30,945 bases of DNA, from positions 1 through 30,945 of the IMG/VR virus record IMGVR_UViG_3300030380_004180. One strand, written 5' to 3'. Positions 1 to 30,945 of the stretch are shown here, in pieces. This stretch comes from a virus. A program made the translations under genes and the position numbers. The notes below the pieces were generated by a model that did no database searches, was not told where the DNA came from, and was given only the letters and a program-made list of their open reading frames with translations. Numbering within the stretch: the stretch's first letter is position 1; each line of letters begins with the position of its first letter.

Positions 1-40
1 CTTCTTCTCCTTCAATAAATAGTTGAATGTTTAAACTCAT
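1..40 (-). CDS. Large tail protein, 5' fragment (duplicate of right-end gene)
   Basis: The first 13 codons of the tail protein gene fully present at 28687-30879 are repeated here because of the terminal redundancy. The start codon (38-40) overlaps the stop of the upstream tail gene (37-39) as ATGA, which shows that the two genes are adjacent on the circle. This copy encodes Glu at residue 12 where the full copy encodes Lys. It is partial only because of where the circle was opened. Confidence 0.85.
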   Translation of the reverse strand, partial: MSLNIQLFIEGEE

Positions 41-106
41 CGCACATCATTTATTTTGTTAAATGCAAATTCAAATCTAACAGTATAATTAGCAAGTTTG
101 TCATTC
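1..106. repeat. Terminal redundancy, left copy (circular genome join)
   Basis: Positions 1-106 match 30840-30945 at 104 of 106 bases; the only differences are two adjacent bases at 7-8. Reading frames continue correctly across the join, so this is best read as assembly overlap of a circular or circularly permuted genome rather than a functional repeat. The unit length is about 30,839 bp. True short direct terminal repeats are possible, but the repeat lies inside two coding regions and ends arbitrarily within one. Confidence 0.9.
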
Positions 107-1023
107 AAACTCGTTTTTAATTGTAACTGTTTATCAATTGCATTCACAGGCAATGTCTGATTGTTGAACCTTATCCAAACATTTTCAGACAAAAATAATT
201 CTTCAATTGTTGAATTCATATCCTCCAGAACAAAACCTGTATTCAGTTCAATCTTTGTTTTTGCTTTTATGTTATATCTCCCCTCTTGTCTTTCATAAAA
301 ATTGTAAGTCAAGGCATCTGTGTCTATTATGTTTCTTTTGAATTTCTCATCATTAAGATCAAAAGATTCTTTTGTTGTTTTGAAAAAATAAAGGTCTTGG
401 TAAGCACCATATTTGTTTACAAATGTAACCTTGTATGGAGTATGTTTCGGCTCACATATGTGTTCCACTTTGACTGTTCTCAATACAGTTGTATCATCAG
501 TATCATAAACCTGAATTGTTGATGCTGTGGTTGGAATTGTTATGTATTGAATTTTTTGGTTAGTGTTTCCATCATCTGTGATCTGTGTATCTGAAGAATC
601 GATTGCTACTTTTCCGACCCCTTGTGCAAAAATAGGCAACTTGCCAGTTTCTCCTTCATTCAAATAAATGTTATTCGATGTCATCAAAAGGTTGTCAGAT
701 AATTGTGGGTTAATTCCATCCTCGAAATATCCGTACCCATCTTTTGAAATATAAGTATTCACCACAGGCGATCCACTTGCAAATTCTGTTCCGCTTGAAT
801 CATACAACCTTGCTTCTGTTCTTACCCATACCGTATCACTTGGATAATTGTTATTGAAGTTGTGAGTGATATAATCTTTTACAAGGTTTGCAATTTCAAA
901 CGTTACATTTGTTTGTGAAGATATTCTTGTTTTCTGGAGTTGATATTTTAGATTTCCAGAATGTGCAGATGACAATCCTGTGTAAATGTAAACATCAAGT
1001 TCAACTGAATTAAGTACAGGCAT
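37..1023 (-). CDS. Putative minor tail / distal tail structural protein (328 aa)
   Basis: A 328-residue protein rich in beta-prone, polar sequence (many Asn, Thr, Asp), with no signal peptide and no membrane segment. I do not recognise a catalytic motif. Its start shares one base with the stop of the GT29-like gene upstream (TAATG), and its stop overlaps the start of the 730-residue tail protein (ATGA), so the three are translationally coupled. The position, two genes before the tape measure and after tail completion genes, indicates a tail or baseplate component. This type of protein is common in Bacteroidota siphoviruses and prophages as an unnamed structural protein. A receptor-binding role is possible but not shown. 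Confidence 0.65.
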   Translation of the reverse strand: MPVLNSVELDVYIYTGLSSAHSGNLKYQLQKTRISSQTNVTFEIANLVKDYITHNFNNNYPSDTVWVRTEARLYDSSGTEFASGSPVVNTYISKDGYGYFEDGINPQLSDNLLMTSNNIYLNEGETGKLPIFAQGVGKVAIDSSDTQITDDGNTNQKIQYITIPTTASTIQVYDTDDTTVLRTVKVEHICEPKHTPYKVTFVNKYGAYQDLYFFKTTKESFDLNDEKFKRNIIDTDALTYNFYERQEGRYNIKAKTKIELNTGFVLEDMNSTIEELFLSENVWIRFNNQTLPVNAIDKQLQLKTSLNDKLANYTVRFEFAFNKINDVR

Positions 1024-1526
1024 TATAAAAATTTTATTTGGTTCCCTAAACTGTTTATTTTTTGCAATTCTAAAATTGGCTTGTGCAATGTTCCTCTTGG
1101 TTCATCATCTCCATAATGATGCTTTTTTCTATTCCACCAATCAAAACCTGTTATTGTTATCTCTGGAAAAGATTTTAGAAAATGAAAAATAGCAATTAAT
1201 CCTGTGCTTGGGTGATTGATTCCGATTTCTTGAATTTGTTCCATTTTTATTTTTTTTATATCCCTATATCTTTTTAAATCTGCATACATTTTGCAATTTT
1301 CTAATCTTGCCCAACTATGAAAAATCACCTCATCGAATTCATTTATTTCATTTTTATGGCATCCATTTACTGTAAACCAGATATCTGTTTTTGTTCCTGC
1401 ATATTCCTCAAACCCTTGAATCTTGAAGCTGTTAAATCTTACAACCTTATCAAACTTGTCAATCTCATTTCCCATCTTCCTGTCAAGTAAACTGCTTCCG
1501 TTTCCAATTAATATAATGCTTTGCAT
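1023..1526 (-). CDS. GT29 (sialyltransferase-like) glycosyltransferase
   Basis: A 167-residue protein with the layout of family GT29 sialyltransferases. An N-terminal L-sialylmotif-like stretch (residues about 7-50) contains GNGSSLLDRK, a VVRFNSF segment and TKTDIWF. An S-motif-like PSTGL follows at 106-110, then ITGFDWW at 125-131, and HHYG and HKPILE (His148, Glu153) fit the small C-terminal His/Glu motifs. It has no signal peptide or membrane anchor, so it would act in the host cytoplasm. It overlaps the upstream glycosyltransferase by 19 nt and shares its stop with the start of the tail gene. It is short for the family and looks like a minimal catalytic domain. The fold family is fairly convincing; whether the donor is CMP-sialic acid, CMP-Kdo or another sugar nucleotide is unknown. 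Confidence 0.75.
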   Translation of the reverse strand: MQSIILIGNGSSLLDRKMGNEIDKFDKVVRFNSFKIQGFEEYAGTKTDIWFTVNGCHKNEINEFDEVIFHSWARLENCKMYADLKRYRDIKKIKMEQIQEIGINHPSTGLIAIFHFLKSFPEITITGFDWWNRKKHHYGDDEPRGTLHKPILELQKINSLGNQIKFL

Positions 1527-2407
1527 AACAGTTCATAATATTTGCTCGATGCTCTTTTTTTATCAATCTTCAAATCATTTGGAGGTAATTCCTTTTGATG
1601 AATCGCTTTGTAAAACATTCCGCTTTCTGTATCTGTTACTCCTGCATTGTGATATATCGCATTTTTTTCCCAATCATCAACCTTATTTGTTGCCCAAGTA
1701 AAATTCATTTCTTCAATGATCTCTGTTTCTTTTCCCTGCTTCCAAAGATTCCAGAGAACTGCCCACATATCAGCACACCATATTTGCAATTCGTGGTAAT
1801 TTGGATCATTTTCTTTTTTCTTCAAATTAAGACCTGTAACCGATTCAAATAGTTTTTCTGAATCATTATATACGTTTAGCCAAAAGGATCGATCTATGCC
1901 CTTTAAAACATATTGTGCGCCTCCGCTCTGATCTTGTTTCTCTTTTAAAATTCTTTTATCAATATCAGCAACTTTGCTCATCAAATCCAAAACATCATCT
2001 CCTTTGCCTTTTATGTATTCATATCCGATGTAACTTTTTGTGTCACTCAAATAACAAACATCATCTTCAGGAAGATTTAATTTTCTTGTCAAAACAATAT
2101 CACAATCGTGGTAAAAAATTGTTTCTTCTTTCAACTCTGGATTTGCAACCCAATGCTTATACATCAAATGAGGTCTAATCGAACTCACATATTTTGAATT
2201 GTATCTTGTATCTGGATAATAAAAAAACTCAACCTGTGGGTATTTCTTTTCAAGTTTCTTGAAATTTTTATGTGGTTTTGTTTTATACCCCAAAACAATC
2301 TGTATCGTATTCTTTTTGAACAATCCTAATTCTTTGAATGAATATAGCATTATGTCAATCTGCCAAGAATAATAAAACCAAGATGGTTGTGCGCAAATAT
2401 AAATCAT
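1508..2407 (-). CDS. GT-A type glycosyltransferase, tail-operon (299 aa)
   Basis: A 299-residue cytosolic protein. The N-terminus resembles a nucleotide-sugar-binding beta strand region, followed by a metal-binding DxD in YHDCDIVL (Asp101-Cys-Asp103). Downstream, SGGAQYVL (161-168) and IYHNAG (251-256) are typical acceptor-site elements of GT-A enzymes. The pattern recalls peptidyl-Ser/Hyp O-galactosyltransferase-like families, but I can assign only the GT-A class with confidence. Its start codon overlaps the stop of a 15-codon ORF (TGATG), and its 3' end overlaps the GT29-like gene by 19 nt. It follows a Thr-rich virion protein gene. I infer a role in modifying a virion protein or a host or phage surface glycan. 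Confidence 0.7.
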   Translation of the reverse strand: MIYICAQPSWFYYSWQIDIMLYSFKELGLFKKNTIQIVLGYKTKPHKNFKKLEKKYPQVEFFYYPDTRYNSKYVSSIRPHLMYKHWVANPELKEETIFYHDCDIVLTRKLNLPEDDVCYLSDTKSYIGYEYIKGKGDDVLDLMSKVADIDKRILKEKQDQSGGAQYVLKGIDRSFWLNVYNDSEKLFESVTGLNLKKKENDPNYHELQIWCADMWAVLWNLWKQGKETEIIEEMNFTWATNKVDDWEKNAIYHNAGVTDTESGMFYKAIHQKELPPNDLKIDKKRASSKYYELLCKALY

Positions 2408-2454
2408 CAGCTTCCTGTGTAAGTTATAAAAAATGGACTTCTCGTGTTTATCAT
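2407..2454 (-). CDS. 15-codon ORF repeating the MINTRSP start of the upstream gene
   Basis: A 15-codon ORF begins MINTRSPFF and ends with a TGA that overlaps the ATG of the glycosyltransferase (TGATG). The neighbouring 117-residue protein begins MINTRSPYH, and the first 20 bases of the two ORFs agree at 18 positions. It may be the remnant of a second fibre-like gene cut off when the glycosyltransferases were inserted, or a leader peptide that couples translation of the glycosyltransferase. It is too short to name a function. Confidence 0.4.
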   Translation of the reverse strand: MINTRSPFFITYTGS

Positions 2455-2463
2455 AATTTGAAT

Positions 2464-2817
2464 TTAAGGTGTAAATGTTCCGTGTGCCTCTGTTCCATCA
2501 CAAGCAATGTCAGTTTCTACTGAAACATATTCTGTTGTTCCTGATGTTCTTTCATAAAAATACTGTGGTGCATAAATGCAGATATTCTGTTGTGTGTTTG
2601 CAGGAACTTCTGCACTTGTGATCTCGCCCGGTCCTGATCGAAAATTAAAAAAAACGCTTTGACTTGTGCTGAAATTATTTACAAAATATCTCACATACAA
2701 AGCACTTGTTGTGGTTGTGGTTGCAATTGGTGCAGCAGTCGTTGTCGTTACAGCAACAGTTGTCGTTGTTACTGCATTCTCATATTCAAGATGGTAAGGA
2801 CTTCTGGTGTTGATCAT
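2464..2817 (-). CDS. Thr-rich (mucin-like) virion protein, 117 aa
   Basis: A 117-residue protein in three parts: a short N-terminal tag (MINTRSPYHLEYEN), a Thr/Ala/Pro tract at residues 17-37 with three runs of four or five Thr, and a C-terminal beta-rich domain with two Cys (about residues 78 and 104). The gene starts inside the upstream stop codon (ATGA). The layout suggests a fibre or decoration protein whose flexible linker joins an anchor to a surface domain. The Thr tract resembles O-glycosylated mucin linkers, and two glycosyltransferase genes follow directly. No signal peptide is seen. Its role as a virion protein is inferred from position in the tail operon. Confidence 0.6.
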   Translation of the reverse strand: MINTRSPYHLEYENAVTTTTVAVTTTTAAPIATTTTTSALYVRYFVNNFSTSQSVFFNFRSGPGEITSAEVPANTQQNICIYAPQYFYERTSGTTEYVSVETDIACDGTEAHGTFTP

Positions 2818-3338
2818 ACTTGTGAATAAAATTTATCAATTTCAATTGCATAATCTTCAAACAATTGATCTGGTAACATTTCAAAATATTTATTGAATGG
2901 TTTTGTAAAAAACAAACTTGGCTTTAATCCTCTTTTGTAAATTGATTCCCTGATCATAAAACCTGTCTGTTGGTAACTCAAAAATTTTCCTGTTTTTCTA
3001 TCCCTAAATTGAAACCTTCTTTGGCTTACCCAATCAATCAAAACGCTTGGTGGTGGTTTTCTTTTCGGCCCTCCTCCAGGTTTATATGAATAAGGTGTGT
3101 TATATTTTTTTACAATTCCGCTTACCCCTTTGTCCACAAAATCTGCAATTGGTTTATCTCTTTTGTCAATGAATGATAAATTAAACCCTTCTTCTGTTGG
3201 TTTTAAGATATAATCAAGGTTTTTAAGCATTTGTCCTGAACTTACCTTTCCTTGTTTTTTCAATTCTGCTTTCGCTCCTTTGATAACAAGCTTTGCAAAA
3301 TCATTCAACACCTTTTTAAAAATTTTAAAATCAGTCAC
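2814..3338 (-). CDS. Putative tail completion / neck protein (HK97 gp10-like position)
   Basis: A 174-residue basic protein starting at GTG, overlapping the upstream gene by 8 nt and the downstream gene by ATGA. An N-terminal helical, Lys-rich region is followed by a Pro/Gly/Lys-rich loop (KPGGGPKRKPPP), a DWV..RR..F segment and a C-terminal helix. The size, charge and place between the tail terminator-like gene and tail fibre genes fit the head-tail connector class known from HK97 gp10. I see no specific catalytic motif. The assignment rests on gene order and general resemblance. Confidence 0.5.
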   Translation of the reverse strand: MTDFKIFKKVLNDFAKLVIKGAKAELKKQGKVSSGQMLKNLDYILKPTEEGFNLSFIDKRDKPIADFVDKGVSGIVKKYNTPYSYKPGGGPKRKPPPSVLIDWVSQRRFQFRDRKTGKFLSYQQTGFMIRESIYKRGLKPSLFFTKPFNKYFEMLPDQLFEDYAIEIDKFYSQV

Positions 3339-3810
3339 AACTTGGTCTTTGTACGTTATTTCTTGTGCTTAATGTAAAACTCATTGCCCATCCAGAAACT
3401 TGATTTTCAAATCTATCGTTGAAAGGCTCGCAACTTGGTGCATCGATCAATTGATAAGCATCAGAATATATCGTTCCTCTTTTCAATTCTTGATACAGCC
3501 TGTTTAAAACCAATAGCTGTGTGTTTAAAACATCAGCTTCATTGTCATTACCCCTGAACTTGTCTGTTTTTTCCGCTTTACTCTGATCAACCAAATCCAT
3601 TGCAATTACAGTTACATTGAAATTAATTGTGTTATCTGCAAAAGTTGTGTTGTTTACAATGATATGTGAGAGAGGATACATTGTCTGTTTCTCCAGATCA
3701 ACCTCCGTTATATCTCCTGTCGTTACTGAATTTACATTTTCATCTGCAATCAGTTGATCCTTGATTTTGTCTAATACAAGGTAGTATGCCCTTGATCCTT
3801 CGTTAGCCAT
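3331..3810 (-). CDS. Putative tail terminator protein (159 aa)
   Basis: A 159-residue alpha/beta protein with an N-terminal helix (YYLVLDKIKDQL), a central beta region that includes NFNVTVIAMDLVDQS, a helical stretch with LNRLYQELKRG and a C-terminal strand (GWAMSFTLSTR). The order helix, strands, helix, strands and the size match tail terminator proteins of siphoviruses, which cap the tail tube and join it to the head. It overlaps the preceding frameshift ORF and the following neck-type gene by 8 nt each, consistent with co-translation. The name is inference from size, order and secondary structure. Confidence 0.5.
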   Translation of the reverse strand: MANEGSRAYYLVLDKIKDQLIADENVNSVTTGDITEVDLEKQTMYPLSHIIVNNTTFADNTINFNVTVIAMDLVDQSKAEKTDKFRGNDNEADVLNTQLLVLNRLYQELKRGTIYSDAYQLIDAPSCEPFNDRFENQVSGWAMSFTLSTRNNVQRPSCD

Positions 3811-4060
3811 TTCTTTTCAATCTTTGATTTTCCAATTCGTTTTTATCTTTTTTAAAAGCTAACATCATAAAACATCGATGTGCTAATAGTTCTGTGATAT
3901 TTTCAATCCGTTCAACATTTCCGTCAGAGAGAGCATATAGTGATTGAAACCAACCCCATTTTGCAACAAAATTTCCCTCTGCTGAGTGGTCAATTCCTCC
4001 TCCATCTCCTTTGTCAAATAATTCAGGATAGTTTCCGATAATTCTGTCCTTAAATTCCAA
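3803..4060 (-). CDS. Tail assembly chaperone, -1 frameshift extension (T-like domain)
   Basis: This 85-codon frame opens at a run of nine T on the minus strand (4059-4067) and overlaps the 3' end of the 221-residue chaperone gene by 178 nt in the -1 frame. The only apparent start is a TTG within the run itself, so it is better explained as the extension made by -1 slippage at T TTT TTT. The fusion would be 163 residues of the upstream frame plus 85 here, about 248 in all. The domain contains AKWGWFQSLYALS, and a C-terminal helical, charged region (AFKKDKNELENQRLKRNG). Frameshift products of this kind connect tail tube subunits with the tape measure in many siphoviruses. Confidence 0.65.
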   Translation of the reverse strand: MEFKDRIIGNYPELFDKGDGGGIDHSAEGNFVAKWGWFQSLYALSDGNVERIENITELLAHRCFMMLAFKKDKNELENQRLKRNG

Positions 4061-4548
4061 AAAAAAAGCGATGCTCCTAATGCATATTCAGCAGGCATTC
4101 TTTTCATTACATCCTCATCTTTGATGCCCTGATATTTTTGAATCGTATATCTGTCGCCAGATTCCATTTCAATTGGTCTATATAAAACAGCCATTGCTTT
4201 GTGAAGGTCTTTCCAGTCATTCATATTTTCGTCAAGGTCAATGTACTCTCCCATTGTGATCTCATCCAGATTCGGTATAAAGCCATATTCAATGCCCTCA
4301 AATCGTATTCTCTTGTGAAAGGTAGGAGATTCATTTAAAATCTTGTGCAATGATCCGACAATTTCCTTAATGTCTTTCACCTTGAAGAAGATAACGTTTG
4401 CAAGTTCAACTTCGCAAAAAATCTGAATCATCTTCTGCATCAAAAAAAACTCATCAATGTCTTTCCTGTCATAGATTCCCATAAAGCGTTGGTACTGCTC
4501 AAGAGTAATCTGCTTTAAACTTTCTGGAACGTTTAGTTCAACCTTCAT
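3883..4548 (-). CDS. Tail assembly chaperone (G-like), 221 aa
   Basis: A 221-residue, mostly helical acidic protein. The start (MKVELNVPESLKQITLEQYQ) and the central motifs YGFIPNLDEITMGEY and KAMAVLYRPI are of a type found in Bacteroidota phages. Codons 161-164 are CTT TTT TTT TGG, a T-rich slippery site from which a -1 shift enters the overlapping frame ending at 3803. The unshifted frame continues with a normal-looking C-terminus (residues 164-221), so both frames seem to be used. The gene is the first of the tail operon. A terminator lies upstream at 4583-4616, and a palindrome with a CGTTATA box lies between that terminator and the start. Confidence 0.65.
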   Translation of the reverse strand: MKVELNVPESLKQITLEQYQRFMGIYDRKDIDEFFLMQKMIQIFCEVELANVIFFKVKDIKEIVGSLHKILNESPTFHKRIRFEGIEYGFIPNLDEITMGEYIDLDENMNDWKDLHKAMAVLYRPIEMESGDRYTIQKYQGIKDEDVMKRMPAEYALGASLFFWNLRTELSETILNYLTKEMEEELTTQQREILLQNGVGFNHYMLSLTEMLNGLKISQNY

Positions 4549-4553
4549 ACTTG

Positions 4554-4565
4554 TATAACGTTATA
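4554..4565 (-). promoter_or_regulatory. Palindrome TATAACGTTATA with putative late promoter box
   Basis: A perfect 12-bp palindrome whose CGTTATA half ends 5 nt before the ATG of the tail chaperone gene, directly after a terminator. A TTTG from the terminator tract lies 21 nt upstream of CGTTATA. The same box and spacing to ATG occurs before the 116-residue gene at 21765. Confidence 0.45.
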
Positions 4566-4582
4566 TCAAATGCAATTTAAAC

Positions 4583-4616
4583 AAAAAAAGAGAGGATCAC
4601 AAAAGCAACCCTCTCT
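4583..4616 (-). terminator. Rho-independent terminator before tail operon
   Basis: On the minus strand a 7-bp stem AGAGAGG/CCTCTCT (4610-4616 with 4589-4595) with a 14-nt loop is followed by seven T (4583-4589). It lies after the 108-residue zinc-ribbon gene and separates the accessory cluster from the tail operon. Confidence 0.8.
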
Positions 4617-4640
4617 CAACCAACTAAACCAAATGAAAAA

Positions 4641-4967
4641 CTATCCCTTCTCGGTGAAGGGTAGTACGTTTAATTCTTCTTCACAATCTGCACAATATTC
4701 GTTTTCTGTTTCCTCGTGACAGTTTCTGCATATTCCAAATGTGTTTCTTAAATGAGCACATAATTCGTGCCAGTTTACCTCCCTGAGAAATGTTCTCGCA
4801 AGATCATTAGCAAGTCCTGTGCTTTCATCATCTATGTATTCTGTTACCCATTCCTCAATCTGTTCCTCATCCCAATGAGCCAAATTTTTATTGTCTGTGA
4901 TTCCCAACTCCAAGTTGATTCTCCAAGTTTGGTAATTTGTCCATCCGTTAAATTCTTTATTTTTCAT
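4641..4967 (-). CDS. Small protein with NYQTW motif and C-terminal zinc ribbon
   Basis: A 108-residue protein. The N-terminus has GWTNYQTWRINLEL, a signature of a small uncharacterised protein family (DUF7249-like) seen in phages and some mobile elements. The middle is acidic and helical. The C-terminus holds two CxxC pairs (CRNC and CADC, nine residues apart), which should bind zinc. It is preceded by the second copy of a GCAA-loop hairpin and the same A-rich leader as the gene upstream, and followed by a strong terminator. A nucleic-acid or protein-binding regulatory role would fit; no enzyme motif is seen. Confidence 0.65.
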   Translation of the reverse strand: MKNKEFNGWTNYQTWRINLELGITDNKNLAHWDEEQIEEWVTEYIDDESTGLANDLARTFLREVNWHELCAHLRNTFGICRNCHEETENEYCADCEEELNVLPFTEKG

Positions 4968-4981
4968 CTTTTAGTTTTTTA

Positions 4982-4999
4982 GGGGAGGTTGCCCTCCCC
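4982..4999 (-). other. GCAA-loop hairpin in leader of zinc-ribbon gene (copy 1)
   Basis: Minus-strand GGGGAGG-GCAA-CCTCCCC, a perfect 7-bp stem with a GNRA loop, lies 15 nt before the ATG of the 108-residue gene. No T-run follows, so it is not a standard terminator. The hairpin and leader repeat at 5226-5243. Confidence 0.75.
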
Positions 5000-5006
5000 G
5001 ATTATT

Positions 5007-5210
5007 TTATGTAAAAATTTCCCAACTTCCATCACCATTGAATTCAACAATTCTCTTTCTTGTGTTTATCCAATCTGATTTTATAATAAAATAAACATAA
5101 TGTTTATTAGAGCCAACTGGTTGATCTTCCCAGAGGATTTCAACTTTTGCATTTTGTTGATCAATCATATCTTCCCAAACTTTTCTTGCTTTTAAAAATT
5201 CTGCTTTCAT
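5007..5210 (-). CDS. Small accessory protein, paralogue A (67 aa)
   Basis: A 67-residue protein sharing the framework MKAEFL-ARK-W and KVEILWE with the next gene upstream (5249-5458), then diverging towards the C-terminus. The two are tandem paralogues. The start lies just after a hairpin with stem GGGGAGG/CCTCCCC and loop GCAA, and an A-rich leader identical to that of the 108-residue gene downstream apart from one A. No known domain is recognised. The compact predicted beta-alpha layout and variability suggest a small binding protein, for example an anti-host factor. Confidence 0.6.
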   Translation of the reverse strand: MKAEFLKARKVWEDMIDQQNAKVEILWEDQPVGSNKHYVYFIIKSDWINTRKRIVEFNGDGSWEIFT

Positions 5211-5225
5211 CTTTTAGTTTTTTAA

Positions 5226-5243
5226 GGGGAGGTTGCCCTCCCC
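5226..5243 (-). other. GCAA-loop hairpin in leader of paralogue A (copy 2)
   Basis: Identical 18-nt hairpin to that at 4982-4999, 16 nt ahead of the ATG of the 67-residue gene and followed by almost the same leader (TAAAAAACTAAAAGATG with one extra A). It may act as an mRNA processing or stability element, or as a translation control. Confidence 0.75.
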
Positions 5244-5248
5244 ATTTG

Positions 5249-5458
5249 TTATTGATAAGTTTGATATTGTCCATCCACCTTGTCCGACCACAATCCAACA
5301 ATCTTTTCGCTGTCGTGAAAATAACCCGAACCGATGTAATGGATAAAATATTGATCTGAATGTTCAGGATTATGCTCCCAAAGGATTTCGACTTTAATAT
5401 CATTTTCTTTGTTAAAGGTTTCCCACCTTTTTCTTGCTGTCAAAAATTCTGCTTTCAT
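5249..5458 (-). CDS. Small accessory protein, paralogue B (69 aa)
   Basis: A 69-residue paralogue of the 67-residue gene that follows. Both begin MKAEFL, have ARK.W near residue 8 and KVEILWE at about residues 22-28, and end in a variable beta-rich part. The start overlaps the stop of a 50-residue gene (ATGA), so the two are coupled. Unlike its paralogue it has no hairpin directly before its start; the hairpin lies after its stop. The function is unknown. Confidence 0.6.
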   Translation of the reverse strand: MKAEFLTARKRWETFNKENDIKVEILWEHNPEHSDQYFIHYIGSGYFHDSEKIVGLWSDKVDGQYQTYQ

Positions 5459-5607
5459 TGTTTCTTGGTGTTACGGTGAAACTCTTTGCAAAATTTGTCG
5501 AATGCATTTTGAAATCCTTGAACATTCTCATCGATGTGATCTTTCTCATCATCGTGCAAATCTTTGTACTTTCTTCCAAAGATGTCATTTGATAGTGTGT
5601 TTTTCAT
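5455..5607 (-). CDS. Small charged hypothetical protein (50 aa)
   Basis: A 50-codon ORF beginning MKNTLSND and rich in Asp, His, Lys and Phe (KYKDLHDDEKDHID, then a helical FQNAFDKFCKEFH). Its TGA overlaps the ATG of the downstream paralogue gene, a typical coupling in this genome, and an A-rich leader precedes the ATG. I do not recognise it. The start of the accessory cluster lies in the A+T-rich gap at 5608-5676, where I see no clear promoter. Confidence 0.6.
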   Translation of the reverse strand: MKNTLSNDIFGRKYKDLHDDEKDHIDENVQGFQNAFDKFCKEFHRNTKKQ

Positions 5608-5676
5608 TTTTAAGGTTTTAATTAAACAATGCTCTAATATACAAAGCCTTTTTTAATTATCCTAAATTTTTGATAA

Positions 5677-5847
5677 CTATTTTTCTGTTGCCTTGAAAAA
5701 TTCTCCTCCCCTGAACTCAACCTCTACAGCTTTCTTGTAGTTGTTCCACATATATTTGCTATATGCAACTGTAGTGTCAGGATCAAAAACAAGGTACATC
5801 CTTGCTTCGTTTTTCACTCCAAGTATTTGATCATCTGTTAGTTTCAT
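5677..5847 (-). CDS. Small hypothetical protein downstream of terminase (56 aa)
   Basis: A 56-residue protein beginning MKLTDDQILGVKNEARMYLV. The ATG at 5847 is preceded by GGAA. A GTG at 5874 would add nine residues and cannot be excluded. It has a compact alpha/beta look with an aromatic segment (YSKYMWNNYKK) and a C-terminal VEVEFRGGEFF strand. It sits between the terminase large subunit and the accessory cluster. The function is unknown. Confidence 0.55.
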   Translation of the reverse strand: MKLTDDQILGVKNEARMYLVFDPDTTVAYSKYMWNNYKKAVEVEFRGGEFFKATEK

Positions 5848-5895
5848 TTCCTGAAGATACAATTTGCAATTCACTTATAAAAACTTTTTAAAAAA

Positions 5896-7065
5896 TCATC
5901 TGATTGCATACTTACCAAAATTAGGTCTGCTTAACAATGAGTATGTCGAATATCGAAGAGCATCAGTAGTGTGATTTGCGTGATCCTCTGGAATGTTTAA
6001 GATTCTTCCGTTTCGATCTTCTCTCCATTTATAGTTTCTAAATTCAGAAATTAAGTTTTCACTTCCACTTATCAGGTGTATCTTGTATCTCTTCAATAGA
6101 TCAATCCCTGCATTAACAGAATCTCTGCCCTTGATGCTTGGTCTTACATTCCAACCCATTCTTCGCAATTCATCATTTAAGCGAGCCTCTGCCGAATCAG
6201 CAAAAATCACCTCTCTGTCAATTTGCAATTTCTGAAAGAACTTATGTATGTCAATTGTTGTCATCATTCTTTGGTAAAGAAATTCTTTTACGTAAAGATT
6301 ATACCCATCAATCCAAACCCCGACCAGAGTTGTAGGATCATTCGTGTATCCATAGTCCATCCCATACGACAAAAAGGAGGCATTCTCAGGTACTTTGTTC
6401 ACTTCAATGTATCTAAAGATTGTTGATCTTGAAACTCCCCTTTGCCCTAATCCATAAATTTGCCAATACTGTTCATCTGTTTCTCTTAATCTTTCAATCT
6501 CTCCAATGATTGTATCAGAAAGAAATGGGTTATCTAAATAAGTTGTTTGAAAAAAATCAGCATCCTCTCTTGGTATCACTTTGTCGTAAATCCAATGAAA
6601 TTCATCCGATGGATTAAAATCAAGAACAATCTTGCCCTCTGTCCTGAAGATCAATTGTTGCCAATCTTCCCAACTTAATTCATTCGCCTCATTGATGAAA
6701 AGCAAATCTCTCTTTCTCCCTCTCACTTTTTGAGGCTGATCCAAAGAAATGAATTCAACTAAATTGTTGTAGAGTATGTATTCTGAAGATGATTTGTTAT
6801 GAAACTCCTCCTTGTACATTTGATGAGTTTTCAATATCTCCAGAAAATCTCGCAGAACTGATGCCCTCAATGCAGGAAAAGTTTTTCTACATATCGTTAT
6901 TGTTTTACCTCTGTGTTGGGGTGCATAATGAAAGATGAGCCAAACAAGGATGTTGTATGTTTTCCCTGATCTTGTTCCACCCTGTTCAACAATTATCTTT
7001 TTTTCACTCTGGAGAAGATGATTGCAAACTTCATTAGTTTGAACTTTTGCTTTTGACAATCTCAA
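5896..7065 (-). CDS. terL: Terminase large subunit
   Basis: The 389-residue DNA-packaging motor. The ATPase has Walker A GGTRSGKT at residues 29-36 and Walker B LLFINEAN at 121-128. The RNase H-like nuclease has its acidic residues in GMDYG (Asp237), IFADSAE (Asp290) and HTTDALRY (Asp368). It belongs to the Terminase_3/6, PBSX-like group, and the length is normal for compact terminases. The frame has no ATG before the Walker A motif; the likely start is TTG at 7065 (or TTG at 7059), overlapping the small subunit gene by 32 nt. With the small subunit it would bind DNA and translocate it through the portal. Confidence 0.95.
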   Translation of the reverse strand: MRLSKAKVQTNEVCNHLLQSEKKIIVEQGGTRSGKTYNILVWLIFHYAPQHRGKTITICRKTFPALRASVLRDFLEILKTHQMYKEEFHNKSSSEYILYNNLVEFISLDQPQKVRGRKRDLLFINEANELSWEDWQQLIFRTEGKIVLDFNPSDEFHWIYDKVIPREDADFFQTTYLDNPFLSDTIIGEIERLRETDEQYWQIYGLGQRGVSRSTIFRYIEVNKVPENASFLSYGMDYGYTNDPTTLVGVWIDGYNLYVKEFLYQRMMTTIDIHKFFQKLQIDREVIFADSAEARLNDELRRMGWNVRPSIKGRDSVNAGIDLLKRYKIHLISGSENLISEFRNYKWREDRNGRILNIPEDHANHTTDALRYSTYSLLSRPNFGKYAIR

Positions 7066-7384
7066 TTGTTATATCGTTTGGTAAGCCATCGCCTCCTGTT
7101 ATCTCCTGTCTTTCAACATAGCCTCTTTTCTTGCCTTTTGTTTTTAAGTAGAATATTGTAGCAGATGTATTCCCTTCCTGAATTTGTTTGTGCAATTGTG
7201 ATTCTGCAAAATCCAGAGCAATGTTTTGTATATCCTCTACTTGTGTTCTGAAGCTTTCATCTTTCATCCATTCATAAAAAGTACTCCTTGCAATTCCTAC
7301 CTGCTTGACTGCAGTTGTAACGACCCCAAGCGATTTCTCCAGAGATTCAATAACTGCTTTTTTTAGTGTGTCCGTTTTGTCCAT
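7034..7384 (-). CDS. terS: Terminase small subunit
   Basis: A 116-residue protein with an N-terminal helix-turn-helix (about residues 20-45: TTAVKQVGIARSTFYEWMKD), as in small terminases that recognise the packaging site, then a helical oligomerisation region (DFAESQLHKQIQEG) and ATIFYLKTKGKKRGY, a pattern common in phage TerS proteins. The C-terminal tail overlaps the large subunit gene by 32 nt. It follows the glycosyltransferase pair, with a 38-codon ORF between. Confidence 0.85.
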   Translation of the reverse strand: MDKTDTLKKAVIESLEKSLGVVTTAVKQVGIARSTFYEWMKDESFRTQVEDIQNIALDFAESQLHKQIQEGNTSATIFYLKTKGKKRGYVERQEITGGDGLPNDITIEIVKSKSSN

Positions 7385-7479
7385 TTTATTTGTTCTAAAT
7401 ATTCAACGATCTGTATGTAAACCTTTGGGAAATCTCTGTATAAAACTTGTACAATTTCTGAATCCTTTAGGTCATCCAT
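7363..7479 (-). CDS. Small ORF between glycosyltransferase and terS (38 aa)
   Basis: A 38-codon ORF beginning MDDLKDSEIV. It starts two bases after the stop of the glycosyltransferase gene and overlaps the start of terS by 22 nt in another frame. It fills what would otherwise be a gap of nearly 100 bases in a genome that is almost fully coding. A predicted helix with hydrophobic spacing (IVQVLYRDFPKVYIQIVEYL) supports a real small protein. The function is unknown. Confidence 0.45.
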   Translation of the reverse strand: MDDLKDSEIVQVLYRDFPKVYIQIVEYLEQIKWTKRTH

Positions 7480-7480
7480 T

Positions 7481-8224
7481 TCAAACTCCTTTTATTGGCA
7501 CTTTAATTATTGGGTTGATATCAAAAGTTTTCTTCTTTTTTCCTTTTTGTGTTGTATCAGATTTTACAATGTCTGTTCCCCATTTACGTTGGAAGATTTC
7601 AAATTGTTCTTTCTCTTTTGCAATTGTTCTATAATCAGCACAACCTCCAATGTTTCCGTGATCCTTTTTGACCAGATGCACAAAATTGAATCTAATCAGC
7701 TTTCTGTACTTATGTAACGTTTGTAAAGAGAAATCTAAATCTTCTTTCAAAGGTATTCTTTCATCAAAGGCACATTCGTTATTTATGAATCCCATTAAAC
7801 TGCCAGAAATCCAATTTGTAAAACTGATTGGTGTATACTCCCTGTACGATCCTTTGTCTCCAACAATGTTTACCCCCCAGAGTTTGCAATTTGCTTCTTC
7901 ACAAAAATTAAAAGCCATTTCAAAGAACTCGATAATGTCATCGATCTTTTTTGGATAAGGTAGATCATCTTTTTTTGTCCATATTTTTATTGCTTCAATG
8001 TCATCATCAATGATCAATCCTTTGTCTTTTATAAGTTCATCTTTTATGTAATTTCTTACCCTTGAAATGTTGCCTTGAATTCCATCTGGTAAGATGTGCA
8101 AATTCACATTATTTTTTTTGTAATCTTTTTGATCTTTTTTATCAATACAATAAATTACTTCAGGAATTAATTTGTGAGTTTTTAATCCATTAGGTCTTTT
8201 ATAAGATGGACTGTAAATCTTCAT
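7481..8224 (-). CDS. TAGT-like GT-A glycosyltransferase, copy 2 (247 aa)
   Basis: A 247-residue protein with the features of TET-associated glycosyltransferases. An N-terminal strand is followed by SYKRP (residues 7-11), an RVRN basic segment, a metal-binding IDDD at 72-75, and a catalytic acidic KEDLDF at 160-165; a C-terminal KDHGNIGG could close the active site. It overlaps its paralogue by 4 nt (ATGA). In other phages such enzymes are predicted to attach sugars to oxidised or hydroxymethylated pyrimidines in DNA. No TET/JBP oxygenase, DNA methylase or pyrimidine hydroxymethylase is visible here, so the acceptor may instead be a host-made base or a protein. GT-A class is likely; the substrate is unknown. 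Confidence 0.7.
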   Translation of the reverse strand: MKIYSPSYKRPNGLKTHKLIPEVIYCIDKKDQKDYKKNNVNLHILPDGIQGNISRVRNYIKDELIKDKGLIIDDDIEAIKIWTKKDDLPYPKKIDDIIEFFEMAFNFCEEANCKLWGVNIVGDKGSYREYTPISFTNWISGSLMGFINNECAFDERIPLKEDLDFSLQTLHKYRKLIRFNFVHLVKKDHGNIGGCADYRTIAKEKEQFEIFQRKWGTDIVKSDTTQKGKKKKTFDINPIIKVPIKGV

Positions 8225-8937
8225 ATGCCTTTGATTGGAGTTTTATATTCCCATCTTGTTTTGTTCCAAGTTGTTATTGGAAAGCCAAATTTTTTATTTA
8301 TAAATTTATGTGCTTTTGTTCTGTCTGATTCATCCCAACCTATAACCGAACCCTCGCCTCCTTCTTCTCCATAACAAATTGCAGCAAATTGATTCATTTT
8401 TAAAATTCTTCTGTTTCTTTGCATTTTTTGTACCCAAAAATCTAAGTCACCATTTACTCGCATTCTTTCATCATATCTTAACCCATCATTGACATTTAAT
8501 AAAACCATTTGACAAAAAAACTTTGTTAAACTAAATGGTGCAAAATCTTTATTTTTCATATTATCCTCTGTATAATCAAACCCAGAAAATGTTATGTTTG
8601 AATCTTCCATCATTATCTGCAAAATTTCCATTACTTCCAAAGCTTGATCTCCAGACAAAACCTCCCTTTCTTTTTTTCTTTTTAGATAAAGTAGATCATC
8701 ATCAATCATCCAACCAATGCCATTTGGTTCTCTTTCTTTTATTAAATCGATTACAGCATTTCTTTTTCTGCACTCTGATCCATCTTGTTTATCTGGTATT
8801 GAAAGAACAGCATCTCCATATTTCTTTCTGTAATCTTTTTCCTGAGATTTAGGCACAATAATATGCCCTGTTCCTAAATAATCATATGTCCTAACAATCT
8901 CTGGTCTTTTATAAGAAATGATGTAAATGTTATTCAT
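8221..8937 (-). CDS. TAGT-like GT-A glycosyltransferase, copy 1 (238 aa)
   Basis: A 238-residue paralogue of the next gene. It begins with IISYKRPEIV (6-15) and has a basic CRKRN segment (56-60), the metal-binding IDDD at 78-81, and the acidic GDLDF at 163-167 in the same order and spacing as its neighbour. Identity between the two is low outside these motifs, so the duplication is old or the genes arrived separately. It overlaps the ParB-like gene upstream by 8 nt and its paralogue by 4 nt, placing both in the operon just before the terminase. This location would suit modification of DNA before packaging. Confidence 0.72.
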   Translation of the reverse strand: MNNIYIISYKRPEIVRTYDYLGTGHIIVPKSQEKDYRKKYGDAVLSIPDKQDGSECRKRNAVIDLIKEREPNGIGWMIDDDLLYLKRKKEREVLSGDQALEVMEILQIMMEDSNITFSGFDYTEDNMKNKDFAPFSLTKFFCQMVLLNVNDGLRYDERMRVNGDLDFWVQKMQRNRRILKMNQFAAICYGEEGGEGSVIGWDESDRTKAHKFINKKFGFPITTWNKTRWEYKTPIKGI

Positions 8938-9520
8938 CCTTGAGGTTCTTCAGATATTCCGCTCCATTTACAACTCTTCCAACTCCCTTGCTCCAAGGTT
9001 TGCCATTCTGTCTTTTTGAATAAACCGATTTCAGTTTGAAATGAGTTTGAGCAGAAAGCCAATCAATATCATTGTCAAATGTTAAAACAACATAGTTGTG
9101 AGATTCATCCAAGTATTCGCTGAATTCAATCTCTGGTTCTTCAACCTCTGCCTTGTCATTCAGTACGGGTAAATCAAGTCCCCATTCCTCAAGTTGTTCT
9201 TTGTCCCATTCATTAGCTAATACATCCCAGTCCCATTCTCCAAAACTTGAATTGTCTTTAATTATGAACTCTTGTTGTTCTTCTTTCGTTAATTCATCTG
9301 CAATTTTGATCCAGACCTTTTGCAATCCTGCCTGTTTACAAGCTTCAAAACGCATATTTCCTCCGAGTATAACCATCTCCTTGTTCACCACAATTGGTCT
9401 TATCTCTAACATTTTTGGAAAATCTTTTATGCTCTGAACAAGCTTTTTGAACTTGTCATTTTTTATGAACCTGGGGTTTGTAGGATTCTTTTTTACTGCT
9501 GAAATATCAACTTGCTTCAT
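8930..9520 (-). CDS. ParB/Srx-like N-terminal domain protein (196 aa)
   Basis: A 196-residue protein. Residues 1-70 form a ParB/Sulfiredoxin-like domain: KQVDISAVKKNPTNPR, a central IRPIVVN strand and the signature GGNMRFEACKQAG (53-65). A following DNSSFGEWDWD (89-99) and EWGLDLP (112-118) are typical of the ParB-like proteins that accompany phage DNA methylases and terminases. Such domains bind or hydrolyse nucleotides and can nick DNA. No methylase partner is present. It overlaps the DnaA-like gene by 14 nt and the first glycosyltransferase by 8 nt. Confidence 0.8.
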   Translation of the reverse strand: MKQVDISAVKKNPTNPRFIKNDKFKKLVQSIKDFPKMLEIRPIVVNKEMVILGGNMRFEACKQAGLQKVWIKIADELTKEEQQEFIIKDNSSFGEWDWDVLANEWDKEQLEEWGLDLPVLNDKAEVEEPEIEFSEYLDESHNYVVLTFDNDIDWLSAQTHFKLKSVYSKRQNGKPWSKGVGRVVNGAEYLKNLKDE

Positions 9521-10010
9521 CTTTTATCTTTTTTTCAATTGTGTTCTCTCCTGTGGATTCTTCATAAAACTTATCTGTTAATGCATTTATCGCTTCCATC
9601 TCCGACATTTCCAATGTTTGCATTTTATTGAAGATGATGATTGAAAGATTGTGCTTAGTTCTTTCCGAACTTGTTAGTGTTTCATATAACGTAATTAAAG
9701 ATTTTTCATATCTAACATATAGTTCAAACATATTCAAAGAATGCCAAACAGTTGCGTGATCATATGTTGCATAGCCATTTGATTGATAAAACCTTGCGAT
9801 CTTAGTTAATCCCCAATGATAAGTTTTGCTCAAACAATAATTAAAAACTGATCTTATGTAGACATTGTCCTGCAATCTTGTTTTTTCAAAAACATCAATT
9901 CCTGTCAGTTTTTTTATTCTTCTTGCAAGATGTTGCGCTTCTGAAATACTAATTGTTGAGTATCTTTCCTTCTTTTTCTTTTTGATTTTTATTTTATCTT
10001 TTTTTATCAT
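9507..10010 (-). CDS. DnaA C-terminal-like DNA-binding protein (167 aa)
   Basis: A 167-residue protein with a very basic N-terminus (Lys-rich over the first 15 residues), followed by a helical domain. Its YDHATVWHSLN (83-93) closely matches the DnaA domain IV signature that reads DnaA boxes, and the preceding helices (VFNYCLSKTYHWGLTKIARFY) fit the same fold. It lacks any AAA+ ATPase domain. It could mark the phage origin or block host initiation. The gene overlaps its neighbours by 17 nt upstream and 14 nt downstream. The fold is fairly sure; the biological role is inference. Confidence 0.65.
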   Translation of the reverse strand: MIKKDKIKIKKKKKERYSTISISEAQHLARRIKKLTGIDVFEKTRLQDNVYIRSVFNYCLSKTYHWGLTKIARFYQSNGYATYDHATVWHSLNMFELYVRYEKSLITLYETLTSSERTKHNLSIIIFNKMQTLEMSEMEAINALTDKFYEESTGENTIEKKIKDEAS

Positions 10011-10836
10011 ATCTGTACTTTTTTAATGAGAATAATTTATTTTCATAGGTCAATTCGTTCAAAACTTCCCTTATCTCTTCATCAGTTTTTTTATGAAATA
10101 TTGAGTCATAAACTTTTAATGCAAGTTCCAACCTTTCTTTGCCCTGAAGATAAAAACTTTTGTCAATAGGAAAAAATCCAATATCATAAGTATTTTTTGA
10201 AACAGCAATAAATTCAAAATCTTCTGGCGGTATATCCATTAAGAAACAATAAACATACGCTTGTATGTCATATCCATACGAAAAAGCATTTTTTGGAAAA
10301 TCCTCTAAATTGCCACAGGTTTTTAGATCATAGATTCTGCCATCATCTTTCACAATATCTGCCTTTCCCCTAAATGGAAATCCTTGAATCATTCCCAAAA
10401 GAGGAACTTCAGAAACTGAATTTTCAAGTCTTGACATTGCTTTTTTATTTACAGTAAATTCTGCAACAAGTTTATTGTTAAAAATTCTTTCCGACATTGA
10501 ATAAATTTCTTGTCCTGCTTCTTCTCTTTCTGCTTTAAATCCTTTTGCAGTTCTCGTTTTCAATGAACTAAACCAGACCTCCTCATATTTTTCTGGCTCA
10601 AGAATCGCCCAATGAAAAAGCGACCCTGCTCGAAATGCAGATTCACTTCCTTTTTTTCCAGAACCATAGTACCACTCCTTTGGGCTTTTTGGTGGCACTA
10701 AGCCTGAAATGGAAGATTTGCTCAAAACCTTATCTTTTCCAAGGTAATTGAAATAAAAGTCATCATCTCGCATTTTTTTTAAAAGAGCATCCATTTCCCA
10801 AGTTTCACCATTTAAAAGTGTTATGTTATTTGCCAT
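9994..10836 (-). CDS. RecB/Exo8-like PD-(D/E)XK exonuclease
   Basis: A 280-residue nuclease of the exodeoxyribonuclease VIII, PDDEXK type. Characteristic elements are an SESAFRAGSLFHWAILEP segment (about residues 63-80), FRGKADIV with the metal-binding Asp and IYDLKTC with the catalytic D-x-K (about 155-173), and YDIQAYVYC (about 189-197) corresponding to the QxxxY motif of RecB-family nucleases. In phages it resects double-stranded ends for recombination with a single-strand annealing or binding protein. It overlaps the DnaA-like gene by 17 nt and the 76-residue gene by 11 nt. Confidence 0.85.
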   Translation of the reverse strand: MANNITLLNGETWEMDALLKKMRDDDFYFNYLGKDKVLSKSSISGLVPPKSPKEWYYGSGKKGSESAFRAGSLFHWAILEPEKYEEVWFSSLKTRTAKGFKAEREEAGQEIYSMSERIFNNKLVAEFTVNKKAMSRLENSVSEVPLLGMIQGFPFRGKADIVKDDGRIYDLKTCGNLEDFPKNAFSYGYDIQAYVYCFLMDIPPEDFEFIAVSKNTYDIGFFPIDKSFYLQGKERLELALKVYDSIFHKKTDEEIREVLNELTYENKLFSLKKYRYDKKR

Positions 10837-11056
10837 CTCTTTCTTTTATTATGGATTTTTCAAACTCTTCTGTGATTAAATCAATGAATGCACCATTAAT
10901 GCAAGTTCCTGCTATATCATCAATAAAAACGTAAGATTTTTTTTTATCTTTTTTTTCGATTGGAACTCTTATTCTGCAAGATGCTAATTGAATAAAAAGT
11001 TCAATGTCTTTTAAATTCATTTGATTATAAAAATCTATTATCTGTTTGTCTTCCAT
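10826..11056 (-). CDS. Hypothetical protein before exonuclease (76 aa)
   Basis: A 76-residue acidic, helical protein (MEDKQIIDFYNQMNLKDIEL) with a Lys-rich centre and a hydrophobic IDDIAGTCINGAFIDLI segment too polar to be a membrane span. It overlaps the coiled-coil gene upstream by 31 nt and the exonuclease by 11 nt. Its tight coupling to the exonuclease suggests a recombination accessory, but I do not recognise a family. Confidence 0.55.
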   Translation of the reverse strand: MEDKQIIDFYNQMNLKDIELFIQLASCRIRVPIEKKDKKKSYVFIDDIAGTCINGAFIDLITEEFEKSIIKERDGK

Positions 11057-11351
11057 CTTTTTTGTTTTCTAATTGTTTTTCTGCTTTTCTTGCTCTTTCA
11101 ACTGCTCGCAATTTATCTTCTCTATATTGTGACATAGCTTTGCCTGCCAATTCTCTTTCCATTCTCAACGTATGTATCTTTGAGTAGACCTGGATAAATG
11201 TATCTCTCAATTTCAAGATAGGTTCGCTATCTGGTTTCTGTTCTGTCCACTTTTCAATCAATGCAAGAATAAGAGCAAGATCAGAATCAAGCTCTGCATC
11301 AAAAACTGCATCAATTTTTTTGTGGTAATCAAGTTTTTCAATATTTCCCAT
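11025..11351 (-). CDS. Coiled-coil hypothetical protein (108 aa)
   Basis: A 108-residue, mostly helical protein. The second half has heptad-like spacing (IHTLRMERELAGKAMSQY, then REDKLRAVERARKAEKQLE) suggesting a dimeric coiled coil; the first half is acidic and helical. The start codon lies in a 17-bp palindrome, and a TAnnTTTG box lies 4 nt upstream, so it probably opens a transcription unit for the exonuclease-DnaA-like group. The function is unknown. Confidence 0.6.
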   Translation of the reverse strand: MGNIEKLDYHKKIDAVFDAELDSDLALILALIEKWTEQKPDSEPILKLRDTFIQVYSKIHTLRMERELAGKAMSQYREDKLRAVERARKAEKQLENKKDGRQTDNRFL

Positions 11352-11365
11352 ATTTCAAAAATATG
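11349..11365. promoter_or_regulatory. 17-bp palindrome with TATTTTTG box over a start codon
   Basis: CATATTT and AAATATG are perfect 7-nt arms around CAA, covering the ATG of the 108-residue coiled-coil gene. On the minus strand TATTTTTG (11356-11363) within it matches TAnnTTTG. A repressor site overlapping a promoter is possible. Confidence 0.4.
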
Positions 11366-11373
11366 AAAAATTT

Positions 11374-11781
11374 CTAATAAAAAGTCGTTACAATTGACGT
11401 TTTTTCTTCAAGAAGATAAACATCTTTGTTTTTTCTTTTCTTTGTCCACAAAGTTGTATCTGGACAATATAGCTTTTCCACCTCTGGCAATTTTAATTCA
11501 TCCAACCAAAATAAGTAATTCCCTTTAGGATCATTTACAAAATAAAATCTTGCCTCAACTTCCATCTGCATCAGCCTTTCATATTTGTAAACTTCAAGCA
11601 TTTTTGTTTCATAATAAGATTGTCGAAATTTCATTTCCATTGAGCAAGAAATTCCCTTTGGAGTTTTCCCAACCGCATCGCAGGAGTCATAACCTTCACC
11701 TGTCCAAGTTAATTCCCAATCATCAAAATTCAAAAGGGTTACAACCGCTTGTTCCCATTTATGAACTTTGTTCAAATCCAT
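11374..11781 (-). CDS. Putative PD-(D/E)XK endonuclease (135 aa)
   Basis: A 135-residue protein. GEGYDSCDAVGKTPKG (about 29-44) followed by CSMEMKFR (about 46-53) gives the D-x(n)-E-x-K arrangement of the PD-(D/E)XK nuclease core, and the following YYETKMLEVYKYERL helix and RFYFVNDPKG strand fit a small resolvase-type nuclease. It overlaps the gene upstream by 23 nt. It might resolve recombination junctions or act on replication intermediates. The family is likely; the specific reaction is inference. Confidence 0.6.
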   Translation of the reverse strand: MDLNKVHKWEQAVVTLLNFDDWELTWTGEGYDSCDAVGKTPKGISCSMEMKFRQSYYETKMLEVYKYERLMQMEVEARFYFVNDPKGNYLFWLDELKLPEVEKLYCPDTTLWTKKRKNKDVYLLEEKTSIVTTFY

Positions 11782-11983
11782 TCTTGTGAATAACGTTTAG
11801 TTGATCAATCCACTCCTGCCAAGTTTTTGAAGAACAAGTGCAAGGAATATAATATTGATGGTTAAAATATTTGGAATGTAATTGAGCCAAAAATCTTGTT
11901 ACTCTTTCCTGATTACCTTTAGTAAATCCTGTATTTTTAATTTCCGTGAATTCCCAATATTCACTCTCTGTCATCTGTGTCAT
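11759..11983 (-). CDS. Small CTC-motif hypothetical protein (74 aa)
   Basis: A 74-residue protein with a conserved-looking YYIPCTCSSKTWQEWIDQLN segment (about 44-63), containing two close Cys residues and a Trp-rich helix. This pattern occurs in small uncharacterised proteins of Bacteroidota phages. The start used is ATG at 11983; ATG at 11974 is an alternative. It overlaps both neighbours by 23 nt. The function is unknown. Confidence 0.6.
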   Translation of the reverse strand: MTQMTESEYWEFTEIKNTGFTKGNQERVTRFLAQLHSKYFNHQYYIPCTCSSKTWQEWIDQLNVIHKNGFEQSS

Positions 11984-12131
11984 TCCAAAAGAATTTAAAT
12001 TCGTTTAATTTGTTTTGTCTTTCTTTACATCCGCAACTTTCATATCCTAAAAAATCCTCAACAAACCATTTTACAAATCGATCTATGTAAAGGAATTTTG
12101 TAATTCTTGCAATTAAATCTCCAATCTTCAT
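11961..12131 (-). CDS. Small Cys-motif protein after the sigma gene (56 aa)
   Basis: A 56-codon ORF beginning MKIGDLIARITKFL, followed by a helical stretch and ESCGCKERQNKLN. GDLI at the start and CGC with a basic RQNKLN tail recur in small proteins of Bacteroidota phages and prophages. Its ATG overlaps the TGA of the sigma-like gene (ATGA), and its 3' end overlaps the next gene by 23 nt. It could be an amphipathic or zinc-binding regulator; the function is unknown. Confidence 0.65.
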   Translation of the reverse strand: MKIGDLIARITKFLYIDRFVKWFVEDFLGYESCGCKERQNKLNEFKFFWNDTDDRE

Positions 12132-12622
12132 AATTTTTTTTTCAGTTTTGTTTTCACATTTTTGTAAGTGTTATAAAGAGAATAATAGCTGATCTCTGTT
12201 TTTTCACTTAATCCTGCAATGCTTTCTCCTCCTTCAATATAATTGTAAACTCTTCTATCATACCAATGCATTGCATTTAGTTCATCCTGAATTTCTGAAT
12301 ATTTTTCAGTAATGTCCAATTCAAACTCAGTTATTAATTTTCCTAATTTTTTCTCGCTGATGTTATCAATCTCGACAAAAGTTGTTTTTTTCTCTTTTCT
12401 TTTTAGATCAATGAATAAACTTCTTAATGTCCTGAATACATAAAAATGGTTTATTTCTTTTTCATTGTACATAAAATTTGTTCCTGATTTAATCAATCGA
12501 TCAAGTTTTATATAACATTCCTGCACAATATCTTCTGCTGTAGATTTATTGCATCCAAAAGAGCAAACAATCCCAACCCAATCATCGTGTTTGTCAAAAA
12601 TGATTTCAAGAGTTGTTTTCAA
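12128..12622 (-). CDS. Sigma-70-like (ECF-type) sigma factor
   Basis: A 164-residue protein with two sigma regions. Region 2 includes AEDIVQECYIKLDRLI and the -10-reading helix FRTLRSLFIDLKRK. Region 4 is C-terminal, with DRRVYNYIEGGESIAGLSEKTEIS and YNTYKNVKTKLKKKL forming the helix-turn-helix for the -35 element. Regions 1 and 3 are absent, as in ECF factors. The frame has no early ATG; the likely start is TTG at 12622, which overlaps the upstream stop as TTGA (TTG at 12628 is also possible). It may direct RNA polymerase to late promoters; candidate sites with CGT(T/C)ATA lie before three structural genes. Confidence 0.75.
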   Translation of the reverse strand: MKTTLEIIFDKHDDWVGIVCSFGCNKSTAEDIVQECYIKLDRLIKSGTNFMYNEKEINHFYVFRTLRSLFIDLKRKEKKTTFVEIDNISEKKLGKLITEFELDITEKYSEIQDELNAMHWYDRRVYNYIEGGESIAGLSEKTEISYYSLYNTYKNVKTKLKKKL

Positions 12623-12792
12623 AACCAAGTTATGTGCACAGCAAAAACAAAAAACATTATAGTGATTCTCTCAAAATATTCATCCTCATCAACATCCTCC
12701 AGATCATTATATCTTTGATCAATATTTGGGTTGTAATAAATGATGCCTGCAGAAAATCCGTAGATCGGTACGATCTGAAAATTTAAATCCAT
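12619..12792 (-). CDS. Small protein with DVDEDEY acidic motif and hydrophobic C-terminus
   Basis: A 57-codon ORF beginning MDLNFQIVPIYGFSAGIIYY, with an acidic centre (LEDVDEDEYFERI) and a hydrophobic end (TIMFFVFAVHITWF). Proteins of this shape recur in Bacteroidota phages and prophages. The hydrophobic ends may associate with a membrane or a larger complex. Its stop overlaps the TTG start of the sigma gene (TTGA), and it begins 20 nt after the helicase stop. The function is unknown. Confidence 0.65.
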   Translation of the reverse strand: MDLNFQIVPIYGFSAGIIYYNPNIDQRYNDLEDVDEDEYFERITIMFFVFAVHITWF

Positions 12793-12812
12793 TTATCTTC
12801 AATTTCAAACAA

Positions 12813-13721
12813 TCAGATAGGCAAATCCTTCTGCCCTCTGATCGGCTTTTTAATTAAAGATACGTTATTTATTTCAAATCCAACATTGTTAGGCAATGAG
12901 CGCATCTCAATTGGACTATCTAAACTTGTTGGCCTCCCCCCTGTATCAATGTCTTTCACCTTTCTCACGTGAATAAAACTAAACATCCAATTTACAGGGT
13001 GGTAAATGTACCTGTGGATCACCAAAAAATCATCTGCACGATTTACAAATTTTCCTCCGCCCTCAATATCACTTGCCATTGGTGGAATAGGGTGATCATA
13101 ATAATCGTGGTTTTGTGCGTGTTTTTTCCTCAATGCTTCAGTCGCAGCGTGAGTACACAGCCAGATTGAAACATTATTTTTTTTGCAAAACATTCGCATT
13201 TCGCTTGTTACATTGTAATCATATTCGTGACTGTTCATTCCTTTCTCCATTTTCTTTGTCAATGAATTATAAGGATCAATCAAAAATCCATCATAGTCCC
13301 AAGCATCTTTGACCGCTTGTCCAAGTTCTCTCAATCTTCTCCAATCGTAGATTTCCTCATTTGAGATAAATTTAAAATGACTGTTAATGAATTCAAGCCT
13401 TGAATCAAATTCCGAATCCTGAATTTTATTAATCGGTTTGTGTTCTAAGAATTCAATCAGCTTTTTTATCAATGTATAAGGATCATTTTCAGAGCTGAAA
13501 ATAAGCCATCGAAGATCATTCTTAAGACTATGTAAGAGCATAAGATATAAAACAACAGAAGTTTTGCCAACATTAGCGTGACCCAAAACAAGATTGAAGT
13601 TGCCTTTTTTAAACCTGAAGTGTTCATCGATCTCTGGAACTTCCAACTTGTAACCTTCACGTATCTTGCCATTTCTGACATCTCGAATTTTTTGTATTTC
13701 ATCTTTAAATTCTATAAGCAT
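12813..13721 (-). CDS. DnaB/RecA-type replicative helicase or ATPase (302 aa)
   Basis: A 302-residue RecA-fold ATPase. Walker A is GHANVGKTS at residues 47-55, Walker B lies in DGFLIDPYNS at about 144-153, and IWLCTHA forms the sensor strand that follows. This resembles the C-terminal domain of DnaB-type helicases without the N-terminal primase-binding domain. ATG at 13721 is preferred; the frame could open further upstream, but that would run through a terminator hairpin. The protein ends in KDLPI, matching the DLPI end of the upstream gene product. It probably unwinds the phage origin or fork. Confidence 0.85.
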   Translation of the reverse strand: MLIEFKDEIQKIRDVRNGKIREGYKLEVPEIDEHFRFKKGNFNLVLGHANVGKTSVVLYLMLLHSLKNDLRWLIFSSENDPYTLIKKLIEFLEHKPINKIQDSEFDSRLEFINSHFKFISNEEIYDWRRLRELGQAVKDAWDYDGFLIDPYNSLTKKMEKGMNSHEYDYNVTSEMRMFCKKNNVSIWLCTHAATEALRKKHAQNHDYYDHPIPPMASDIEGGGKFVNRADDFLVIHRYIYHPVNWMFSFIHVRKVKDIDTGGRPTSLDSPIEMRSLPNNVGFEINNVSLIKKPIRGQKDLPI

Positions 13722-13733
13722 TCCTAAATATAT

Positions 13734-13759
13734 AAAAAAACCCCCAAATGAATGGGGGT
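13734..13759 (-). terminator. Rho-independent terminator before helicase gene
   Basis: On the minus strand the stem ACCCCCA/TGGGGGT (7 bp, 6-nt loop) is followed by seven T at 13734-13740. It closes the unit ending with the SSB-like gene and lies just upstream of the helicase start. Confidence 0.85.
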
Positions 13760-13769
13760 AAACCAATTA

Positions 13770-14075
13770 CTAAATAGGCAAATCATCTTCTCTGTCTGGA
13801 GAGTGATCTCTGGACTTGATCTGCTTTCCTTTGTAATACTCATTAAAAACCGAGTAAATTATTCCTTTCTTTGATCTTCTGACTTGCATTCGCACTTTCT
13901 TATCAGATGCCGCAAAGCTTTTCATTGTTTCAAACTCTTCTGTGAGTTTTTCTAAATCGACAACCATATCAGCAATCGCATAATCTGGTGCAGATTCATT
14001 CGGTGAAAACAATCTTATCGATTGAACAAACGTTTCTTCTTTTTTACTTTCTACTGTAGATTTCTTTAATTCCAT
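13770..14075 (-). CDS. Putative SSB-like protein with acidic DDLPI tail (101 aa)
   Basis: A 101-residue protein. The core (FVQSIRLFSP, AIADMVVDLEKL, VRMQVRRSKKGIIYSVFNEYY) has a short beta-rich, basic look, and the end SPDREDDLPI resembles the acidic C-terminal tip of single-stranded DNA-binding proteins, which normally ends in D-D-x-P-F. ATG at 14075 is used; TTG at 14078 is an alternative. It overlaps the 141-residue gene by 32 nt and is followed by a strong terminator. An SSB or SSB-partner role is inference. Confidence 0.45.
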   Translation of the reverse strand: MELKKSTVESKKEETFVQSIRLFSPNESAPDYAIADMVVDLEKLTEEFETMKSFAASDKKVRMQVRRSKKGIIYSVFNEYYKGKQIKSRDHSPDREDDLPI

Positions 14076-14469
14076 CAAAATATTCTTCTGTTTTTTGTAA
14101 TACTAAATGTTCATATTCTTTCCCGTATGTTTGCATACATTCTTTAAAACAAACCTGCAACAAAATAAAATCATCTTTTGATCCTCCATTGCCTTGAAAT
14201 TTGCTAATTGTACTTCCATATGTTTTTGGAGTGGGTGGGTAACTTGTTACCTTTGATGCTGTTTTGATTGGGTGATTATCTGATCCCCTTACATCAAATT
14301 CAATTTGTGATCCTATCGGATACTTGAAATTGCCAATCGATGAGAACTTATATTGTGTGCCATCATTCATCCCAACCAACCAAGAGTTGAGTGTCTGCCC
14401 TTCTCTTCCAACATATGTGGGGGGAATTGCAGGTTCAATAAATTTTACTGTTGCGTTTCTTCTTTCCAT
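14044..14469 (-). CDS. Putative OB-fold DNA-binding protein (141 aa)
   Basis: A 141-residue protein. The first 75 residues have strand-rich sequence with GTQYKFSSIGNFKYPIGSQIEFDV, which fits an OB-like barrel. A Pro/Thr-rich linker (SYPPTPKTYG) leads to a C-terminal helical region with two Cys. It overlaps the 43-residue coiled-coil gene by 25 nt and the SSB-like gene by 32 nt. Together with that gene it may form a split single-strand binding system. No enzyme motif is seen. Confidence 0.5.
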   Translation of the reverse strand: MERRNATVKFIEPAIPPTYVGREGQTLNSWLVGMNDGTQYKFSSIGNFKYPIGSQIEFDVRGSDNHPIKTASKVTSYPPTPKTYGSTISKFQGNGGSKDDFILLQVCFKECMQTYGKEYEHLVLQKTEEYFDGIKEIYSRK

Positions 14470-14576
14470 AAATTTTGTTCTAATACTTCTAATTTTGCTT
14501 CTAATTCTTGCACACGGAATCGTAATGCCGTGATCTCTGCATTTTGCAGTCTCAATAAATCATCCTTGTAGGTCAT
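14445..14576 (-). CDS. Small leucine-zipper-like protein (43 aa)
   Basis: A 43-codon ORF beginning MTYKDDLLRLQNAEIT and continuing ALRFRVQELEAKLEVLEQNL. The Leu and Ile spacing predicts one continuous coiled-coil helix. It overlaps the 51-residue gene by 17 nt and the 141-residue gene by 25 nt, in keeping with the packing of this operon. It could be an oligomerising regulator or a complex subunit. Confidence 0.6.
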   Translation of the reverse strand: MTYKDDLLRLQNAEITALRFRVQELEAKLEVLEQNLWKEETQQ

Positions 14577-14715
14577 CAATCGAGTAATCTGTCGTTCTTC
14601 TGATCAATTCCTTTGTCGCACCTTTTCTATAATGATCAAGATGTTCAGGATCAGAAATAATTCTTCGTAATTCGTGATCTTTCATTGACCACCAGTAGAG
14701 AGATTTGAAATCCAT
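14560..14715 (-). CDS. Small hypothetical protein (51 aa)
   Basis: A 51-residue protein starting at ATG 14715 (MDFKSLYWWSMKDHELRRII) and ending IDDLQG. The frame is open further upstream, but that part would span a terminator and a promoter-like box and has low-complexity sequence, so I reject the longer form. A helical, charged protein with a Trp pair; the function is unknown. It is the first gene after the 14766-14794 terminator and is probably transcribed from the TATATTTG box at 14742-14749. Confidence 0.6.
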   Translation of the reverse strand: MDFKSLYWWSMKDHELRRIISDPEHLDHYRKGATKELIRRTTDYSIDDLQG

Positions 14716-14741
14716 AAATAATGTTTTTAAGTTATTTATCC

Positions 14742-14749
14742 CAAATATA
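14742..14749 (-). promoter_or_regulatory. TATATTTG box after ninG terminator
   Basis: A minus-strand TAnnTTTG match between the 14766-14794 terminator and the ATG at 14715. The terminator implies that transcription must restart here, which supports the call. Confidence 0.5.
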
Positions 14750-14765
14750 TAAAAATTTTTGTTAT

Positions 14766-14794
14766 AAAAAAAAAGAGGAAGCATTTGCCTCCTC
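14766..14794 (-). terminator. Rho-independent terminator after ninG-like gene
   Basis: On the minus strand an 8-bp stem (one G-T pair), GAGGAGGC with GCTTCCTC, and loop AAAT is followed by nine T (14766-14774). It lies between the NinG-like gene and the 51-residue gene, with a promoter-like box just downstream. Confidence 0.85.
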
Positions 14795-14855
14795 CCTTTC
14801 TGGAATATACCTAAAAACTTAAAAATGAAATTCATTGTAAATATAAGCTTTTTTT

Positions 14856-15251
14856 TCAAAAATGATATTTTTTTATTCTTTTTTGGTAATCTTCAATCAT
14901 TTCCTCAATGTCACCGACTGTGAACTTCATTAGCATCCTTGATTTGCTCAATAGCTGATCGCTAAGCGACTTTCCCAAAAATATGGAGTATTCATATTGT
15001 TTACCCTGTCCGAAGAGATTACAGCCCTTGCATTGAGGTTTTACATTATTTTCATCCCATCTGGTTGAATAATGTTTGCGTGACATAAAGTGTCCTGCCT
15101 GAATATCTTTCCAAAAATATTCTCTTTCACAGGTTACGCATTTGCAATTTCCTTTATGATCAGCATTTGAAAGCCTTACCCATTGAGAAAAAACTATATC
15201 AAGCTTCTTGACTAATTTTGACTTTGTGGGTTTTTTAGCTTTTTTACGCAT
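14856..15251 (-). CDS. NinG/Rap-like recombination HNH-type protein
   Basis: A 131-residue protein of the lambda NinG (Rap) family. A basic N-terminus is followed by a zinc site CKCVTC (36-41), the HNH-like QAGHFMSRKHYSTRW (51-65) and a second zinc pair CKGCN (74-78) after NVKPQ. Rap is a structure-specific endonuclease that acts on recombination intermediates. The length is shorter than lambda NinG because the N-terminal arm is reduced. It overlaps the 80-residue gene by 8 nt, and a terminator follows at 14766-14794. Confidence 0.85.
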   Translation of the reverse strand: MRKKAKKPTKSKLVKKLDIVFSQWVRLSNADHKGNCKCVTCEREYFWKDIQAGHFMSRKHYSTRWDENNVKPQCKGCNLFGQGKQYEYSIFLGKSLSDQLLSKSRMLMKFTVGDIEEMIEDYQKRIKKYHF

Positions 15252-15486
15252 CTAAATGATTAAGCAAGAGTTTACCTGTCGGTTCATCAAAACCTTTTAT
15301 TTGTTTGTAGATAAATTTAGAATCTGATTTTACTTTTATCTTTTCTCCTTTCAAAGAATCCAATCCAAGGTTTGTATACTGATTAGCATCCAACTCCAGG
15401 AGAAGGTCGGTTCTTTCTTTAACTGATAATGCAAAATCTTTTGCAATTTTTTCCGCAAGGTTTCTTATTCTCATTTCTTCACTCAT
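15244..15486 (-). CDS. Hypothetical protein heading replication operon (80 aa)
   Basis: An 80-residue protein (MSEEMRIRNLAEKIAKDF), helical in its first half with a basic beta-like centre (KGEKIKVKSDSKFIYKQIKG). A second Met at residue 5 is a possible start. It is the first gene after the A+T-rich intergenic region and has a TATATTTG box 5 nt before its ATG, so its transcript may have almost no leader. I do not recognise the family. Its place suggests an early gene. Confidence 0.6.
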   Translation of the reverse strand: MSEEMRIRNLAEKIAKDFALSVKERTDLLLELDANQYTNLGLDSLKGEKIKVKSDSKFIYKQIKGFDEPTGKLLLNHLDA

Positions 15487-15491
15487 TTAAA

Positions 15492-15499
15492 CAAATATA
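15492..15499 (-). promoter_or_regulatory. Bacteroidota-type -7 box TATATTTG before replication operon
   Basis: A minus-strand TATATTTG matches the TAnnTTTG consensus of Bacteroidota housekeeping promoters. It lies only 5 nt from the ATG of the 80-residue gene, so the transcript would be nearly leaderless. No clear -33 TTTG is seen. Chance matches are likely in such A+T-rich DNA, but its place is right. Confidence 0.45.
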
Positions 15500-15519
15500 A
15501 AAATTTTAAAAAAAAAATA

Positions 15520-15591
15520 GCTTATACTTTGGATTATATATAATTAAGAATATTTTATAATTTAAAATATATTATAATCTAAAATATAAGC
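15520..15591. repeat. Large imperfect inverted repeat in A+T-rich intergenic region
   Basis: Arms of 19 nt at 15520-15538 and 15573-15591 match at 17 of 19 positions after reversal, around a 34-nt centre of almost only A and T. The whole intergenic region 15487-15599 has 13 G or C in 113 bases, about 88% A+T. It lies between the lysis and replication blocks and contains no gene. A replication origin, DNA unwinding element or regulatory hairpin would fit. Confidence 0.55.
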
Positions 15592-15610
15592 AAACAAGGT
15601 TATCTTGTTT
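15592..15610 (-). terminator. Weak hairpin at end of holin gene
   Basis: AAACAAG and CTTGTTT form a 7-bp stem with a 5-nt loop that includes the holin stop codon; the minus-strand tract that follows is GCTTATATTTT rather than a clean T-run. It may end the lysis transcript. Confidence 0.4.
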
Positions 15611-15977
15611 TATCTTTCATCTTTTCATAGGTGCGTAATCCACCCAATCCAAGCATCCCCAACAAAACTGTGAACAAAGGTTCTGTATCAAGAACTGGAA
15701 ATTCAACATCAGGGTATATTGTTCTGATAATTGGAAAAATTACAAAATGATAAAAGAATGCCATTGAGCATCCCCAACCTACACTTGGTCGCCAACCTGC
15801 AACAAAAAGCGATCTATGTTGCGCCTCAACTTCATTTATCTTTGTCTGTAATTCAATTAATTCTGTTGGATCAAGTTCTTTGCCTTTGATGGCTTCTCTG
15901 ATTTCCCAAGCAAGATTGCCTGCCACAGACTTTCCATTGTTGCCACCTTTGAGCAACCCTAAAATCAATTTAAGCAT
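15600..15977 (-). CDS. Three-TM holin (GTA/3TM holin type)
   Basis: A 125-residue protein. A soluble helical stretch (residues about 20-50, AIKGKELDPTELIELQTKIN) leads to GWRPSVGWGCSMAFFYHFVI and PIIRTIYP, a motif set characteristic of the 3TM holin superfamily. A second hydrophobic segment lies near the C-terminus (LFTVLLGMLGLGGLRTYEK). It would permeabilise the inner membrane at lysis. Its stop lies inside a weak hairpin before the A+T-rich intergenic region. It starts 18 nt after the peptidase stop. Confidence 0.8.
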   Translation of the reverse strand: MLKLILGLLKGGNNGKSVAGNLAWEIREAIKGKELDPTELIELQTKINEVEAQHRSLFVAGWRPSVGWGCSMAFFYHFVIFPIIRTIYPDVEFPVLDTEPLFTVLLGMLGLGGLRTYEKMKDKTR

Positions 15978-15995
15978 ATCGTAGAACCTGCTGTT

Positions 15996-16388
15996 TTAGT
16001 ATGTCCAGATGACATTGGAAACTTTATCTCCCCCTTTATCGAGTCCATCGGAGTCAACGTGAATGAATGATTTTCCAATTCCAAATCTATTGAAACCCGC
16101 TTTTTGCAACGCTGTAAGTATAATCCATCTGTCTTGTGATCCTTTTGTTGCAATATCAACTGCCTTTCCAATAAGGTGACTTGATGCAATAGGCTTTTTT
16201 CCAAGCTTTTCGTAGATTGAATTGTTATGTTCCTTCGTTCTGAAACCGCTGTTGATTTTAAAGGGAATCCCTGCAATTTCACGAGCATTGTCGAGCAACT
16301 CCAAAAAATCAATATCCATATTGCTGCGCCCAGAGTTAGGTAAGTCAGGCGAATCAAATTCTTCATATGTGAAAAATTTTAAACTCAT
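15996..16388 (-). CDS. M15-type peptidoglycan peptidase (endolysin)
   Basis: A 130-residue peptidase of the M15 (D-Ala-D-Ala carboxypeptidase-like) family. SGFRT is at 47-51, SSHLIGKAVDI at 69-79 provides zinc ligands His71 and Asp78, and FIHVD at 109-112 supplies the last His. The length is a bare catalytic domain with no cell-wall binding module and no signal peptide, so release needs a holin. Its start overlaps the stop of the upstream membrane protein (ATGA). It would cut peptide cross-links or stems in peptidoglycan. Confidence 0.9.
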   Translation of the reverse strand: MSLKFFTYEEFDSPDLPNSGRSNMDIDFLELLDNAREIAGIPFKINSGFRTKEHNNSIYEKLGKKPIASSHLIGKAVDIATKGSQDRWIILTALQKAGFNRFGIGKSFIHVDSDGLDKGGDKVSNVIWTY

Positions 16389-16768
16389 TTTTTACATTTA
16401 CAATTTTTATCATCACAATCAATTGCTTTATTCAATAACAACCGATCAATTGTATCATCTTGAACTTTTATCAGCATACTTTCAAGCATATCTTTTGATT
16501 GTACGAGCATTTCAATTTTCATCTCCAAGTTAGAGATTTTTTTTCTTGCTGCCTCAAGATCATCTGGGTTTCTTCCTGTTATTGATGCAATCACCATAGC
16601 CACAGATGCGGCAATCATTCCGATCAAAGTATTTACAATCTGTGCATTTTGTTGTGGGATTGTATATTTTGTTAGATAATAAAGAATAATTATCACCAAA
16701 AAAAATACAATCAAGCTTCCTACATAATGCCGAATGTCTTTAGCAACTCCATTTGATGGCATTTTCAT
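16385..16768 (-). CDS. Two-TM protein with coiled coil, probable holin/lysis accessory
   Basis: A 127-residue protein. Two hydrophobic segments (about 16-34, SLIVFFLVIIILYYLTKYT, and 44-64, including IGMIAASVAMVIASI) are followed by a long helix with coiled-coil spacing (LEAARKKISNLEMKIEMLV) and a Cys/Lys-rich end (CDDKNCKCKK). It overlaps the next lysis gene and the peptidase (ATGA at each side). A holin, antiholin or spanin-like role is possible. The start at 16768 is chosen for the ATGA coupling. Confidence 0.65.
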   Translation of the reverse strand: MKMPSNGVAKDIRHYVGSLIVFFLVIIILYYLTKYTIPQQNAQIVNTLIGMIAASVAMVIASITGRNPDDLEAARKKISNLEMKIEMLVQSKDMLESMLIKVQDDTIDRLLLNKAIDCDDKNCKCKK

Positions 16769-16917
16769 TTTTTAATTGCTTTTATAATTTGTATAACTGT
16801 GAATGTTAGCGTTGCAATCATCACAAACATTTGTAAAAAAGCATTCACTTCAGTCACGCTAAAAGCCAACGCAAAAAGATTAGCTGTATATAGTCCAAAA
16901 ATTTTCAAATCTTCCAT
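16765..16917 (-). CDS. Small two-TM membrane protein of lysis cassette (50 aa)
   Basis: A 50-codon ORF beginning MEDLKIFGLYTANLFALAF. Two hydrophobic stretches, around residues 7-20 and 27-46, are joined by a short polar turn (SVTEVN), and the end is basic (KAIKK). Its TGA overlaps the ATG of the 127-residue membrane protein (ATGA). It fills the gap before that gene. A small holin or holin regulator is the natural guess. Confidence 0.6.
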   Translation of the reverse strand: MEDLKIFGLYTANLFALAFSVTEVNAFLQMFVMIATLTFTVIQIIKAIKK

Positions 16918-16926
16918 AGGTTTTTT

Positions 16927-17283
16927 TTAAATCTGTACCCATTCTCCTTTTTCTTCATCCCATTCGTAATCATTTTCATCATTAGGCATTTCAACAGGTG
17001 GATGCCAAATTCCATCCTCTCCAATTTCCCAAGATTCAAAATGTGATGACTCTCTAAATACATTTTTTACAGAATCAAAAATATCTCCAATTCCTGCAAA
17101 TTTATTTCTAAAATTATTATTGTAAGATGTTTGTACCCAAGTTTTATCTGAGCCATATAAAGAATGCAAAAGGTCGATTCCTTTTTGTTCTATTTCATCT
17201 CCATTCTCAATTAATACATTGTTGTTTACAACCAAAACATTAATAACAATATTATCTGTATTTATTTCTGCAAAGTGTGCCAT
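16927..17283 (-). CDS. Conserved phage protein, tail-fibre region (118 aa)
   Basis: A 118-residue protein of a type widespread in marine phages: MAHFAEINTDNIVINVLVVNN at the start, TWVQTSYNNNFRNKFAGIGD in the middle (about 48-67), and a C-terminal acidic, Trp- and Pro-rich segment (SWEIGEDGIWHPPVEMP). These proteins are found next to fibre genes and are thought to be structural or chaperone proteins. It starts one base after the Gly-rich fibre stop. The specific role is unknown. Confidence 0.7.
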   Translation of the reverse strand: MAHFAEINTDNIVINVLVVNNNVLIENGDEIEQKGIDLLHSLYGSDKTWVQTSYNNNFRNKFAGIGDIFDSVKNVFRESSHFESWEIGEDGIWHPPVEMPNDENDYEWDEEKGEWVQI

Positions 17284-17284
17284 T

Positions 17285-18169
17285 TTATCCTGTATAAGTT
17301 CCTGAACCTGTAAATTGAATTACAGTATCTGTTCCATCTGTTGTTACTGTCGGTGAGCCTGTTGTAGTTCCAGAATAATTTGCTGTTGGAACTCTTAAAA
17401 TTACAATTCCCGAGCCACCCGGTCTGAATCCTGAAGAACTCGATATGCTTCCGCCACCACCTCTGTTAGCTGCTGCAGAAACACCACTGTTACAACTTGA
17501 ACCACCGTGAGAAGCTGTTCCTACTCCATAACCGCTACCTCCACATCCTGAAGAATTAAAAACTCCTGCACCTCCGCCTCCATATCCAACGGATGCACCA
17601 GTAATTGAAATATCTAAACCTGCACCACCATTTCCACCAAAGTTACCCGATGCGTTTCCTCCAACAGAGCCAACACCTCCACCGCCTCCACCTGAAACAC
17701 TATTTCCATTTCCACCTGCAAAACCTTGATTTGCTGTTCCTTGTGTTTTGCCACCACCACCTACGAGATGAGGCGCCACCGAACTTGATCCTCCAACCCC
17801 ACATCCGTGAGGATCTGAATTGCCATAAGCACCACCTTTGTTGCTTTCAATTGTTGTTATATCAGCACCGCTTAAACTTGATGGATTTCCAACGTTTCCC
17901 TTATGAAAATTTCCTCCAGATCCTGCTGCACCACCTGCACCAACAGTAACTGTATATACTGTTCCTGATGTTAAATTTAAAGCTGTTTCAGCAGATGAGC
18001 CACCTCCTGAATTTGATCCAAAGGATGTTCTTAATCCACCTGCACCTGATCCACCCCCAATCATTGGAGAATTGCCTGAACCACCACCTCCTGCTAACAC
18101 CATAAAGTGAGCAACATAAGCACCACCCCCACCTGCTCCAAAACTCAAAATTCTTCTTCCAAATGCCAT
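17285..18169 (-). CDS. Glycine-rich tail fibre / adhesin
   Basis: A 294-residue protein. After a basic start (MAFGRRILSFGAGGGG), about 230 residues consist of Gly-rich sequence with GGG runs and interspersed Ser, Asn and aromatic residues, ending in PGGSGIVILRV, the usual end of the Gly-rich phage adhesin domain (Gly_rich_2 class). A small C-terminal beta segment (TTTGSPTVTTDGTDTVIQFT) follows. Gly-rich domains of this kind can fold as packed polyglycine II helices at fibre tips and mediate host binding. It lies between two fibre-region genes. Six or so Cys residues in the Gly region are unusual and could be structural. Confidence 0.75.
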   Translation of the reverse strand: MAFGRRILSFGAGGGGAYVAHFMVLAGGGGSGNSPMIGGGSGAGGLRTSFGSNSGGGSSAETALNLTSGTVYTVTVGAGGAAGSGGNFHKGNVGNPSSLSGADITTIESNKGGAYGNSDPHGCGVGGSSSVAPHLVGGGGKTQGTANQGFAGGNGNSVSGGGGGGVGSVGGNASGNFGGNGGAGLDISITGASVGYGGGGAGVFNSSGCGGSGYGVGTASHGGSSCNSGVSAAANRGGGGSISSSSGFRPGGSGIVILRVPTANYSGTTTGSPTVTTDGTDTVIQFTGSGTYTG

Positions 18170-18174
18170 ATTTC

Positions 18175-18897
18175 TTAAATATCAGATGAACTTGCTGCAA
18201 AGGTTGCTATCGAGTAAAAGAAAATCGGATCAGTTGCCGAAGCATCAACACATTCAATTTGTATAATGTTTGATTCTGATCCATCATCGTTGTAATCTGT
18301 TCCACCCAATTTATTGAAGGTATTTGTAGATGATCCTGCACCTGCAAGATTTAAAGTTTGATTTCCTTTTATTGGATAAATTGTGATGACTTGTCCTCTG
18401 GAATATCCATCAAGGCTAATTGTATATGTGCCTGTTATATCTCCAGATAATTTAAAAACTGAAGATGTGCTACAATCAAAAGTTACAGTTCCTGTTAATG
18501 TTGTGATTGAGGTTTCTGCTATAAAAACATTTGCAAGTTTTGAAAAATCAATAATATTATTTGCCAATGTCAACGCTCCTGATCCTGTTACATCTCCTGT
18601 GTGGGTTGCATTTGGAGAATCATTTGTTATAGTGAAACTTGGATATGTTCCGCTTGTACTGATTCCTGTTCCTCCTGTTAAAGCAACTGTTTGATCAGGC
18701 GCAGAATTTGTTACTGTTACTGCACCAGTTGATGCATTTACACTAATCCCTGTTCCTGCAGTTATGCTTCCAACGTCTCCTGCATCATCGGTGTACAACT
18801 CTGTGAAGTTATCATTCACTTTGATGAATGCATCTCTCAGGTTATCTCCTGTTCCATCGTTTGCTGAAGTTCCTACTCCAATTGTTTGTTTAGCCAT
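18175..18897 (-). CDS. Tail fibre-like structural protein with IGVGTSANDGTGD start
   Basis: A 240-residue protein. The N-terminus (TIGVGTSANDGTGDNLRDAF, then KVNDNFTELY) is a widespread phage adaptor domain of structural and fibre proteins. The rest is low-complexity, Thr/Gly/Ser-rich and beta-prone, like fibre repeats, with a C-terminal beta domain (IQIECVDASATDPIFFYS). It has no enzymatic motif. It follows the small WG-motif gene and precedes the Gly-rich adhesin, so it is likely part of a fibre complex. Confidence 0.75.
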   Translation of the reverse strand: MAKQTIGVGTSANDGTGDNLRDAFIKVNDNFTELYTDDAGDVGSITAGTGISVNASTGAVTVTNSAPDQTVALTGGTGISTSGTYPSFTITNDSPNATHTGDVTGSGALTLANNIIDFSKLANVFIAETSITTLTGTVTFDCSTSSVFKLSGDITGTYTISLDGYSRGQVITIYPIKGNQTLNLAGAGSSTNTFNKLGGTDYNDDGSESNIIQIECVDASATDPIFFYSIATFAASSSDI

Positions 18898-18902
18898 TAT
18901 TT

Positions 18903-19106
18903 TTAAATTTGTGTTTGATCTGCTGTTTTACTTGTTGTATCTGCTTTGAATGATGTTGTGTCAGCAGTCAATGAACTTCCTCCTGCTGAAAGTGGATAAA
19001 TAATACCCCACGAATTCGTTTCGTTTGCATTTCCCCAATGCGATTCAGAGTAACTACTTCCCCAACTTATTGTGTTGATTCCGTAATAATCGGTTAAGTT
19101 TGGCAT
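18903..19106 (-). CDS. Small WG-motif structural protein (67 aa)
   Basis: A 67-residue protein with WGSSYSESHWGNANETNSWG and IIYP in the first half and a Ser/Thr/Ala-rich second half (DTTSFKADTTSKTADQTQI). Small proteins of this type occur among virion genes of Bacteroidota phages. It has no signal peptide, and its polar tail may be a fibre attachment tract. It lies between the adaptor gene and the fibre-like gene. Confidence 0.55.
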   Translation of the reverse strand: MPNLTDYYGINTISWGSSYSESHWGNANETNSWGIIYPLSAGGSSLTADTTSFKADTTSKTADQTQI

Positions 19107-19158
19107 TACTTATAAATTTTTTTAATTTCTGTATGTTTTCTTCTTTCGGTTTATACAT
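19054..19158 (-). CDS. Possible 34-codon ORF coupled to adaptor gene
   Basis: A 34-codon ORF beginning MYKPKEENIQKLKKFI, very basic. Its ATG overlaps the TGA of the adaptor gene (TGATG), a coupling seen repeatedly here, but its second half overlaps the 67-residue gene by 53 nt in another frame. It could also be a short gap of chance coding. The function is unknown. Confidence 0.35.
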   Translation of the reverse strand: MYKPKEENIQKLKKFISNAKLNRLLRNQHNKLGK

Positions 19159-19658
19159 CATAGCACCCAACCTTGAAATAAGCTGTCTTTATCTGGATAA
19201 ACATCTTCGTTGTTGTTTGTGTTATATTCTGGAAAACTGCTTATATTAAATGTAACGTAATCAATCATCCTTCTTGTATAATATTCCGCTTTATCTCGAT
19301 ATTTGTTCACCAGATAATCGATTTCAGATTTTGAAGGCACTTCTCCTGTTTCACTTGAATGCTTAAAAATTCCTCCATTTTTTATCTTGTAAGCTGTGAA
19401 TGGAAGGTATTCAACCATCGCATAAAAAATCAGCATATCTTGCACATAATTGTTAATCAATGTTAAATAAGCACCACTCAACGAACCTGCAACAATATCT
19501 GCAGAAATTTTATTATAGAGTTTTGTTCCCAGAAAATTTTGAACGTGTATTTCCTGAGCCAACTTAATGTAATGTATAAAATCATCTGTATCAACGTTCC
19601 CATCGATAATCGAATTTTTTACAAGGTCTGATCTTTTTATAAATAATGCTGTTGCCAT
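19158..19658 (-). CDS. Head-tail adaptor / connector protein (166 aa)
   Basis: A 166-residue, largely helical protein (MATALFIKRSDLVKNSIIDG). The helical bundle layout, with IHYIKLAQEIHVQNFLGTKL, a hydrophobic LIFYAMVEYLPF segment and a C-terminal helix YTRRMIDYV, resembles the DUF6712 family of adaptor-type proteins. The frame is open four codons further upstream, but the ATG at 19658 overlaps the portal stop as TAATG and is the natural start. It would bind the portal in the neck. Confidence 0.65.
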   Translation of the reverse strand: MATALFIKRSDLVKNSIIDGNVDTDDFIHYIKLAQEIHVQNFLGTKLYNKISADIVAGSLSGAYLTLINNYVQDMLIFYAMVEYLPFTAYKIKNGGIFKHSSETGEVPSKSEIDYLVNKYRDKAEYYTRRMIDYVTFNISSFPEYNTNNNEDVYPDKDSLFQGWVL

Positions 19659-21418
19659 TATGGTCTCCAATTTGGGTGATGTCCGTTATCTGGCATATCA
19701 ATTGGTGCAACCGCAACTTCTGCAGGTTGTTTTGGGAGTTTAAAGCCTTCCCTTACCGCTTGATTGACATTTACGAATTTTGTTCCTGTTAATGAATTCC
19801 CTCCATAGGGTTCTCCGTTTTTCTTTTTCCTTTTTTTGTAAATCCTTCTTTCCCATCGATGATGGCAATTTACTCCTCCTTTGTATAAGAATATTGAATA
19901 AGGTTCTCCCTTATGTCCGTGTTTTTGGTTTACTCCACTTTCTCCCATTTTGATTATATCCTCTTTGCGATAAACTTTTTTAAGCCTCAACATTCTTGAA
20001 CAAAATAATCTACTGTCGCTTTTTGCATTTTTCTTTGTTCCTTTTACATACTTATATCGCACTTTGTAAAATTCATCATCTATTTCCGATTCTTGATTAG
20101 CAGAAAGCTTTAGGCCATTTAAGTATTTTTCAACGTCAAAATCTTCTGGTTCATCATCATCAACAATCTCAGCATCTACCAAAACCCAATCTTCATCCTC
20201 TGGTTCATCTTCTCCTGCATCTTTTAAATGATCCAACCAACTTTCTGCTGTATTTATATCAAGCATCTTTGAAAGGTTTTCTTTGATCCCTGTTTCTTCT
20301 TCTTTTGTTTCTCTGTCTGTAATTTGACTTGTGTCTGTAAATTCTAAAGGTTGAAGTGTCTTGAAATATAAATTGATTGATATCCCATTAAATGCTAAAA
20401 TTTGATCAAAAGCATCAATTAGCAACCTTTGAAATGGTCTTACTACCACATTATCAGTTAAAATCGAAGCTGTCTTTAATTCATCTGCGTTGTTCCCTAA
20501 ACCTGTTTGGTCTTTGATTCCGAACAACATTGGTGAAACAATTCGATGACTTACAAGTATTTTCCTTGATGCCTCAGTTGATAAAAATTCATATTGTGCG
20601 TGTGCTTCTGATAATTCGACAGTTTGTAATGTTGCCGCCTGATCTGAACTGTCATTAAATGCCAAAATAAATTTTCCTGCATTGGATGTTCCTGAATACT
20701 TTTTGTAAATCCTCTGCTCAATCATTTCTCTTTCCTCATCATTTGGAATACCATTGTTGAAATTTATTAGCATTGATGGTGCTAATCCATTTTGAATGTT
20801 GTTGATATGATAGTTTGCAATCTCTTCTTCCAATTCTGAATATTGCAATCCTCCCTGATAATCAACAGGCGAAAAATAATAATATCCTGCACGATAAGGT
20901 TTAACAACCAACACCTCGATGTTTTCTTTTGACAATCCAAAAGCAGGAATTCTTCTTGGCTTTTCGCTTGGTTTTATATCTGACCAATCTGGGTGATAAT
21001 AATATGCTTCAATCTCCCCATCATCATTGCATTTTTCTGCCCTTAAGGTTTCAATTGGAAAGTGTTCAACTCTTGCGATTGTTTTTCTATCTTTTGAATA
21101 GATCAACTGCATAGCAGATTGTCCCATCAATTTGAGATCATAAACCAACTTCCGCACACAATCTTTGGTGAACAAAGAAATAGCTTTTGCATAATCTTCT
21201 GGCTTTCTGGAAGAGTCTGTTGAATCCAATCCTTGTCCGTAAATCATATCGGAAAGTCCATTTATGATTGCATTGTTAGTTGGACTCCCATTGTATCTAT
21301 CAATCAAGTGTTGGAAATAATCATTGTTCTCTCCATAGGAAATCCAATTTTTGTTTTTGAATTCGACAACCTTTGGAGTCGTGTAACTGTTTAAGTTTAC
21401 AATTGATATATCTTTCAT
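19658..21418 (-). CDS. Portal protein with C-terminal extension
   Basis: A 586-residue portal. Typical elements of Bacteroidota phage portals are ISYGENNDYFQHLIDRYNGS near residue 30, a central STEASRKILVSHRIVSPMLFG and GLGNNADELKTA, and the end of the portal core near ISINLYFKTLQPLEF. An acidic linker (about 385-440) leads to an extra C-terminal basic domain with HKGEPYSIFLYKGGVNCHH and RRIYKKRKKKNGEPYGG, possibly a metal-binding module. The start overlaps the previous stop (ATGA). It forms the dodecameric channel for packaging. The portal lies after the capsid gene, unlike the most common order. Confidence 0.85.
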   Translation of the reverse strand: MKDISIVNLNSYTTPKVVEFKNKNWISYGENNDYFQHLIDRYNGSPTNNAIINGLSDMIYGQGLDSTDSSRKPEDYAKAISLFTKDCVRKLVYDLKLMGQSAMQLIYSKDRKTIARVEHFPIETLRAEKCNDDGEIEAYYYHPDWSDIKPSEKPRRIPAFGLSKENIEVLVVKPYRAGYYYFSPVDYQGGLQYSELEEEIANYHINNIQNGLAPSMLINFNNGIPNDEEREMIEQRIYKKYSGTSNAGKFILAFNDSSDQAATLQTVELSEAHAQYEFLSTEASRKILVSHRIVSPMLFGIKDQTGLGNNADELKTASILTDNVVVRPFQRLLIDAFDQILAFNGISINLYFKTLQPLEFTDTSQITDRETKEEETGIKENLSKMLDINTAESWLDHLKDAGEDEPEDEDWVLVDAEIVDDDEPEDFDVEKYLNGLKLSANQESEIDDEFYKVRYKYVKGTKKNAKSDSRLFCSRMLRLKKVYRKEDIIKMGESGVNQKHGHKGEPYSIFLYKGGVNCHHRWERRIYKKRKKKNGEPYGGNSLTGTKFVNVNQAVREGFKLPKQPAEVAVAPIDMPDNGHHPNWRP

Positions 21419-21765
21419 AAAATTATGTAATCATCATCATAGCTTGTATCGGTTGTAAAAACTGAATCATTGACCGAATAATAATTGTTTGATGTTTGGT
21501 TTACTGTTTGATCTGTGCAAAAAATTTTGTCTTTATAAATAACGCTTCCACCTGAATTTTTTAAGGTCAAATCGTAAAATCTACTTTCAACCAAAGTATA
21601 AGCATTTGTTATTTGCAAATAATCTCCAACCTGTGAAGGAGAAACCGATGTTGTGGTTTCAGTATCTGTGCTATCATCTCTCAAAACCAATGATGCTGTG
21701 GTAACATATTCTCTTGGTACAACTTTAATTGTTTGGTTTGAAGTGCTTGTTGTCAAAATCTTCAT
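21415..21765 (-). CDS. Virion-associated hypothetical protein (116 aa)
   Basis: A 116-residue beta-rich protein beginning MKILTTSTSNQTIKVVPREY, with Ser/Thr-rich loops and a C-terminal acidic segment (TSYDDDYIIL). The start at 21765 is preferred; the frame could open at 21837, but the upstream extension runs through the terminator at 21798-21826. A box CGTTATA lies 5 nt before the ATG. Its place between the tube-like protein and the portal, coupled to the latter by ATGA, suggests a structural role. Confidence 0.6.
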   Translation of the reverse strand: MKILTTSTSNQTIKVVPREYVTTASLVLRDDSTDTETTTSVSPSQVGDYLQITNAYTLVESRFYDLTLKNSGGSVIYKDKIFCTDQTVNQTSNNYYSVNDSVFTTDTSYDDDYIIL

Positions 21766-21770
21766 ATCTA

Positions 21771-21777
21771 TATAACG
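21771..21777 (-). promoter_or_regulatory. Putative late promoter box CGTTATA before 116-aa gene
   Basis: CGTTATA on the minus strand, 5 nt before the ATG at 21765 and 19 nt after a TTTG provided by the terminator's T-run. The architecture is the same as before the tail operon. Confidence 0.45.
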
Positions 21778-21797
21778 AAGATAGTTGAAATAATTGC

Positions 21798-21826
21798 AAA
21801 AAAAAAGGGTAACATTTCTGCCACCC
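21798..21826 (-). terminator. Strong terminator with GAAA tetraloop after tube-like gene
   Basis: On the minus strand GGGTGGCA pairs with TGTTACCC (8 pairs, two of them G-T) around a GAAA loop, followed by nine T (21798-21806). It closes the capsid-tube unit; the next gene (116 aa) starts 33 nt downstream behind a CGTTATA box. Confidence 0.9.
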
Positions 21827-21851
21827 CTTTCCAACAATGAAAAAAAGAAAA

Positions 21852-22430
21852 TTAGGTGTTTGTTCCTGCTGTTACAGTAACTGTTCCTGATAATCCTGAG
21901 AAATCAGTTACACTAAATGGATAGTCAGCATCAATTGTTGCTGAATTCATAAAATTAGCAGGTTCTCTTTCCTGTGCGGTTAATGTCAAAGTGTACCCTG
22001 ACAAATCGCCCATCGCTGCGCCTGTGGTAATTGTTCCCCCAGATACATCAGCACCGTGTTCAAGACCCATCATAAAAACATTGCCATTATAATCTTCAAC
22101 AGCAACGTGAGGTCTTCCGTAAGCTAAAATCTTCAATTCTTGGTTATCTTCTTTTGATAATTTTTTCAAATTGATATTTAGCGTTTGTTCGTAGAAAACT
22201 GTTCCGTTCTCCCTTGATGCAGTTACAGTCTGTTCAAAACTGTTTGCACCTTTCAATTCATATTTAAAGGCAGTAAGATTGTTTGATCCATCTCCTGTCA
22301 TATTTGTGATCTCATCTGCTGTTTGTGTTACAGTTCCGAGGCCTCCAAAGTCAACAAAATAAACGTTTTTAATCCCACCGACCACATCTTTGCAGGGTTC
22401 TTTTCTCCCCAAGGTTAAAGTACAAGCCAT
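21852..22430 (-). CDS. Putative major tail tube protein (192 aa)
   Basis: A 192-residue beta-rich protein. N-terminal GRKEPCKDVVGGIKNVYFVDF, central FEQTLNINLKKLSKEDNQ, then AYGRPHVAVEDYNGN and GLEHGADVSGG and a MGDLSGYTLTLTAQE strand recur in a virion protein of Bacteroidota siphoviruses that I regard as a tail tube or tube-like protein. It follows the major capsid gene and ends before a strong terminator, consistent with high expression. It could also be a second capsid-shell protein; I favour tail tube. Confidence 0.5.
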   Translation of the reverse strand: MACTLTLGRKEPCKDVVGGIKNVYFVDFGGLGTVTQTADEITNMTGDGSNNLTAFKYELKGANSFEQTVTASRENGTVFYEQTLNINLKKLSKEDNQELKILAYGRPHVAVEDYNGNVFMMGLEHGADVSGGTITTGAAMGDLSGYTLTLTAQEREPANFMNSATIDADYPFSVTDFSGLSGTVTVTAGTNT

Positions 22431-22452
22431 TTGTTGTGTGTTTTAAGATTAA

Positions 22453-22474
22453 GGGGTGAAAATAAATCCACCCC
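22453..22474 (-). terminator. Hairpin between capsid and tube-like genes
   Basis: Stem GGGGTG/CACCCC (6 bp) with a 10-nt A+T-rich loop on the minus strand. The tract that follows (TTAATCTT) is a poor U-run, so it may be a partial terminator or an mRNA-stabilising hairpin after the capsid gene that tunes expression. Confidence 0.45.
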
Positions 22475-22488
22475 AATCAGATTAAAAA

Positions 22489-23442
22489 TTAGTTTGCTGA
22501 GTTAGTGATTCCATAAGTTGTTATGTCCTCAACTGTTCCATATTGTACACCTGCAGTAAATCTCATTACGACACGCACATTTTGTGAACCATCAAGGTCA
22601 GCCATATCAATTACCTTCACTTCGTTGTGATCAGCAAGTAATCCTGTGCCAAAGTATAGATTTGATTTTTCAGCAGCGATTGCTTTGTTATCAGCGAACC
22701 CTGTTGCAACAAACATTTTAACCCCATCAAAAGACAAGCTTCCGTTATTGAACCATTGAGTTCCTTGATTGTTTGTACCTGCTGCTCCAAGACCTGATGC
22801 ACCAAATCCTCCTAATGCTCTGATGTATGCTCTTGCAATGTTCGAAGAAACGTACAAAAATAAATCTTCACTTCCATATACTGTGGAAGGTATAGCATCT
22901 ACAAGCGATCCAAGTTGAGCAATTACGTTGCTCGCATCAACAGTTGTTCCTGCAACTTCTTGTGCTGAAGGCAAATCTGCATCTAATGAAACGAGTTTTG
23001 TTAATCCATCAAATTGACCATTGTTACTTGTATTTCCATCCCAGATGCTTTGCTCTGTTCTTTGTGCAACTTTAGCTGCAACGTGACCAATCAGAAAATC
23101 TGCGAAATTCTTAGGTAATGTTTGGTGAGCAGATAATCCCATTTGAATTGCTTCCCAATCACTTTGAAAATCTTTTTTACAAAGCTGAAGGTTTACTTGT
23201 TGATATTCAGGTTGTAAAACTTTCTCTGTAAGAGTTACCGTTGAAGTAGGATCAAAATCGCAGGTAGCATCTTTCACTATTGCGTTTGTATCTACTTTCT
23301 TGATCACCTCTTTAAACTTAATGTTTGGTTTTACTGTGATTCCTCCATTTGCGATTGTATCGCCTGAAAGAAGTGCTTTGGAGATATATTGCCCTGCAAA
23401 CTCTCCTGCATAAGTTGTGGTTATTGAAGTTGTTGTTGCCAT
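22489..23442 (-). CDS. Major capsid protein (HK97-fold type)
   Basis: A 317-residue protein. The pattern TVTLTEKVLQPEYQQVNLQL and KKDFQSDWEA, then FADFLIGHVAAKVAQRTEQS with DGNTSNNGQFDGL, and a C-terminal AAEKSNLYFGTGLLADHNEVKV with VRVVMRF, is typical of capsid proteins of Bacteroidota siphoviruses. It lies one base after the scaffold stop and is followed by a hairpin at 22453-22474. It lacks an obvious N-terminal delta domain, so scaffolding is by the separate upstream gene. Confidence 0.85.
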   Translation of the reverse strand: MATTTSITTTYAGEFAGQYISKALLSGDTIANGGITVKPNIKFKEVIKKVDTNAIVKDATCDFDPTSTVTLTEKVLQPEYQQVNLQLCKKDFQSDWEAIQMGLSAHQTLPKNFADFLIGHVAAKVAQRTEQSIWDGNTSNNGQFDGLTKLVSLDADLPSAQEVAGTTVDASNVIAQLGSLVDAIPSTVYGSEDLFLYVSSNIARAYIRALGGFGASGLGAAGTNNQGTQWFNNGSLSFDGVKMFVATGFADNKAIAAEKSNLYFGTGLLADHNEVKVIDMADLDGSQNVRVVMRFTAGVQYGTVEDITTYGITNSAN

Positions 23443-23443
23443 T

Positions 23444-24028
23444 TTATTTAATTTGTGAAATGCCTTCCATTACTCGATCAAGAGTTGTTAAAGGTCTTTG
23501 TTGTGAATAAAGATTAAATTTTGTTTCTGTACTTTTTTCTGGAGAATGTTTGATTGGTTCAGCAGAAGCTTCAGAAAGATTTTCTTTCAATTCTTCACTT
23601 TCTTCAGCAGAAACTTCTTCCTCTTTTTTTCCTTCTCCAATTTTTTCAATCATCGATTTGATTTCCTCAACCATTGAAACAACTTCTGCAAGTTCTTCTT
23701 TAGTTGCATAAGCCATTTCTTCTTTTTCTTCTTCTGGCTTTTTTTCTTCCTCTTCTTCGGCTTTTACTTCTTCAGCTTTGATTTCGGAGATAACTCCATC
23801 CTCAATCACTTCCAAAAATCTGCCATCTTCGAGTTCGTACTTTCCAACAGGTAATGCGACTTTCTCATCCTCTGTCAAAATGAATACGTCACTTCCTGAA
23901 TTGAAATCTTCAGACTCCAAAACAGTGCCATTCTCAAGGTTAAGTTGTGCAAGAACTATTTCTTGTTCCTCAACCCCAAGTAATGTTTTGATTTCGTTTA
24001 ACATATTTTTTGCATTTTTCATATTCAT
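23444..24028 (-). CDS. Capsid scaffolding protein
   Basis: A 194-residue, very acidic protein with Glu/Lys-rich helices (KAEEVKAEEEEEKKPEEEKE, then a coiled-coil AEVVSMVEEIKSMIEKIGEG) and a C-terminal basic tail (LYSQQRPLTTLDRVMEG). Composition and position immediately before the major capsid gene are those of a scaffold. An N-terminal beta domain (residues about 14-85) may also be present. ATG at 24028 or 24022 (the latter 5 nt from a CGTCATA box) can be the start. Confidence 0.75.
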   Translation of the reverse strand: MNMKNAKNMLNEIKTLLGVEEQEIVLAQLNLENGTVLESEDFNSGSDVFILTEDEKVALPVGKYELEDGRFLEVIEDGVISEIKAEEVKAEEEEEKKPEEEKEEMAYATKEELAEVVSMVEEIKSMIEKIGEGKKEEEVSAEESEELKENLSEASAEPIKHSPEKSTETKFNLYSQQRPLTTLDRVMEGISQIK

Positions 24029-24034
24029 ATGACG
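24028..24034 (-). promoter_or_regulatory. Putative late promoter box CGTCATA before scaffold gene
   Basis: CGTCATA on the minus strand lies 5 nt before an ATG at 24022 (second Met of the scaffold frame). It fits the CGT(T/C)ATA-N5-ATG layout, but there is no terminator upstream and no TTTG at 19-21 nt, so support is weaker. Confidence 0.3.
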
Positions 24035-24058
24035 AATAAGAACAAAAAATTTGCATTT

Positions 24059-25120
24059 TTAAACAATATTTTTTACTTCTGTAATGAGTCCACTTTGAAC
24101 TCTAAATTGAGAATTTAAATTGAAATTTGTGTAGTAACCATCCACATATGCTGCATTCAAACTTCCTTGCGATGATAATGGTGCAGAAGTATCAGTTTGA
24201 TTTGCGGGTATAACAACTCGAATGCCAATTGAATTAACAGAATCAAAAAGACCGAAATCTGTTGGACTACTTGTGTTTCCATTATTATTTGTGAAAGATG
24301 CAGTTGTGCCATTTGGATTGTTTGCTGTTCCGGTTTGTAATGATGAAAATTCAGTTGCAGAAAAATAACTTACACCTGTTGTTATATGATGCCCAATTCC
24401 TACTGTTGTTCCTCCGACATTTGTTGAAGAAAAACTTAATCCAGAAGAACTGCCACTAACAACCTCTGGCTCACTATATCCCAAAAATGAAACCAAAGTT
24501 ACAACTGATCCCCTGATTCCTGTAAAATCTGCAAAAGTGCCATCAGGATTTATTGCCATTCGATATGTGACAATTCCAGAAGGTACACCAGTATGTGTAT
24601 ATTTGTGTATTGAACTTTCAATTGTATTTGTAACCCCTGAAACTGTTGTTGTTGGAGAAGCTGTTGTGGTTGGTGCAACTGTTGTTGTGGGTGCAGCTGT
24701 AGTTGTTGGTGCAATCGTGGTTGTTGTTAATGCAGGTTGACTCACCACTTCAGATTTGTTAACTTTTGATCCTGCGTTTGCAAACCTTACTTGTTCCCCT
24801 GAAACCTGCACACTATCAGGAACAGTAACAGTTGATTCAACAGTTCTATTTGTTGGAGTTCCGACAGTACTGAAAGAAGATGGACTGACTGTAACAGTTC
24901 CAATATCAGTTCCTTCGTAAGTTGCTGAAGGTGGTGTTATCACTCCTTGATCTGAAACCGATAATCCTGTAAATGCAACATTTTCATTTGTCAATACCAA
25001 TCCTGTTACGCTACCAACCCCTTGATTAAAATAATCTTCACCACAGCACTCGACAGAATATGTATGCCCATCTCTACAAAGGCAACCTCTTTTTTTATTT
25101 TGAGGAATTGGATATCTCAT
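24059..25120 (-). CDS. Thr-rich virion protein with Cys-rich N-terminus (353 aa)
   Basis: A 353-residue protein. The N-terminus has a Cys-rich segment with GCLC and ECC (residues 11-26, four Cys), then a beta-rich domain, a Thr/Pro/Ala repeat at residues 132-160 with a unit of six residues (APTTTA, APTTTV), and a C-terminal Ser/Thr/Asn-rich beta domain. The Cys-rich start and Thr linker recall virion proteins of uncultured marine and Bacteroidota phages. It lies between the protease and scaffold genes (ATGA with the former) and is probably a capsid decoration or fibre protein. The Thr repeat is a possible O-glycosylation site. Confidence 0.6.
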   Translation of the reverse strand: MRYPIPQNKKRGCLCRDGHTYSVECCGEDYFNQGVGSVTGLVLTNENVAFTGLSVSDQGVITPPSATYEGTDIGTVTVSPSSFSTVGTPTNRTVESTVTVPDSVQVSGEQVRFANAGSKVNKSEVVSQPALTTTTIAPTTTAAPTTTVAPTTTASPTTTVSGVTNTIESSIHKYTHTGVPSGIVTYRMAINPDGTFADFTGIRGSVVTLVSFLGYSEPEVVSGSSSGLSFSSTNVGGTTVGIGHHITTGVSYFSATEFSSLQTGTANNPNGTTASFTNNNGNTSSPTDFGLFDSVNSIGIRVVIPANQTDTSAPLSSQGSLNAAYVDGYYTNFNLNSQFRVQSGLITEVKNIV

Positions 25121-26736
25121 TTTTTACTGCTTTTGGGATGTTTCTTTGGTAACAAATCATAATCTGTTATGTACTTTGCATTTTGTGGTCTTCCATTCTT
25201 AATCAGATATAAAAAAGCATTGACTCTTGCAAATGCCCATTGCGATGCAGAACTTACGTTTGGAGAATGAGAAGTGTTAAATGCACCCAATCCTCTTTGG
25301 TAAACTGAAGATAATTGTCCAACCGTTACCCCATACCCAAGCTTTTGTTTGTATTTCTCATTGAACTCATCTGCTTTTTTCTGAAGAGTAGCACGATCTT
25401 TTGCGCTTACCTTTGCTCCTGTCTTTCCTTTTGCTGTTCCTTTAGCTGTTCCTTTTCCTTTTGGATTTGGATTTTTAGTTCCAGACTTTGGTGCTTTTTT
25501 ACTTGGAACAATTCCTCCCTTTTTTCCAACCTTAGCATAGTCATCTTTTATTTTTACACAATTTGGAACTCTTTTGCCACCTTTCATTTTATATCCATCT
25601 TGTCTATATCCATCCCAACAAGGTGACTTTGTTTTTTTCATTATGTGTTTTTCACAAGGCATATACCAAGTTTTCCCTTCAAACTCGTGTTCGTGTGATC
25701 CAGTACAACCAATATCTTTTGCAACTTTATCTGCCATTTCTTTTGATGCATAACCAAGTCTATCATCAATTATTGCAAAATTTTTATCTATAACTTTTGA
25801 TTCTAATTTTAATTCACCAAGTTCTTTTAATTTTGATTTTGCCCAACTCTTTCCGGCAAGACCACCCCAGAGAAGATAGCTTATTGTTCCACACGCTTTC
25901 GTATCATTTGGATCATAATATGTTTCTGCTCTTGATAAATAAGAGTACATTCTTTTTATCGTGGGTAATGTCAAACCAACACCCTTGCTCAATTGTCGTC
26001 CTCTCACTTTTCCCACCTGCGTGGCGCATTTGTTCCCAACTTTCTGATTCAGTTCGATTCCTCTTTTTGCATTATTTTTTACCCCTTCCCCATAATCAGA
26101 ATAGCTTTCAAGTTCTTGTTTTTCGCCTTTTAGCAATGATTTAAGCGATTCAATAAGTGCAACCTTGTCTTCCTCTTCTATTTCTGATAAACGGTCTTTT
26201 ATGCCCTTCTCCTGTGGTGTTTCACTTTTGTCTGCAAAATATCCCTCAATTGAAAAGCCTTTAACTTTTCCAGATTTTACGTACTCATCCCAAATCTCTT
26301 TGTTGTCAACTCTGATTGTTCCCATCCAAGTTCCCAAAGGTACGTCCATATCATACAATTGGCTTTTGTCTTTTTTCTTGTCCTCGACAATCCAAGATTC
26401 AACCAAGGTCAGTCCATTTATTGAATGTTGATGTTCTAATGTACTTTTCCCTTGATTCCCATTTTTTAAGTACAATTCAGATGCTTTTCGTACCGTATCT
26501 CTGGAGAAATAAATATAATAATTGTCCTCTTGCCCTTTTCTCAAAATTGGTTTATTTGGAATCAAAATTGGTCCAAGCAAGATCTGTTTCTCTTCATCAA
26601 TTTTTTTCAATTCAATATCCTGAGCATCTTTCAATGCAACAAAATCTTCCTCAATTGCAGGGCTTTCAACAATGCTGATGGCTTCAATGCCATTCAATTC
26701 ATCATTTTCATCTAATATCAATTCAACTATTTTCAT
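25117..26736 (-). CDS. XkdF-type prohead protease fused to extra domains
   Basis: A 539-residue fusion. Residues about 20-170 match the XkdF-like serine protease (Peptidase_S78_2): HQHSINGLTLVESWIVED with a candidate His near 102-104, DVPLGTWMGT, and GKVKGFSIEGYF with a candidate Ser162. Residues about 215-310 form a domain with YGEGVKNNAKRGIELN and CGTISYLLWGGLAG. A Lys/Gly-rich linker with GTAKG repeats (about 425-440) leads to a DUF5824-like end (NTSHSPNVSSASQWAFARVN). The fusion is coupled to both neighbours (ATGA). It would process scaffold and capsid protein. Confidence 0.75.
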   Translation of the reverse strand: MKIVELILDENDELNGIEAISIVESPAIEEDFVALKDAQDIELKKIDEEKQILLGPILIPNKPILRKGQEDNYYIYFSRDTVRKASELYLKNGNQGKSTLEHQHSINGLTLVESWIVEDKKKDKSQLYDMDVPLGTWMGTIRVDNKEIWDEYVKSGKVKGFSIEGYFADKSETPQEKGIKDRLSEIEEEDKVALIESLKSLLKGEKQELESYSDYGEGVKNNAKRGIELNQKVGNKCATQVGKVRGRQLSKGVGLTLPTIKRMYSYLSRAETYYDPNDTKACGTISYLLWGGLAGKSWAKSKLKELGELKLESKVIDKNFAIIDDRLGYASKEMADKVAKDIGCTGSHEHEFEGKTWYMPCEKHIMKKTKSPCWDGYRQDGYKMKGGKRVPNCVKIKDDYAKVGKKGGIVPSKKAPKSGTKNPNPKGKGTAKGTAKGKTGAKVSAKDRATLQKKADEFNEKYKQKLGYGVTVGQLSSVYQRGLGAFNTSHSPNVSSASQWAFARVNAFLYLIKNGRPQNAKYITDYDLLPKKHPKSSKK

Positions 26737-28553
26737 CCTAATGAAGCGTTTTCGTTTATTTTTCTGTCTAAATTTTGTTGTGTAGTTATATCATCTGAAA
26801 CAACAAATGCCTTTACAGGTTTTTTATCTTGTTGTCCAATTGTTTCTGCAAGTTGATTAATTGGAGATTGTCCGACCACATTTATTGCAGGTGCTTGACC
26901 CCTTGATGTGATTGATGCACTCCCTCCACTTTTTCCAGTTGAATCCGTAGAATTAATTGCTTGAACTTGTTTTGCCGTGAAAGCTGCTGCGATCCCTGCT
27001 TGTATAAATGGATAAGGTGGAAAGAAAGTTGTTACTGGAGAATCAGATGCAGATTTAAAAGTGTTTTGAACAGCACCAATCCCAGAAATAATAGCCGATG
27101 CAGTTGCTGCCGCTTTTCCAACTTTGGAATCTTTTCCTGCTACTGTTGCAATCAAATTACTTGTTGAAACTAATCCTTGCGCAATAAATTGATTTTTGTT
27201 TTCTTCAAGTTTTATTTTTTCTAATGCAAATTTTGCATCTGCTTTTGATTCTTCAGCCTTTTTACGCATCCTTTCAATAAAGTCAGCATCTTCTTTTTCT
27301 TTTGTTTCCTCATCTCTTTCCTTTTTATCTTCCTGAAGAAGAGTCAGAGTTTCTCTTAAACCTTCACCAACCACCCCTTGCTCTTTCATTTCTTCCTTTC
27401 TTAGCCTTATAGCTTCCCTCTGGAATGATTGAATGGTTGAAGAAACTTCTCTTTGTCTTTGTAGACTTTTTGCTCTTAATTTTTCAGCATCAGCTTCCAA
27501 TTCTGCTTGTTCTCTCTTATCTTCATTTGTTGATTCTCCGATTGAATTCTCAAGAGTTTTAGCTTCAACCAATAAATTAGCATTGTTGATTTCTCTCTGT
27601 GCAATTTGATCTTCGACAGCAAGTGCCTCTTTTAAAAATTTTATTCTTTCATCTACTGTGAATTTTTCTCTGTCATAAGCTTTGATTCGCAATTCATTTA
27701 CTCTGGTATTTGCTTTTTGTCGATCAACAATTAGCTTCCTTTCATCTTTTTCTGCCTTGATTCTGTTCTCTGCAATTTGATTTCCCAATTCAAATCCCTC
27801 CTTTACAGAATCCTTTGCATCATTAGCAGCATCTTTAACTCCATTTAATGCCAATTTAAAATCTTCTAAAGCACCCTTTGTATCTCTTCCAAAAAACTTC
27901 ACAATCGCACTTCCAAATTTTTGTATCGGATTAACCAGATCAACAAAAAATTGTTTCACTCCTTCAAAAGCTGTGCTTAATCTTGTTGTGGCTTTTGTTA
28001 CAAGGTCTTGACCTCTTTCTGTTTGAGTTAACATAGCAACAAAAGAACCAAGAGCAATTGCAATCGCACCAATCCCTGTTGAAATTAATGCAACTCTAAA
28101 TAAGCCTAATTGTACAATGTTGGCTTTTAGAATTTTTATTCCACTTTTAAACTGAGAAAATAAGCCAAAGGTTGCTCGATCTAAAAGTTTTGTAAAACCT
28201 GTTGCTTTCTCAACCTCCTTATTGTATTCAGATTGAGCCTTTTCTGTTTCTTTTAAGTTTGTTTTTGTTTTTTGAAGATTCTTGGAATACTTTGTTTTCT
28301 CAAGATTTAACTCTGCAACATCTGCTTTGTTCTCAGATATTCTCTGCCTTACCTCATTTAAGCTTTTCTTTAATGCTTTTTGTTTTGCAACTTGACCTTT
28401 GGGAGTTTTTACTAATTCCCTTTCCAATCTACTTAACTCTTGTTGAAAAAGAATTGTTTCCTCTTTGGCAGATTCAATATTGTCAGTAATTTTTTGAAGG
28501 TCTTTAGCTGCTTTTGCAACTTTAGCTTCAATTTCTATAATTCGCTTTGCCAT
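26733..28553 (-). CDS. Tail tape measure protein (606 aa)
   Basis: A 606-residue protein. Residues 1-118 are a long coiled coil; a hydrophobic segment at 149-175 (LGLFRVALISTGIGAIAIAL) follows; a second long coiled coil occupies about 250-455; and the C-terminal part is Ala/Gly-rich with hydrophobic stretches (SAIISGIGAVQNTF). This is the usual make-up of tape measures. At about 0.15 nm per residue it would set a tail of about 90 nm (inference). It overlaps the preceding small ORF by 19 nt and the protease gene by ATGA. Confidence 0.8.
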   Translation of the reverse strand: MAKRIIEIEAKVAKAAKDLQKITDNIESAKEETILFQQELSRLERELVKTPKGQVAKQKALKKSLNEVRQRISENKADVAELNLEKTKYSKNLQKTKTNLKETEKAQSEYNKEVEKATGFTKLLDRATFGLFSQFKSGIKILKANIVQLGLFRVALISTGIGAIAIALGSFVAMLTQTERGQDLVTKATTRLSTAFEGVKQFFVDLVNPIQKFGSAIVKFFGRDTKGALEDFKLALNGVKDAANDAKDSVKEGFELGNQIAENRIKAEKDERKLIVDRQKANTRVNELRIKAYDREKFTVDERIKFLKEALAVEDQIAQREINNANLLVEAKTLENSIGESTNEDKREQAELEADAEKLRAKSLQRQREVSSTIQSFQREAIRLRKEEMKEQGVVGEGLRETLTLLQEDKKERDEETKEKEDADFIERMRKKAEESKADAKFALEKIKLEENKNQFIAQGLVSTSNLIATVAGKDSKVGKAAATASAIISGIGAVQNTFKSASDSPVTTFFPPYPFIQAGIAAAFTAKQVQAINSTDSTGKSGGSASITSRGQAPAINVVGQSPINQLAETIGQQDKKPVKAFVVSDDITTQQNLDRKINENASLG

Positions 28554-28687
28554 AATTCTCTCTCAAAGATTCTGTATGCTTCTGTTGGACTTTCTGGTAA
28601 TTTGTTTTTTCCTAATGCTATACCAATATAACGACCTGTTAACTTGAATTTTTTAGATAGCATCAAAAGATCAAAAATTTGTTCCAT
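28535..28687 (-). CDS. Small protein upstream of tape measure (50 aa)
   Basis: A 50-codon ORF beginning MEQIFDLLMLSKKFKLTGRY. Its start shares a base with the stop of the large tail protein (TAATG), and its 3' end overlaps the tape measure by 19 nt. Helical, with a basic centre. Small proteins before the tape measure often help tail assembly, but the frameshift chaperone is elsewhere in this genome. The function is unknown. Confidence 0.6.
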   Translation of the reverse strand: MEQIFDLLMLSKKFKLTGRYIGIALGKNKLPESPTEAYRIFERELWQSEL

Positions 28688-30879
28688 TATATCGGTACGG
28701 AATTATCGGCTTTCACTTTATTTGAGTCTGCTTTAATGAATGGTTTATCAACTGTATCAGCCAAAAGAGATTCATCTGTTGTCAAAGTAAATTCTGAAAC
28801 TTCATTTATCAATTCAATTTTTGATTTTAAAGTTTGAAAATTTGTTTGAATACTGTTAATCCTATAAAGGTCTGTTCCAATGATGAATTTATTGTTCATT
28901 TCAAGATTCAAAATTATTCTTAATGGCAGGAACGCTTCCAATTTTATCAGCCTTCTGTTTGATTTGAAAATGTCAGATATGTAATTTTTGTAGAAACTTT
29001 CAAATAATGATTTCCTGAATGGCACATTTGCGTACTCACTCATTTCAGCAGAAAAATTAATTGTTTGTGAATCTGTTACAAATCTGGAATTTGAAGGTAT
29101 GTAATAATTTGATATTGTTGAAAAAAGGTTTCCTGTTGTTCTTATTGCAATAGAAGTTCCTCCTGTGATTTTTATTGGATAAAACAATAATGGTTTCCCC
29201 TTGAAGGTACTGTCATTTTTGTCAACCGCAAATCCAACTTGCACATCTGTATTTTGTCCACTTACTCCGATGTTTTGTAATCTTGTGAATTTAAAATGTT
29301 CAAAAGGTACTTCAATCTTATAATCATCTCCCTCTGAAGCTTTTGTTCCTTCGTTATCTCCTTTGTATGTGATTGACCCCCACTCTTTGTTTGTTACCTG
29401 TTTATGATTCTCTGCAAGTTTCATTTCCAAACCTTGATATCGCATTATAATTGATTTATATTGCTGTAAAGGTTCTAATGATGCTTGTGAATTATCTACA
29501 AAATCAGAAATGTTCCAATTGTTTGTGTTGTCTGCATAAAATTGATCCAAAGTTTTTACAACAATTTCATCTTTGTTATTTACAAAAGCTGTTAAATTAA
29601 ATAGTTTAAATAATCCTGTTAAGAAATCAATAACTTTAATTTCTGGAAGTTCATTTTCAACTGTTAATTTTTCATTTGTTGTTTGTGCTGTTCTTCCATC
29701 AAAAGTTACTGTTCTTACTTGAGTACCGATCTGTGGGAATGTAGGTGGAAATCTTTTTTTGATTGTGATCACTACATTGATCCCTGTTGGGTTTTCAAAT
29801 TCTGCAAAAAATTCATAAACTCCTTGTGGTAATTTTGGAGATTCAAACATTGAAAGCACATCTTGATTCCCTGATGCAATATTGTCATATCTTTCAAACT
29901 CTTCTCCATTTCTTTTTACAACAATATTATAGCCACTTATTGAAGATGTGGATTTAATGTCAAGAAAAAACTCCCTTGTGTGATAATGTTCATTTAAGGT
30001 GAATGTTGTAGATGTTATCGTATTGCCTAAATCCTCATCGCCTGTATTTCCTCTTAAATTTGTTAATCTAATTGGAACAACTTGTTTGTCAAATCTTGCT
30101 CCTTCTTTTTTGTGCAGCCACATATAAAGGTCAAAAAAATCTCCATTTGAAGAATCAAAGAAACCACCACTTGCAAACTTTATATTTGCAGAAAATCCTT
30201 TTGCTGTTGTGTAATGTTTTTCAATCGCTTTGATTATAGCATAAACCCTTACAGCAGGTTTAAATTGTGTATAACTTGGTCCTTGTACATTACTTGAATC
30301 TGTGCTTGGGTACAGGTTCTTTGAATCTTGAACTTCAGATGTTGAGTTATAAAAAACTTGATCTGTGTGTGTAATCAATGGAAACAAAATACCATCATCA
30401 ACAAACTCGCCATCTACATATTTGTCAACCCCTGCCTGCATCATTGAAACAACACTTGCAGGAGTATAATCAACAATTATGTCCTTCAACCCATCAAGAG
30501 TATCAATTTTATCCTCTCCCAAAAAGTCCTTGAGGTTTACGATTGATCCATAAAAGGTCAAAGAATAAGAAAGCGGACTTCCTCCTTTTAGTTTTGATCC
30601 TTGCAAGGAAATTCTTCCTTTTTTAAAAAGTTGATGATTTAAATAAATCTCTGCACTTTTTTTGATTCTTGTATCATAACCGATCACAGCAAAATCGTAA
30701 AAGTGTTTGAAGATTTTATTGTTTGAATCTGAAGCAGGAACATCAAAGGTTTTTGAAAAATCAGTAAATATTTTTCCGATGTCTCTTATTTCCTGAATGC
30801 TTTGTTTTATGGTTATTGATTCATCAGCAAACAATTCAACTTCTTTCCCTTCAATAAATAGTTGAATGTTTAAACTCAT
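28687..30879 (-). CDS. Large tail / baseplate-hub protein (730 aa)
   Basis: A 730-residue protein beginning MSLNIQLFIEGKEVELFADE. The segment SIQEIRDIGKIFTDFSKTFD, then VPASDSNNKIFKHFYDF (to about residue 64), is a mark of a tail protein family of Bacteroidota phages and prophages. The remainder is beta-rich, with IKVIDFLTGLFKLFNL near residue 420 and no recognised catalytic motif. The gene lies between the 328-residue tail gene and the tape measure, overlapping the former on the circle by ATGA. It is likely a distal tail or hub component. One codon differs between the two ends of the window. Confidence 0.7.
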   Translation of the reverse strand: MSLNIQLFIEGKEVELFADESITIKQSIQEIRDIGKIFTDFSKTFDVPASDSNNKIFKHFYDFAVIGYDTRIKKSAEIYLNHQLFKKGRISLQGSKLKGGSPLSYSLTFYGSIVNLKDFLGEDKIDTLDGLKDIIVDYTPASVVSMMQAGVDKYVDGEFVDDGILFPLITHTDQVFYNSTSEVQDSKNLYPSTDSSNVQGPSYTQFKPAVRVYAIIKAIEKHYTTAKGFSANIKFASGGFFDSSNGDFFDLYMWLHKKEGARFDKQVVPIRLTNLRGNTGDEDLGNTITSTTFTLNEHYHTREFFLDIKSTSSISGYNIVVKRNGEEFERYDNIASGNQDVLSMFESPKLPQGVYEFFAEFENPTGINVVITIKKRFPPTFPQIGTQVRTVTFDGRTAQTTNEKLTVENELPEIKVIDFLTGLFKLFNLTAFVNNKDEIVVKTLDQFYADNTNNWNISDFVDNSQASLEPLQQYKSIIMRYQGLEMKLAENHKQVTNKEWGSITYKGDNEGTKASEGDDYKIEVPFEHFKFTRLQNIGVSGQNTDVQVGFAVDKNDSTFKGKPLLFYPIKITGGTSIAIRTTGNLFSTISNYYIPSNSRFVTDSQTINFSAEMSEYANVPFRKSLFESFYKNYISDIFKSNRRLIKLEAFLPLRIILNLEMNNKFIIGTDLYRINSIQTNFQTLKSKIELINEVSEFTLTTDESLLADTVDKPFIKADSNKVKADNSVPI

Positions 30880-30945
30880 CGCACATCATTTATTTTGTTA
30901 AATGCAAATTCAAATCTAACAGTATAATTAGCAAGTTTGTCATTC
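30840..30945. repeat. Terminal redundancy, right copy
   Basis: This is the second copy of the 1-106 sequence. It carries the first codons of the large tail protein gene and the last codons of the 328-residue tail gene, exactly as at the left end. The two mismatches give a synonymous Gly codon change and a Lys here in place of the Glu encoded at the left end, at codons 11-12 of the tail protein. Confidence 0.9.
30876..30945 (-). CDS. 328-residue tail gene, 3' fragment (duplicate of left-end gene)
   Basis: The last 22 or so codons of the tail gene at 37-1023 are repeated here by terminal redundancy. The stop at 30876-30878 overlaps the ATG of the large tail protein (30877-30879) as ATGA, confirming the neighbour relation on the circle. 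Confidence 0.85.
   Translation of the reverse strand, partial: NDKLANYTVRFEFAFNKINDVR

Follow-up and report, generated by a model that had tools for sequence, protein, structure and literature searches.

Known systems and the present locus

Mycobacteriophages are described as encoding glycosyltransferases that place glycans on the C-termini of capsid and tail-tube subunits, with shielding of the virion as the proposed role (Freeman et al. 2023, as summarised in passages of PMC12619734 and PMC11256854). The locus studied here resembles that system in that the glycosyltransferases are phage-encoded and the acceptor, predicted here from the genes, is a virion protein. By their description in those passages, the mycobacteriophage systems are nevertheless set apart, as the predicted acceptor here is the Thr tract of a neighbouring gene, the first enzyme is GT8-like and a GT29 enzyme is present. 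Mucin-type O-glycosylation provides a second likeness, with a Thr/Pro/Ala tract as the predicted acceptor and an initiating enzyme followed by a GT29 cap; however, there is no GT27 match and no secretory pathway, and the two would be analogous rather than homologous. Searches on poly-Thr phage proteins, phage GT29 and phage sialyltransferases did not find the system described in the literature covered, a weak absence given that few subscription papers were included.

The window, that is, the whole stretch of 30,945 nucleotides analysed, belongs to a small marine-type phage, and the cassette sits among its tail genes. Its two ends hold the same 98 bases (9-106 and 30848-30945), which makes it probable that the genome, of about 30.84 kb, is complete with a circular map; the tail operon thus passes from 37-1023 into 30879-28687. 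The three cassette reading frames lie where the sequence-only reading had placed them, all on the minus strand, and sequence together with model gives their order in the tail operon as Thr-tract protein, GT-A and GT29. The features are as follows.

2464-2817, minus strand: Thr-rich protein of 117 aa, predicted acceptor (open reading frame, tract statistics, RSPYY comparison, homologue in locus L002)
1508-2407, minus strand: GT-A glycosyltransferase with a GT8-like fold, phrog_4417 family (profile match, conservation, AlphaFold model, structural matches)
1023-1526, minus strand: compact GT29 (sialyltransferase-family) enzyme (PF00777, sialylmotif landmarks, ST3Gal-I fold match)
37-1023, minus strand: tail protein of 328 aa, remainder of a split tail gene (phrog_35281, E=1.7e-17; comparison with intact homologues)
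28687-30879, minus strand: tail protein of 730 aa, next after 37-1023 across the circular junction (end repeat, comparison with relatives)
24059-25120, minus strand: protein of 353 aa bearing a second Thr/Ala/Pro tract (open reading frame, tract statistics)

The coupling of the cassette genes by overlaps, claimed earlier for all of them, stands for GT29 with GT-A (19 nt) and for the end of GT29 with the tail gene start (1 nt in common, TAATG), but the Thr-rich protein and GT-A are separated by a gap of 56 nt. The Thr-rich gene itself overlaps the preceding gene by 4 nt.

A threonine-rich protein and a split tail gene

The tract proposed at residues 17-37 of the 117-aa protein is exact: it reads TTTTVAVTTTTAAPIATTTTT, with 13 Thr in 21 residues. 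Against a Thr background of 5.9%, taken from the other proteins of the same genome, the probability of a single 21-residue window this rich is 1.3e-11, or about 1e-7 over the whole proteome; the tract, with its 13 Thr and a longest run of 5, is still shorter than in most relatives. It lies between an N-terminal segment with RSPYH from residue 5, an RSPYY-type segment common to tail proteins of relatives, and a C-terminal Cys-containing domain, and the L002 homologue has 187 aa. The 328-aa tail protein is without the N-terminal RSPYY segment present in intact homologues. By this comparison, an ancestral tail gene is split by the cassette, the Thr-rich protein having retained its N-terminal RSPYY-type segment. 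In the related loci L034, L060, L109, L110 and L114, the counterpart of the 28687-30879 gene bears the Thr tract, with GT-A directly after it. The tail gene cluster is also present in the cultured relative P12024L, which has neither a GT-A match nor a Thr tract.

A GT8-like enzyme of the phrog_4417 family

The second gene had been read as a GT-A enzyme with a DxD, and profile, conservation and model all bear this out. It matches the phrog_4417 profile over its full length (E=1.7e-60; residues 1-295 of the protein align with positions 1-289 of the 293 in the profile), a family annotated in PHROG as "unknown function". The DxD is DCD at residues 101-103, and D101, D103 and H253 are invariant in 34 aligned phage sequences, the motifs QIWCADMW and HNAG also being conserved. 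The AlphaFold model (pLDDT 95.9) is GT8-like, and its nearest solved folds among those listed are of GT8/GT24 type (glycogenin, LgtC, UGGT), with Z 14.7 for glycogenin and 14.0 for LgtC. The enzyme shares the GT-A fold and DxD with this group (glycogenin, LgtC, the UGGT catalytic domain, Skp1 GalT), and its late conserved His, in HNAG, takes the place in the motif order that the metal-binding His has in GT8. The structural features of GT8, a GT-A fold with DxD and a C-terminal metal-binding His, are present when residues are compared by their order along the chain. Unlike GT8/GT24-type enzymes, it has no Pfam or PDB sequence match and forms a family of its own: there is no GT8 family among its Pfam matches, and the family profile finds no PDB sequence up to E=1.

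The suggested likeness to Ser/Hyp O-galactosyltransferases gave way to the GT8/GT24-type folds. For identity as GT27, GT2 or Ser/Hyp O-galactosyltransferase, sequence support is lacking in Pfam, NCBIfam and PDB alike; these families are also absent among the structural matches listed, an absence that does not dismiss them. GT-A matches no glycosyltransferase family of Pfam, so that the mucin-type initiating enzyme (GT27) is not recognised in it, nor is a PF00535-type enzyme encoded anywhere in the genome. Against L002, dN/dS is about 0.1, that is, purifying selection. As the family has no sequence match to any characterised family, sugar and acceptor are deduced from fold and context, and the predicted role of the enzyme is that of a protein O-glycosyltransferase attaching the first sugar to Thr.

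A compact GT29 enzyme

The third gene, earlier described as GT29-like, encodes a true GT29 enzyme by Pfam (PF00777, E=1.1e-15; score 58.2 bits, cut-off 23). It retains sialylmotifs L, S, III and VS (GNG..VRFN, PSTGL..GFDW, HHY and LHKPILE); H148, the catalytic His of VS, and E153 do not vary among 24 phage sequences and align with VHDGDFE of ST3Gal-I. Structure prediction, one of the checks that the sequence-only reading had proposed, returned the ST3Gal-I fold (2wnf; Z 15.6, rmsd 2.5, 160 of 167 residues aligned), and the GT42 enzymes CstI and CstII match less well (Z about 12). PF00777 match, sialylmotifs and fold are thus as in the GT29 family of CAZy; unlike its members of about 270-300 aa, the phage enzyme has 167 aa, is viral and is partnered with a predicted protein glycosyltransferase. 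Plant GT29 members are thought to transfer Kdo-like sugars. The comparison with L002 gives a dN/dS of about 0.2, again purifying selection. Catalytic landmarks, whose loss across homologues had been named as counting against the cassette, are conserved in both enzymes (34 GT-A and 24 GT29 sequences).

Threonine tracts before GT-A in other phages

The adjacency of a Thr tract and GT-A is not peculiar to this genome. With GT-A clustered at 70% identity, 24 of 40 independent clusters have a Thr tract (at least 10 Thr in 20 aa) in the gene immediately preceding GT-A, compared with 20 of 354 other gene positions from the same loci (p=3e-16). The blind reverse test gave the same picture: among 80 viral loci chosen by poly-Thr DNA, (ACN)11, without regard to GT-A, all 8 GT-A genes are the next gene downstream of the T10 gene. 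Hosts of phages with GT-A directly behind a Thr-tract virion gene belong to Bacteroidota, Bacillota and Actinomycetota. All 19 cultured phages inspected, which include 1706, phiFL1A, CHPC836, 4995_1, R3.3, PMBT8, iLp84 and MA9V-3, have GT-A preceded by a virion gene that encodes poly-Thr within it or at its end, the carriers being mostly MCP or MTP; in CHPC836 the poly-Thr tail belongs to the capsid protein, and in Lactococcus phage 1706 the poly-Thr tail TTTTTTTTTT ends orf13 and the GT-A enzyme is orf14. The linkage of a glycosyltransferase gene to virion genes, as looked for in virion glycosylation, is therefore present.

Enzymes in relatives without a Thr-rich virion protein, the other finding named beforehand as adverse, occur in a minority of GT-A homologues only: L037 and L041, the L043-L071 group (including a GT-A/GT29 fusion) and L065 have no long Thr tract nearby, and some tract-less records hold not even one run of 7 Thr codons. 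Further apparent exceptions (L036, L047, L073, phi9183, PT1-4 and bIL285) are gene-calling artefacts, due to spurious or inserted open reading frames or alternative frames.

Linkage of the two enzymes and alternative substrates

A search for related loci with the single GT29 sequence found none, and the GT29 alignment as query found 43. GT29 stands directly behind GT-A in 11 records, is fused with it into one gene in L071 and lies about 7 kb away in 6 further records, a co-occurrence in 18 of 44 GT29 records and at least 3 GT29 lineages in total. It is these coupled genes, the fusion, the co-occurrence in trans and the several lineages that speak against GT-A alone acting on the Thr-rich protein, with GT29 merely swept into the operon and directed at a host glycan or another virion protein. 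That explanation draws on the presence of GT29 in just 6 of 80 GT-A records, most GT-A loci being without it, on the highly variable genes downstream of GT-A and on the fused L071 pair, which has no adjoining Thr tract; we consider it unlikely.

Donor genes near GT29 point, indirectly, to a CMP-ulosonic acid as the capping sugar. The CMP-sugar synthetase PF02348 occurs in 11 of 44 GT29 records and in none of 50 GT-A records; a KdsB-like gene adjoins GT29 in L093 and L125, KdsA lies near L127, and cellular GT29 relatives adjoin cytidylyltransferases, with NeuB also in L349. In the studied phage PF02348 is absent and the genome encodes no enzyme of donor synthesis, which leaves supply of the donor to the host. 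CMP-Kdo is made by LPS-making Gram-negative hosts. A nonulosonic acid-type cap, as first proposed, is plausible, and CMP-Kdo is, on the gene neighbourhoods, at least as likely a donor as CMP-nonulosonate. Modification of host surface glycans is a frequent role of phage glycosyltransferases, and both enzymes could act on LPS, capsule or teichoic acid in a superinfection block or serotype change, the Thr-rich protein being a linker and a chance neighbour. LPS and capsule are the natural setting of GT29 and CMP-ulosonate enzymes, and some of the viral loci with GT29 form sugar-pathway islands; however, GT-A tracks the Thr tract from Bacteroidota to Bacillota and does so within the late structural operon, and we regard this explanation as rather improbable.

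Two TET-associated glycosyltransferase (TAGT) genes (7481-8224 and 8221-8937), identified by Pfam, suggest that the phage glycosylates its DNA. Such a role (base hypermodification) is a very remote prospect for GT-A and GT29, which lie in the tail operon 5 kb from that pair, the DNA-type enzymes here, have GT8-like and GT29 folds and are partnered in relatives by Thr-tract proteins and sugar genes.

A proposed mechanism and its reach

Overall, Thr adjacency, GT-A/GT29 linkage and conserved catalytic landmarks lend comparative support to the idea from which the analysis set out, that a two-enzyme cassette lets the phage glycosylate a Thr-rich protein of its own virion. The sequence comparisons strongly suggest that the GT-A family would decorate Thr tracts of the virion protein of the preceding gene, with GT29 capping the sugar, and that this would be widespread among phages. 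For the present phage, it is probable that the cassette builds an O-glycan on a virion protein, GT-A acting on the Thr tract and GT29 adding the cap, for display in the tail. Using a nucleotide-sugar of the host, the GT8-fold enzyme of the phrog_4417 family would glycosylate threonines of the tract in the protein encoded immediately ahead of it, while the tail is being assembled or earlier, and still in the host cytoplasm. GT29 would then add, as the predicted cap, an ulosonic acid from the CMP-activated pool of the host (CMP-Kdo or CMP-nonulosonate), and the Thr-rich protein, with its N-terminal segment of the split tail protein, would dock in the tail and display the acidic glycan. The benefit, likely to be altered adsorption or tail shielding, is the least supported step.

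A broader joint reading, for which the balance is even when its three parts are taken together, would be a widespread, modular phage 'mucin' system. In it, phrog_4417 enzymes would O-glycosylate virion poly-Thr in phages whose hosts span three or more bacterial phyla, and a variable second enzyme (GT29, GT2, GT6, radical SAM, 2OG oxygenase, methyltransferase) would make the glycan more diverse. Several phages would also use frameshifting or stop readthrough to append a poly-Thr tail to only some capsid or tail-tube subunits, setting the glycan dose; bIL285 is among those whose poly-Thr is encoded out of frame or behind a stop.

In many cultured phages, among them Lactococcus 1706, Enterococcus phiFL1A and VPE25, and Staphylococcus PMBT8, GT-A homologues bear the annotation 'hypothetical' or 'prophage pi2 protein 34'. 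If the proposal holds, these proteins would be O-glycosyltransferases of virion proteins whose acceptor can be predicted, a soluble enzyme family of the bacterial cytoplasm would act on poly-Thr, and virion glycosylation would reach well past mycobacteriophages. Moreover, phages would cap glycans with acidic ulosonic sugars, which bears on adsorption and phage recognition.

The 353-aa protein has 16 Thr in 30 residues and is a possible second acceptor in trans.

Organization of the cassette in the window

The ORF calls bear out the positions first proposed for the three cassette genes, which lie on the minus strand and adjoin a tail gene:

1023-1526, minus strand, GT29-like protein (sialyltransferase family)
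1508-2407, minus strand, GT-A-like protein (predicted glycosyltransferase)
2464-2817, minus strand, Thr-rich protein of 117 residues
1023, minus strand, start of the tail gene adjoining the GT29 gene

The Thr tract of the 117-residue protein indeed spans residues 17-37, with 13 Thr in 21, far above chance expectation. The view that all the genes are coupled by overlaps stands for GT29, which overlaps GT-A by 19 nt and the tail gene by 1 nt, but not for the Thr-rich gene, which is separated from GT-A by 56 nt. Since 98 identical bases occur at both ends of the window (9-106 and 30848-30945), it is probably a complete, circularly mapped genome, with the tail operon running on across the junction.

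Four related loci (L034, L060, L109, L114) have an RSPYY segment at the start of the tail protein. In the window and loci L002 and L005, this segment lies on the Thr-rich protein, and the tail protein behind the enzyme genes starts without it. These sequences are read most simply as a tail gene split by the cassette, with its N-terminal segment left on the Thr-rich protein; this speaks for the Thr-rich protein being a tail protein. P12024L, a cultured relative with the same gene cluster, has neither a GT-A match nor a Thr tract. A second Thr/Ala/Pro tract (16 Thr in 30) is present in a 353-residue protein near the capsid genes (24059-25120), a possible second acceptor.

Association of Thr tracts with GT-A across phages

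For 80 viral GT-A relatives, a structural-type protein bearing a Thr tract is the usual product of the gene directly upstream. When 180 GT-A loci were grouped into 40 clusters at 70% identity, the upstream gene had a tract of 10 or more Thr within 20 residues in 24/40 clusters, compared with 20/354 of the remaining gene positions in these loci (p=3e-16); at 90% clustering, the count was 37/62. Nineteen cultured phages of Bacillota, Actinomycetota (Arcanobacterium) or Bacteroidota carry poly-Thr at the end of the gene preceding GT-A, or immediately behind that gene, which in most of them codes for the major capsid or major tail protein. Examples are the C-terminal ends of phage 1706 orf13 (...GVTTTTTTTTTTHHD), the CHPC836 capsid protein (...APTTTTTTQATTTTTSHA) and the phiFL1A tail protein (...TTTTTSTTTTTTSSTTTTTTTQASSK); in PT1-4, an extra ORF is inserted between the tail gene and GT-A. 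In the reverse direction, 80 loci (786 genes) were picked by the DNA pattern (ACN)11, blind to the enzyme, and all 8 GT-A genes among them lay directly after a gene with a long Thr tract, a T10 gene (49 such slots; chance about 2e-10). The search of related phages suggested by the sequence-only reading thus supports co-occurrence of the Thr-rich protein and GT-A. Only 8 of the 49 T10 genes have GT-A next, so a Thr tract can occur without this enzyme; in loci L283 and L290, the following gene resembles another glycosyltransferase type.

Enzymes in relatives without a Thr-rich partner had been named as evidence against the proposal. Most GT-A loci have the tract, but the whole records of L037/L041, the L043-L071 group and L065 hold no run of seven Thr codons, a strict pattern (the window itself has no run that long), and these are true exceptions on the GT-A side.

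In 9183, Planchet, nattely and VFW, a different reading frame encodes the poly-Thr tail at the capsid gene's stop codon; the same holds for the tail gene in RQ1, PT1-4 and TPWB06, and in bIL285 the poly-Thr is in frame directly behind the stop codon. Such capsid or tail gene ends before GT-A were seen in loci L142, L362, L356, L360, L138, L361, L358 and L355. Their sequences suggest recoding, whereby frameshifting or readthrough would extend some of the capsid or tail subunits by a stretch that can be glycosylated.

Identity of the two enzymes

GT-A belongs to phrog_4417, a PHROG annotated as of unknown function, and matches no family in Pfam and NCBIfam searches; a sequence search of the PDB gave no similar entry. 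The DxD noted earlier is real and conserved: D101 and D103 (DCD), QIWCADMW and HNAG are kept across 34 marine-type relatives, and both Asp and the His in Bacillota phages as well. The model (pLDDT 95.9) matches glycogenin, LgtC, the Skp1 galactosyltransferase and UGGT (Z 13-15), a predicted fold of GT8/GT24 type.

The GT29 assignment is upheld by PF00777 (E=1.1e-15) and by structure comparison, the AlphaFold model (pLDDT 92.8) aligning with ST3Gal-I at Z 15.6 over 160/167 residues, and with the GT42 enzymes CstI/CstII lower (Z about 12). G8-N9-G10, R30-F31-N32, G109, H148 and E153 are invariant in phage GT29 sequences (6, then 24), and P150, S107-T108 and H136-H137-Y138 near-universal; these residues are landmarks of sialylmotifs L, S, III and VS, and profile alignment places H148/E153 on VHDGDFE of ST3Gal-I.

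Linkage of GT29 and other partners to GT-A

GT29 lies directly 3' of GT-A in 11 records, mostly with overlapping ends, and in locus L071 the two are fused in one 495-residue ORF (6001-7488). In L060, L109, L110, L112, L114 and L115, GT29 lies upstream of the tail cluster at a distance of about 7 kb (after the terminase gene in L060), and GT-A follows the Thr-tract tail protein. The GT-A-linked GT29s form at least three lineages in the GT29 tree. Further partners behind GT-A include GT2, GT6, DXD-sugar, radical SAM/SPASM, 2OG oxygenase and methyltransferase genes, a variety that fits a single anchoring enzyme combined with diverse tailoring ones. The radical SAM/SPASM-type gene, directly after GT-A in L003, L018, L038 and L039 (Pfam match examined for L003), might modify the peptide or the sugar further. 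In L106, GT29 is preceded by a GT2 enzyme. In L117 (4504-8567), a poly-Thr protein of 867 residues with a 30-Thr run comes first, then a GT2 enzyme and then GT29, apparently the same kind of cassette with a different initiating enzyme.

Proposed mechanism and sugar donor

Gene order, families, predicted folds, conservation, statistical linkage and purifying selection were computed here; the chemistry, donor, acceptor residues, location and benefit of glycosylation we infer. GT-A would put the first sugar on Thr residues, and GT29 would then cap it with an ulosonic acid.

CMP-sugar synthetase (PF02348) is present in 11/44 GT29 records versus 0/50 GT-A records without GT29 (p=1e-4). A KdsB-like gene directly precedes GT29 in L093 (54% identical to the window GT29) and L125, and in L127 GT29 is followed by a PseF-like gene and KdsA. 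In the cellular relatives L346-L351, from Neomarinimicrobiota, Cloacimonadota and TMED6 genomes, a cytidylyltransferase gene comes directly behind GT29 or one gene further on, and L349 also has NeuB, a HAD phosphatase and a Kdo transferase; these are cellular sialic-acid-like or Kdo-like loci. PF02348 is absent from the GT-A-linked phages, window included, and the host pool would serve as donor. The nearest relatives of the window's tail gene are in Nonlabens phages and those of TerL in Bacteroidota phages, whose hosts can be expected to synthesize CMP-Kdo for their LPS.

The cassette would work like mucin-type O-glycosylation, by analogy and not as a member. Among described systems, virion glycosylation in mycobacteriophages comes closest by its description, with glycans on the C-termini of capsid and tail-tube subunits (PMC12619734).

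Two adjacent TET-associated glycosyltransferase genes (7481-8224 and 8221-8937) lie beside a ParB-like gene in the window and probably serve DNA base hypermodification. In P12024L, a gene with a 2OGFeDO domain is grouped with a similar small gene and one for a DNA methyltransferase.
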